Virus record (IMG/VR): IMGVR_UViG_3300032046_000052
Coordinates: 1 to 45,693 of that record
Reading direction: 5' to 3' (one strand)
Source of the DNA: a virus
Length of the DNA stretch: 45,693 nucleotides
Shown here: positions 1-45,693 of the stretch, piece by piece
How positions within the stretch are numbered: position 1 is the stretch's first letter
Layout: each line of letters opens with the position of its first letter
Translations under genes and position numbers: made by a program
Notes under the pieces: model-generated
Told to the model about the DNA's origin: nothing
The model's database searches: none
Seen by the model: only the letters and a program-made list of their open reading frames with translations

Positions 1-6
1 TATAAT
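1..6 (+). promoter_or_regulatory. -10 box of rightward promoter (if contig is circular)
   Basis: The window opens with a perfect TATAAT. If the ends are joined, TTGGCA at 45670-45675 lies 18 bases upstream, giving a near-consensus sigma-70 promoter for the rightward operon, with transcription starting near base 13 ahead of the amidoligase gene. Circularity is inference; the hexamers are seen directly. Confidence 0.55.
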
Positions 7-30
7 GTAGCCGAGCGTATCAAGTTATTA

Positions 31-54
31 CTTCTAACCTGGATAAGGTAGAAG
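31..54 (+). promoter_or_regulatory. Leader hairpin touching the amidoligase RBS
   Basis: The arm cttctaacct (31-40) pairs with aggtagaag (46-54), with one bulged base and a loop of about 5 bases. The 3' arm runs into the gaaggaaaaggg ribosome binding region of the gene at 71, so the stem could partly hide that site. Only the pairing is seen; a regulatory role is inferred. Confidence 0.3.
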
Positions 55-70
55 GAAAAGGGTTAAACTT

Positions 71-1378
71 ATGACAACTAAACTTTTGACGTATACACCA
101 GCTATTGAATGCTATGAATGCGGCCAGCGTGAGCTTATCCTTAAGTCTTTCTTGCTGGTAGGAGAGCAGTATTTTTGCTGTGAAGATTGTAGAGACAAGC
201 ATTATTTTGAATGTTCAAACTGTAATGAATATTTTGACTTGGATGACAAGTTTTTAGATAGCAATGGTAAAATCTTTTGTCAAGATTGCTATGATGACTT
301 ATATTTTTGCTGTGATGAGTGTAGTAATGAGCATGAGAAAAATAATGATGAGCATTGGGTTAACCATTTCATGTTGTGTGATGACTGCTATAATCATATA
401 TATTATGAATGTGCAGAGTGTTCTACTCCGCTTAAGAAAACTTCGGATAACTATTATGAGGTAAATGGCAATATATACTGCCAAGCGTGTTTTGAAGAGA
501 ACGGTACATCTTGCTGTGCGTGTGATGAACTTATCTTGAGTGATGATGCCGAGACAATAAATGACGCGTCTTATTGTTCAACTTGTGCGAGAGAAAAGCA
601 TACATCAAGAAAACAATCTTCGACAACTTTCGATAAGACTTTTGGCATTAAAACATTTTACGGTATTGAAATTGAATGCTGTAGTTCCGAAGAAATATCG
701 ACAAGCGGTATTGGCTATACCGAGGTTGACAGTGATGGAAGTATAGAGCCGGATGACGAAGATGACAAGTCAAATGAACTTAGACTTGGAATATTGCAAG
801 GTGACGCTGGTATTAAGACTTTGGAAGATGTCTGTCTTAAACTTAGAAGATATGAAGCTTATATCAATAAAAGTACAGGTTTACATATCCACATCGATGC
901 TACCAGCATTACGGAAAGAAAATTAGACTGCCTTAAATCTATGGCATACGTTTTTGACAACGTTATATTCAGCTTAATGCCGATGTCACGGCGAAGAAAT
1001 ACATACTGCAAAGCATTGCCAGTCAATTTTAAAGGAAGTCAAGATAGTTTTCGTGCCTTAAGTGATAGATACCACGGTTTCAATCTTGAATCATTAGATA
1101 AGCATTCTACAATAGAATTCCGGTATCATTCCGGTACCACAGCATTTTTGAAAATATATCACTGGCTGATGTTTTGCTTACACTTCGTCCAATATGGTCA
1201 AGACTTTTTTTGGACGTGTAATCAATTGCTACCGTCTTATGGCCGTCTTAAAATGCTTATGGCACATATCAAATTGCCTAAAGAGACGCAAGATTATTAT
1301 CTTGAACGGTATCTCAAGTTTAATCCAAGGGATACCAGTATTGAAATTGAAGAGCGTCAATTCCAAGAGGTATCATAA
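71..1378 (+). CDS. Amidoligase-family (GCS-like COOH-NH2 ligase) protein with Cys-rich zinc N-terminus
   Basis: A 435-residue protein in two parts. Residues 14-172 carry many CxxC pairs spaced like LIM/treble-clef zinc modules. Residues 190-360 match the putative amidoligase family (Amidoligase_2, glutamine-synthetase-like fold): GIEIE at 198-202, a DSDGS stretch at 220-224, NELRLG at 235-240, TGLHIHID at 269-276 and HSTIEFRYHSGT at 345-356, which supply the acidic and His residues expected for Mg-ATP binding. Family members form amide bonds between a carboxylate and an amine. The next gene is a class II glutamine amidotransferase, so ammonia from glutamine or a glutamine-derived donor may be used. 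Substrate unknown. The ATG at 71 follows gaaggaaaaggg. It is the first gene of the rightward operon, so it is probably early. The family call is fairly secure; the role is inferred. Confidence 0.8.
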   Translation: MTTKLLTYTPAIECYECGQRELILKSFLLVGEQYFCCEDCRDKHYFECSNCNEYFDLDDKFLDSNGKIFCQDCYDDLYFCCDECSNEHEKNNDEHWVNHFMLCDDCYNHIYYECAECSTPLKKTSDNYYEVNGNIYCQACFEENGTSCCACDELILSDDAETINDASYCSTCAREKHTSRKQSSTTFDKTFGIKTFYGIEIECCSSEEISTSGIGYTEVDSDGSIEPDDEDDKSNELRLGILQGDAGIKTLEDVCLKLRRYEAYINKSTGLHIHIDATSITERKLDCLKSMAYVFDNVIFSLMPMSRRRNTYCKALPVNFKGSQDSFRALSDRYHGFNLESLDKHSTIEFRYHSGTTAFLKIYHWLMFCLHFVQYGQDFFWTCNQLLPSYGRLKMLMAHIKLPKETQDYYLERYLKFNPRDTSIEIEERQFQEVS

Positions 1379-1379
1379 A

Positions 1380-2465
1380 ATGTGCGGTATATATGGTTTC
1401 TTTCAATCTGATAATGCAAAACAATGTAAACCTCTGGATAAAATCCTTGAACGGCTAGCACTAGCTAACATTGCACGCGGCATGGATTCTACCGGACAAG
1501 CTATTATCACGCAAGATTATAAACCTCACTTCATCAAAAAATTAGGAGACGCAAAGTATTATTATCAGCATCCTAAAATCCAGGAAGGGTTACGCGTACA
1601 CTTCCAAGAGAATCCGCGTATCGTCTTAGGGCATACGCGTGCCGCTACCACAGGTGCAATTAACTTAATAAATGCACAGCCGTTTATTTATGGTAACATT
1701 ATAGGCACACATAATGGTATAATATGGAATCATGAGAGCATATTCAAAGAGCATAAACTTACAGCATTGACTACCTGTGACAGTGAGATTATTTTTGCCT
1801 TGCTGTCAACGGCCAGTGATAATGCCGCGCGGAGTAAACTATTAAGTGAATTGGGCGGGTATCTTGCTATAGCATATATCGACACTGATAAACCGGACGC
1901 TATTCACTTCGCATCCGTTGACAATCCCAGTCTTTATGCTTTCAAGACACCCTATGGTATTTTTTGGTCATCTATACGCCGATCACTAAAAAAAGTTTTA
2001 AAACAGTACCATGTACCATGCCAAGAAATAGACTTGGGTATCAATGAACTGGTATCAATTCAAGCTAGCGGTAGCGTCTCACGGGTAGCAATAGAGTATA
2101 GTTTCAAACTTCCAGCAATCAATCCAACAGTAGCTACCTTATACGGCTATCCGTACAACTATCACAACCAAAAGGATGATTTATACCAGGTTTGCGATAA
2201 CTGCTATGAAACCAGCCAGCATGAACTAAATTACAAACTGGTAAATGGGTATGGTATCTGCAAAAAATGTGAAATTCTTTACTGGGTTGATGATAAGAAG
2301 CCGCTAGGTTCTAAGTCACTCGGAAAAGATTATCAAGGGCATACATGCACTTGCGGAAATACCCATATTGAATTATCGGAAGACGGTATATTATATTGCA
2401 CGCTTTGCGGAGCAACGCTCGACTTAAATCGTAAGAGTACTTCGATTAAAAAATATGAAGTATAA
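1380..2465 (+). CDS. Class II glutamine amidotransferase (Ntn-hydrolase) with C-terminal zinc ribbon
   Basis: A 361-residue protein starting MCGIYGFF; Cys2 becomes the N-terminal nucleophile after Met removal. Other class II GATase marks are present: RGMDSTG (34-40), GHTRAAT (84-90), GTHNGIIWNH (109-118) and CDSE (133-136). The C-terminal third has two Cys pairs (CDNC/CKKC, then a CTCG/CTLCG ribbon). The ATG at 1380 is chosen because Cys2 must be N-terminal and an aagagg site precedes it. A longer upstream frame exists but lies inside the amidoligase gene. It starts one base after the amidoligase stop, so the two are probably translated together. Known family members hydrolyse glutamine and pass ammonia to a synthase partner; here the amidoligase is the obvious partner. 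No synthetase or sugar-isomerase domain is fused, so it is not asparagine synthase or GlmS. Confidence 0.85.
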   Translation: MCGIYGFFQSDNAKQCKPLDKILERLALANIARGMDSTGQAIITQDYKPHFIKKLGDAKYYYQHPKIQEGLRVHFQENPRIVLGHTRAATTGAINLINAQPFIYGNIIGTHNGIIWNHESIFKEHKLTALTTCDSEIIFALLSTASDNAARSKLLSELGGYLAIAYIDTDKPDAIHFASVDNPSLYAFKTPYGIFWSSIRRSLKKVLKQYHVPCQEIDLGINELVSIQASGSVSRVAIEYSFKLPAINPTVATLYGYPYNYHNQKDDLYQVCDNCYETSQHELNYKLVNGYGICKKCEILYWVDDKKPLGSKSLGKDYQGHTCTCGNTHIELSEDGILYCTLCGATLDLNRKSTSIKKYEV

Positions 2466-2616
2466 ACCTTTTCACTGGCATGTTTGCCCACAGTGTCAAT
2501 CTCTTTGGTCATGTTCCTGCCTTGCTTGCTTCGATGTGTGCACTGTCTTTATCCACAGCCTAAGATGTCCCACTTGCCAGTTTAATGCTTACGGGCATGT
2601 AATTATAGGTGAATAA
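2455..2616 (+). CDS. Small zinc-ribbon protein, 53 residues
   Basis: It starts at ATG 2455, overlapping the end of the amidotransferase gene. The product is MKYKPFHWHVCPQC..., with CPQC at 11-14, CSCLAC near 20-25 and CPTC at 38-41. Two CxxC knuckles about 24 residues apart fit one zinc ribbon. It ends just before a nested inverted repeat. Its place as third gene behind two other zinc-bearing proteins suggests a shared complex (inference). No specific family recognised. Confidence 0.6.
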   Translation: MKYKPFHWHVCPQCQSLWSCSCLACFDVCTVFIHSLRCPTCQFNAYGHVIIGE

Positions 2617-2651
2617 GGCACTTAAGGTATATCGGCCTTAATTTATGCCTT
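2615..2651 (+). terminator. Nested hairpin at the end of the amidoligase operon
   Basis: An inner stem TTAAGG (2622-2627)/CCTTAA (2636-2641) sits within an outer stem AAGGCA (2615-2620)/TGCCTT (2646-2651). It begins at the stop codon at 2616. No clean T-tract follows, only aaattt, so it is a weak intrinsic terminator or a transcript-end stabiliser. Confidence 0.35.
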
Positions 2652-2660
2652 CAAATTTGA

Positions 2661-2810
2661 TCTAGGTGACATTATTTCAGATTGCAAGACATAGGATGAC
2701 ACCTAGAAACCGATGTCTTAAGACTGCGCCATAGAGTACAGCATGGCGCATATGCTGTAAAGGATAACGTGACCAGCAAGGTAAACCGGATAGCTGGTTT
2801 TTAATCCGGT
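2661..2810 (+). ncRNA. Densely structured non-coding block: candidate RNA element or origin
   Basis: No ORF is seen here. In order: TCTAGGTG(a)CAT (2661-2672) pairs with ATG(a)CACCTAGA (2696-2707); a perfect palindrome GTCTTAAGAC (2715-2724); TGCGCCAT (2725-2732) pairs with ATGGCGCA (2743-2750), while TACAGCAT (2737-2744) pairs with ATGCTGTA (2752-2759), so these two stems compete. Finally ACCAGC (2772-2777)/GCTGGT (2793-2798) interleaves with ACCGGAT (2785-2791)/ATCCGGT (2804-2810), which is the geometry of an H-type pseudoknot with connectors of 7, 1 and 5 bases. The strand is undetermined because the pairing is symmetric. It lies between two operons. It could be a small RNA, an attenuator, an origin or a multi-operator. 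Confidence 0.45.
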
Positions 2811-2888
2811 CAATCTTCCTGGGATATTTTTCACCTAGTTACCATAGAACTTTTTTAATGCTTTGAATATAGTCTGATAAAATGCTAG

Positions 2889-2905
2889 TGTGTCATAATG
2901 ACACA
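2889..2905. promoter_or_regulatory. Palindromic operator candidate TGTGTCAT-A-ATGACACA
   Basis: A perfect 8-base inverted repeat with a single central base, centred about 50 bases upstream of the -35 box at 2947. Its core GTCATAATGAC recurs in inverse orientation at 45531-45541 beside a leftward promoter. This fits a site for a dimeric regulator, which is inferred. Confidence 0.45.
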
Positions 2906-2946
2906 TAGGCTTTTTCAGACTTTGGCGGGGTGTCATCCAAGCCGAC

Positions 2947-2975
2947 TTGACAATATTTAACTAGTCGTGTATCAT
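2947..2975 (+). promoter_or_regulatory. Sigma-70-type promoter
   Basis: TTGACA at 2947-2952, a 17-base spacer and TATCAT at 2970-2975. The predicted transcription start near 2982 leaves a very short leader before the GGAGGG site (2987-2992) and ATG 2999. It begins the mini-gene run after the structured gap. Confidence 0.7.
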
Positions 2976-2998
2976 CTTTAATGAATGGAGGGAATATT

Positions 2999-3169
2999 AT
3001 GGTAAAAGATTTATTTTTGCATCAACTTTACGTGAAGTATTATTTAACTAAGCGTAAACAAAAAGACCGCGAAGTTTGTATCCGGTGCGGTCATGCAAGA
3101 GTGCTAGGAGTTAGAGGAAAAGCCAAAGGACTATGCAAAACTTGCCGAAAGCAAGAGACACCAATTTAA
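2999..3169 (+). CDS. Small zinc-finger protein, 56 residues
   Basis: MVKDLFLHQLYVKYYLTKRK... with CIRC and CKTC separated by a basic stretch, a likely single zinc knuckle for nucleic acid. ATG 2999 is preferred over the in-frame ATG at 2981 because GGAGGG (2987-2992) is correctly placed and the promoter start near 2982 would exclude the earlier codon. First gene after the promoter. No family recognised. Confidence 0.6.
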   Translation: MVKDLFLHQLYVKYYLTKRKQKDREVCIRCGHARVLGVRGKAKGLCKTCRKQETPI

Positions 3170-3188
3170 CTAAAAGGAGATTGTAAAT

Positions 3189-3347
3189 ATGGAAAAAACA
3201 AGCTGGTATATCCTCAGAGATGGTACCAAAATTAAGCCAAGAGATTTTAATACTGCATGGTACGCCGCGAAAGTTAAAACTGGTGAACGATGTGGCGAGA
3301 TTGAGAGGTTGATTTGTGAACCCGCTGATAAAACAGACAGGAACTAA
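3189..3347 (+). CDS. Hypothetical protein, 52 residues
   Basis: ATG 3189 follows aaggagattgtaaat, a strong site. The product MEKTSWYILRDGTKIKPRDF... is mixed-charge, soluble, with two late Cys. It overlaps the next gene by 32 bases. Nothing in it identifies a function. Confidence 0.5.
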   Translation: MEKTSWYILRDGTKIKPRDFNTAWYAAKVKTGERCGEIERLICEPADKTDRN

Positions 3348-3528
3348 GTTAAAAGGATTAGGCGGCTTTGAATTGATCGACCGTGAAGATGGTCACGTGA
3401 TTGCTACCTGGCATAACGTCTTTGACCTTGCTGTTATTGCCGATGTATACCAAGCAAAGTTAAATCGAATGACTGATATAAGGCAAAAAGTTGATACCAC
3501 GTTGATATTTAAGGAGGTGAGAAAGTGA
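3316..3528 (+). CDS. Hypothetical protein, 70 residues
   Basis: GTG start at 3316 behind gagagg. It has a compact alpha/beta-looking sequence with GGFELIDREDGHVIATW near residue 15. It overlaps the next GTG by four bases (GTGA), indicating coupled translation. No family recognised. Confidence 0.5.
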   Translation: MNPLIKQTGTKLKGLGGFELIDREDGHVIATWHNVFDLAVIADVYQAKLNRMTDIRQKVDTTLIFKEVRK

Positions 3529-3656
3529 AACCCGAAAAAACTAATTGGTTTTTGAGTAGAATCTCAGACCCAAAACAACGGAGATTTTTGCATGAACTTA
3601 AAGACAAGTTAACTAAAAAGGAGCGGTTAACCGATGTTAAAAATAAAACTAAGTAG
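3525..3656 (+). CDS. Hypothetical basic protein, 43 residues
   Basis: GTG 3525 follows a full aaggaggtga site at 3511-3520. The product is short, helical and Lys/Arg-rich (SDPKQRRFLHELKDKL). It overlaps the next gene by 23 bases. Function unknown; the strong ribosome site is the main support. Confidence 0.5.
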   Translation: MKPEKTNWFLSRISDPKQRRFLHELKDKLTKKERLTDVKNKTK

Positions 3657-3756
3657 AGTTATCAAGTATTTCACCGAGTGGCGTGGCTATCGCTGTCTAT
3701 GGGGTAAAGGTTTTATGCCCTGGGATATGACCTCCAATTGGTGGGAAGGTAGATAG
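3634..3756 (+). CDS. Hypothetical Trp-rich micro-protein, 40 residues
   Basis: ATG 3634 with aaggag at 3617-3622. Starts MLKIKLSRVIKYFTEWRGYR and contains five Trp, four of them in the second half. Its stop overlaps the next GTG. A small membrane-peripheral peptide is possible; nothing identifies a function. Confidence 0.4.
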   Translation: MLKIKLSRVIKYFTEWRGYRCLWGKGFMPWDMTSNWWEGR

Positions 3757-3905
3757 TGATAAGAAAAAGAAGCCAGCGTAAAAGATTTATCATCCGAAGG
3801 CTTGACAAAGTAACTGGGATCAGGCACACTATAGTTATCTACAGCAAGGATGGTATGCTTCACGCCATAACAAAGGAGAATGAAAAATGCAAAAATATAA
3901 AGTGA
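3756..3905 (+). CDS. Hypothetical basic protein, 49 residues
   Basis: GTG 3756 overlaps the last base of the upstream TAG and has ggaagg upstream. The N-terminus is strongly basic (VIRKRSQRKRFIIRRLDK), suggesting nucleic-acid or acidic-surface binding (inference). It overlaps the next gene by 19 bases. Confidence 0.4.
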   Translation: MIRKRSQRKRFIIRRLDKVTGIRHTIVIYSKDGMLHAITKENEKCKNIK

Positions 3906-4036
3906 TTCGATTTGTTTTTGATGGGGTTGACAAGATAGTTAAGTGTGGGTTAACTCTGGAAGAAGCTCAGAAGCATTGCCGAAGGGAAGATACCCACGGG
4001 GATGGCTGGTTTGACGGCTATGAAAAAGAGAACTAA
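3887..4036 (+). CDS. Conserved-looking small phage protein, 49 residues
   Basis: ATG 3887 after aaggag (3873-3878). The pattern KYKVIRFVFDG, then LTLEEAQKHCRREDTH, then GWFDGYEKE resembles a recurring class of short phage proteins in which LTLEEAQ..C precedes a C-terminal WFDGYE. The function of that class is unknown to me. Confidence 0.55.
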   Translation: MQKYKVIRFVFDGVDKIVKCGLTLEEAQKHCRREDTHGDGWFDGYEKEN

Positions 4037-4213
4037 ATGAAAAAAGAAAGTAAGAAGCCAGGCACTTCAAGTTATGCGAGACGGTTGGAACATCGAAAGC
4101 ATTTGATGAACCAGTGTGCAGGCAAGGCAAGTTATACAACGATTTGCGAAGGGCAAAAGAAGTTGTTACCTCTTGCAAAAATGTTTTTCGTTGATAACTC
4201 AGAAAGTAACTAA
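4037..4213 (+). CDS. Hypothetical protein, 58 residues
   Basis: ATG 4037 directly follows the previous stop. Basic N-terminal half (MKKESKKPGTSSYARRLEHR). Two Cys but no CxxC. No family recognised; coupling and spacing support it as a gene. Confidence 0.45.
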   Translation: MKKESKKPGTSSYARRLEHRKHLMNQCAGKASYTTICEGQKKLLPLAKMFFVDNSESN

Positions 4214-4228
4214 AGGAGAATCAATAAT

Positions 4229-4474
4229 ATGACTGCTGGAAAGAAGATCGAAGTAAGGCTTGAACAAGATGAGAATGCTTGGTTAAAATTGATAGGTGAG
4301 ACAGGTGATCTAGCCAGGATGATTTTAAAGGAGCGAAGTGACCACAAAGAAGAGATGCAAAAATTGATAGAAAAAATTGACCAGTTACACGCAAGAGTAG
4401 ATCAACTCGAAGAAAAATTGATACCATTTTTGACAAAGGAGATTAAACCAAGTGAAAATAATGAAGCAAACTAA
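4229..4474 (+). CDS. Coiled-coil protein, 81 residues
   Basis: ATG 4229 behind aaaggag (4213-4218). Residues 30-70 form heptads (KEEMQKLIEKIDQLHARVDQ), a likely dimeric coiled coil after a small N-terminal domain. It overlaps the next GTG. Role unknown; an oligomeric adaptor is plausible. Confidence 0.5.
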   Translation: MTAGKKIEVRLEQDENAWLKLIGETGDLARMILKERSDHKEEMQKLIEKIDQLHARVDQLEEKLIPFLTKEIKPSENNEAN

Positions 4475-4649
4475 ACGTACCTATCCATCCGACCCCAAAG
4501 GATACAGACGTTTTGTATGTTGTGAAAAAGGGTGTGAGGAAGGTGTAGCAAGAAACTTGGATGGTACAACAGATGGTAACTATAGGTGTCCACTACACAC
4601 TTATATTTACTATGCTCCGGTGTTTGATAAGCATAATCAGATGATTTGA
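4452..4649 (+). CDS. Small Cys/His protein, 65 residues
   Basis: GTG 4452 lies about 10 bases from aaaggag (4435-4441), better spaced than the in-frame ATG at 4461. CCEKGC (24-29), then CPLH about 18 residues later, could form a CCCH zinc site. No family recognised. Confidence 0.45.
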   Translation: MKIMKQTKRTYPSDPKGYRRFVCCEKGCEEGVARNLDGTTDGNYRCPLHTYIYYAPVFDKHNQMI

Positions 4650-4674
4650 CACTAACCTACAATGAGGGTATACT
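4646..4674 (+). promoter_or_regulatory. Sigma-70-type promoter inside the mini-gene run
   Basis: TTGACA (4646-4651), 17-base spacer, TATACT (4669-4674). The transcript would start near 4681, inside the next ORF, so its first full gene would be the Cas4-like nuclease at 4842 and then the oligosaccharyltransferase. The spacer resembles that of the promoter at 15341. Confidence 0.65.
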
Positions 4675-4842
4675 ATGGATGAGACTGGAAAATCACTAGA
4701 ATGTCTAGCTGAATATTGGGAAGGTGGAAAAAAGCAAAAAGAGTTAACACCTATAGCCTATGATGATCAAATTGATCTTCATAATTGGCTGAGGGATACT
4801 CCTGTCGAGTGGCTGATTGCAACATTGAAAGGAATAAAATAA
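4675..4842 (+). CDS. Hypothetical protein, 55 residues
   Basis: ATG 4675 follows gaggg (4664-4668). Acidic and soluble, with several Trp (AEYWEGGKK, HNWLRDTPVEWLI). Its start codon abuts the -10 box at 4669-4674, so it must be translated from a transcript starting further upstream. The final base of its stop is the first base of the next ATG. Function unknown. Confidence 0.45.
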   Translation: MDETGKSLECLAEYWEGGKKQKELTPIAYDDQIDLHNWLRDTPVEWLIATLKGIK

Positions 4843-5774
4843 TGCCAATCACAAAATTTATTTGTAAAGATGGTTCACAGATTGAACTAGGCAAATGTAT
4901 TTCTGATGGAGGTTGTCCTTTTCAATCCAGGTGCATGGCAAGACCTATGCTCAAGAAGATTGCCGTACAACGAGAATGGAAGGGAGTACCATCAACGACA
5001 CAGTTACTTAAAGGAACCAGGCAGGCATATCTTGAGATTGTAAACAATTTTTCTGTTAAACCGGACGATCGGGTATTTATGATCCTGGGAACCACGATTC
5101 ACAATGATCTTGAGGGTTTAGGAGATGCTACCTCGGTTGCTGAAATTGATCTGAGTGATGATGAAGGAAGTGTTCGCCCTGACCTTTTGGAATGTGAAAA
5201 GGGTGAATACACCATGATTGATTATAAAGTTTGTGGTAGCTATGTCCTTGAAAAAGCTCTTGGATTGTACAAAGTTGATGTCGCTGATCTTGACCCTGAA
5301 ACTGGCAATCCAATTTTATATAAGTCCGGTGAGAAGAAGGGAAAACCCAAAACACACAAAGTTGTCAAGCAAGATGACAAAAGAATTGACCTAAAAGATT
5401 GGCCTTATCAGTTAAATAACTATCGGATAGGGGTTGAAACTAAACTTGGAATCAAGGTCAAAAAGTTAACTGTGCAAGCAATTGTTAGGGATGGCGGTAC
5501 TGCTATTGCAGTAGGGCGCGGAGTTAAAGATAAGTCTTATCAGATTGAAATACCGATCTCACAGGACATAGAAATTAAAAATTATTTTCACAAGAAAAAA
5601 GTGGATTTACTTTTCTATCTCAAGCAAAAAAAGGTACCCCCACCCTGCTTCGAAAGAGAGAGATGGGATGATGATAGAAAGTGTACCGACTATTGTCCTG
5701 TCAATCAATTCTGTAGTTACTGGAAAGAGAAATACCAGGCCAACATCACGATTAATGAGGAATGGGATGGATAA
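4842..5774 (+). CDS. Cas4/RecB-like PD-(D/E)XK nuclease with Cys cluster
   Basis: A 310-residue protein. H87 in TTIHNDLE, RPDLLE (112-117) and IDYKV (126-130) follow the His, Asp, Asp-x-Lys order of RecB/Cas4-type PD-(D/E)XK nucleases. Cys25 and Cys31 near the N-terminus and Cys281, Cys285 and Cys291 near the C-terminus (CTDYCPVNQFC) could bind an iron-sulfur cluster as in Cas4/AddB-type exonucleases. The sequence between K130 and residue 190 carries a longer charged insertion. ATG 4842 is chosen because aagga precedes it and earlier in-frame codons read through another gene. A role in phage recombination or end processing is expected from the family. No Cas1/Cas2 is present, so this is not a CRISPR locus. 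Confidence 0.7.
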   Translation: MPITKFICKDGSQIELGKCISDGGCPFQSRCMARPMLKKIAVQREWKGVPSTTQLLKGTRQAYLEIVNNFSVKPDDRVFMILGTTIHNDLEGLGDATSVAEIDLSDDEGSVRPDLLECEKGEYTMIDYKVCGSYVLEKALGLYKVDVADLDPETGNPILYKSGEKKGKPKTHKVVKQDDKRIDLKDWPYQLNNYRIGVETKLGIKVKKLTVQAIVRDGGTAIAVGRGVKDKSYQIEIPISQDIEIKNYFHKKKVDLLFYLKQKKVPPPCFERERWDDDRKCTDYCPVNQFCSYWKEKYQANITINEEWDG

Positions 5775-5853
5775 ACACCTTTGCATAGCTGTTCTACTTT
5801 TGGTCATTACTATTTGCATCAAGATAGGAGATACCATTATCTGTAATGGGTAG
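5767..5853 (+). CDS. Single-span micro-membrane protein, 28 residues
   Basis: ATG 5767 with gagga upstream inside the nuclease 3' end. The product MDKHLCIAVLLLVITICIKI... is essentially one hydrophobic helix. Its last eight bases overlap the start of the oligosaccharyltransferase gene, whose own upstream region has only a distant ggag, so translation of this ORF probably feeds the next one. It may be only a coupling leader or a small membrane partner of that enzyme. Confidence 0.4.
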   Translation: MDKHLCIAVLLLVITICIKIGDTIICNG

Positions 5854-7363
5854 ATACTTCCTGCTAATTTTTCTCATTATCACCGCACTTTGGGTGAGGT
5901 ATGATCCAGTGGTACAGGACAGTTTACTAGAGGTTGATGGTTACTACTGGAAGATGCTAGGAAGCCAACCGTTAGCAGTTCAACTCGGTAAAGTACCTAA
6001 TCTGTTGCGTGTGGCACCTTTTGGTACCAACGAAAGTTTTAACCTTCATACCAGTTTAACATCCGGTCTTTCTTTTTCAGAATTATATATTTACGAAGGA
6101 TGCCTTGTTATTTTTTTGGGACTGATTACCTATCATGTAGGCGGCCTGCTATTGACTGGACTGATGCTTTTTTCACCAATCATTATTGCACGAACAGCTA
6201 TTGGGTGGAATGATACAGATATTTATATTATTATCTTTTCTTTGTTAATAACATCATCATTACACAAGAAACGATATTTCTTGGCAGGGATATATATTTC
6301 TGTGCTATCATTCTTCTGGCAGGGCTGGCCGATGCTTATGAGTTTGGCTATTTTGCACTGGTGCTTTTATAGTAGAACTTTGGAAGTAGCTATTAACTTA
6401 CTTGCTGGTTCACTTACGGCTTTAATTTACGGATTTGATCAGGTACAATCACTCCTTGCTATCATTCCAGCGATAGCTAAACAACATGCATATTGGCCTT
6501 CTGGATTAATAACCACTGCCGAGTTACAATGGACAGGCTGGCAGAAGGTAATATTTTTAACTCATCCAGCATCCATCTACGTGATTCTTCTTGGTAGTCT
6601 ACTGGCATTGATAAAAAGAAATTTCTACTTGCCCTTACTTCTAGGTTTAACTATTTACATGCTTTTTAAAGGAGAACGATTTTTACTACTTTGTTTTCCC
6701 ATTGTAGTATTTTTTGCAGTAATGGAACTCGGACGATGGAAGCCCCTTATTTTTTTAGCACTTTTCTACGTAACCATCACAGTTTTTCCAACTCAATCTC
6801 TGCATAAATATCTTCGTATTTATGATGACGGCTGGAAGGGAGCAGGGCAGTACGTTCAAACTCTGCCAAGGGATGCAGTAATTTTATCGTGGTGGAGTCC
6901 TGGGCATCTCATTACCTGCCTTGGTGATCGGGCTGTGGTAATTGACGGAGGATCACAGCATCTCAAACGTATCTTTTGGATTAGTCGAATACTAGCCACA
7001 ACTGATCTCCACGAAACACAATTGATTGGATTATACCTCGCTAATTTTGGTGATGTTGAAATAAATGCAATGGTTGATCAAGGAAAAAGTTGGAATCAAA
7101 TGCTTAATTTCATGACTTCCCAGTTGTCAACTAAAAAACTACGACCCGTATATCTTTTATTATATAAAGAAATGCTATTAAACTATCCAAGCATTTTACA
7201 AATGGCTAACTGGTTTGTTAAACAATATCCTGAAACTAAAATTCAATCTTTAGAGTCAACTTGCTATTTTAGATTGTTGACCAGACAATTTGACACTATC
7301 CTCCCACCACAGTATACTTATAATGATGGAAAAAATGTAATCAAAATATGGAGGTTAAGCTGA
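5846..7363 (+). CDS. PglB/STT3/AglB-like oligosaccharyltransferase
   Basis: A 505-residue polytopic membrane protein with most of the OST signature. Known role of the family: transfer of a lipid-linked glycan to Asn of exported proteins on the periplasmic side. First acidic motif VDGYYW (30-35); second, ARTAIGWNDTD (115-125), matches the family GYxDTD loop; a possible external-loop acidic motif TTAELQW (223-229); GERF at 276-279. The C-terminal domain opens with ILSWWSPGH (346-354) then GDRAVVIDGG (360-369), aligning with the family WWDYGY...DGG block, and continues with KRIFWISRIL and YLLLYKEML-YPSI, which mirror the family's later landmarks. About 11 membrane spans fill residues 1-315. WWDYG is changed to WWSPG. 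At 505 residues it is shorter than bacterial PglB (about 710). Two micro-membrane genes flank it. The family call rests on several motifs in the right order. Activity is unproven. Confidence 0.8.
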   Translation: MGRYFLLIFLIITALWVRYDPVVQDSLLEVDGYYWKMLGSQPLAVQLGKVPNLLRVAPFGTNESFNLHTSLTSGLSFSELYIYEGCLVIFLGLITYHVGGLLLTGLMLFSPIIIARTAIGWNDTDIYIIIFSLLITSSLHKKRYFLAGIYISVLSFFWQGWPMLMSLAILHWCFYSRTLEVAINLLAGSLTALIYGFDQVQSLLAIIPAIAKQHAYWPSGLITTAELQWTGWQKVIFLTHPASIYVILLGSLLALIKRNFYLPLLLGLTIYMLFKGERFLLLCFPIVVFFAVMELGRWKPLIFLALFYVTITVFPTQSLHKYLRIYDDGWKGAGQYVQTLPRDAVILSWWSPGHLITCLGDRAVVIDGGSQHLKRIFWISRILATTDLHETQLIGLYLANFGDVEINAMVDQGKSWNQMLNFMTSQLSTKKLRPVYLLLYKEMLLNYPSILQMANWFVKQYPETKIQSLESTCYFRLLTRQFDTILPPQYTYNDGKNVIKIWRLS

Positions 7364-7473
7364 TGGATATATTTTTAGCAACGTGGTTGATGTGGATAGC
7401 TGGTTTCTTCATCGGCGTTCCTATAGGTTTTGCAATTGGCATTATCAGAACTTGGTGTTCGGGACGTTTTTAA
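7363..7473 (+). CDS. Single-span micro-membrane protein, 36 residues
   Basis: ATG 7363 shares its A with the OST stop TGA and has ggagg upstream. MDIFLATWLMWIAGFFIGVP... is one Gly-rich helix (GFFIGVPIGFAIG), a small-xxx-small packing pattern typical of helix-helix pairing, followed by a short basic tail. Overlap with the OST gene suggests co-translation and perhaps physical association. No family recognised. Confidence 0.5.
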   Translation: MDIFLATWLMWIAGFFIGVPIGFAIGIIRTWCSGRF

Positions 7474-7685
7474 TGAATATTCCAACTGTTAAAATCGGAC
7501 AATATTGGCAAGATTGGGATATAAGATTTCGAAGTGATGAACGCATTGGAAAAATTACTTCCATCCAAGGTAAGTATGTCCTTATTTTCTGGATTGACAC
7601 ATGTAGGACTACTAAAGTCAGAGTAGATAGACTTATTCCCAATAGTACTGGGTATAAGTATCTTGGGATGGCTTTACCAAAATGA
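7473..7685 (+). CDS. Hypothetical protein, 70 residues
   Basis: ATG 7473 overlaps the previous stop (TAATG). Beta-rich sequence with KIGQYWQDWD, then GKITSIQGKYVLIFW, reminiscent of a small SH3/KOW-like barrel. Its end overlaps the next ATG by four bases. Fold guess only. Confidence 0.5.
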   Translation: MNIPTVKIGQYWQDWDIRFRSDERIGKITSIQGKYVLIFWIDTCRTTKVRVDRLIPNSTGYKYLGMALPK

Positions 7686-8035
7686 GTATTCCAATAGATG
7701 TGCATTATGAGGTTCAACATGCTTCAAGTAATCGTGCTAAATGTAAATTGTGTGGAAACAATGTGGTAAAAGGAAGTAGTGTGATTAAGGTTCTTGGATT
7801 TAGAATCAACCATACCCTTCATCCTGAGTGCATTGAACGCTTCGTTTCTATTTTAACACTTGCCAAAGACGTGAGTAGTGATCCACCGGCAGTTGTAAGA
7901 TCATCCGGTGACGGTATTATTAAGATTGGAATTTATGAAAAAGTTAATGACGGATATAGATGGAAAACAATCACTAAAGTAAACGTGAAAGGAGAACACA
8001 ATGGGGGAACATCAGAGCGAACAAGCCAGGTTTAG
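7682..8035 (+). CDS. PARP-type/treble-clef zinc-finger-like protein, 117 residues
   Basis: Residues 20-56 read CKLCGNNVVKGSSVIKV then HTLHPECI, matching the C-x2-C, then H-x-C layout of PARP-like fingers that sense DNA ends or nicks. A polar tail follows. ATG overlaps the previous stop (ATGA), and its 3' end overlaps the next gene by 35 bases. In a replication gene cluster a DNA-binding role is plausible; the finger is seen and the role inferred. Confidence 0.55.
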   Translation: MSIPIDVHYEVQHASSNRAKCKLCGNNVVKGSSVIKVLGFRINHTLHPECIERFVSILTLAKDVSSDPPAVVRSSGDGIIKIGIYEKVNDGYRWKTITKVNVKGEHNGGTSERTSQV

Positions 8036-8378
8036 ACAGAAGCAATATGATGATCAGAATCAGCAAAGGATGGAAGAAGAAAAGAGGCAGATTGACTATG
8101 TGAATCGCTCCATCGAAAAGATGGAAGGATTACGAACTAAGTCAGCCTGGAAAAGTTTTCTTTTTCTACGTAATGAACTTAAGAAACTAATGCGAACGTG
8201 GAGGACGCAGATAGATCATCCTGATACACCAGAGAACAAAAGACTTTACTTCTTAGGATGTATCTATGGGGCTAAGGTTATCTTTCAAATTAGCCAGAAT
8301 TTTATTCAAATGAAAAAAGAAATTGAATCTGGTAATCCAAGTAACGTATTAAAATTCTTTCAACGCGGAGGCAAGTAA
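8001..8378 (+). CDS. Helical hypothetical protein, 125 residues
   Basis: ATG 8001 behind aaaggag. The N-terminal 50 residues are a charged helix (QARFRQKQYDDQNQQRMEEE), probably coiled coil, followed by a helical domain with LRNELKKLMRTWRTQ. Sits one base before the OB-fold-like gene. No family recognised. Confidence 0.5.
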   Translation: MGEHQSEQARFRQKQYDDQNQQRMEEEKRQIDYVNRSIEKMEGLRTKSAWKSFLFLRNELKKLMRTWRTQIDHPDTPENKRLYFLGCIYGAKVIFQISQNFIQMKKEIESGNPSNVLKFFQRGGK

Positions 8379-8379
8379 A

Positions 8380-9111
8380 ATGACGGATGAAAAGAAACTG
8401 TATACTGTGCAAGGTAACGTACAGACAGTATATGCGCCACAAAAAGTAGACTCAGCAAAAGGCAATAGAAAGTGGACAAGTGAAAAGACAGATGTGATTT
8501 TGCAAACTCCCAAAGGTGGAAAAGTTCGTGTGACTTTTTGGGATCAGGCCGTAGAGCAAAGTATCGAAGGATCAGATGTCTCAATCACCAATCTTAAATA
8601 TGGTGGTGTGTACAAGGAAACAAATCAGTTTAGTTCTACCAAGGAAAGCAAGATTCATGTATTAAATGCATCAGCACCGACAGCACAGGTACAGGAAGAT
8701 GATCCTACCAATCCTTCTGTCCCTGGACTTGCATCGGTTGCTGAACCGACAGTCAGTGAACCTGAGCCTGATGTCGATCCGGTTGTCGATTCTACTCCTG
8801 TTGAAGCGCCAAAGAAACGGGGCAGACCCGTAAAGGCTGAAGTTCCTACACAAATTTCTGCTGTTGTTTCAACCACTAATCCAAATGTGGTTCAAACACC
8901 AGAGCCACTAAACTATCGTCCAAGTCCCCATCCATCCGAAGCATTGGTTCTATCCAATCTTCAAGCGGCTGAAAGAATTGCTAGGATTCTAGGTTATGAC
9001 CGCATCGGTATGGTCGAGTTGATCACACTTGGCGATATGGTTGGGCGTACTGCCGTGGCTTTACGTATTGAGGCCGGTAAAGATCAACGTATGGCAAATT
9101 ATAAAAGATAA
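8380..9111 (+). CDS. OB-fold-like putative ssDNA-binding protein with AT-hook
   Basis: 243 residues. The N-terminal about 100 residues look like an OB-fold beta barrel (YTVQGNVQTVY, KTDVILQTPKGGKVRVTFWDQA, GVYKETNQFS). A disordered Pro/Glu/Val linker follows with a KKRGRPVK AT-hook-like patch near residue 145, then a helical C-terminal domain (LQAAERIARILGYDRIG). It lies just upstream of the primase-helicase, where phage SSBs often sit. It lacks the acidic tail of classical SSBs, so the SSB role is inferred. Confidence 0.5.
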   Translation: MTDEKKLYTVQGNVQTVYAPQKVDSAKGNRKWTSEKTDVILQTPKGGKVRVTFWDQAVEQSIEGSDVSITNLKYGGVYKETNQFSSTKESKIHVLNASAPTAQVQEDDPTNPSVPGLASVAEPTVSEPEPDVDPVVDSTPVEAPKKRGRPVKAEVPTQISAVVSTTNPNVVQTPEPLNYRPSPHPSEALVLSNLQAAERIARILGYDRIGMVELITLGDMVGRTAVALRIEAGKDQRMANYKR

Positions 9112-9199
9112 GTCATTCCCATTCGGCATAGCCGATAAACCAGATAAGGACTGGGGTTTCCTGGTCGATGGCTGGCGAATTACTATTGAGGGAGGTTGA
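9068..9199 (+). CDS. Possible small ORF before the primase gene
   Basis: An open frame of 43 codons from TTG 9068 to TGA 9199, overlapping the end of the OB-fold gene, with protein-like text (KDKSFPFGIADKPDKDWG). It fills the otherwise empty 88 bases before the primase gene, but no ATG/GTG or clear ribosome site is seen, so the start is uncertain. Confidence 0.3.
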   Translation: MRPVKINVWQIIKDKSFPFGIADKPDKDWGFLVDGWRITIEGG

Positions 9200-10996
9200 A
9201 TGTCTAGTCACATACTCCAATACGTTCGAGAAAAAAAGTGGAAGTACAAGGAAATTCATGGCGGCCTTGAAATGGCTTGCCCATTTGAGGATTGTGAAGA
9301 TCATAATTCTTCCGGTCATCATTTCTTTATCTACTACAATAATGAAGTATTCAAATGTTTCAAGTGCGGTCAGTCCGGTCATATCCTTAAACTTAAACGG
9401 TTATTTGGTGATCTTGAGTTTATCAAACAAGAAGGCGGGGTAGGTAAAGTATTTGAAATCACCCTCGCTGAAAAGAAGCATCAAGCACTTCTTGCTGATA
9501 CTGAGACTTTGGAATATCTAACCAAAACACGCGGCTTCAATAAGAAGATCATTGCACAGTGGAAACTTGGTCTGGACACACAGATAAATCGTATTGGTGA
9601 AACTGTGAAGTGCATTGTATTTCCCTATTTTAAAGATAATCTTTTAGCCAATCTGAAATATAAATCACTTTATAAATATCCTGGGACGGAAAATGGTAAG
9701 CCCCGATATGTTACTACCCAGGAAATCGGGGCTAGTCATCATCTATTCGGTATTGATCATGTTGGTAAAGATGAAAAATATGCTATTGTTTGCGAAGGTG
9801 AGTATGATGCAATCGCTGGTTCGATGTACGGATTAAAAAATGTTGTGAGTGTACCCAATGGAGCTAAAGGTTGGGGATCGTGGGTTGAAGAACTGGATCA
9901 TTTTGAAAAAGTTTATTTGATGTATGACAATGATAAGGATGGTGAAGAAGGTGCTGAAGAACTTGCAAGACGATTGGGTAAGTATAGATGCTATCGTGTC
10001 CGATTACCTCTTAAAGACCTTAACGAGTGCCTCATGGCAGGACTATCTGCAAAAGAATTGCAAGATTGCATCACCAAAGCATATCATTATGTTGATGAAG
10101 AAACAGTTGAACTTAGTAAAGTCATCGAAAAGGTTGATACCCTTTACCAACAAACGAACACTGCCAAGGGATTTCCTACAGGATGGAATCAACTTGATGG
10201 AACACTTGGAGGGTACAGGGCAGGAGAAGTAACGGTTATCACCGGAGATACTACCGCAGGTAAGACAACCTTCGGTTGCAATTTACTATATAAATGTTTA
10301 CAGCAAGATCATGGGGTTTTAATTTATTCAGCAGAAATTCCAATAGCCAAGGTCATGGCAAAGTTAATGAGCATCCATTTTCAGACTGACTTTTATAATA
10401 AAGAGAATTTTACCCAAGAGATGTATGCAAAAGCTAGAGAATGGTTTTTGGATAAACGAATATTTTTTATTGATGCCCACGGCAGCGTTCCTTTTTACAA
10501 GTTAACCGATGCTGTTGAATTAACATCTAAGTTTCATAATGTGCGAATGATCTTACTTGATCCGATGAATTTTCTTCTGGATAATGACATAGATGAATTT
10601 AAGGCAATCAAGCAATTCAACGAAGAACTATCTAAACTTACAAAGCGAACTGGAATACACACTATCTTGACTGTGCATCCTAAACAAATGGATGATCCTG
10701 AGTTACTACGCAAGAAAGGTATGCACTTTATGCGCGGTGGCTCTTGCATCAAACAGACTGCTGATAATGTAGCTATCCTTTGGCGAGATAAAGAGCAGGA
10801 ATTAAAAGGCATCCATCATGTCGAACTTTACTGGGACAAGGTACGTGATGATACCGGACGAGAGGGCATTTGTCATTTCTACTTTGATCCAATTTCACAG
10901 AGGTATGATGAAGAATCAAAAGAAAAAAAGAAAGCAAAACCAGTTAGAACTGTCAAAGAAGTTCGATTACAAGATGACGGATCAGTGGTTTCTTGA
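9200..10996 (+). CDS. Bifunctional DNA primase-helicase (T7 gp4-like)
   Basis: 598 residues. N-terminal zinc-binding domain with CPFEDC (27-32) and CFKC (53-56); a TOPRIM domain with CEGEYDAIAG near 198-207 and YDNDKDG about 45 residues later; a RecA/DnaB-type helicase from about 320, with Walker A GDTTAGKT at 349-356 and Walker B MILLDPMNF near 450. Such enzymes unwind the fork and prime lagging-strand synthesis. ATG 9200 follows gggaggttga. The polymerase lies 2.2 kb downstream on the same strand. Domain order and length match the family. Confidence 0.92.
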   Translation: MSSHILQYVREKKWKYKEIHGGLEMACPFEDCEDHNSSGHHFFIYYNNEVFKCFKCGQSGHILKLKRLFGDLEFIKQEGGVGKVFEITLAEKKHQALLADTETLEYLTKTRGFNKKIIAQWKLGLDTQINRIGETVKCIVFPYFKDNLLANLKYKSLYKYPGTENGKPRYVTTQEIGASHHLFGIDHVGKDEKYAIVCEGEYDAIAGSMYGLKNVVSVPNGAKGWGSWVEELDHFEKVYLMYDNDKDGEEGAEELARRLGKYRCYRVRLPLKDLNECLMAGLSAKELQDCITKAYHYVDEETVELSKVIEKVDTLYQQTNTAKGFPTGWNQLDGTLGGYRAGEVTVITGDTTAGKTTFGCNLLYKCLQQDHGVLIYSAEIPIAKVMAKLMSIHFQTDFYNKENFTQEMYAKAREWFLDKRIFFIDAHGSVPFYKLTDAVELTSKFHNVRMILLDPMNFLLDNDIDEFKAIKQFNEELSKLTKRTGIHTILTVHPKQMDDPELLRKKGMHFMRGGSCIKQTADNVAILWRDKEQELKGIHHVELYWDKVRDDTGREGICHFYFDPISQRYDEESKEKKKAKPVRTVKEVRLQDDGSVVS

Positions 10997-11062
10997 TCAT
11001 CGAGTAAAGAAAAGTCATAGTATTTATATGCACTTTCTTTGGCTATTAAGGAGAAGTGAGTT

Positions 11063-11413
11063 ATGAAACTTGCTGTAGTAGGATCACGAACATTTACTGA
11101 CTACCAATTATTTTGTGACGTACTTGATTCAGTCTTGGACGTTCATGATGGTATGATTGAGTTGATCAGTGGTGGGGCTAGAGGTGCGGACTCACTGGCT
11201 AAACGATATGCTAATGATGCTGGAATAGGCATAAAGATTTTTGCTGCTCATTGGGATGAATTTGGAAAAGGTGCAGGGATGATTCGTAATACAGACATTG
11301 TAAACGAGTGTGACCAACTTCTAGCTTTTTGGGATGGAAAATCCAGAGGTACACTGGACTCAATTACCAAAGCAGTCCAAGCTAAAAAATTCGTTATGAT
11401 ACAGGGGTTTTAA
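11063..11413 (+). CDS. SLOG-fold (YspA/DprA-like) nucleotide-binding protein
   Basis: 116 residues: VGSRTFTDY near the start, SGGARGADSLAKRYA near residue 37 and FGKGAGMIRNTDIV near 68, with WDGKSRGT later. This is the Rossmann-like SLOG layout of small YspA/DUF2493 proteins, which bind nucleotides or derivatives. ATG 11063 follows aaggagaagtgag. It ends one base before the phosphoesterase gene. Confidence 0.75.
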   Translation: MKLAVVGSRTFTDYQLFCDVLDSVLDVHDGMIELISGGARGADSLAKRYANDAGIGIKIFAAHWDEFGKGAGMIRNTDIVNECDQLLAFWDGKSRGTLDSITKAVQAKKFVMIQGF

Positions 11414-11414
11414 A

Positions 11415-11933
11415 ATGAAATATTTTCTTACATCTGATTGCCACTTCGATCATAAAAACATTATAAAATACTGCAATCGTCCATTCAAAGATGTTGACCA
11501 TATGAATAATGAGCTTGTCCGAAGATGGAATGAGCGTGTTAAAGATGAGGATATAATATTTCATATTGGAGATTTTGGTTTTGATAAAGGGTATAAATGG
11601 TATCCTAAACTTAATGGGATGAAGTACATGATCAGAGGAAATCATGATAAGAATAATGGCGTAAAAGGGATTGTTTATTCGATGGAGATTCAGTTTGCAG
11701 GCCAGTATTACAATCTAGTACATAGACCAGAGCATTATGATCCTACATGCGAAATAAATTTTGTTGGACACGTCCATGAAAAGTGGAAATTTCAACGAAC
11801 AAATGGTGAGGGTGATCTTACAGCAGTTTATCTTATTAACGTGGGTGTTGATGTTTGGAATTTTTATCCGGTTGAGATTCAAGAAGCACTAGCAGGTCTA
11901 CAGAAATGGAGAAATTCAAGTGGAAAAATCTAA
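11415..11933 (+). CDS. Calcineurin-like metallophosphoesterase, 172 residues
   Basis: Metal ligands are visible in order: TSDCHFDH (D8, H10), HIGDFGFD (D53), RGNHDKN (N75, H76) and the GHVHEKW motif. Matches short phage/bacterial phosphoesterases of unknown substrate. Immediately downstream of the SLOG gene, so the pair may act on one nucleotide (inference). Confidence 0.85.
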   Translation: MKYFLTSDCHFDHKNIIKYCNRPFKDVDHMNNELVRRWNERVKDEDIIFHIGDFGFDKGYKWYPKLNGMKYMIRGNHDKNNGVKGIVYSMEIQFAGQYYNLVHRPEHYDPTCEINFVGHVHEKWKFQRTNGEGDLTAVYLINVGVDVWNFYPVEIQEALAGLQKWRNSSGKI

Positions 11934-12033
11934 GAAACGCTGTCCTTTTTGTGGGAAGCCTGGATGGGAACCAGGAGTTATCTGTTCTTGTGAACTTCCA
12001 CCAGTTGATGAATGGGTTAACGAACTCATATGA
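11920..12033 (+). CDS. Micro zinc-finger protein, 37 residues
   Basis: GTG 11920 with ggaga eight bases upstream. MEKSKKRCPFCGKPGWEPG... has CPFC followed by CSC, a minimal zinc knuckle. Overlaps genes on both sides by a few bases. Function unknown. Confidence 0.45.
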   Translation: MEKSKKRCPFCGKPGWEPGVICSCELPPVDEWVNELI

Positions 12034-12251
12034 AAATATCACCTAAAAATGATATTGTTCACCACATAATATATGCTTTACCTGATAAAAAGAAGCGTCA
12101 AGGTGATTTGACTATTAAACTTAGCCCTGGTGCCCATAGTTGCATCACTGATGTTCAGTATTCTATAGCTAAGGATGATCTTAATGCAGGGTTGTGTTTA
12201 ATTTTTGAAGGATTGAAAAGAGTGATAATGGTACTACAGGAGAAGAAATGA
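12030..12251 (+). CDS. Hypothetical protein, 73 residues
   Basis: ATG 12030 overlaps the previous TGA, and its stop overlaps the next ATG. Contains HHIIYALPDKKKRQGDLTIK and a helical C-terminus. No family recognised. Confidence 0.5.
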   Translation: MKISPKNDIVHHIIYALPDKKKRQGDLTIKLSPGAHSCITDVQYSIAKDDLNAGLCLIFEGLKRVIMVLQEKK

Positions 12252-12421
12252 AGGTATATATTTTAGATTCAGTAAAGAGACATATTATGGGATTAACCGT
12301 GTCACAATTTAAAAGATGGGTAGACCGTGAGTTAACATTAACTGGTTTTGATTTGACGAAACCAATAAGGACAACGATTAATTCAGATTCCCACAAGGTA
12401 AAAATGGAGCAGGAGGATTGA
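12248..12421 (+). CDS. Hypothetical protein, 57 residues
   Basis: ATG 12248 overlaps the previous stop (ATGA). MKVYILDSVKRHIMGLTVSQF... has an N-terminal strand-helix and charged tail. Ends at a caggagga site serving the next gene. No family recognised. Confidence 0.45.
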   Translation: MKVYILDSVKRHIMGLTVSQFKRWVDRELTLTGFDLTKPIRTTINSDSHKVKMEQED

Positions 12422-12619
12422 ATGATTTCTACACCCAAAATGGTGGCTGATCTTATAAACACGGAAATTATCCCACAGTTGAGAAAGCGTAGGTTAGGTT
12501 GGGAGTATGCCCCAAATATAGGAGCGATAGTAGGAAATAAACACGCAAGAATTGGTATTCAACTGTATTGGCTATACTATGATCTACTAAAGGAGCACTA
12601 TGACACCACAACTGATTAA
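12422..12619 (+). CDS. Hypothetical protein, 65 residues
   Basis: ATG 12422 with aggagg a few bases upstream. Helical, basic centre (LRKRRLGWEYAPNIGAIVG). Overlaps the sigma-like gene by 20 bases. No family recognised. Confidence 0.5.
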   Translation: MISTPKMVADLINTEIIPQLRKRRLGWEYAPNIGAIVGNKHARIGIQLYWLYYDLLKEHYDTTTD

Positions 12620-13052
12620 ACAGTATCAAGAAATGATACACAAGATTGCAGTGAGGTACAAGCATTGCTTCCATGATTTTGAATTACAAGATGTGGAACA
12701 AGAACTGTGGGTATGGCTGCTTGATCTTTTAAAGATCAACCCAGGATATGACTACATAGATTTATATCACCTATTAGCAGTTGAGGTACGTAGACATTTA
12801 CGAATACCTTACATGCGGCCAGAAAGAATTGCTACTGGTGATCTAAGACAGCGTGCAGAAACAGCATGGCATGAGTACCTGTCTACCTTAGCACATCCTG
12901 ACCGTACCATAATGACACTAACCAAGTTGAAGTACACACCTGAACAAATTATGGAAAGAATTGGTATGTCAAGGTATGATGTAGTACAAACTAAGTATGC
13001 TCTTATTCAGAATTTTAAGGTGTATTTACGGAGGTACCTTGAAAGGCAATAA
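12600..13052 (+). CDS. Putative sigma-70/ECF-like factor, 150 residues
   Basis: Residues 10-45 resemble sigma region 2.1-2.2 (IHKIAVRYKH, then FELQDVEQELWVWLLD, like the core-binding helix D-x-V-Q-E). LYHLLAVEVRRHLR (about 60-73) resembles region 2.3-2.4, and residues 108-145 (KLKYTPEQIMERIGMSRYDV) resemble a region 4 helix-turn-helix. Length fits a small ECF-type factor. ATG 12600 follows aaggagc. If real, it could steer host polymerase to phage promoters. Similarity is by pattern only; another HTH protein is the alternative. Confidence 0.45.
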   Translation: MTPQLIKQYQEMIHKIAVRYKHCFHDFELQDVEQELWVWLLDLLKINPGYDYIDLYHLLAVEVRRHLRIPYMRPERIATGDLRQRAETAWHEYLSTLAHPDRTIMTLTKLKYTPEQIMERIGMSRYDVVQTKYALIQNFKVYLRRYLERQ

Positions 13053-13203
13053 GTTCTTACGAATTGAGGCACCTCATTTTGTAGCTGGAATCACAGTAAA
13101 AGAAACTGCTGCACCAATTTTAAAGTACATGCTAAATTGGACTGAAGAAGAAATACGTAGATACTGTAAGAAAAAAGGATGGACGGTTTTTGATGGAACA
13201 TAA
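13039..13203 (+). CDS. Conserved-looking small phage protein, 54 residues
   Basis: TTG 13039 is chosen because ggagg (13030-13034) sits directly upstream. The text FLRIEAPHFVAGI, then APILKYMLNWTEEEIRRYCKKKGW resembles a recurring short phage protein with the same opening and an arginine-rich end. Function of that class unknown. Overlaps the polymerase start. Confidence 0.55.
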   Translation: MKGNKFLRIEAPHFVAGITVKETAAPILKYMLNWTEEEIRRYCKKKGWTVFDGT

Positions 13204-14935
13204 ATATCATTACAACGACTATTCTTGTTTTTTAAAACAAGCAACTCCGGTAAATCCAGTAGCTATTGATCTTGAAACCACTGGCCTTGACCCAAGGAAA
13301 GATAAGATATGCTTTCTATCTCTGTGCTTTCAACCTGGTGAAGCGTGGGTCTACCAATGGCCTATGAAAGATGGCACTATTCAACCATTACTATGGTCAA
13401 TTGATACCATGAAGATATTTCATCATGCTAAGTTTGATATATCCTTTTTAAATGAGAACGGTTGTACCGTCAATAATTTTACCGATACGCAGTTAATGGC
13501 CTACCATGTTGATAATCGTAATTCAGGTAGAGAATCTAGCCTCAAGTTTCTTGCTAAGAAATATCTTAACATCGAAGAGGCCACGGAGTTTAAAGACCTT
13601 TTTCCTAAACGCCAAAATAAAGGCAAGACTATCCTTGATGTTCCCATTGAAAAAGTGATTCCCTACGCTGGTGATGACGCTATTTATACTTTTGGACTTT
13701 ATATTGTATTCGATCCCTTAATTGAAAAAGAAGTTGGCGTGGAAGAAAACCTACAGTTTGATGTGCAAATTTCTACAATTATCAAGGAGATGGTCAAGAA
13801 TGGATGCAGAATTGACACTACCAAGTTGCTACAACTACAATCTGAATGTGGCGTGAAGTTAGCAGAATATGGTAGAATCTTACACAAGTGGATACCTGAA
13901 ACAGTAAACTTAAATAGTCCCAAGCAATTACAAGATTTACTTTATTGGAAATGGCAACTTCCGATTGTTGAGTTTACTGACGCAGGTGGCTTTTGTGTCG
14001 ATGATGATGCACTTAGCTTGATTGAAAAGAGACATCCAGCGATTCCGTTTCTGCGTGAGTACAAAGGATATAAGAAGTTGCAATCCACCTATCTCGAACC
14101 CTTTGCTGAGTACACCAGAGAGGATGGTTTTCTACATGGTAATTTTAATCAGGTAGCAACGATTACTGGAAGGTTGTCAAGTTCTGATCCCAATTTACAG
14201 AATATTCCTGTGAAGTCAGAGATGGGTAAAGAGTTTCGTAAATGTTGGATTAGCCGTTTTCCCAAAGGTAAACTTGTGGTAGCTGACCACTCCCAAATTG
14301 AGATGAGAGTGATGGCACACTTTTCTGGCGATAAGGCGTTGATCCAGGCGATTTTCGACGGAGAGGATTTGCACACGGCAACTGCAAAAGCTATCTTCGG
14401 AACGGATGAACCCACAACAGAACAACGCGGGGTTGGTAAAACAATTAACTTCGGTACTATTTATGGGATGGGTGCGCGAAAATTAGCACTGTCCCTCGGT
14501 ATTTCATTAGGTGAGGCTGAGATGTATTTACGTACTTATTTTCAGGTTTATAAAGGAGTGAAAGAGTATATGTATGATCAACAAAACTTTGCTCAGGACA
14601 ATAGTTATGTTACCACGTTACTTGGGCGAAGATTGAATATCCAGACTTACGATTATTCCGGTACACGTGCTGTTAATTATCCGATTCAAGGTTCAGCTTA
14701 TGAGATTATCAAACTTGGGATGATTCAAATGTCTAAATTCATTGTAGATCAAGGCAATCGTGCAAAGTTAATACTCCAAGTCCACGATGAGTTGGTCGTA
14801 GATTGCCCTGAGTGTGATCTTGACATCTACGAGAAATGGATGGAAGAAATTATGCTTGAGACTATACCAAAACTTAAGGTGCCATTGAAAGTTGATGTGA
14901 AAGTTGTTAATTCATGGGGAGAGGCAAAAGACTAA
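13193..14935 (+). CDS. polA: DNA polymerase family A with 3'-5' exonuclease domain
   Basis: 580 residues. The exonuclease domain opens with AIDLETTGLD (Exo I, D and E ligands) and has later aspartates in FDISFL and YAGDDAIY. The polymerase domain has motif A VVADHSQIEMRVMAHFSG, motif B RGVGKTINFGTIYGMG and motif C QVHDELVVDCPE, all with the catalytic Asp/Lys/Tyr residues. No 5'-3' exonuclease domain, as in T7-like polymerases. ATG 13193 lies inside the preceding small gene; an in-frame TTG at 13190 is the alternative. Works with the primase-helicase upstream as the replication core. Confidence 0.95.
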   Translation: MEHKYHYNDYSCFLKQATPVNPVAIDLETTGLDPRKDKICFLSLCFQPGEAWVYQWPMKDGTIQPLLWSIDTMKIFHHAKFDISFLNENGCTVNNFTDTQLMAYHVDNRNSGRESSLKFLAKKYLNIEEATEFKDLFPKRQNKGKTILDVPIEKVIPYAGDDAIYTFGLYIVFDPLIEKEVGVEENLQFDVQISTIIKEMVKNGCRIDTTKLLQLQSECGVKLAEYGRILHKWIPETVNLNSPKQLQDLLYWKWQLPIVEFTDAGGFCVDDDALSLIEKRHPAIPFLREYKGYKKLQSTYLEPFAEYTREDGFLHGNFNQVATITGRLSSSDPNLQNIPVKSEMGKEFRKCWISRFPKGKLVVADHSQIEMRVMAHFSGDKALIQAIFDGEDLHTATAKAIFGTDEPTTEQRGVGKTINFGTIYGMGARKLALSLGISLGEAEMYLRTYFQVYKGVKEYMYDQQNFAQDNSYVTTLLGRRLNIQTYDYSGTRAVNYPIQGSAYEIIKLGMIQMSKFIVDQGNRAKLILQVHDELVVDCPECDLDIYEKWMEEIMLETIPKLKVPLKVDVKVVNSWGEAKD

Positions 14936-15162
14936 TGACTATCCTACAATTTCTACAAAAGTTGCGTGATGAATGGAAGTGCATACCTCGAATTGAGGGC
15001 AACAGATGTGGTCAAGCATCTAACTCAGAACTCCGCAGAATGATCCAGCAAGGCATGGTTAAATTTAATGGTGAGGCAGTTACCTGGGATGAAGAATTGA
15101 ACTTTCCTATTAGTTCCGTTGTGTTTTTTGGAAATGGTCAGAATGTGACGAGGTTATACTGA
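14935..15162 (+). CDS. S4-like small protein, 75 residues
   Basis: ATG 14935 overlaps the polymerase stop. The stretch NSELRRMIQQGMVKFNGEAVTW resembles the S4 RNA-binding alpha-L motif (ELRRLI..G.V.vNGe). A short C-terminal strand region follows. Shares one base with the next ATG. RNA binding is inferred. Confidence 0.5.
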   Translation: MTILQFLQKLRDEWKCIPRIEGNRCGQASNSELRRMIQQGMVKFNGEAVTWDEELNFPISSVVFFGNGQNVTRLY

Positions 15163-15344
15163 TGCCACGATACTCTATCTGTCCCAAGTGTGAAAGATTT
15201 TTAATAGTTCCTGACTATGTTAACTGTTATCAATTCTGTACTCATCTTAAGGAAGTTCCACCTAACTCTGGAATGATCAATGGGTATTCAAAACTATCAA
15301 TTAGGGTTGAGAAAATAAGATGTAAGATTGTTGAGAAGAATTGA
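15162..15344 (+). CDS. Small Cys-containing protein, 60 residues
   Basis: ATG 15162 overlaps the previous stop. CPKC at 7-10, then C-x3-C (CYQFC) near 22-26, suggests a zinc site. Basic C-terminus. Its stop overlaps the -35 box of the promoter at 15341. No family recognised. Confidence 0.5.
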   Translation: MPRYSICPKCERFLIVPDYVNCYQFCTHLKEVPPNSGMINGYSKLSIRVEKIRCKIVEKN

Positions 15345-15369
15345 CAATGACCTCCAATAACGGTACACT
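15341..15369 (+). promoter_or_regulatory. Sigma-70-type promoter, sibling of the one at 4646
   Basis: TTGACA (15341-15346), 17-base spacer, TACACT (15364-15369). The spacer text (acctccaata, then cgg before the -10 box) resembles acctacaatgaggg in the promoter at 4646, beyond the two hexamers. The start near 15376 would give an almost leaderless transcript for the gene at 15385. Confidence 0.55.
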
Positions 15370-15384
15370 TAAAATGAGGATAAA

Positions 15385-16308
15385 ATGAAAAAAATATTCC
15401 TAACACCAGAGATTATGAAAGAGGTAGTTCAGCAAAATATCACTTATGTTGCTATCAAGTATGGTTGGACACGCTCAGCATTATCCAAGGCATTGACAAG
15501 ATACAAGGCAGAGCTAGTAATTAATGAAAAAATCCAGCAGGGATTGGATGATATTAAACATGGACGGTTAGTTCCAGCTGACCAAGTATTGAAGGATGTA
15601 AAAGACAAGCTAAAGTCACACAGAGTACTCATTATTGGTGACACGCATATTCCTTTTGAGCATCCAAAATACTTTGATTTTATACGACAGACCTACGATG
15701 AGTTTAACTGTAATACCGTAGTACACATAGGTGACGTGGTTGACAACCATGCAATCAGTTACCACGAACATAATCCTGATGGGATGTCTCCTGGGGATGA
15801 ACTTCTACAGGGAATTAAAATTCTTCAAACAAAATGGTATAAGACGTTTCCAGATGTACGAGTGTGCATGGGAAACCATGATGAACTAATTTATCGTAAA
15901 GCTATTACTAATGGCTTACCTAGAGCTGCATTTAGGTCAATCAATGAAATACTCCACGCGCCAATAGGTTGGACGTGGGATTTTTCACATGAGGTTGACC
16001 ATGTTCTTTACCAACATGGTACTGGCACGTCTGGTAAAACAGCCCACACTATTCGTTCAATGGGAAATAGGCAATCCACGGTGATAGGTCATATCCATAG
16101 TCATGCCGGTGTTGCCTATACTGCAAGTCAAAAAGATTTAATTTTTGGTATGAATGTGGGGTGTGGTCTAAATATTCGATCTTACGCTATGCTCTATGGT
16201 AAAGATTTTGTCAATCGTCCTACCTTGGGTTGCGGAGTTGTGCTTGAAGGAAAACATGCTTTCTTTATACCGATGGACTTGGGTGCTAAAATTCTGTTTA
16301 AGGAGTAA
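15385..16308 (+). CDS. Metallophosphoesterase with N-terminal HTH-like region, 307 residues
   Basis: Residues 10-45 look like a helix-turn-helix (TYVAIKYGWTRSALSKALTR). The catalytic domain begins near residue 79: IGDTHIPFEH (D86, H88), HIGDVVDNH (D117), MGNHDEL (N164, H165) and GHIHSHAG. The layout matches calcineurin-like phosphoesterases common in phage replication regions. Substrate unknown; the HTH suggests it may be brought to DNA (inference). Has its own promoter at 15341. Confidence 0.8.
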   Translation: MKKIFLTPEIMKEVVQQNITYVAIKYGWTRSALSKALTRYKAELVINEKIQQGLDDIKHGRLVPADQVLKDVKDKLKSHRVLIIGDTHIPFEHPKYFDFIRQTYDEFNCNTVVHIGDVVDNHAISYHEHNPDGMSPGDELLQGIKILQTKWYKTFPDVRVCMGNHDELIYRKAITNGLPRAAFRSINEILHAPIGWTWDFSHEVDHVLYQHGTGTSGKTAHTIRSMGNRQSTVIGHIHSHAGVAYTASQKDLIFGMNVGCGLNIRSYAMLYGKDFVNRPTLGCGVVLEGKHAFFIPMDLGAKILFKE

Positions 16309-16310
16309 TA

Positions 16311-16604
16311 ATGAAAACTGACTACTGTCTACATTTCATTTGGTTACTGGCCTTTTGCTGGTTAGCCTATTTAATTAGTGAGTGTCCAACCAAGGTGCGT
16401 ACAACTGATACTATACATCCGGTTGAATATAAAATTGTAGGTACCATGAAAGTGACCACTGATCCCTATCTGGTTGTTCCAGTCTATGTTGCTGCCAAAG
16501 ATGTTAGATCGTGGTATTACATGCGCGAAGCGGATAAAGTCGTTCGAACAGCACAGAAAATGATCTCTGTTTCAAAAGGAGAACCGAGTGCCTTACCTCA
16601 ATAA
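16311..16604 (+). CDS. Membrane-anchored hypothetical protein, 97 residues
   Basis: A hydrophobic span at residues 6-24 (CLHFIWLLAFCWLAYLIS) is followed by a soluble beta-rich domain of about 70 residues. The anchor lacks a clear signal-peptidase site, so it is probably a membrane-tethered domain. ATG 16311 follows aaggag. No family recognised. Confidence 0.5.
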   Translation: MKTDYCLHFIWLLAFCWLAYLISECPTKVRTTDTIHPVEYKIVGTMKVTTDPYLVVPVYVAAKDVRSWYYMREADKVVRTAQKMISVSKGEPSALPQ

Positions 16605-16875
16605 TGACTTTAAAGATGAACTTGCGTTAGGTGGTTTAAGTGAGTTTAGAAACTGCATGATGGGTTTGTACAAGGATGAGGATTGGGCGGGTGCCATTAA
16701 TTACACCAACTATCTTATCCTACAAGATCGAATGTTACGTGATGAAGGTAAATGGAAACGGTACTGGAAGTTTGCTATGTGGATTGGCACGATGGTATGC
16801 TGTATCCTTGAGGTTTACCGCCGAGTGATTGCACCTTATGAGGATGTCAAGATTCAGGAAAATGGTGACGTGTGA
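16588..16875 (+). CDS. Hypothetical protein, 95 residues
   Basis: GTG 16588 with aaaggag upstream. Helical, with FRNCMMGLYKDEDW then a hydrophobic stretch near residues 63-75 (FAMWIGTMVCCILEV) that could be a short membrane span. Overlaps its neighbours. No family recognised. Confidence 0.45.
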   Translation: MPYLNNDFKDELALGGLSEFRNCMMGLYKDEDWAGAINYTNYLILQDRMLRDEGKWKRYWKFAMWIGTMVCCILEVYRRVIAPYEDVKIQENGDV

Positions 16876-16985
16876 TTAAGATGCTGCTAATCTATGGATT
16901 AGAGCTGGTCTTTGCAGTACTGCTTCTATGGGGTACAATCTACGCAACGTTGTGTGTGGGTGATATTTATATGTGGGCACGATGA
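16872..16985 (+). CDS. Single-span micro-membrane protein, 37 residues
   Basis: GTG 16872 overlaps the preceding TGA. MIKMLLIYGLELVFAVLLLW... is one hydrophobic helix with a short polar tail. Ribosome site weak; coupling to the upstream stop is the main support. Confidence 0.35.
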   Translation: MIKMLLIYGLELVFAVLLLWGTIYATLCVGDIYMWAR

Positions 16986-17176
16986 TTAGTATTGAGGGTT
17001 GGGCTATCCTATTTTTTCTTTTAGTGGAAACAATTCTTATGGGTGTTTCATTATGGATTCAAACTGATGATGTCTATGGATGGACACAACTGAAACGTAA
17101 GAGTAAACGAATGATGCGAAGAAATTGGAGAAGATTTTGGAAAGACTCAGTTCATTATCATAAGGTGACTAAATGA
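16982..17176 (+). CDS. Small membrane protein with basic tail, 64 residues
   Basis: ATG 16982 overlaps the previous TGA (ATGA) and is preferred to an in-frame GTG at 16973. One span (WAILFFLLVETILMGVSLWI), then a strongly basic tail (LKRKSKRMMRRNWRRFWK) that would stay cytoplasmic. Function unknown. Confidence 0.45.
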   Translation: MISIEGWAILFFLLVETILMGVSLWIQTDDVYGWTQLKRKSKRMMRRNWRRFWKDSVHYHKVTK

Positions 17177-17619
17177 GGCACTTCTATTACACCAACCAAT
17201 GTGTTAATTCTAAAGAAGCCAGGAGATTGGAGTTAATTATTGAAGCACAAACTGGACTGCACTTAGAGAACCCATTCTTTGACAGTGATGCAAAAGAGAG
17301 TAAGACTGTTATCACCATGACCAAGGAGAAATTAGCAAAGGGTGATGCAGGGAAACCGAAACTCTCTGCTGATGAGATTGTGGGGATGGATTTAAGAAAG
17401 ATACGTGAGTCTGAGGGCATTGTTGCTATGATGACCAGTGAGTTCTGTGTAGGTTCAGTAATGGAAATTGCTATTGCGGCATTCTCATGGGGTAAACCCG
17501 TGTACGTGATTGCACGTAATCCATACTTTCGGGTACATCCATGGATTAAGTATTTTGCTTCACACATATTTGATGATGTCCACGCCTTTATTGAATATGC
17601 AAAGGAGAATCTTCAATGA
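17173..17619 (+). CDS. Nucleoside 2-deoxyribosyltransferase-like protein
   Basis: 148 residues. DLRKIRESEGIVAMMTSEF followed by SVMEIAIAAFSWGKPVYVIA matches the family core, with the catalytic Glu in the S-x-x-E turn. The family cleaves or exchanges bases on deoxynucleosides, consistent with phage nucleotide salvage. The N-terminal region FYYTNQCVNSKEA is less typical. ATG overlaps the previous stop. Confidence 0.55.
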   Translation: MRHFYYTNQCVNSKEARRLELIIEAQTGLHLENPFFDSDAKESKTVITMTKEKLAKGDAGKPKLSADEIVGMDLRKIRESEGIVAMMTSEFCVGSVMEIAIAAFSWGKPVYVIARNPYFRVHPWIKYFASHIFDDVHAFIEYAKENLQ

Positions 17620-17837
17620 TTCAGAAGAAAACAATTAAAGGTCACTGGCTAAATGTTCAGGAACTATATGACTTTTTAAGTCAACTTCATACTGAGGCAA
17701 GAATTAAGTATGAAGGTATCCAGATTATCAATAATCCTGATAGGTATCAGTTAAAAGGAATTATGTTAATGATTGCAAGTATCATTGAATTTACACGTGA
17801 TAGAATTAAACATGGAAACTTGAGGGTACGGCCATGA
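17616..17837 (+). CDS. Hypothetical protein, 73 residues
   Basis: ATG 17616 overlaps the previous stop, preceded by aaggag. Helical, hydrophobic middle (GIMLMIASIIEFTRDRI). Overlaps the next ATG by four bases. No family recognised. Confidence 0.5.
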   Translation: MIQKKTIKGHWLNVQELYDFLSQLHTEARIKYEGIQIINNPDRYQLKGIMLMIASIIEFTRDRIKHGNLRVRP

Positions 17838-18157
17838 AAAAAAGATATTGGTATAATGAAAAGACTAAGAAGTTAGAAGAGATTACAGCAACAACCAAGA
17901 TGGGTAAATATGCTATGCCATTAGAAGAATACTGTGAACGTAGACCTGGTAATAAATGCGGTAAGGGTGACTGGCCTCGCTCCATTGATCCGCATGGAGA
18001 GGACTTCGGTAAACTTGGTTGTAAATCGGGTCGGGGAATAATGCACCCAATGATCACAGAGGACTATGAACATAATGATGGTATGATCTACGAAAGGGAG
18101 GTATGTAAATACTGTGGAAAAACAAAAGAAGAGATTAAAAAAATCCAAGAAGGATAA
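17834..18157 (+). CDS. Hypothetical protein with Cys motifs, 107 residues
   Basis: ATG 17834 in a four-base overlap. Residues 30-75 are Gly/Pro-rich (CERRPGNKCGKGDWPRS) and the tail has CKYCGK, a probable zinc knuckle. Overlaps the next gene by 44 bases. No family recognised. Confidence 0.45.
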   Translation: MKKRYWYNEKTKKLEEITATTKMGKYAMPLEEYCERRPGNKCGKGDWPRSIDPHGEDFGKLGCKSGRGIMHPMITEDYEHNDGMIYEREVCKYCGKTKEEIKKIQEG

Positions 18158-18344
18158 AGAAGTTTGGTGTTCTGACTGCTGCCAAATGGTACCAGTTAAA
18201 TGGCCGCATAGCTGCTATGATTATGTCTATGCTGTAGCACGAGATATTTATTACCAGTTGGTTTCTATTGAGACTGGTGTTAAACTTCTACGAAGCATAG
18301 CTGCAAAAGGTAGACACTATGTTGATTTTAGTACGGGGGAATAA
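18114..18344 (+). CDS. Hypothetical basic protein with CxxC, 76 residues
   Basis: GTG 18114 with gggagg about 12 bases upstream. Very basic start (KQKKRLKKSKKDKE), then CSDCC and a helical domain. Likely nucleic-acid binding by charge (inference). Shares one base with the ligase start. Confidence 0.45.
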   Translation: MEKQKKRLKKSKKDKEVWCSDCCQMVPVKWPHSCYDYVYAVARDIYYQLVSIETGVKLLRSIAAKGRHYVDFSTGE

Positions 18345-18979
18345 TGAATGAATTTATTGCCTTTAGGAAAATACCTAGATTTAACCGTGAGATTATCATT
18401 ACTGAAAAAATTGATGGTACCAATGCTCAGATATTAATTTCACCAACAAACAAGTCTGATCCATCGGCACTACGTTCAATACCTATGCTATGTGCATTAG
18501 GTGGTAGTGGTAATCAAGTATCATTAATGTGTAATGTATATGCAGGTAGCAGGTCAAAGTGGATTACACTGGTAAATGATAATCATGGATTTGCCAAATG
18601 GGTATATGAACACGTTTATGACCTTGTTTGTATTCTTGGTATAGGTAGATTCTATGGCGAGTGGTGGGGTAAAGGAATACAACGAGGATATGGATTAGAA
18701 GAAAAGAGATTCAGTTTATTTAATCCTTTCTTTGAGTTTAAAAGTGATCCTAATGCTTTTGGTACTCCTTTGGTTTACACTGTACCCTTGCTCGCAAAAG
18801 GAAGTAAACCTAGCTCATCTGGGATTAAACTTTCTTTAGATATTCTACGAGAGACAGGAAGTCAGGCAGCACCAGGATATATGAAACCAGAAGGAGTAGT
18901 AATCTACCACACAGCTAGTGGACAGAACTTTAAGGTAACTTATGAAAATGATGAGGGAGGAAAGAATGAAGAGATTTAA
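18344..18979 (+). CDS. RNA ligase (Rnl2-like nucleotidyltransferase)
   Basis: 211 residues. Motif I EKIDG at 21-25 gives the adenylated Lys22; motif Ia YAGSRSKWI near 66; motif III RFYGEWWGKG at 102-111; motif IV EGVVIY at 183-188; motif V FKVTY at 196-200. This order defines the covalent nucleotidyltransferase superfamily, and the short length without an OB domain resembles small phage Rnl2-like RNA ligases more than DNA ligases. Such enzymes reseal broken tRNA or nicked RNA, in some phages against host anticodon nucleases. No polynucleotide kinase is evident nearby. Confidence 0.8.
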   Translation: MNEFIAFRKIPRFNREIIITEKIDGTNAQILISPTNKSDPSALRSIPMLCALGGSGNQVSLMCNVYAGSRSKWITLVNDNHGFAKWVYEHVYDLVCILGIGRFYGEWWGKGIQRGYGLEEKRFSLFNPFFEFKSDPNAFGTPLVYTVPLLAKGSKPSSSGIKLSLDILRETGSQAAPGYMKPEGVVIYHTASGQNFKVTYENDEGGKNEEI

Positions 18980-19184
18980 AGTAGGTGATATAGTCCGACT
19001 TATATGTAGTGACCAGTTAGTTGCTGAGTGTGGTGCTATTGGACGTGTGACAGGTCAAGGTAATGGCTATCTTCAGATTGAGTGGGTACAGAACCATAAA
19101 TGGCATGGTCAAATGAATGGCGGTTACTATCGTACCTCATTTACTGTTGTAAAACACGCAAAAACTTTGAGAAGGGGTAAATGA
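18966..19184 (+). CDS. Hypothetical small beta-barrel-like protein, 72 residues
   Basis: ATG 18966 is chosen over an upstream in-frame ATG (18942) because gggaggaaag immediately precedes it. FKVGDIVRLICSDQL, then GRVTGQGNGYLQIEW resembles KOW/SH3-type small barrels. Function unknown. Confidence 0.5.
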   Translation: MKRFKVGDIVRLICSDQLVAECGAIGRVTGQGNGYLQIEWVQNHKWHGQMNGGYYRTSFTVVKHAKTLRRGK

Positions 19185-19513
19185 TGACCAACAATAGCTT
19201 TTATGAAATGTTAAAGAGGATGGTGGCTGAGGAAGAAGCAACAATGGTATCCAAAGGAAAAGAGTACACAATTGGCAGTGATGATAAACTTGCCAACTTT
19301 AAGAATGTAGCCAAAGATACCGGATTGCAACCAATGCAGGTATGGGCAGTCTATTTCCTAAAGCACATTGCTTCTATTTGCAACTACGTGAAGGATGGTC
19401 GTGAAGCAAGCAATGAGCCAATTGAAGGTAGAATCATGGATGCAAGAAATTATCTTGCACTATTGCGAGGACTCATTGAAGAACAGCGCAATGAAGCAAC
19501 ACAACCAAATTAA
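19181..19513 (+). CDS. DUF1599/MazG-like all-helical protein, 110 residues
   Basis: Pattern: SKGKEYTIGSDDKLANFKNVA, an aromatic QVWAVYFLKH helix and a late DARNYLALLRGL helix. This is close to small phage proteins of the DUF1599 type, sometimes linked to NTP pyrophosphohydrolases. ATG at 19181 or 19184. Enzymatic role uncertain. Confidence 0.5.
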   Translation: MMTNNSFYEMLKRMVAEEEATMVSKGKEYTIGSDDKLANFKNVAKDTGLQPMQVWAVYFLKHIASICNYVKDGREASNEPIEGRIMDARNYLALLRGLIEEQRNEATQPN

Positions 19514-19658
19514 CTGTCCATATTGTAATAAAGTGCTCAACGGTAAGATCGAGTATGCCCATTTAATTTCCATAAATGTGACTATTGTTGCCTGTAAAAA
19601 CTGTAGGAAGTTTTATGTCATTAAACGAACAAGTCTATCACAAGGTAAGAGGAAATGA
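19491..19658 (+). CDS. Zinc-ribbon mini-protein, 55 residues
   Basis: ATG 19491 lies inside the 3' end of the previous gene. MKQHNQINCPYCNKVLNG... has CPYC and CKNC about 24 residues apart, a classic ribbon. Basic tail. A longer in-frame reading upstream is mostly antisense to sense elsewhere and is not favoured. Confidence 0.55.
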   Translation: MKQHNQINCPYCNKVLNGKIEYAHLISINVTIVACKNCRKFYVIKRTSLSQGKRK

Positions 19659-20143
19659 AAAAACCGTTATTTGATGTTCACTTAAAGATATGGGAAAGTT
19701 GGGGACACTTTTGGTCTACCGTTCCCTGGTTCTTAAAGAAGCTGAGTCAGGGTGAGTATGATAATATTGGAAAGACCAGGTATGTAGCCGGTGCATATAA
19801 CCCCACTTCGAATGAAGTACATTTATATATGGATGAAATTGCTCAGAGTGTTATTGCACGACTAGAAAAGAAGGGAATGTTTACAGCGGATAACTATCAA
19901 ATTGAATTGGTAAAAGAAATCTTTGGTACCCTTGTCCATGAGCTTGTTCACTCACTTCCAGTGTTCAGGGATGCGAATAGCAATGAACGGCATAACGTGG
20001 ATTTAAAAAAACTAGGGGCATTGCAGGATCAGTCCTTATGGTACTTCGAATTGGTAAAGTTATGCCACAATCTTGAACAAAAACTATTTGATATTAAGGA
20101 TTCCAATAAAGAATCTGGTACTGAAGAGGATTTTCCAGCATAA
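19655..20143 (+). CDS. Putative zinc metalloprotease-like protein (HELVH), 162 residues
   Basis: HELVHS at 95-100 gives an HExxH motif, followed by NERH about 15 residues on that could supply a further ligand. The rest is helical and unlike any named family. Last gene of the rightward half; its final 50 bases overlap the end of the leftward YiiX-like gene. Activity inferred from one motif. Confidence 0.5.
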   Translation: MKKPLFDVHLKIWESWGHFWSTVPWFLKKLSQGEYDNIGKTRYVAGAYNPTSNEVHLYMDEIAQSVIARLEKKGMFTADNYQIELVKEIFGTLVHELVHSLPVFRDANSNERHNVDLKKLGALQDQSLWYFELVKLCHNLEQKLFDIKDSNKESGTEEDFPA

Positions 20144-20651
20144 TCTGAAGGAGGCGTTGTGGGTTTAACCCCTCATAGAGTTTCAATTCTTTTCTGTCGC
20201 AAGTTTCATACAGTATTCGCGACACCAGTTCATCACATTTCATAAGACGTTTGGTTCCTATGATGGTAAGTAATCGTTCCCGCAAGTTATCCTTGAGCCA
20301 GGAGAAAAGTGCATTTGTTGCACAATCCCAAAAGTCATATGGAACACCTTCATATTTCCTACAAAGTTCTTGCAGGTATGGCCGGTTAACGTCCGTTAAA
20401 TACATTGGACGGATGATGATATTTCCTTTTTCCGTGACCTTTGGTAATTCATGAAATCCTGCCTTAAGCCACTCCCCATCCGTTTCAAAAGATTGAATCG
20501 AATCATAAGCCAATAAAGCATGGTTTACTTTTCCATCGGTAAAGGTACGAATAAGTTTACTCACTAATCCCTTACCTGACTGAAAGAGTACATCACCTGG
20601 CTGGATAAAAGCTTTCAATGGAATATTGTTGGGATAGATTGGCTCATTCAT
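20094..20651 (-). CDS. YiiX/NlpC-P60-like papain-fold hydrolase, 185 residues
   Basis: Residues 17-50 read QPGDVLFQSGKG, then KVNHALLAYD, and residues 137-147 KCDELVSRIL: the permuted papain-like layout in which His44 and Cys139 form the active site. Family members hydrolyse amide or ester bonds in peptidoglycan peptides or lipids. As the last gene of the leftward (late) unit it could aid lysis or be a virion enzyme for entry. No signal peptide. Confidence 0.65.
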   Translation of the reverse strand: MNEPIYPNNIPLKAFIQPGDVLFQSGKGLVSKLIRTFTDGKVNHALLAYDSIQSFETDGEWLKAGFHELPKVTEKGNIIIRPMYLTDVNRPYLQELCRKYEGVPYDFWDCATNALFSWLKDNLRERLLTIIGTKRLMKCDELVSRILYETCDRKELKLYEGLNPQRLLQIMLENPLQYQILYWNP

Positions 20652-20825
20652 TTAGAAATCTTTCTTGAATCGCACAACCAATTCTTGGGTATCCATATTG
20701 TAGACAACTTCAGTATTCTTAACCAACTTCTCCACGATTTGAGTGATTAGTTGGTTAACCATACCTTCGGCAATAAGTTCTTGTAGAGCTTTAGTTACAT
20801 CCTTTTTAATTGCTCCTACAAACAT
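20652..20825 (-). CDS. Small hypothetical protein, 57 residues
   Basis: ATG at 20825 with GGAGG lying in the end of the upstream 881-residue gene. MFVGAIKKDVTKALQELIAE... is helical, then a beta hairpin with a basic end. Ends directly before the YiiX-like ATG. No family recognised. Confidence 0.5.
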   Translation of the reverse strand: MFVGAIKKDVTKALQELIAEGMVNQLITQIVEKLVKNTEVVYNMDTQELVVRFKKDF

Positions 20826-20826
20826 T

Positions 20827-23472
20827 TTAACCTCCGCGTAGAATTTGCTTTCTTAATTTCTGTTGTGGTGAAGCAACTGGTTTCTTTGGTGTCTTGGGCA
20901 CCAATCTCTGAGCAAAGTCAAATAACTGGCCTGTACCTGGAATGGGTGCTAATGTACTCAATCCTGCTTCAGCTACTTTCATCCCACCTTTGATCTTGGT
21001 TTCAGGCGTCTTACCGGTGAATAACTGTCTTGTCCCTACAACTGCATTTTCAAACTGTCTGATAAGCGGAGGTTCCGGTGATCTCCCGCGCATGAGAGCA
21101 TCTGCGAGCTGCCCAAAGAAAGGAACATTGACAAAATAACTCCACATCATATCCTGCAAAAATGGAGTGTCCTTTCGTTTAATCTCACTTCCTGTCACGG
21201 CCTCATACAGATATTTCCTGGCTTGATCCTGGGCAACATCTCCCGCCCCAAGTAAACCCAGGCCAATACCGGCCATTAATTTCTTCTGTGCATCTCCACG
21301 GATAAGACCACGGTTAATAAGGTCATGTATCATCGTTGACCAGTGGTACATAAAGAAGGTCTGGAATGTCATCATGGTTTTGGCACCCTCACCACGGGAT
21401 AAGAGTAACGGACGATAACTCACCTCCGAAGAACCGTTGATAAGGTTCATAAACATATCGGCCTCATCATTTATTTTTGAGGGGTCAAAACCACGTTTTT
21501 TTAGAATCTTCTTTACGGCTGATTCAATACCAGCGGCTACTGATAAATCTGCTTCTTGCAGAGGTTTCATTCCTAACTTGGATAGAGCACTTAACCCGCC
21601 TTCGTGCAAAAGTTCATCTAAGGCTAACTCTCCACCCTGACGAACGGTTAGTCCCTTAGACCCTTTTATGATTGCCTTACGATACCCAGGAATAACGAAT
21701 ACTTTAGCCAGTTCCGCAGCAATCTCCCTAGTGGCACCCACACCCCATTCTGGTAGCGCGAAAGCCAAGGCATCGAATATTGTGCCAAATTGACCCAATG
21801 TGGATGAGAGTTTAAAGGCTAAGGTAGCTTTGGTAATGTTTCCCCTGGCAGTCTTAAGGAACTCGCTATAAGGAGTTGAGTTAGCCAATTGCCCTTTGTT
21901 CTCTACAGCCAGAAGGACATCTTTCCAGTATGTTGCTGCCTTCTCAGCATTAGTACCAAGTGTCTTTGCAAACTCAGGTGATGCGAGTTTCTGTTTGGCC
22001 TTGATCGTTTCTGGCATCACATGGATAAACCACTCTTGATTAGCAATGGTTTCATTGACAAGATTCCAAAAGTCTGACCGAGGTACACGTAAATTTTCTA
22101 CACGTTCTTTTAAAAAGGCGGTAGTAGAGAACTTTGGTTTACGCATCGTCTGGTTAATGGCCTCAGTAATAGTGGGTGTAATTTCATCCTGATACTTTAA
22201 GGCGAAAGCGTAATTAGGGATCTGCCCCATATCGTAACCAGTCTTTGCTTTAAAAACTTCCTTGAGTGTATTGACTCGTTTATCGAAATGGGCAATTACT
22301 GTGTCCAGAATTGTGCGTTCTTCAGGTAGTAATTTTGGTACTTCGCGTAATCCTTTTGATTTTAGAAGTTGTTCGACTGCTTGATCAGCACCTTGCTCTT
22401 TCAGACTATTCACAGTCAAACGAAATTCAGTATCTGCGTCCATAGCCAGCGTCTTAACGCCTTTGGCTTCAAGTGCATCTCCCAATGCAGCCTTGAGGAT
22501 ATGACCAGAATAAATTCCTGCTGTCTCAGCCTTACCTAAATCCTTACCCATCGTTGCAGTATAACCCTTATACCCTTTGTATCCATCCAAAACATCAGAG
22601 GCTTTGATAACAGGCAAAGAATCAATATAGACTCGCTCAAGTTTTTCACCCACTCGCTTTACCGGATTAGTTATTCCCTTTGCCTTAACAAGATGTGTTT
22701 GTGTAAGCCAATCGTTGTACTCCGTAGCAATACTTCTGGCAGATGTTTTATCCGGCGCGGTAAGAACCTTTTCCTTAAACACCTGATAAGTCTCAGGTGA
22801 TAACTCTTTTTCAAATGTTCGTAAAACTTTACTCTTAAATAATTCTTGCGAAGCACCTACCGTCATGGCATTATCAATTAATTGTTGACGAGCTATTGCG
22901 TTTAATGCAATATCTTCCCCTACATCAAAAAGACGTTTTACCGGTATCTTGGCAGCACCTAATCCTTCAAGTAGAAAATTACTTGGTAAAGCCAATGAAG
23001 CAGCAAATCCTGCCGTTGCAGCAGCCGGTTCTGACCATCCGAGTTTGCGGAAGATGTCACCAAGTTGTATGTACTCGTTATCCCTAAGTTCGCTAGCGGT
23101 TGGTTTCTTGGCTCCGATGCCAACGGCACCTTGAGTCAAAACTGGCAGCATTCCAGGCAAAGGATTTTTACCAGACATCACATCAAGTAAAGGCTCAGCA
23201 ATAGCGGCTTCTTCTCGTGCAGTTATCTCACCGACAAATTTAGCGGCTTGAATTGCAGGAACTTGTGATAAAGTTTTCTTACCAAAGTCCATCCAATCAA
23301 AGGTAGTAGGATTCTTAACCGATGGTTCTTTGACCTTACCTAACACATCTGAATAATTATCTTGATTGTTAGTTAATGATCCACCAAGAATGTCATCAAA
23401 GTTTAATTGGGATTGGGGTTTGGGAGGACTGGTAGATAATGTCCCGCCAAGAATGTCATCATAATCATTCAT
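20827..23472 (-). CDS. Putative internal virion / DNA ejection protein, 881 residues
   Basis: Large and helix-rich, lying between virion genes and the last hydrolase. The N-terminus repeats a short motif: DYDDILGGTL, NFDDILGGSL and NYSDVLGK within residues 3-46. The middle is amphipathic helices; the last 300 residues contain Gly/Ala segments (LMAGIGLGLLGAGDVAQD) suited to membrane contact. Size, position and composition fit podovirus ejection proteins, but no catalytic motif is seen. The role is inferred from context. Confidence 0.5.
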   Translation of the reverse strand: MNDYDDILGGTLSTSPPKPQSQLNFDDILGGSLTNNQDNYSDVLGKVKEPSVKNPTTFDWMDFGKKTLSQVPAIQAAKFVGEITAREEAAIAEPLLDVMSGKNPLPGMLPVLTQGAVGIGAKKPTASELRDNEYIQLGDIFRKLGWSEPAAATAGFAASLALPSNFLLEGLGAAKIPVKRLFDVGEDIALNAIARQQLIDNAMTVGASQELFKSKVLRTFEKELSPETYQVFKEKVLTAPDKTSARSIATEYNDWLTQTHLVKAKGITNPVKRVGEKLERVYIDSLPVIKASDVLDGYKGYKGYTATMGKDLGKAETAGIYSGHILKAALGDALEAKGVKTLAMDADTEFRLTVNSLKEQGADQAVEQLLKSKGLREVPKLLPEERTILDTVIAHFDKRVNTLKEVFKAKTGYDMGQIPNYAFALKYQDEITPTITEAINQTMRKPKFSTTAFLKERVENLRVPRSDFWNLVNETIANQEWFIHVMPETIKAKQKLASPEFAKTLGTNAEKAATYWKDVLLAVENKGQLANSTPYSEFLKTARGNITKATLAFKLSSTLGQFGTIFDALAFALPEWGVGATREIAAELAKVFVIPGYRKAIIKGSKGLTVRQGGELALDELLHEGGLSALSKLGMKPLQEADLSVAAGIESAVKKILKKRGFDPSKINDEADMFMNLINGSSEVSYRPLLLSRGEGAKTMMTFQTFFMYHWSTMIHDLINRGLIRGDAQKKLMAGIGLGLLGAGDVAQDQARKYLYEAVTGSEIKRKDTPFLQDMMWSYFVNVPFFGQLADALMRGRSPEPPLIRQFENAVVGTRQLFTGKTPETKIKGGMKVAEAGLSTLAPIPGTGQLFDFAQRLVPKTPKKPVASPQQKLRKQILRGG

Positions 23473-23475
23473 GAA

Positions 23476-24381
23476 CTAAACTCCTTGGAGATAGTTATCT
23501 GGAATACCATTCTTTTTAGCAAAAGCAATCAGGTTCTTTTTTCGTTGAAGCAGTTGATCAGGTGGATAACCTTTAGCCGCTTCATCAAGAAGTTGCATCT
23601 TTGCACCAAGGAATCTTTGGATTGCACCTTTCTGAATTGCTTCATCAGCAAAAGTGGCTAATGACTGCTTGACTTTTTCCACCGATTCTTTACGTGCTTC
23701 TTGGGTTGCTTCTAAATAATTTTGATCATGGGTTAGATCAACACCCAATGTCTGTGCTCTTTGCTGCAAAACCTTGAGCATATTGTTATAACCATCTTTA
23801 CCCAGAGTGTTCTTAAGTTGACCCTTCTGATCGTTGAATTGCTTAACCTCAGTCATAATTCCCTGAAGATCAGGAGATGAAGCAATAAGACTTCGTTCTT
23901 TGGCAAGTTGTGCCTCAGCCTGAAGTTTTTGTAGAGCCACGGGTCTTTGTTCGGCTCTTGCCTGAGCCAATTGTTGCGTTGCTTCAGTCTCCGCTTGACG
24001 TTTAGGAGCACCGGCCTGTAATTCAACCTGCTGTCTTTCAGCAGCACCTTTTTGAGTTAATTCAGTTTGTTCAATTTGAGTTTTACGACCTAGTGCAGCC
24101 TGCATTTCTTTTTGTAACTGCTCAGTAAGAGCCTGTCGTTCTCTGGACGAAAGATCACGCGCGCTGCGCAGATTTTCCATCTGCTGTTTATATTGTTCAA
24201 GTTGTGCTTCCTGAGCCAATCGTTTATTAGCAATGGCTTTATTAGCACTCATTTCTTCACGTGATAATGCAGCTTGGGTTTCTAAAGATGCCTGTGTTCG
24301 TGCACCTTCAGCAGCCAATTGATTCTGTGATTTATAGAAGTCAACCAAAGTTGGTACGGTAACAAAATAAAGTTTAAGCAT
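23476..24381 (-). CDS. Coiled-coil virion protein with KLYF N-terminus, 301 residues
   Basis: ATG 24381 is preferred over 24429 because GGGAG lies 7 bases upstream and the product then begins MLKLYFVTVP, like three other structural proteins here. Residues 20-180 are Gln/Ala/Glu-rich helix (AEGARTQASLETQ, QAEAQLAKERS), surely coiled coil. Its start overlaps the upstream stop. Probably an internal or tail-tube virion component. Confidence 0.5.
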   Translation of the reverse strand: MLKLYFVTVPTLVDFYKSQNQLAAEGARTQASLETQAALSREEMSANKAIANKRLAQEAQLEQYKQQMENLRSARDLSSRERQALTEQLQKEMQAALGRKTQIEQTELTQKGAAERQQVELQAGAPKRQAETEATQQLAQARAEQRPVALQKLQAEAQLAKERSLIASSPDLQGIMTEVKQFNDQKGQLKNTLGKDGYNNMLKVLQQRAQTLGVDLTHDQNYLEATQEARKESVEKVKQSLATFADEAIQKGAIQRFLGAKMQLLDEAAKGYPPDQLLQRKKNLIAFAKKNGIPDNYLQGV

Positions 24382-25993
24382 ATTGACTCCCTGGGGCATA
24401 TTGACCAAGTACATTCTTAAGTTGTGCACTAGGTAGTTTCTTTTTTGCTGCTGATTCTGCCTGCATTGCTTTTATTGTTCCTGCACTAAAAGAACCTGGG
24501 ATATAACGACCAGTCTTATCGGTTTGAAGATACATATTTGTGTTATACTGATCTAAGATATCAGGATCAATGTTATTCGTAGCCGCAAACTTTTTAGCAT
24601 CAAAAACTCCGGTAGCCGATGTACGAACACCAGCTCCTGATGTAGTTCCAATAACATCATAGCCTTTAGCCGCTAAACCGGCAGCACGTGCACCTTCTGC
24701 AAGACCCCCGCCTGTTTCAAACCCTGGTGCTAAACCTTTACCTTGAACCGTAACCATCTGTGATGGAGCCGTCTGCAAACTTCCTGGTATTGATACACTT
24801 GCTGAAGGCTGCATAACATATCCGCTAGGAAGAGTTGGTGTTGGAGCTTTTACATTATATCCACTCATATTAAGAATTGCCTGAGGAACACCAGCAACGC
24901 CAGCCATTGCAGCAGGTAATATACCTGCCGAGGGTGCGGCAGCACCACCAAGACCAGTAGTACCAGCTAATGCAGTTGATGTTAATGCTGAAACAGGCGA
25001 TTTAGCCATCATACTAGAAACTGCATTTTGTGCAGACTGTTTTACACCAGCAGTTAGGTTTGCACCTAATGTAACAGGTGCACCACCACCAGCAAAAGTC
25101 TTTTGAATAGCTTGTTGTAGTGCAGCAAGTTGCTGTTGTTGTTCAGTTCCCGTTGCAACTGGCTGACCAGGAACTGCTGGTTGTGTTGTTCCAGGAACGG
25201 TAGGAACGATTGGAGCCTTAGGTGTAATACCAAATCGTTGAACGTCAGTTAGTGGAGGAAGTTGACCAGTAGGAGATGGGGGTGTCTGATTTGGGTAGTC
25301 TGCATTCCATTCAGAGGTTGCGTCCCAGGTTTCACCAAAAGGTGTACCGCCTGTTGGTGATGCACCTACTCCTGAATATCTTGCACCACCAGTACCACCA
25401 GCACCACCAGCACCAGCTGCACCCGCAGGCAATGCTTCCGCAGGGGCACCATAGTTTCTAAATGGTTCTGGAACAACACTCTGATAGACATTGACTAAAT
25501 CTTCAGTAGCCACACGCTGATTTGCCATTAATGTATTTAGTGCATTAAAGGTTGTATTGACAGCTTCAATTGAGGTTGTCAAACCCTCTTTAGATCGTTG
25601 GACAATAGCATCACGATAAGCAGCAGCCATGCCTGATGCTCTCGCGTTCTTTGCTTTCTGTAATTGAATACCCAAGGTATCGCCGGTAACTCCCTTTGAT
25701 CTTGCATTATCAATAAACTGACTGATCTGACTGTCATAATCTGCATCCATGACCTCTTGAGTCTTGGACATAATATTATTAAAGACTTCATCAGTAATCA
25801 CAGAAGGATTGGCTAAGATTTTTGATAATGATTCTCTGGCCTGGACGATAAGTGGATCGTTGCCCATCTGTGCAAGAAGTCGTTGAAGTAGATCAATTGA
25901 TTGCTGCTGTGCTGCTAAGGCTCTGTCTCTAGTGACTAAACTTGCTTGATAAGCTGCTTCACTAGATGTATCTTGAAAATACAATTTAAGCAT
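24374..25993 (-). CDS. Gly/Ala/Pro-rich virion protein with KLYF N-terminus, 539 residues
   Basis: Starts MLKLYFQDTSSEAAYQ. A helical region to about residue 180, then a long low-complexity linker (AAGAGGAGGTGGARYSG, PPSPTGQLPPLTD) and an Ala/Gly-rich C-terminal half. Such linkers are common in virion proteins that thread or bridge compartments. No enzyme motif. Confidence 0.45.
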   Translation of the reverse strand: MLKLYFQDTSSEAAYQASLVTRDRALAAQQQSIDLLQRLLAQMGNDPLIVQARESLSKILANPSVITDEVFNNIMSKTQEVMDADYDSQISQFIDNARSKGVTGDTLGIQLQKAKNARASGMAAAYRDAIVQRSKEGLTTSIEAVNTTFNALNTLMANQRVATEDLVNVYQSVVPEPFRNYGAPAEALPAGAAGAGGAGGTGGARYSGVGASPTGGTPFGETWDATSEWNADYPNQTPPSPTGQLPPLTDVQRFGITPKAPIVPTVPGTTQPAVPGQPVATGTEQQQQLAALQQAIQKTFAGGGAPVTLGANLTAGVKQSAQNAVSSMMAKSPVSALTSTALAGTTGLGGAAAPSAGILPAAMAGVAGVPQAILNMSGYNVKAPTPTLPSGYVMQPSASVSIPGSLQTAPSQMVTVQGKGLAPGFETGGGLAEGARAAGLAAKGYDVIGTTSGAGVRTSATGVFDAKKFAATNNIDPDILDQYNTNMYLQTDKTGRYIPGSFSAGTIKAMQAESAAKKKLPSAQLKNVLGQYAPGSQYA

Positions 25994-26004
25994 GGTTCAT
26001 TCTC

Positions 26005-27036
26005 CTATGGTGTAATATCTGTGATTTGTCCATCTACTACCGTAACCGTTTTTAAATCTACTGTTGTAAAACTACCACTGATTCCATTTTGAGATAATTG
26101 CGTTGTACCAGTATGCCGTTTCGTAAGTGCATCTGCAATATCTGAATCTGCTTTTACCGCCGTTAATGTTGTCTTAGTATCAGCGTATGTCTTTACCGCT
26201 TTTTCAGTAGGAACTGCATTATCAGCGTTTCCTGCCAAAGTACCATCAATAGAAAATTCGTTAATTGCGGAACCTAGTGCCAAAGTTAAATTACCGGCAG
26301 TAAGGGTGACACTACCGCGAATAGTTAAAAGGTCTGCTGCCAATGTCATTAAATCAGTATCGGTGGATATTCCTATTTCTCCCCCATTAACCTGCAAGTC
26401 ACCAGTTATTGTAAGATTGCCCGTTAAAGCCAGGGCACCCGTTAATGTAAGAGCAACAGCAGAAAGAATAAGTTCTGCATCTGCCTGCAAAGTAAGTTTA
26501 CCATCTTCATTCATCGTGATCTTAATATCGGTATCACGTCCGGTAATTAAGCCAGTTCGAGTTAAGTTAAATCCAGAGAGAATGATGGAACCAAGCATTG
26601 TTCCACCGTAAAGACTTAAATAGTCCTCAATCGTCACACCTGCTGGAATTTTACCCTTAAGCATCTCAGCAGGAAGAATCTGATCTTTAAAGAAAATAAT
26701 CAGACCTTCCATGACCCCGCCAAATTTGGAGAGGTAGTCTGCTATCGTAACACCGGTAGGAATCTTTCCGCTGATATTTTCTCCGGTTACTGCCGTGGCA
26801 TTAACGGATTGCCAACCCTCATTATTTGGTTTTGCTAAATACCAACTTCCCTTAGTAAATTGTCCATTACTATCTCCGGTGTAGTTATGGGCGTCACCCA
26901 CCTTCGGATTCTGAGGAAAGGAAGTTCCGTAGGTAACTCTTGGAATAAGTTGTTTGACCTTCCCAATCTCATAAGAGATTTTGGGATCAAGAACTAATTT
27001 TCTAGTGGATGATGTATTACCACGTTCACGTAGCAT
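26005..27036 (-). CDS. Tail-fibre-like beta-helical protein, 343 residues
   Basis: ATG 27036 with CGGAG five bases upstream; a GTG at 27051 is an alternative. Residues 80-150 have two copies of KIP.GVTI.DYLS..GG, and 160-270 are short Thr/Leu strands (LTLTGALALTGNLTITGDLQ) typical of trimeric beta fibres. Downstream of the giant tail gene. Likely a fibre or spike. Confidence 0.55.
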   Translation of the reverse strand: MLRERGNTSSTRKLVLDPKISYEIGKVKQLIPRVTYGTSFPQNPKVGDAHNYTGDSNGQFTKGSWYLAKPNNEGWQSVNATAVTGENISGKIPTGVTIADYLSKFGGVMEGLIIFFKDQILPAEMLKGKIPAGVTIEDYLSLYGGTMLGSIILSGFNLTRTGLITGRDTDIKITMNEDGKLTLQADAELILSAVALTLTGALALTGNLTITGDLQVNGGEIGISTDTDLMTLAADLLTIRGSVTLTAGNLTLALGSAINEFSIDGTLAGNADNAVPTEKAVKTYADTKTTLTAVKADSDIADALTKRHTGTTQLSQNGISGSFTTVDLKTVTVVDGQITDITP

Positions 27037-27069
27037 GAACACTCCGTTCACAAAGTATGAACACTCTCA

Positions 27070-30000
27070 TTATCTAACGCCTCGTTTCGTGAAGCGAATA
27101 CCGAGGTTATTTATCTCAATTGCTTGACCTTGACTGTAACCCGATACTCTGAGTTGCGCTTGTTGTACCCGTTGACGGATTAAAAGTACCTTCTCTTCTC
27201 CGCTAATTAGATCAACATTTTGATCAGCAATAGAGTCCTTACCAAGATTCTTGGACACTCTAATCCTTAGATTCTGAGCTGTTAAGGCATCTTGGTGATT
27301 CAAGATCAAATCATGTATCATATTCTTATCGGTGTTTCTTGCAAACTGAAAGTTCTTTGATTTCCAATCCAACTCGTAAGCACCAATGTAGTACCGATAC
27401 GCCGAAGATGGATTTACTGCAAAACCAGATGAAACATCATACTCATACAGTTTAGCATTAGGTGCAGTTCCTACATATAATTTATTATTAAATACTGCTA
27501 CACCATATAAACTTGTCTCTGCTCCTGGCTGACCTGCAACGTCAACAAAAGCACTCACATTATCCCATCTTCCTAATCTTGCACTACCATTACTTCCAGC
27601 ATACAAACTACCACGATAAACCAGTAGAGTCTTAAGTTGGGATTGTCCTGGTAGAGGGTTTGCCCTTAATACCCAAGCATTTACGCCATTCCATTCGTAG
27701 AGTTGTGCACCACCAGCCCAACCCACTCCACCATAAAGTTTACTATTAAATTCGCAAAGACTCCATCCTGTAGCACTACCAATACTAACAGTCTTAGCCG
27801 CCCATGCACTAACCCCATCCCATTCATAAAGTTTGGCATTGGGATCACCAAAAGCATATAATTTGCCATTAAAGACTGTCAAACAAGTACAAGAGGTTCC
27901 TACTGCCGGTGACGGAGCACGTTGTATCCAATTATTAACTCCATCCCACTCCAAAAGTCTACCGCCTGTGGTAGCACCATAGATTTTATTATTCAGTACT
28001 GCTACCCCGTATACTGCCTCACCTGGAAAACTTGGAGCAACCTGTACCCACGCATTTATACCATTCCATTTGTACAAATAACTAAAAGGTGAAGTTCCAC
28101 CATATAGTTCATTATTATAAATGCATAAGCACATTACTCCCGCAGCACCGCCTAGCTTTGGTGCTTTTACAACCCATGCAGTTCCACTCCACTCCCACAA
28201 GGAACCATTCTGAGCAGAAGTTCCGTACAATTTTCCATTAAATTCTATCATGGCAGCAATATACTGCTCTGTTCCACCTGCCCTGGCAGCACGTTCTACC
28301 CAACCTGCTGTGTTCTCAATTGTGATAACCGTTCCGGTATTCGAAAGAATTTTCCTTTTCTCAAATGACTTATTCACGGTATCGTAGAGAACAAGACCCA
28401 TGGCCTTAAGACCACTTCCTGTCGTGGTAAAAACCGCTGTTGAGTCAATCATTTCAATCGGTGTTCCACCAGTAGGCGTTCCAGATAACGTACCTGTTTG
28501 TACACCATCATTATATCCTACCCAAAGTTGTGATACGAATCCATCATAATCACCAATATAAACACTGGCGATATTGTTGGCATCATAAACAATTGCTGAA
28601 CACATGGCCTCAATGCCGGTAAAGTAATACCATTTCCATTTAGAAGGATCAAGACTTGCCCGATCCCAAATTAAGCACACGTCATTGGTAGTAGAATTTT
28701 TAGATGCAATGAATAACCATAGCCATCGTTTTGTGGTATCATAAATAGCATGAGACTGACTAAATTTTGCGGTATTAAATCCAAGATCATGTGAGCCGTC
28801 AAATAGTTCAATCAGTATGTCACTTACCAAGGAAACCGTAAACCCATCACAGGTAGCAATTCCTTGTTCACCGGCTAACCAAACTGCATTACCCTTCTCA
28901 TCCTGAACAATCGTATCGTGGGATGCGCATCCGATGGCCGCTGAAATTCGGTTGACTGACCAAGGAGCATAGTTGCCTTCACAGATAAAAGTCGAGAATT
29001 GTTTGGTGGCAAGAAAGACATCTCCGACTAACCCAAGACCCGTAAGATTTTCTCCTGGTTTTCCGTCTGTAATTGTCTGAACTAGTTCCGCAGGAAAACC
29101 ATGATAACGACTAATATTATCATCGTCAATAAAAGAGGTGTGAAGTGCATTTTCATCTCCTATAATCTGGTAGACAGCCACCGCGTTAGTTGATCCTTTA
29201 TAAACCCCGCTAACCAAATTATCAATAGGACGTATAACAAGAGTGTTGCCAGCAATAGTAATACTTTCGATAAGATATTTTTGAGTATCTCCACTGACTC
29301 GAAATTCCTTTCCTATCATACTGAGGTTAACGACACCAGGACTATTTAAAGTGACCGTAGCAGAACCATTAACCACAGCCGCAGTTCCTAGTGTATAAGG
29401 AATTGATCCTGCAAGAATGATGGTATTTCTATAGAGAAGTAAATAAGGTGAAGCGTAGGGTGGAGCATAAGAACCTGATCCTGCTTCACCTGATGGATGT
29501 TTACGTTTCAAACCTAATGAGGCATCAGAAAGAGTCAGTGCAGCCGTTGTGGTCACATTATCAAAGATTGTAGATTCAAGATAGGGGACTGTTCCACCGG
29601 CTTGTGATCTATAAATCCTTCTCGCATCGACCTGAGTATCCGTTGATACCGGAATAGAGGACAGAGCAATAGCCTGTCCTTGAATGTCCACCACATTTGA
29701 AATAGGACTAAGGTCTGATTCACGATCATACTTAGTAGCATAAAAAGAAACCCATGTATAATACCGTCCGGTTAAGTTTCCTGCGGCAGTACTGGCATAT
29801 CGAATATTATCCAGCCAAATTGTTATTGGCATGGCTGATCTCTTTACAACTTTGATTCCTTCACTGACAATTGCCGTGTCACCAGCAGGTGTTGCCAAGG
29901 TAAGATTAAGTTGCTGCCAAGTTTCCTCAGTTAAATCCGGTGTGATATAGAGTGATTCTAAAGGTGATGCACATAAAGGTGAGTCATCAAGAAGATACTG

Positions 30001-31533
30001 AAGAACCTGGTATCCCAAATATTTATCTGATCGTAAATTCATCAACATCGTGGTAGCTGTGTGCATATCCGTAGAAGCCAATGCTTTATAAGCCACCAGA
30101 GTTGCATCAGCAACCCCACCTGGAATTTCCATCTTAACTGAGTAGTTACCCTCTACACGATTAACTGCATCTAAGGTAATTCTACATCGAATGGCCTTGA
30201 TGTCATCAAGATAAATAGCGTTCATACCTTTATCTCGATTTAATGCCAATGCAAGACTAGCCACTGATGTTAGCGCAGATGTGACTTTAAATTGATACTG
30301 TATCTTTGTCCACTCACCGGCATTAAGGGCAGGAAGATTACACCGTTCCAATTCATCGGCACCGGCTGCTGTATCACAAAGAACTAAACTTAAATCTCCA
30401 TCTGCCAGTGACTTTGCTGATTTAATCCAAAAGTCTAAACCCCAATAAGTTGATAAGTCTTGGGGAGATGATAAGTTTTTTGTACAAACTAATCCTGTAA
30501 TACCTATTGGATCATTTGTTAATTCTGAAAAATCGCCTGCTTCAGTACCAGGAACGATAAATGGAAATACCTTGTGCCTTGCAATTCCTTTATCTATACG
30601 AAACTCATCAAACCAACCATCTACCGAATTAGAACCCGCATAACGACCAATCTCTAAGGTACCAGTTGGAACAATATTACTTGAATTTACAGCTGCTATT
30701 TGTGATACCCCATCACATGAAAATCGTAAATCAGTTCCATTTCTACTTATTTCAAAATAGTACCATGTATTGATACTTGGCATCCCAAGAGTACAGGAAC
30801 CAACTGAAACGCTATTAATAGAAAGATTATATCGTCCTACTGGAAAGTTCTCAAGATGAAGGTAAACCGCTGATCCAAGCATGAAAATCATTGTATTGGC
30901 AGTAACTGTCTGATACCTAATCCAGAAACCTATGGTAAAATCTCCCGTACCAAAGGTAAAATCGGAAGTAACCGGTGTTGATATATAATTAGCTACACTC
31001 CCACCATTCAAAAAGCAGGAACCACTTCCAAATTTAGTTTGTGCTGTATCAATTTGTGCATTACCAAATGCTGTAATTGGATGGGCACTTAAGGAACTAT
31101 CAACAAAAGTAGTTGAACCATCTGTTCCATTACAATGGAGCATTAGTTTAGTGTATGTGTCAAGTGGTTCAACTGCTGACCCAACTAATAAAAGAGCCGA
31201 ATACGAACCTACCTTATAATCAGATGAGGCAAGGCATAATACCTCTGAACCTGCTGGCAAACTTCCAGCCAATGACCATGCACTTTCACAATCAGCCAAG
31301 ACCAAAGAAACTGGTGTCCATAAAGATTCACACATATCCAGATTAACAGAACCGGTTGATGTTCCGGTGGCCGATGGTGCCGTGGTTGGTGCATAGACTC
31401 CCCAATTAACCAGAGTTGTACCATCGTGCATTTTAGGAAGTGTCAGACCATCTGTAAGATAGCAAAGTCTTTCCGCAGTTCGACCTCGATACGGTTTAGC
31501 GGCTAAGACTGTAAGTTCTGTCAATGTTGGCAT
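27070..31533 (-). CDS. Giant tail protein with inserted LamG domain and Kelch-like repeats, 1487 residues
   Basis: Domains in order: an N-terminal region like the core of tail-tubular proteins (RTAERLCYLTDGLTLPKMHD); a jelly-roll domain split around residues 121-330 by a LamG/concanavalin-like domain (LHCNGTDGSTTFVDSS, GDFTIGFWIRY, DEFRIDKG); further jelly-roll and linker regions; then from about residue 1080 to 1370 about seven repeats of 45-50 residues of the type LYEWNGVNAW-V..AP...G-V.VFNNKLYG, predicting a Kelch-like beta-propeller. The C-terminus returns to virion-type beta sequence. A carbohydrate-binding adhesin role is likely; exact receptor unknown. Confidence 0.7.
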   Translation of the reverse strand: MPTLTELTVLAAKPYRGRTAERLCYLTDGLTLPKMHDGTTLVNWGVYAPTTAPSATGTSTGSVNLDMCESLWTPVSLVLADCESAWSLAGSLPAGSEVLCLASSDYKVGSYSALLLVGSAVEPLDTYTKLMLHCNGTDGSTTFVDSSLSAHPITAFGNAQIDTAQTKFGSGSCFLNGGSVANYISTPVTSDFTFGTGDFTIGFWIRYQTVTANTMIFMLGSAVYLHLENFPVGRYNLSINSVSVGSCTLGMPSINTWYYFEISRNGTDLRFSCDGVSQIAAVNSSNIVPTGTLEIGRYAGSNSVDGWFDEFRIDKGIARHKVFPFIVPGTEAGDFSELTNDPIGITGLVCTKNLSSPQDLSTYWGLDFWIKSAKSLADGDLSLVLCDTAAGADELERCNLPALNAGEWTKIQYQFKVTSALTSVASLALALNRDKGMNAIYLDDIKAIRCRITLDAVNRVEGNYSVKMEIPGGVADATLVAYKALASTDMHTATTMLMNLRSDKYLGYQVLQYLLDDSPLCASPLESLYITPDLTEETWQQLNLTLATPAGDTAIVSEGIKVVKRSAMPITIWLDNIRYASTAAGNLTGRYYTWVSFYATKYDRESDLSPISNVVDIQGQAIALSSIPVSTDTQVDARRIYRSQAGGTVPYLESTIFDNVTTTAALTLSDASLGLKRKHPSGEAGSGSYAPPYASPYLLLYRNTIILAGSIPYTLGTAAVVNGSATVTLNSPGVVNLSMIGKEFRVSGDTQKYLIESITIAGNTLVIRPIDNLVSGVYKGSTNAVAVYQIIGDENALHTSFIDDDNISRYHGFPAELVQTITDGKPGENLTGLGLVGDVFLATKQFSTFICEGNYAPWSVNRISAAIGCASHDTIVQDEKGNAVWLAGEQGIATCDGFTVSLVSDILIELFDGSHDLGFNTAKFSQSHAIYDTTKRWLWLFIASKNSTTNDVCLIWDRASLDPSKWKWYYFTGIEAMCSAIVYDANNIASVYIGDYDGFVSQLWVGYNDGVQTGTLSGTPTGGTPIEMIDSTAVFTTTGSGLKAMGLVLYDTVNKSFEKRKILSNTGTVITIENTAGWVERAARAGGTEQYIAAMIEFNGKLYGTSAQNGSLWEWSGTAWVVKAPKLGGAAGVMCLCIYNNELYGGTSPFSYLYKWNGINAWVQVAPSFPGEAVYGVAVLNNKIYGATTGGRLLEWDGVNNWIQRAPSPAVGTSCTCLTVFNGKLYAFGDPNAKLYEWDGVSAWAAKTVSIGSATGWSLCEFNSKLYGGVGWAGGAQLYEWNGVNAWVLRANPLPGQSQLKTLLVYRGSLYAGSNGSARLGRWDNVSAFVDVAGQPGAETSLYGVAVFNNKLYVGTAPNAKLYEYDVSSGFAVNPSSAYRYYIGAYELDWKSKNFQFARNTDKNMIHDLILNHQDALTAQNLRIRVSKNLGKDSIADQNVDLISGEEKVLLIRQRVQQAQLRVSGYSQGQAIEINNLGIRFTKRGVR

Positions 31534-31534
31534 A

Positions 31535-31792
31535 TTAGACTTTCCCTAGAAAAAGAATAGATGTATTATCTCGATTTTGATAAGGAATTAAAAAAAGAAT
31601 ATCACCGGCATAGGCCGTAGTATTTGTTCGTAAAAATCCTTTACGATTTTCCAATGAGCCATTTTCCATAATAAAATTTTTAGTGTAAGGAGTTGCAGTA
31701 TCAGGAAATGAGGACTTATGCTCTGGTGTGGTTACTAAACCGCTAAAATCCTCAATATCTTGAGTATCATATTTCTTAAGTCCGTCTACCAT
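31535..31792 (-). CDS. N-terminal fragment-like tail protein, 85 residues
   Basis: IEDFSGLVTTPEHKSSF, then NGSLENRKGFL and DILFLIPYQNRDN resembles the beginning of tail-tubular proteins, and the following gene starts in what looks like the continuation, but in the +1 frame. Its stop overlaps the next ATG (TAATATG). Either a natural split with reinitiation, a +1 frameshift at GTC-TAA, or an assembly error. Confidence 0.55.
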   Translation of the reverse strand: MVDGLKKYDTQDIEDFSGLVTTPEHKSSFPDTATPYTKNFIMENGSLENRKGFLRTNTTAYAGDILFLIPYQNRDNTSILFLGKV

Positions 31793-32937
31793 TAGACACC
31801 TCGTCTATCTCGTAAACTTGATCCTCTCGTAGTACCACGGTTGAGGCCGCCATAATCATCCACACTTCCTTTAGGGTGCACCGATTCTTCTTTTCCAAAG
31901 AAGCCAACTGAGGGAACATAGTTTGTGACGTTCTTCTTTTTAGCATCCTCTTTATTCTTGGTTGATATTAGGCGTAATTCTTGACGTGAGGAAGCACTAT
32001 CATCCTCAAACTTTGCAAGACTCACATCCAAGACTGACTCAATAACTAAAGGCGGTGCCATCAGAACTTCAGTCAAACCTTGTTTGTTATACTCGGACAT
32101 AAGGTAGTCATAAACAATCTGTTTTTCTTTATCGGGATGGGGATAAATTTCAAAGAACATCGTACCTTCAGGTATCACTACAAAAACTTCTGCAACGACA
32201 ACTGTGGTAGATATTGAACGATCTAATTCACAATGCGTGGAATCGGTAACACTTCGGATATAATATCTTTCATTTATACTGGCAATTTTAAATGGCAGGC
32301 CAGCCATTTCTTGAGTAAGTGCTCCAACTGTCACTGTAACTGTGGTTCCTAGAATAGTTGCACTCCCTGAAAATCCACTTTCTCTTGCTGAATATTTAAT
32401 CTGAAAGTGCTCAGGATCAGCAGGACTATTGGACTTACTGAATAAAGAAAAATCCTGCTCTGCAATAATACGAATAGAGGTGATTGTATTGAAATGATAC
32501 ATCCTACGAAGAAGTACACGTTTGAAATAAGCAGGAACCGGAAATCGGTTGTACCGAAGTTCAAAAGTTGAAGTAGTGGTATTGGCATCCATAAAAGCAG
32601 GAAAGATGTCAAATGATGTGGTACTATTCATCTTGGTAATGATATAGGTTTTGTCACTGATCTGAAGGTCACAACCAACTGCATAAATATCTGAAGCCGA
32701 TGATAAAGTTACAGTCTTTTTACCAAGATTTGCAGTTACAGTACCAGTAAGTTTAATCCTGGTTTTGTACATTCCAAGTTGCTTCAGATAATCCATATCA
32801 CCTTCATTTTCCCATTCCTCTATAGCTGATGCAAGATACTTTTTAAAAATGGAAAGATGTTGTGATTCAAGTTTTGAGTAATCTGCAACTCCAAAACTTT
32901 GTGCCATGTAATCAAGATAGTATTGTACCGATTTCAC
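31792..32937 (-). CDS. Putative head-tail connector / tail tubular protein, 381 residues
   Basis: A helical N-terminus (VQYYLDYMAQSFGVADYSKL), then long beta regions with FEIYPHPDKEKQIVYDYLMS, a phrase typical of podovirus connector proteins, and a basic disordered tail. It lies between the holin-like and tail genes. The family is assigned by context and pattern. Confidence 0.45.
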   Translation of the reverse strand: MKSVQYYLDYMAQSFGVADYSKLESQHLSIFKKYLASAIEEWENEGDMDYLKQLGMYKTRIKLTGTVTANLGKKTVTLSSASDIYAVGCDLQISDKTYIITKMNSTTSFDIFPAFMDANTTTSTFELRYNRFPVPAYFKRVLLRRMYHFNTITSIRIIAEQDFSLFSKSNSPADPEHFQIKYSARESGFSGSATILGTTVTVTVGALTQEMAGLPFKIASINERYYIRSVTDSTHCELDRSISTTVVVAEVFVVIPEGTMFFEIYPHPDKEKQIVYDYLMSEYNKQGLTEVLMAPPLVIESVLDVSLAKFEDDSASSRQELRLISTKNKEDAKKKNVTNYVPSVGFFGKEESVHPKGSVDDYGGLNRGTTRGSSLRDRRGV

Positions 32938-32949
32938 TTTTCGCTCCTT

Positions 32950-33135
32950 TTAACGTATAAACTGAAATACCCATGCCATATCAGGAGCATAGGCTTTTGC
33001 AAGTAATAAAAGTACCATTATACCCATAGGTATTAAAACACCAACTAGATAAATTTCATGGTGATGAAGATGGTTTCGTACTAACGTTTCAATAACTGCA
33101 AGCCTTTCTTTTACTGTGGAATCTTTTTGACTCAT
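32950..33135 (-). CDS. XhlA-like / holin-like membrane protein, 61 residues
   Basis: A charged helix (KERLAVIETLVRNHLHHHE), then one span (YLVGVLIPMGIMVLLLLA) near the C-terminus: the layout of hemolysin XhlA-type phage proteins, which assist holins. The LAVIETLVRNH phrase fits that family well. A membrane-lysis role is inferred. Confidence 0.55.
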   Translation of the reverse strand: MSQKDSTVKERLAVIETLVRNHLHHHEIYLVGVLIPMGIMVLLLLAKAYAPDMAWVFQFIR

Positions 33136-33136
33136 A

Positions 33137-34411
33137 TTATGAATGCCCCCAAGCTACAGGAATGTCAGCGTAATTATCTAAACTGGTTATACTATTTCCT
33201 GCACCAGCGAAACAGTTGGTTTTTGTGGGTGTTCCTGTTCCAAAATTACAATTCCATAAATCGGGTGCAGTTCCCTGTGTTCCTGAAAAGGAAGTTCTGG
33301 AAAAGAGAGAGAAAAAAGAAACTGACTGATTTAGAAAGCGTGTTCCAGACTCACCTACTGCATAAAAAATTGTGGCATTTAATTGCAACTTTGTGCAATT
33401 CTGAAATGTACTAGCAAAAGCAAGACATTTGGTATTATATCTAAATAGGTCTGCTCCTATGGTCGCCAAAGCAGTACATCCATTAAAAGTACTAGTAAAT
33501 CCACCAGTAGTAATTTCAGTGTTGTATCTAAACAAATCTGTTGGAATAGATGTTAAACCAGTACAAAGATAAAATGTATAGGTAAATGCATTTGTAGTTA
33601 TTCCAGTATTGTACCTAAACAAATCTGCTGGAATAGATGTTAAAGCAACGTTATTACATCCGTAGAATGTATAGGTAAATGCATTTGTAGTTATTCCAGT
33701 ATTGTACCTAAACAAATCTGCTGGAATAGATACTAATTTAGAACAACCCATAAATGTACTGTAAAACGCATTTGTGGTAAGTCCAGTTTGATACTTAAAC
33801 AAGTCTGCTGGAATAGATGTTAATTTAGAACAACTGCGAAATGTACCGTGAAATCCTAAATTTCCTATCATTGCTGAGCAACCGTCAAAGAGATGATCTG
33901 GAATAGCAGTTAAGGCAGTACAGTCTCTAAACATATCACTTGCATTTAAAAGTGAGGCTTTTGCTCCAAGTGCAACAGCAGTTGTTAGAGAGGTACAACC
34001 ATGAAAGTTAAGAACCTTAAATCCCATGTCACCAGAAAAAGCGAGAAGTTGTGTTATCTTGGTTTTGTCGCCCGTATTATTAAAAGCAAACCACTCACAA
34101 GTTCCCGTAAGCACAACGGTATAAGTTCCTGCTCCTGCGTAAGAATGAACTCGATCTGCGTCATTATAAGCCGTGATTGTGCTATGAGCAGTACCATCTC
34201 CCCAATCAACGTCAAAGCTATGGGCATAACCTGCCCCACCACCATTGATCGGTAGTGTGAAAGTTCCAGCACCAGTATAGGCAACTTTGAAAGAAAATGA
34301 CTTTACAACCTCTACACCTGCGTTACTTGCTGCCTTTCGAAAAGATGATGCTTGAGCAAGTGGGAGGAACACCAAACTTGCCAGAACTAAACTTACTAGA
34401 TATTTTTTCAT
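33137..34411 (-). CDS. Exported PKD-like / BspA-LRR-like protein, 424 residues
   Basis: ATG 34411 follows AGGAGATTAGT and gives a Sec signal peptide (MKKYLVSLVLASLVF, cleavage after LAQA). Residues about 40-130 contain VDWGDGT, a PKD-like turn. Residues 130-370 contain repeats of about 31 residues (LTSIPADLFRYNTGIT) close to BspA/DUF285 surface leucine-rich repeats; two adjacent copies are identical over 66 bp of DNA. Many Cys. Its signal-peptide DNA is identical to that of the gene at 35231. Probably displayed on the cell surface or released; a virion role is not excluded. Confidence 0.65.
   Translation of the reverse strand: MKKYLVSLVLASLVFLPLAQASSFRKAASNAGVEVVKSFSFKVAYTGAGTFTLPINGGGAGYAHSFDVDWGDGTAHSTITAYNDADRVHSYAGAGTYTVVLTGTCEWFAFNNTGDKTKITQLLAFSGDMGFKVLNFHGCTSLTTAVALGAKASLLNASDMFRDCTALTAIPDHLFDGCSAMIGNLGFHGTFRSCSKLTSIPADLFKYQTGLTTNAFYSTFMGCSKLVSIPADLFRYNTGITTNAFTYTFYGCNNVALTSIPADLFRYNTGITTNAFTYTFYLCTGLTSIPTDLFRYNTEITTGGFTSTFNGCTALATIGADLFRYNTKCLAFASTFQNCTKLQLNATIFYAVGESGTRFLNQSVSFFSLFSRTSFSGTQGTAPDLWNCNFGTGTPTKTNCFAGAGNSITSLDNYADIPVAWGHS
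33573..33638 (-). repeat. Tandem 66-bp repeat, copy 1
   Basis: Identical to 33666-33731; the offset is 93 bp, i.e. 31 codons, so a whole surface repeat unit was recently duplicated in frame within the BspA-like gene. Confidence 0.8.
33666..33731 (-). repeat. Tandem 66-bp repeat, copy 2
   Basis: Identical to 33573-33638. See the BspA-like gene; near-identity at silent sites indicates recent expansion. Confidence 0.8.
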
Positions 34412-34412
34412 A
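34345..34412 (-). repeat. 68-bp signal-peptide repeat, copy 1
   Basis: Perfect direct repeat of 36667-36734. Covers the first 67 coding bases (about 22 codons) of the BspA-like exported gene, start codon included, plus one base upstream. Confidence 0.9.
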
Positions 34413-35222
34413 CTAATCTCCTGAACAAATTGAGATACGTCTACGACCTGCCCCACCAACGGGTGCATCACAATCCGTGTAAGGTGCGGCAGGTGGTGTA
34501 AAATTACCTGTCCATATAGCTACACCTTTGGTAATGCGTAATTCATCAATCTGACCTGTCATTGGATAACCATTATTTAGATACTCTCCAATTTTCAAGA
34601 TACCAGTTCCATCGGGCATAGCTGCCGATAGTGTCACGGTCTTAATTAAGATTCCATCGTGAAACATCATAAATGAAGTTCCAGATCGAACGATGGCAAC
34701 ATGCGTCCATACACCTACTGTGACATTAATAGATGTGGGAAACGTGTTATATAAGTAATCATTTGGTTTAATATAAATAGCAAAATATAGTAGTCCAGCA
34801 GTTGAACTACTCGGATTAAAAGCAAAGATTAATTGGTGATCGGAATCAGCTTGACAAAGTAGATAGTTTGATCCTCCTACATTTAACGCTTGAGGAAACA
34901 TCATCCAAAGTTCAATTGTAAAATCACTAGTTCCCATAGCCCATGCAGCACTATCTGCCAAGGAAAGATACTCACTCGCTACAAAATCTTCTGCTGCAGC
35001 ACTACCAAATTTAGGTGTAGCAGTATCGGTTTGTACCGAACCCGTTACGGAAACAGTTTTGCCTGTCTCATCTGTAAAAATCTGAGCACTATCTGCACCA
35101 TCCATGTGCATCATCAATGATGTATCATCCAAGTCGTAGCATGAACTTGTGCTTGCAGCATAGGCAAGATACGATCCTATAGTAATCAATGTAAGCACTA
35201 ACAGTAATCTTTTAAAAAGCAT
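34413..35222 (-). CDS. Exported LamG-domain protein, 269 residues
   Basis: A hydrophobic signal sequence (MLFKRLLLVLTLITIG, cleavage after AYA) is followed by one LamG/concanavalin-like domain: LMMHMDGADSAQIFTD, TSDFTIELWMMF and IDELRITKGVAIW. It closely parallels the LamG domain inside the giant tail protein. The C-terminus is basic. Its stop is one base from the next start, so translation is coupled. A carbohydrate-binding secreted protein is the best reading. Confidence 0.65.
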   Translation of the reverse strand: MLFKRLLLVLTLITIGSYLAYAASTSSCYDLDDTSLMMHMDGADSAQIFTDETGKTVSVTGSVQTDTATPKFGSAAAEDFVASEYLSLADSAAWAMGTSDFTIELWMMFPQALNVGGSNYLLCQADSDHQLIFAFNPSSSTAGLLYFAIYIKPNDYLYNTFPTSINVTVGVWTHVAIVRSGTSFMMFHDGILIKTVTLSAAMPDGTGILKIGEYLNNGYPMTGQIDELRITKGVAIWTGNFTPPAAPYTDCDAPVGGAGRRRISICSGD

Positions 35223-35230
35223 AACTCTCC

Positions 35231-36733
35231 TTACTGTCTGCCTATCGTATAGACTACTGCAATTGTGTAGTTATCAGTTGCAGGATTAGGCGTATTGGTT
35301 GTATCAAATCTTAATCCCTCTCCTGAGACTAAGGCATTAGCCGCTGTGACATCTACAAAAGTAACCGTTGTACCTTGATTCACACAAGTCACTGTTCCAT
35401 GCGTCATAGCATTTCCAGCGTCATCTTCAAGTGCAATGGTGGCTGCATTAATGCCTGCTCCGCAATATTTACAACCAACTTTAGTAACGGTAATATTGGT
35501 AGGTGCAACCCAAAATAAAAAGTTATCATCTGTGTTTGCTAAAGATGGTATCGTCACAGAAAGACTTCGTTCTGGTGAAAGGACGTATGTGGTATTACCA
35601 TAAAAAAGAAATTGATTGACCGTAGAGTCAATGGCAACTTCTCCAAAAGCATCAACAGTTGGATTTGCTCCATTTGGAACCTCAACTGAAGTAGCTCCAC
35701 CAAAATCATGGACGCCACTAAAAGTATTACCTGTTGTATAAGCGTAACTTTGGGCAGCGTGGTTTCCAAACGCATATGCAATATTCCAATTTACTATATC
35801 GTTGGCCGTAATCCCGAAAGCTGGATCACCGGAATACACTGGGTCAGTTTCTATGGACTCAAAAACTACTCTATCTGAATAGTTTCCATCAGCGTACACT
35901 GATGTAATTCCACGTCCTTCGAAAACTACGGTTGAATTGACCACAGGTGCAACAACTGATGTGGAGTCTGTATTGATTACTCCAAAAAAACTGGTAGCAT
36001 TACCACCGATTGTGCCTTCAATAATTAGATTGTTTCCCACAATACTTGTAGACACAATACCAGAACCAGTAACTAATAATGTAGAATTGGTACTTGAAGC
36101 ACTAACATTACCATTACTTGAAGTAATGACTCCAAATAAGTTTTGCAACTCATTGGTTACACTACCATCAACCTCTGCCGTTAAATATCCGACACTTGCA
36201 TGATTACCAAATGCGTAAGCCTGGTTCCAATTATCTATATTACTTGCCATAATAGTTGCAGCGTTAGAAGCAGAGTAGATAGGATCAGATTCCACAGTTA
36301 GATAGCCCACACTGGCGTGATTACCATAAGCATAGGCAGTATTCCATTGTGTAATATTTCCAGCTGTAATCGTTGCTGCGTTAGATGCAGAATAAACCGG
36401 ATCACTCTCCGTAGTAAGATAACCTACTGCGGCGTGGTTTCCAAAAGCATAAGCGGTATTCCAATCTGAAATATTCGTTCCCATAATTGCTGCAGCATTG
36501 GATGCAGCAAAAACAGGATCAACCTCAACTGTAAGATACCCCATTGTCGCATGGTTTCCATAGGCATATGCTGTGTTCCAATGTGAAATCAATGTTGAGT
36601 TTGATGCCGGTGATGCGGAGAATACAGGATCAATCTCCGCAGTCACACCTGCTGGTTTTTGAAAATATGATGCTTGAGCAAGTGGGAGGAACACCAAACT
36701 TGCCAGAACTAAACTTACTAGATATTTTTTCAT
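35231..36733 (-). CDS. Exported tail-fibre-repeat protein, 500 residues
   Basis: Has the same Sec signal peptide as the protein encoded at 33137. Then five repeats of about 38 residues of the form E-DPV-SASNAA---W-NTAYAFGNHA--GYLT-E, a repeat seen in phage tail fibres and collars; four are tandem and one lies near residue 305. Beta-rich spacers and a virion-type C-terminal domain with CKYC follow. Combining fibre repeats with a cleavable signal peptide is unusual. Eleven N-x-S/T sites occur, about what its Asn/Ser/Thr content predicts. Confidence 0.65.
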   Translation of the reverse strand: MKKYLVSLVLASLVFLPLAQASYFQKPAGVTAEIDPVFSASPASNSTLISHWNTAYAYGNHATMGYLTVEVDPVFAASNAAAIMGTNISDWNTAYAFGNHAAVGYLTTESDPVYSASNAATITAGNITQWNTAYAYGNHASVGYLTVESDPIYSASNAATIMASNIDNWNQAYAFGNHASVGYLTAEVDGSVTNELQNLFGVITSSNGNVSASSTNSTLLVTGSGIVSTSIVGNNLIIEGTIGGNATSFFGVINTDSTSVVAPVVNSTVVFEGRGITSVYADGNYSDRVVFESIETDPVYSGDPAFGITANDIVNWNIAYAFGNHAAQSYAYTTGNTFSGVHDFGGATSVEVPNGANPTVDAFGEVAIDSTVNQFLFYGNTTYVLSPERSLSVTIPSLANTDDNFLFWVAPTNITVTKVGCKYCGAGINAATIALEDDAGNAMTHGTVTCVNQGTTVTFVDVTAANALVSGEGLRFDTTNTPNPATDNYTIAVVYTIGRQ

Positions 36734-36734
36734 A
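36667..36734 (-). repeat. 68-bp signal-peptide repeat, copy 2
   Basis: Perfect direct repeat of 34345-34412, here at the start of the tail-fibre-repeat exported gene. Identity stops just beyond the start codon, so the ribosome sites differ. Confidence 0.9.
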
Positions 36735-36742
36735 TTTTCCCC

Positions 36743-37084
36743 TTACCAAGAAAAGTATCGAAGTGTCGATGTCTCTGCCGTGTTGCATTTCACGTTCAGA
36801 TAACGAAAAGTAGCCGGTGGTGTAGAATCAAAAGCAACTGCTTCATTTCCTGCAACGAACATATCAGCAGTTGTAACTGTCGTAAGAACTCCCCCGCCGT
36901 TGATTTGAAAATAAATTTTACTGTTCCCATCATTGACGATAATTAAATGTTCTCCATTAAGGTCAATTAAGGACTGTGTTGCATTGACGCTGGCAACACC
37001 ACCTTTGCTTAAATCTTCACTACTCGCAAATAGCGGCAGACTACTTACTGCGATTAGGAGTAGAAGGCTTATTAATTTTTTCAT
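36743..37084 (-). CDS. Exported small beta-sandwich-like protein, 113 residues
   Basis: Signal peptide MKKLISLLLLIAVSSLPLFA; mature part with HLIIVNDGNSKIYFQINGG, TTADMFVAGNEAVAF and CNTAETSTLRYFSW, resembling phage virion decoration-type beta sandwiches. ATG follows GAGGAACAG. It overlaps the upstream gene by 44 bases. Confidence 0.6.
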   Translation of the reverse strand: MKKLISLLLLIAVSSLPLFASSEDLSKGGVASVNATQSLIDLNGEHLIIVNDGNSKIYFQINGGGVLTTVTTADMFVAGNEAVAFDSTPPATFRYLNVKCNTAETSTLRYFSW

Positions 37085-37310
37085 TGTTCTGTTCCTCTCT
37101 AATTTGTGCAGGAATTAGTCCTGCTTTTTGGATTTCATTGACCGTAGCTAATCGTAACTGCGTAAATTGCAATAGGTATGACACGAAACGCGGGTCATCC
37201 TCATAATCAATCTTGACAGGTTTATCGGCAAGAAAGATATAAGACTTACCATTATAGGTAACCTTAAAATACTCGGATAGATCATTTACCACATAAACAC
37301 TATTTTGCAC
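37041..37310 (-). CDS. Hypothetical protein after capsid terminator, 89 residues
   Basis: GTG 37310 is chosen because GGAGG lies five bases upstream; a TTG 12 bases earlier is the alternative. A beta-rich first half (YFKVTYNGKSYIFLADKPVK), then a helix and a charged tail (EEQNNEKINKPSTPNRSK). The first gene past the terminator. No family recognised. Confidence 0.5.
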   Translation of the reverse strand: MQNSVYVVNDLSEYFKVTYNGKSYIFLADKPVKIDYEDDPRFVSYLLQFTQLRLATVNEIQKAGLIPAQIREEQNNEKINKPSTPNRSK

Positions 37311-37334
37311 GATAACCTCCAAGAATTTTTAATA

Positions 37335-37363
37335 AAGGAAGGGGATTTTCTGTCCCCTTCCTT
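37335..37363 (-). terminator. Strong intrinsic terminator after major capsid gene
   Basis: On the minus strand AAGGAAGGGGA (37363-37353) pairs perfectly with TCCCCTTCCTT (37345-37335) around a 7-base loop, followed by TATTAAAAATT. Eleven pairs plus an AT-rich tail give a convincing terminator. It would cap capsid-gene transcription and lower expression of the downstream tail and exported genes. Confidence 0.75.
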
Positions 37364-37470
37364 GGATTGTAACTTCATTAGGAATGCAGGGGATGTGGTC
37401 GGCACCCCGCTGCACCCTCTCCGCATAAAGAGCAACAATGACCAGTTATTGCCCCTATACTTCAATTCTA
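37364..37470 (-). other. Non-coding spacer with hairpin between capsid gene and terminator
   Basis: 107 bases, locally GC-rich. TGCAGGGG (37385-37392) can pair with CCCCgcTGCA (37405-37414), giving a second stem upstream of the terminator. A Cys-rich open stretch in the capsid frame lies here behind three stops and without a start codon. No gene supported. Confidence 0.4.
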
Positions 37471-38808
37471 CTAAATGACGAAAGGAGCTTTGCAATAATG
37501 CTTCAACACAACATGGTTAGGAGCATTAAGAGCATAGTCCTGAATGCACTTTTGACCAAAGACAGCCTCAAAACCCAAACCTTGCACAAATCCATAATCG
37601 TCAGTCTGAGTAACTTTTTGAGGATACTGACCCCAAACACGGGCAGCAACTTCTTTTCCAAAACCGATTGCACAAGCATGATAATTCTCCGCCGTAATCA
37701 CGTCACCAACTTCATACTGACCGTGGGTATGCGTAGGTAATTTATACATATTGGCAATATCGGTTTCATCCATCTTCGTACTAAAATCACCGTTATCCAT
37801 CGTAATAGCAGTAGCAACACCCGTTGCGGCAGCCGTCTGAATGTACTTCACAGCTCCATCAACAAAATATTGAAGAGCCGCATTACGTTCACTGGCCGCA
37901 CCAAATGTCACGATAGCATTTGCCACTGATTGAGCATAAACCTTCAGTTCAGGACGAAGGAAATTACCACGACCGGTTTGATCTCCACCATAGACATAAA
38001 CAACCATGCCGCGATATTGACCGTAGGCACCGGTAAAGAGACGATTTGAATCACCGCGAAGTCCCGCATCACGCTGCACTTGATTCCAAGTTGCATCGTT
38101 AGACAGGTAATGCTCCGCAGCAATATCATCCACTACCATAGCATAAAAATTTACCAACTGTTTGCCATCCATGATGGTACTAATCGGAACCGAACCATTA
38201 TGCTGCAAAGACAGTTTCACTTTTTGAAGCTCAGCCGCACCAATGGTATCAGCATTAGTGAGATTCGCCACCGAGGTAATAGCGTTCGGATAAAGCACTC
38301 GGATCGTAGCTGTTTCAGCCAGAGCCATACGCCGTTGAGCTGCAAGGCCAAGAAGTTGAGCAAACATATCATCATCTTGATACCGAGCAATCCACTTGGA
38401 AAGTTGAATCTGCGCCCCTGTAATAGCAGAAAACAAAGAACGTGCATCACCGCGCTTATCCCAAGCCACAGCATGACGAAGCCAGTCACTCTTTAGATCA
38501 AACTGGCTGAATTTCAATTTATCTTCCTTACCACGCAATTCCGTAGCACCGGAAGTTCCAGCACCCTTCAAGGCCGTGGTCACATTAATGTGAACCACAT
38601 CACCGGCTTTATTCTGAAAATCATTCCTGCGAATAATCGGTGAATTTGAACCTTCAGAACCTTCAAACTTTGACCAAAAAGCCTCTAACTCAGCATCATA
38701 ACGCAGTTTGGTTTCCCATAGTTCTGGAATCAACTTATCCAGATCAGTAGCCGTCATGTTATTGAGGCTAGTAGGGGATGTAAAATACAACTTTAGAAAT
38801 TTAAACAT
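37471..38808 (-). CDS. Major capsid protein (N4-gp56-like), 445 residues
   Basis: Begins MFKFLKLYFTSPTSLNN. The region RRNDFQNKAGDVVHINVTT, then TELRGKEDKLKFSQFDLKS and WDKRGDARSLF, matches the N4-gp56-type capsid family, followed by a long alpha/beta domain ending HYCKAPFVI. Lies between scaffold and terminator, as expected for the most expressed virion gene. AGAGGAAAC ribosome site. Confidence 0.85.
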   Translation of the reverse strand: MFKFLKLYFTSPTSLNNMTATDLDKLIPELWETKLRYDAELEAFWSKFEGSEGSNSPIIRRNDFQNKAGDVVHINVTTALKGAGTSGATELRGKEDKLKFSQFDLKSDWLRHAVAWDKRGDARSLFSAITGAQIQLSKWIARYQDDDMFAQLLGLAAQRRMALAETATIRVLYPNAITSVANLTNADTIGAAELQKVKLSLQHNGSVPISTIMDGKQLVNFYAMVVDDIAAEHYLSNDATWNQVQRDAGLRGDSNRLFTGAYGQYRGMVVYVYGGDQTGRGNFLRPELKVYAQSVANAIVTFGAASERNAALQYFVDGAVKYIQTAAATGVATAITMDNGDFSTKMDETDIANMYKLPTHTHGQYEVGDVITAENYHACAIGFGKEVAARVWGQYPQKVTQTDDYGFVQGLGFEAVFGQKCIQDYALNAPNHVVLKHYCKAPFVI

Positions 38809-38820
38809 ATTGTTTCCTCT

Positions 38821-39891
38821 TTATCTCTTATTTAAATTCGCCAATCGTTTCGTAAAATCCGCAAACATGGCGTCTGATTGATCTTGCGGATTTAGTTTTA
38901 CAAATTCAGCTTCGGATGGTTTTTTCAACGGCTTATTGGTATTGGTTGCTTGACCCGAACTCACTCCTGCTTGTCTAACCGTATTCTGTTTATCCTGTTG
39001 TGCTTTTACTGTTGCCTTGGTGATGTCTGCTTTGATTTTTTCTAAGGCTTTTGGTGACAGTTCAGCATAGGCGCGGGAGGCCGCATTATAAAGTGCTTCC
39101 TCATCACCACGCTTTTCAAAAATTTCTTGATACTGCATTGTCTTGATTGCAAATTCATACTGCGCGGGATTGGATGTTTTAAAAGTAGTTAAATCCGCAT
39201 CCGTTAATCCCAAAATCTTGTTCAAAATAGGAAATTGTTTCAGAGCAGCCTTCTCAGAAGTTTCAACTCGTTTATGCTGCTCATCTGCCTCAATAATTTT
39301 TTGTGCAGCGTCCTGCTGCTGTTTAAAGGTAAATTTAGCCTGCTGATCGGCAATCCAACGTGTCGTATTCACAGGGTCTTTAGCCATTGCATTTTGTAAA
39401 ACTTGAGGATCAATATTTGCTAAAGTTAGTTCATCAGATTTTTCGTCAGGTTTCTTTTCAAGTTTTTCTAAACGACCTTGAAGCTCTTTAATCTTGGCCT
39501 GACCTTCATGGTACGCCCTCTGAGTATCTTTTAGGGCTTTTACAACTCCGGTCTCTTTTTCAGACTCACTTGCATTAGTCGTATCATCAGTAGATGTACC
39601 CTCATCCTCTGACTGTGCAATTAGGGCTTCATCTTCACCTTCATCCTCTGTAGTTGCAGTTTCCTCAGTACCCTCTTCCTTATCCGTTTCAGTACTTTCC
39701 TCAGCAGACTCTTCGGTATCTGGTTTAGTATCTTCTTTATCATCCGTCTTGTCAGATTCATCTTTCCTCGGTTCCAACTCTTTAAATGATCCATCAGGAT
39801 TTATTTGGTCTGCCTTAAAATCATGCACAGCATCCCAATTAGAAGTAACCGGTTTAACGTCATCAAAAAATAATTTAAAAAACTTGAACAT
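38821..39891 (-). CDS. Capsid scaffolding protein, 356 residues
   Basis: Starts MFKFFKLFFDDVKP. Residues 35-115 are a highly acidic Asp/Glu/Thr run, then coiled-coil helices (KIKELQGRLEKLEKK) and a helical C-terminus ending FTKRLANLNKR. Acidic, helical and directly before the major capsid gene: the standard scaffold profile. No protease motif. Confidence 0.75.
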   Translation of the reverse strand: MFKFFKLFFDDVKPVTSNWDAVHDFKADQINPDGSFKELEPRKDESDKTDDKEDTKPDTEESAEESTETDKEEGTEETATTEDEGEDEALIAQSEDEGTSTDDTTNASESEKETGVVKALKDTQRAYHEGQAKIKELQGRLEKLEKKPDEKSDELTLANIDPQVLQNAMAKDPVNTTRWIADQQAKFTFKQQQDAAQKIIEADEQHKRVETSEKAALKQFPILNKILGLTDADLTTFKTSNPAQYEFAIKTMQYQEIFEKRGDEEALYNAASRAYAELSPKALEKIKADITKATVKAQQDKQNTVRQAGVSSGQATNTNKPLKKPSEAEFVKLNPQDQSDAMFADFTKRLANLNKR

Positions 39892-39962
39892 TTGATCTCC
39901 TATAATGGCTTAGCCTTTAACCCGCAAACGCCAGGAATCCTGGTAATGTCTACTGAGTAACC

Positions 39963-42014
39963 TTAAGCCGTAGGCGGTGGAGTTGCTTCAGGTGCCCCAC
40001 CTGCACCCAACACCTGTTGAACCATCTTAAAATCTTGCTCTCTAGCCTGTTTCTCAAGAGCAACTTCATTAGCGGCACCAGCATTTTGCTGAGTCGCAGC
40101 AGTTTGCTGTTGCTGTTGCTGTGCCTGTTGCTGCAACTTTTGTTGTTGCAACTGCGCCTGCATCTGATCTCGTTGTGAAGTTACCTGTAATTTTTGCATC
40201 TCCAACTGTGCCTGCATTGCCGCACTTTGATCAGCCAACATCTTCTGAACTTCAGCATACTCTTCTTCTGTTGGAACCAATAAATCAGCGTCCATTGTTT
40301 TAAAAGCAGTCATTAGGTTTCGTACAACACCCAAATAAATACGTGGAACATTGGTCAACATCGGATCACTACGAACCAGGTTATACTGTTCCACGGCCTG
40401 ATTCTTATACTCTTGTTCCTCTAAAACCGATTTATCAACGATAATCAATTCAGGATCATCAATAAGTTCATCCACACTAACTTCGTAGGGATCAATCAAG
40501 TCTTTCATTTCCTGTTCGTCAATGATCATCATCAAATCACCTTCAGGCCGAAACTGATGAATCATTGAGAGAACTTGTTTGGCAATTCGAATAGTCAATT
40601 GCATAAATTCTTTGGCTAATTCGTCAAGTACGACATTACCTTCTTGAATAATTGCCAACTGACCGGATGCCGTAGGTTGACTAATTTGTCCAGATTCTTG
40701 TCCCATCTGGTAAGCCCCGATTCCAGTCTGTCTAGCAGCCTTATTATCAAGAAGTTCAAGTTCCTTAAGCGGCGATACAGGAGTCTCGCCAAGTTCCATG
40801 ACTTGAATGTCCTCCATATTCTGAACATTCCAAACCACACCTGGATAAAAAGGTTCAAGAAGAAAGTCCGTGTCTGACCCTCTTTTCTTTTTAAAACTTT
40901 TACAGGCCACTAAAGCAGCACTATCAATATAAAGGTCATGCAGTTTGTCAGATTCCTGGTTTACATGTTCAAGTTTCTGGCAGATACCGCGCCCTTTCCA
41001 ATCATGTGACCTACGTTCCAAGCGTACAGATGAAAAATTTGATGTATCAAAAAGATACGGAAACCTTTGGCACTTTAAAAACTTCTTTGCTTTACGATCA
41101 TAGGTAAAAACAATTCGTTCAGGATATTCTGAAGCATCATCCGTAAGATTAATCCAACCCCACCACTCAATAATCTCACGTTCATTCAGTTCCTCAACCC
41201 GTTTGGCCGACATTTCTTTAAGTCCATTGGAAAGGATGTCTTGGACGGTATCCTCATCATATCCCTCATCTTTGGCCGCCAGTTGAAACTTGATAGCGGA
41301 TTTCCAGATACGCCTGTATTCCCAAGTCGGCTCTTCCAGGGTGTTGGTGTCATCTGACCGGCCATAGTCCAGTAAACTTACCCATTCAATCTTAGGTTGA
41401 TACTTAAATTGTCGGTATTCCTTAATGGTATACGTGGTCTTTTCAATATAAATTGGCGTTCCGTCAATGTTCTCACTGACTTTTTCCTGTTTAATGACAG
41501 GCTCAACAACCTTTTTTACACATTCTTCAATATGCCAGGTAGTAATATAAATTCCGGTACCATATTTAATATCATCCCGCATCGTTGACATCAGAAGATC
41601 AACATAATTGAGTTTTGTGGCAAAGACATAACGAAGATATTTCTGTGTTGCCAGTGCTCTATCCTTATTGGAGCGATATTGCTTGACTCTTAGATAATTA
41701 AAATCACGAAACCTGCGAATCGCCCTGGCATAAATGGCATTAACATTCATCTCCGTAATTGGGTCATGATAGTTGGCACAACCTTTATACGGATAAACTT
41801 TATCAGGAAGGATACCTTCATATTGGTCATCCCACTTATAGAGGTCTTTTCTAAAATCCTCAGAGTCCTTCTCATAGTTATCAACAAATTTGGACACTGT
41901 ACTAAGTAAATAGTCCTGTGTTTCTTTTTTTAACTTCAAATCCCAAACTTCCTGGTACTTTTCAAGAAGTTCCTGATCCTCTTTCTTTTCTTTTTCGATA
42001 GGATTAATAGCCAT
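39963..42014 (-). CDS. Portal protein (P22-like), 683 residues
   Basis: Helical N-terminus (YQEVWDLKLKKETQDYLL), then YEGILPDKVYPYKGCANYHDPI and later wing and stem sequence, with GIGAYQMGQESGQ near the stem. A Gln-rich C-terminal coiled coil (LQQQKLQQQAQQQQQQ) forms the barrel region. Size and place between TerL and scaffold fit P22-like portals. A 70-base leader follows it, with a short CCAGG-ATT-CCTGG stem. Confidence 0.8.
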   Translation of the reverse strand: MAINPIEKEKKEDQELLEKYQEVWDLKLKKETQDYLLSTVSKFVDNYEKDSEDFRKDLYKWDDQYEGILPDKVYPYKGCANYHDPITEMNVNAIYARAIRRFRDFNYLRVKQYRSNKDRALATQKYLRYVFATKLNYVDLLMSTMRDDIKYGTGIYITTWHIEECVKKVVEPVIKQEKVSENIDGTPIYIEKTTYTIKEYRQFKYQPKIEWVSLLDYGRSDDTNTLEEPTWEYRRIWKSAIKFQLAAKDEGYDEDTVQDILSNGLKEMSAKRVEELNEREIIEWWGWINLTDDASEYPERIVFTYDRKAKKFLKCQRFPYLFDTSNFSSVRLERRSHDWKGRGICQKLEHVNQESDKLHDLYIDSAALVACKSFKKKRGSDTDFLLEPFYPGVVWNVQNMEDIQVMELGETPVSPLKELELLDNKAARQTGIGAYQMGQESGQISQPTASGQLAIIQEGNVVLDELAKEFMQLTIRIAKQVLSMIHQFRPEGDLMMIIDEQEMKDLIDPYEVSVDELIDDPELIIVDKSVLEEQEYKNQAVEQYNLVRSDPMLTNVPRIYLGVVRNLMTAFKTMDADLLVPTEEEYAEVQKMLADQSAAMQAQLEMQKLQVTSQRDQMQAQLQQQKLQQQAQQQQQQTAATQQNAGAANEVALEKQAREQDFKMVQQVLGAGGAPEATPPPTA

Positions 42015-43599
42015 TAGAAGGACGTATCCTTGTCTGTTCTGATTTTTGCTTCATAAGTTTCCTTTTATCATACCACGGTTGCTCTTTTGTAACCCAACAT
42101 GCGATTGCCATTGCAAAAATAATATCGTCGTGTTTTCCTTTTTTATGTTCTCCGCGTCCATTTTTAGGATTCACGACAAAATGATAAAGTTCGTCATAAA
42201 AATCTTTATCTTGGAACTGTGCGGTTTGCCCATCCAAAAGTTTTCCAAACCAATCCAGAATCCAAGTACGATTTTGTTCCGATGTTTGCCAACCCCATCG
42301 TTTTGTTTGAGTCCCGCTATCTCGATCAACTACGCCGTGATAATAAACATTGTAGTAAATGCTTTTTAAAACGATATTGACAATGCCTCCATGAGTGTTA
42401 TTGCACTCTAGGGCTGCAATTGCATTGTTATACCAGGTAGCAAGTCTTGCTGCAATGTGAGCACAATACTCTGAGTCTGTCGAATTTGAACGAAACAACG
42501 CGCATAGTTTATGATCACGTTTCCGAACCACCGCAAATACCGTATAGTCCTGGTCAACACCCTCAGCAATATCGCCACCCACAACGTAATCCTCAAGAAA
42601 TTCTGGCTTGTCCCAAATCTTAATGGTACCGGCCTCATCATCACGAAACTCAATCCGGTTATTCTGGTCTTGAACCAGGTACCCGATCCATTTTGGAGGA
42701 TGCAGTTTTGGCTTGTACTCCCGTTCCAGAAGTTCCGTATCGTAGTACTTGCCTCCGACAGCCTGGAAAGCCTCATCTGCCGTTTCAGGATACTCTTGTT
42801 TCGCCAGTGCCCTCTGTGAAGCCGGTAACTTTCTTATCTGGTCAGACCTCCATTCCTTGTCGTGACCTGGATACCGAAGATAAGAAAGAAACTTAGTCTT
42901 GAAACTGCTCTCACCAGACTTTGCTCCGAACCACATCTCTTCAAAAAAAGCAGCCGTTGTTTCTACCGTCATGGTTGAAACTAAAATGGTTTGACCACCC
43001 ACGGTTGAAAGGGCTGGCTGTGCCGACCGGTAAATCGTGTCCATGAACTCGACCTTGGCACACTCATCAATAATTAATAAATTAAGCGAACGGCTTGATC
43101 CAGCCGTTTTAGAAGTGGGGATTGACTCAATCTTAGAGTTGATACCGCCTACTTCATCAGAATCATAACTGAACCTTACTCCAAACCAGAGTAATGATTC
43201 GTTACGTTTGTAAACCTGTGGCTTCAGCCAATCAGGTAAATTGTCAAAAATAAATTTTACTTTCTCAAGAAAAACTTGTGCCTCAGTATCATTGATTGAA
43301 ATAATCAAGATACGTTGAAACTTATGAAACATCCCCATCCACAGAGCGTAACCGGCAGTAACCCAGGAAATCCCAAGTTGCCTGGCCTTAAGAATAATGG
43401 TTTCTCGCTCAACTAAATAAAAATTTAAAACTTCTTCTTGATAATCAAAAAGTTTGAATGAAAGGCATCCCACCTGTTTACCTTCTTCATTCTTTGCAAT
43501 GAGATGGCCGTAAGTAGTAAGAAAATGAATCGGGTCTTTCATGCACTTCAGTGTCTCTAACTGTTGCTCTTCCTCACTCAGAAAAAGATCACTCTTCAT
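42004..43599 (-). CDS. terL: Terminase large subunit, 531 residues
   Basis: ATPase: TIILKARQLGISW (Walker A variant with RQLG) near 67-79 and LLIIDECAKVEF (Walker B with catalytic Glu) near 173-184. The nuclease half has VGGDIAEGVDQDYTVFAV with the first Asp, and HKKGKHDDIIFAMAIACW near the end with later aspartates. ATG 43599 is preferred to GTG 43608. Overlaps portal and the small upstream gene. Packages DNA into procapsids through the portal. Confidence 0.92.
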   Translation of the reverse strand: MKSDLFLSEEEQQLETLKCMKDPIHFLTTYGHLIAKNEEGKQVGCLSFKLFDYQEEVLNFYLVERETIILKARQLGISWVTAGYALWMGMFHKFQRILIISINDTEAQVFLEKVKFIFDNLPDWLKPQVYKRNESLLWFGVRFSYDSDEVGGINSKIESIPTSKTAGSSRSLNLLIIDECAKVEFMDTIYRSAQPALSTVGGQTILVSTMTVETTAAFFEEMWFGAKSGESSFKTKFLSYLRYPGHDKEWRSDQIRKLPASQRALAKQEYPETADEAFQAVGGKYYDTELLEREYKPKLHPPKWIGYLVQDQNNRIEFRDDEAGTIKIWDKPEFLEDYVVGGDIAEGVDQDYTVFAVVRKRDHKLCALFRSNSTDSEYCAHIAARLATWYNNAIAALECNNTHGGIVNIVLKSIYYNVYYHGVVDRDSGTQTKRWGWQTSEQNRTWILDWFGKLLDGQTAQFQDKDFYDELYHFVVNPKNGRGEHKKGKHDDIIFAMAIACWVTKEQPWYDKRKLMKQKSEQTRIRPSNGY

Positions 43600-43789
43600 C
43601 AGGATCACCGTGTACGCTTCTATTATGATCGTAGATATTCCCCAATAAGATCATACAATTTTTCAATATACAGATAGGGTTAGAAAGATGTTGAATCTGT
43701 GTGTGGCAATGAAAATCACTAGGAGCATCATTCCATCTACATCCAGTGCATCTACCCCATGGCTGATCCTTAAGCACTAGATTCTTCAT
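43589..43789 (-). CDS. Small Cys protein between terminase genes, 66 residues
   Basis: Overlaps the 3' end of terS and the 5' end of terL. RCTGCRWND, then FHCHTQIQHL suggests a zinc site; the rest is short helices. Start 43789 has no strong ribosome site, so it depends on coupling. Kept because it fills the otherwise non-coding gap. Confidence 0.4.
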   Translation of the reverse strand: MKNLVLKDQPWGRCTGCRWNDAPSDFHCHTQIQHLSNPICILKNCMILLGNIYDHNRSVHGDPDEE

Positions 43790-44306
43790 CAGATGGCTCA
43801 CTTTCTTCCTTTATGATTCGCTGTGTTTCTTTACCATCATGTTCCAGTATTCGTTCCAAGGTTGTCTTGTACTTCTTAGCACTCTCGTTGTCTTTGTTCT
43901 GCTTCAAGATTCCAAGACCTTTAGCGATTGTCAATGCCGTCTGCACATCACCATTTAAAAGAGCCTTATGGATAACCATGACTACTAACTCTAACAGAGC
44001 GTTGAGTCTATGCTCAGCATTTCCTTTTATTTTACTCAGTCTGTTAGAGTCAAGTAGCCGGTATAAATCGTTTCGTGATATTCCTTCAAGTTCAGCAACA
44101 AAATTTTTATTCATTCCCGCGCAAAGGAATGTCAATATCCGTTCATCAGAAGCATTCAGTGTCAGGTCTTTGTGGTACTTACGAACTGACTTTCCTGGCG
44201 GCCTGCCTACCGGCCTCTTCTGAAGCTGTGATGTTTCAATCAACTTTTTAAGGTTGACTTTCTCATCATCCCAAACTTCCTGTATGTTATCTTTTTCATT
44301 CTCCAT
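43770..44306 (-). CDS. terS: Terminase small subunit-like protein, 178 residues
   Basis: ATG 44306 behind ccaggaggggct. An acidic helical start, a basic GRPPGKSVRK hinge, then an HTH-like region (ERILTFLCAGMNKNFVAELEGISRNDLYRLL) and helical oligomerisation segments, ending in an acidic tail. Immediately upstream of the terminase large gene, as expected for a DNA-recognising small terminase. The frame stays open upstream to 44402 but without a start codon near a ribosome site. Confidence 0.65.
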   Translation of the reverse strand: MENEKDNIQEVWDDEKVNLKKLIETSQLQKRPVGRPPGKSVRKYHKDLTLNASDERILTFLCAGMNKNFVAELEGISRNDLYRLLDSNRLSKIKGNAEHRLNALLELVVMVIHKALLNGDVQTALTIAKGLGILKQNKDNESAKKYKTTLERILEHDGKETQRIIKEESEPSDEESSA

Positions 44307-44326
44307 AGCCCCTCCTGGTGAGGCTT

Positions 44327-44404
44327 GGTAGTGCGGAGTTTGCATCCCCGATGCCGCCAACGTCTTGGCCGCTTTGACCTGGGTGCGAAGCCAGGCTCAC
44401 TACC
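44327..44404 (-). ncRNA. GC-rich 78-base cloverleaf-like element in the terS leader
   Basis: Read on the minus strand: outer 7-bp stem GGTAGTG/CACTACC; inside it CCTGG/CCAGG (8-base loop), GCCAA/TTGGC (4-base loop) and CGGGG/CTCCG (7-base loop, one G-U), the last running straight into the 3' outer strand as in a tRNA T-arm. About 63% GC by my count, in an AT-rich genome. The 4-base middle loop rules out a normal anticodon arm. It lies 20 bases before the terS ribosome site. Candidate regulatory or packaging RNA; it also keeps an open frame. Confidence 0.4.
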
Positions 44405-44411
44405 ATTTGTA

Positions 44412-44434
44412 GAGTGTGTCAAGAAGGCACACTC
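44412..44434 (-). promoter_or_regulatory. Hairpin after the exported 143-residue gene
   Basis: GAGTGTG/CACACTC, seven perfect pairs with a 9-base loop, in the gap before the cloverleaf-like block. No T-tract on either strand, so a processing or stability element is more likely than a terminator. Confidence 0.35.
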
Positions 44435-44443
44435 AGAATAACT

Positions 44444-44875
44444 TTATAAAGAAACGCTAGGATCAGCCGATGTTCCAGACCCTAAGGTTGAATCAGTAAT
44501 CGTGATTGCACTCACATTAACCGTGGTACCGGCACTCAAAGCAGCAGGCATAGTAGGTGTAAGCACAAGAGTCTCAATATTGGTTGAAGCTAAGATTTCA
44601 GTTTGCCAATTCGTCAAAGTAACTTTCATAGAGTCAATGTCAGCAGCAAGTTCAAGCAGCATGACATTCCAGTTATTCAGAATAGCTCTGTTCTTATTGA
44701 CGCCGGCAGATGAAGAAGTCAACTCATTGACCGCTGCAATAAGATTGTAAAGCACAGTGACCAAGGTTCCTTGACTCATCCCCTTGGGATTAATTGAAGT
44801 CTCGTCACTTCCTGCAATAGCCATAGGCGCACACATAAGACCCAAAGCTAAAATTAAAGCAATAGTTCTTTTCAT
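44444..44875 (-). CDS. Exported protein, 143 residues
   Basis: Clear Sec signal peptide (MKRTIALILALGLMCAP, cleavage after AIA). The mature part begins GSDETSINPKGMSQGTLV, then helices and a Ser/Thr-rich beta tail. AAGGAG lies eight bases upstream, and the start overlaps the previous stop (ATGA). It precedes the packaging genes rather than joining the tail-side exported cassette. Function unknown. Confidence 0.55.
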   Translation of the reverse strand: MKRTIALILALGLMCAPMAIAGSDETSINPKGMSQGTLVTVLYNLIAAVNELTSSSAGVNKNRAILNNWNVMLLELAADIDSMKVTLTNWQTEILASTNIETLVLTPTMPAALSAGTTVNVSAITITDSTLGSGTSADPSVSL

Positions 44876-45036
44876 ATTTTCTTTCTCCTTTTAGTTTTAG
44901 GCTTTTTGATATTCGCGCCAGCCCTACGCGCCGTTTCTAAAGCAACAGCCAATCGTTGTGAAGGCTTCCAATTTGGCTTGTCACGCTTTAAGAAGTCAAT
45001 AAGTGTTCCCACATCAGTAGTTCTTGGTAAGGGCAT
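44872..45036 (-). CDS. Small basic protein, 54 residues
   Basis: ATG 45036 to TGA overlapping the next ATG. MPLPRTTDVGTLIDFLKRDK... with a KPSQRLAVALETARRAG helix and a very basic tail (KKPKTKRRKK). Reminiscent of small phage proteins near packaging genes; no named family. Confidence 0.5.
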   Translation of the reverse strand: MPLPRTTDVGTLIDFLKRDKPNWKPSQRLAVALETARRAGANIKKPKTKRRKKI

Positions 45037-45059
45037 AGTTATATAGAGTTTAGTGTCCT

Positions 45060-45221
45060 CTATTTCCTTCCCCCTGCCGATAATTTACCGAACTTCTTTG
45101 CTCCGTACTTGCGTCTGCCGATCCAGGCAGCTAAAGCAGAAGGATTTGTAGCACCTTTCTTCTTTAACTTCCCTACCAATTGTTTAAATCTTGCACCGGT
45201 ACCAAGTTTAGGTCTAGCCAT
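45060..45221 (-). CDS. Recurring small basic phage protein, 53 residues
   Basis: ATG 45221. MARPKLGTGARFKQLVGKLK..., with ATNPSALAAWIGRRKYGAKK. This GxGxRF...K, NP.ALAAWIGR+KYG+K+ layout is a short protein I have seen repeatedly in phage genomes; function unknown. Strongly basic, so DNA or RNA binding is likely. Confidence 0.6.
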   Translation of the reverse strand: MARPKLGTGARFKQLVGKLKKKGATNPSALAAWIGRRKYGAKKFGKLSAGGRK

Positions 45222-45225
45222 AAAT

Positions 45226-45393
45226 TTAGTAATCCTTCGTAACCTTTCTAATTTTCTCTTTCCACTGCTTTTTTAATCCTACGGCTCGTTCTCCTGGAAA
45301 GAACCAACTTCCGGTTTGTGCAGCATACTCAGAACGCCGTTTATTTAACTCATCCTGGACTGTTCTATTTAATTTTTTTGATATTAGTCCCAT
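45226..45393 (-). CDS. Small hypothetical protein, 55 residues; first leftward gene
   Basis: ATG 45393 with AAAGGA upstream. MGLISKKLNRTVQDELNKRR..., then AAQTGSWFFPGERAV and a basic helix. It is closest to the leftward promoters. No family recognised. Confidence 0.5.
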   Translation of the reverse strand: MGLISKKLNRTVQDELNKRRSEYAAQTGSWFFPGERAVGLKKQWKEKIRKVTKDY

Positions 45394-45530
45394 ATGATTC
45401 CTTTACAAAATTTAGAGTATTTAACTATACCCAATTGTCCTAATTTAAAAAATAATTCCTAAAAATTTTTTACCTAATTCTTTGGGGTACCCTCCCCGCC
45501 ACGTTTCGCCGAAAATTTAACGGACGGTGG

Positions 45531-45541
45531 GTCATTATGAC
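45531..45541. promoter_or_regulatory. Operator-like palindrome GTCATTATGAC
   Basis: Inverse of the GTCATAATGAC core at 2892-2902. It lies at the predicted start site of the leftward promoter 45553-45581, a classic repressor position. Shared use with 2889 is inferred. Confidence 0.4.
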
Positions 45542-45552
45542 ACGGGTAAATT

Positions 45553-45581
45553 TTGATACTTACTAAAGGTCTATGTGCCAA
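45553..45581 (-). promoter_or_regulatory. Leftward promoter candidate TTGGCA-N17-TATCAA
   Basis: Minus-strand -35 at 45581-45576 and -10 at 45558-45553 with a 17-base spacer. It would start near 45546, on the palindrome, and run into the small genes and packaging operon. The -10 box is only 4 of 6. Confidence 0.35.
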
Positions 45582-45647
45582 GGTGACACAGTACAATGTC
45601 TTATGATGTCTTACCATACAGTATAGAATCATATCCTACTATGTCCT

Positions 45648-45676
45648 GTTATAAATAACCATATAAACATTGGCAA
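45648..45676 (-). promoter_or_regulatory. Leftward promoter candidate TTGCCA-N17-TATAAC
   Basis: Minus-strand -35 at 45676-45671, -10 at 45653-45648, spacer 17. Both boxes match consensus at 5 of 6. The -35 overlaps the rightward TTGGCA at 45670-45675. Confidence 0.5.
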
Positions 45677-45693
45677 GTGATAAGGTGACTGGA
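45670..45693 (+). promoter_or_regulatory. -35 and spacer of the rightward junction promoter
   Basis: TTGGCA followed by 18 bases to the window end; TATAAT is at 1-6. Valid only if the contig closes on itself. Confidence 0.45.

Follow-up and report, generated by a model that had tools for sequence, protein, structure and literature searches.

Does a tailed bacteriophage encode an oligosaccharyltransferase (OST), and what does it mean if the WWDYG motif of this enzyme family is altered in it? The question is raised by a gene in an IMG/VR virus record of 45,693 bases, which was analysed over its whole length (the window). An earlier note, made from the letters alone, had described this gene as a phage-encoded relative of STT3 and PglB with WWSPG in place of WWDYG. 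The analysis confirmed that the gene is real and gave good support for its homology to this family; it is unusual in a phage, and the change in its motif is meaningful. The positions of the gene, its motifs and the elements ahead of it are collected in Table 1.

Table 1. Positions in the window of the OST-like gene, its motifs and upstream elements (fractions refer to the reference rows of the alignment)
Feature	Position	Strand	Remarks
Sigma-70-like promoter TTGACA-17-TATACT	4646-4674	+	precedes the exonuclease-like and the OST-like gene; similar flanks at 7290 and 15341
Phage exonuclease-like gene	4785-5774	+	directly upstream of OST-like gene; phrog_2139, E 7.5e-13
AGGAG, possible ribosome-binding site	5826-5830	+	15 nt before ATG (long spacing)
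OST-like gene	5846-7363	+	ATG start, 505 aa; STT3/PglB/AglB homologue; predicted GT-C fold and shortened extracytoplasmic domain
D31, first external-loop Asp (metal site)	5936-5938	+	D in 42/43
D123-T-D125, second DXD motif (metal site)	6212-6220	+	D 40/43 at D123; D/E 43/43 at D125
T223-T-A-E226, TIXE motif of external loop 5 (EL5)	6512-6523	+	T/S 43/43, E 41/43
R278, invariant Arg, presumed lipid-pyrophosphate contact	6677-6679	+	R 43/43
W349-W-S-P-G353, altered WWDYG motif	6890-6904	+	W, W, D, G 43/43 in references; here S, P
D367-G-G369, DGGK-type motif (here DGGS)	6944-6952	+	DGG 43/43; following S 10/43
M443-L-L-N446, altered MI/DK motif	7172-7183	+	M 34/43; at N446 column I 26/43, K 12/43

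Homology to the STT3/PglB/AglB family

All motifs listed in the earlier note (VDGYYW, ARTAIGWNDTD, TTAELQW, ILSWWSPGH and GDRAVVIDGG) were found in this order within the 505-aa frame and contain D31; D123 and D125; E226; W349-W350; and D367-G369. Its count of about 11 membrane spans agreed with hydropathy (about 11), whereas the helices of the predicted model fit about 12-13.

The Pfam profile STT3-PglB_core (PF21436) scored 33.7 bits on the phage protein against a cut-off of 23, and the N-terminal STT3 model (PF02516) reached 13.6 bits, which is below its cut-off of 24.5 and suggestive only. A search of NCBIfam gave no usable match, and in a phmmer search of PDB sequences STT3 was the sole match (E 1.6). 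A family HMM built from 86 cellular STT3-family proteins scored 84.5 bits over residues 76-460, as compared with a maximum of 3.8 bits in 1,000 shuffles (500 full and 500 block-wise), and homology to STT3/PglB/AglB is therefore secure. The spacing common to the phage protein and PglB, written as the DNA pattern WWxxG-7-D-5-DGG, occurred once in the window and in 0 of 100 shuffles. In genome contigs it was found at 119 loci, among them STT3-family proteins of Campylobacterota, Nitrospirota, SAR324, Methanobacteria and DPANN archaea, the remainder being chance matches.

AlphaFold2 gave no usable model from the single sequence (pLDDT 40), and folding with an alignment of OST homologues led to a model with a pTM of 0.80 and a mean pLDDT of 75. 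The best 14 Foldseek matches of this model in the PDB were all OSTs, which is to be read as agreement and not as independent proof, because the alignment behind the model consisted of OST homologues. By VIA-align, residues 1-505 matched yeast, human and archaeal OSTs with Z of about 16-21 and C. lari PglB with 16.9, PMT enzymes matched the membrane part only (residues 1-324), and the soluble domain alone matched the C. jejuni PglB domain with Z 13.9 and an rmsd of 3.3 Å over 154 residues. The predicted architecture is that of the family, with a GT-C membrane domain and an extracytoplasmic domain. Thus, both an STT3 profile match (with PF21436 and the family HMM) and a matching fold were obtained, the two points on which the earlier proposal had been made to depend. 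Descent of the phage protein from this family is established; as a homologue of the STT3/PglB/AglB catalytic subunit, it is minimal and far diverged.

Conserved residues and the altered Ser/Thr pocket

Residue conservation was read from a 44-row alignment of the phage protein, C. jejuni PglB and 42 other OSTs. R278, W349, W350, G353, D361, D367, G368 and G369 were invariant, and D31, D123, D125 and E226 lay in columns conserved to at least 90%, so that the residues proposed beforehand for the active site all fall in invariant or near-invariant family columns. These catalytic residues are retained at an overall identity of only about 20%. The Asp of EL1 and the DXD motif of EL2, the TIXE/SVSE motif of EL5 (here TTAE, in which T and E align and I is replaced by T) and the DGGK-type motif are all present. 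Two family motifs are changed: in WWDYG, the Asp is replaced by Ser351 and the Tyr/Phe by Pro352, with W, W and G kept, and in DK/MI, the stretch EMLLN keeps the Met and carries Asn446 at the I/K position.

WWDYG and DK/MI together form the pocket for the Ser/Thr at position +2 of the sequon, the backbone of which is bound by TIXE (PMC8342417). In C. jejuni PglB, the mutations D459V, D459N (as a double mutant with S492C) and Y460N abolish activity, and at I571 only Cys or a hydrophobic residue is tolerated (PMC3527161). At D459, Y460 and I571 alike, the phage protein has a different residue, and since changes of D459 and Y460 inactivate PglB, the altered WWDYG motif casts real doubt on a standard activity. 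As read from the alignment, donor and metal residues are kept and the Ser/Thr(+2) pocket is rebuilt on either side. Metal, lipid-linked glycan and the peptide backbone could thus still be bound, and the +2 position would not be read as in other OSTs. With changes on both sides of this pocket, acceptor choice may be altered or relaxed. The protein probably works like an OST, having most features of the family but not WWDYG and MI/DK, and it is not called a proven N-X-S/T OST here because of the lost Asp of WWD.

The main rival to a changed acceptor rule is release of the glycan from its lipid carrier. As a lipid-linked-oligosaccharide hydrolase or decoy, the protein would keep its donor site, acceptors would be unproductive, and the glycan would be drained or sequestered, by which glycosylation of the host surface would fall. 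Kept donor-side residues next to a changed acceptor-side pocket speak for this, as does the observation that OSTs also detach glycan from its lipid carrier, an activity that mutations in the DK motif can uncouple from transfer (PMC8342417). However, the residues for acceptor binding, TIXE and both Trp, have been retained, and the known uncoupling mutations go in the opposite direction (hydrolysis lost, transfer kept); the hydrolase or decoy is considered rather unlikely.

Somewhat less probable still is a standard N-X-S/T OST, in which Ser351 and other residues stand in for the missing Asp and the usual acceptor rule still applies. Both Trp, TIXE, the metal site and DGG are kept, and remote OSTs vary greatly elsewhere. 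However, changes of D459 inactivate PglB (PMC3527161), the MI/DK residue facing WWD is also changed, and the Asp is found in 150 of the 153 family members with a core column. The phage protein is one of the three exceptions. The others are a WWPAG paralogue of the Desulfobacterota group (L216, from genome G006; motif context WWPAGYFASYF), the sole cellular WW-x-x-G core without the Asp, and a Nitrospirota paralogue (L161) with the true motif APWSFG. The latter was rejected as a WWS relative, as hmmalign had read WWSFG where the real sequence is APWSFG. STT3-like paralogues that likewise do without the Asp, namely L161 (APWSFGH) and L159 (AEWSIGS) of Nitrospirota and L216, show no close similarity to the phage protein (blastp E 0.04, 0.94 and 1e-8, respectively), and L161 and L159, unlike the phage protein, also miss the second W and DGG. 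The suggestion that WWSPG might mark a divergent subgroup was not borne out, as no relative with WWSPG was found among the cellular and viral relatives searched.

A decayed, inactive relic might be suspected from the lost Asp and the great length of the branch (2.8 changes per site), but the 505-codon frame is intact and the catalytic residues are selectively retained at about 20% identity, which makes decay quite improbable. An enzyme with a changed or relaxed acceptor rule is the leading reading and is followed below.

Cellular relatives and origin

The best cellular matches were archaeal AglB proteins of DPANN archaea (matches in 207 of 279 genomes, best E 5e-15, core identity mostly 30-40%), followed by proteins of Nitrospirota, the Desulfobacterota group and SAR324. 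AglB (DPANN/Woesearchaeota, Methanobacteria; A. fulgidus 3WAJ/5GMY/7E9S) is about 25% identical overall and 30-43% in the core, and shares with the phage protein the GH, DRxV and DGGSQ motifs and the Asp of NDAW-type motifs. It differs in its length (850-1,000 aa versus 505 aa) and in having WWDFG and DMxxK, where the phage protein has WWSPG and EMLLN, and it is archaeal. Bacterial PglB (C. jejuni/C. lari, 5OGL, 3RCE; Desulfobacterota, Nitrospirota) shares the whole-length fold, the metal site, TIXE, DGG and the Met of the MI motif at 17-20% identity, whereas the WWDYG and MI motifs are changed in the phage protein, the extracytoplasmic domain is shorter (about 175 aa versus about 280 in PglB), and R465 and G481 of C. 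jejuni PglB are not kept.

In the tree, the phage protein stood on the archaeal AglB side, a placement that is not trusted because its branch is too long (2.8 changes per site). No close relative was found among about 1,870 cellular genomes, and Patescibacteria were rejected as a source (0 of 240 genomes). These results do not single out a donor lineage.

Search for viral relatives

A tblastn search with the phage protein and three cellular OSTs gave no match in 50,697 phage genomes, no PHROGs family was matched by five cellular OSTs, and plasmids gave no match. Scans for close relatives returned nothing, either with the OST-like protein in viral and genome contigs or with the primase and exonuclease proteins in viral contigs. 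Motif and alignment-based scans of IMG/VR yielded no OST, an absence of limited reach, because such scans need exact codon-compatible motifs and divergent copies can be missed. Candidates from the motif scans were rejected: nine viral contigs with WWxxG-7-D-5-DGG were all chance matches, three viral SWWD[YF]G[YH] matches lay in frames of only 17-34 aa, one viral RTAxGxxDTDxY match (L177) had a stop inside the motif, and none of 59 pattern matches in an alignment-based viral scan was a relative. A second viral copy for a selection test was not present in the collections searched. In BFVD there was nothing under E 0.001; the best viral structural match, A0A8S5S3I0 (Siphoviridae sp. ctBLh2, 810 aa; E 0.015, TMq 0.31), is perhaps a further GT-C protein encoded by a phage.

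The open literature searched contained no description of a phage OST, although one may exist. The survey of phage genomes, PHROGs, BFVD and IMG/VR motifs agrees with the earlier statement that no well-studied phage OST is known, and a phage OST appears to be new.

Genomic context and expression

The record carries genes for a family A DNA polymerase (PolA) and a TOPRIM-DnaB primase-helicase as well as a T4-type terminase, a portal, a major head protein, a tail fibre and other virion proteins, and terminase, portal, head and replication genes on one record confirm the context of a tailed bacteriophage. The OST-like gene shares its strand (+) with the replication genes and is set apart from the virion genes, which are on the minus strand. 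Genes for a metallophosphoesterase (15385-16308) and an RNA ligase (18344-18979) also lie on the plus strand among the replication genes.

Three sigma-70-like promoters on the plus strand (4646-4674, 7290-7318 and 15341-15369) have the repeat TTGACA-17-TATACT/TACACT in common and are similar in their longer flanks (TTGACAcTaaCCTcCaa...GTATACT). The OST-like gene contains the copy at 7290-7318 in its 3' end. Promoter-like matches in the region overall were not above chance, and real promoters are suggested by the flanks shared among the three sites and not by the total count. From the placement with the exonuclease-like gene behind the promoter at 4646 and on the replication strand, early expression of the OST-like gene is inferred, as would suit a takeover of the host.

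Shine-Dalgarno sites are found ahead of many genes. Together with the -35/-10 repeats, PolA and the T4-type terminase, they favour a bacterial host over an archaeal one, which had been considered since AglB is the nearest group. That host DNA was misassembled into the phage contig is very improbable: a single contig carries the gene and related contigs (L002-L004) cover the terminase side only, but the gene sits between phage genes of the same strand at distances of 71 and 19 bases, resembles its neighbours in codon-position GC, carries the phage promoter repeat in its 3' end and has no close cellular relative among the genomes searched (about 1,870).

Proposed role in infection

The chances are about even that the phage protein acts as an early membrane OST-like enzyme which moves host lipid-linked glycan onto host surface proteins under altered acceptor rules. 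It would be inserted into the host inner membrane early in infection, where the retained metal/Arg site would bind the host polyprenyl-pyrophosphate-linked oligosaccharide. The glycan would then be transferred to exported or surface proteins of the host, and the acceptor rule would be changed or relaxed through the rebuilt +2 pocket. By analogy, the likely benefit would be a masked surface receptor and, perhaps, a block of superinfection. Near the OST-like gene, neither a glycan-synthesis gene nor an evident acceptor was found. The boldest form of this proposal, a first known viral OST that seizes host lipid-linked glycan, lacks the usual +2 pocket, follows a new acceptor rule and remodels the host surface, is put forward only tentatively and with less confidence.

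Phage enzymes of surface conversion, such as the serotype-converting glycosyltransferases, change the host surface by acting on O-antigen or lipid carriers. The likeness to the OST-like protein is the proposed change of the host surface during infection, and the difference is that OST chemistry is not involved in serotype conversion. If active, a phage OST would mean that the central step of protein glycosylation can be taken over by viruses. A natural enzyme with the donor site and a rebuilt +2 pocket would make the basis of the N-X-S/T rule directly testable, and a single-chain OST of 505 aa with new acceptor rules, if true, would be of interest to glycoprotein engineers.

Two other loci of the window were noted. 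A virion protein of 1,487 aa (27070-31533, minus strand) combines a Laminin_G_3 (ConA-like lectin) domain with an internal-virion-protein-like stretch and is a possible glycan binder. Elsewhere, two overlapping plus-strand genes (71-1378 and 1194-2465) encode an Amidoligase_2 protein, in which there is a LIM-like zinc stretch, and a class II glutamine amidotransferase, and this pair (71-2465) may be a second modifying system with a peptide or surface target.
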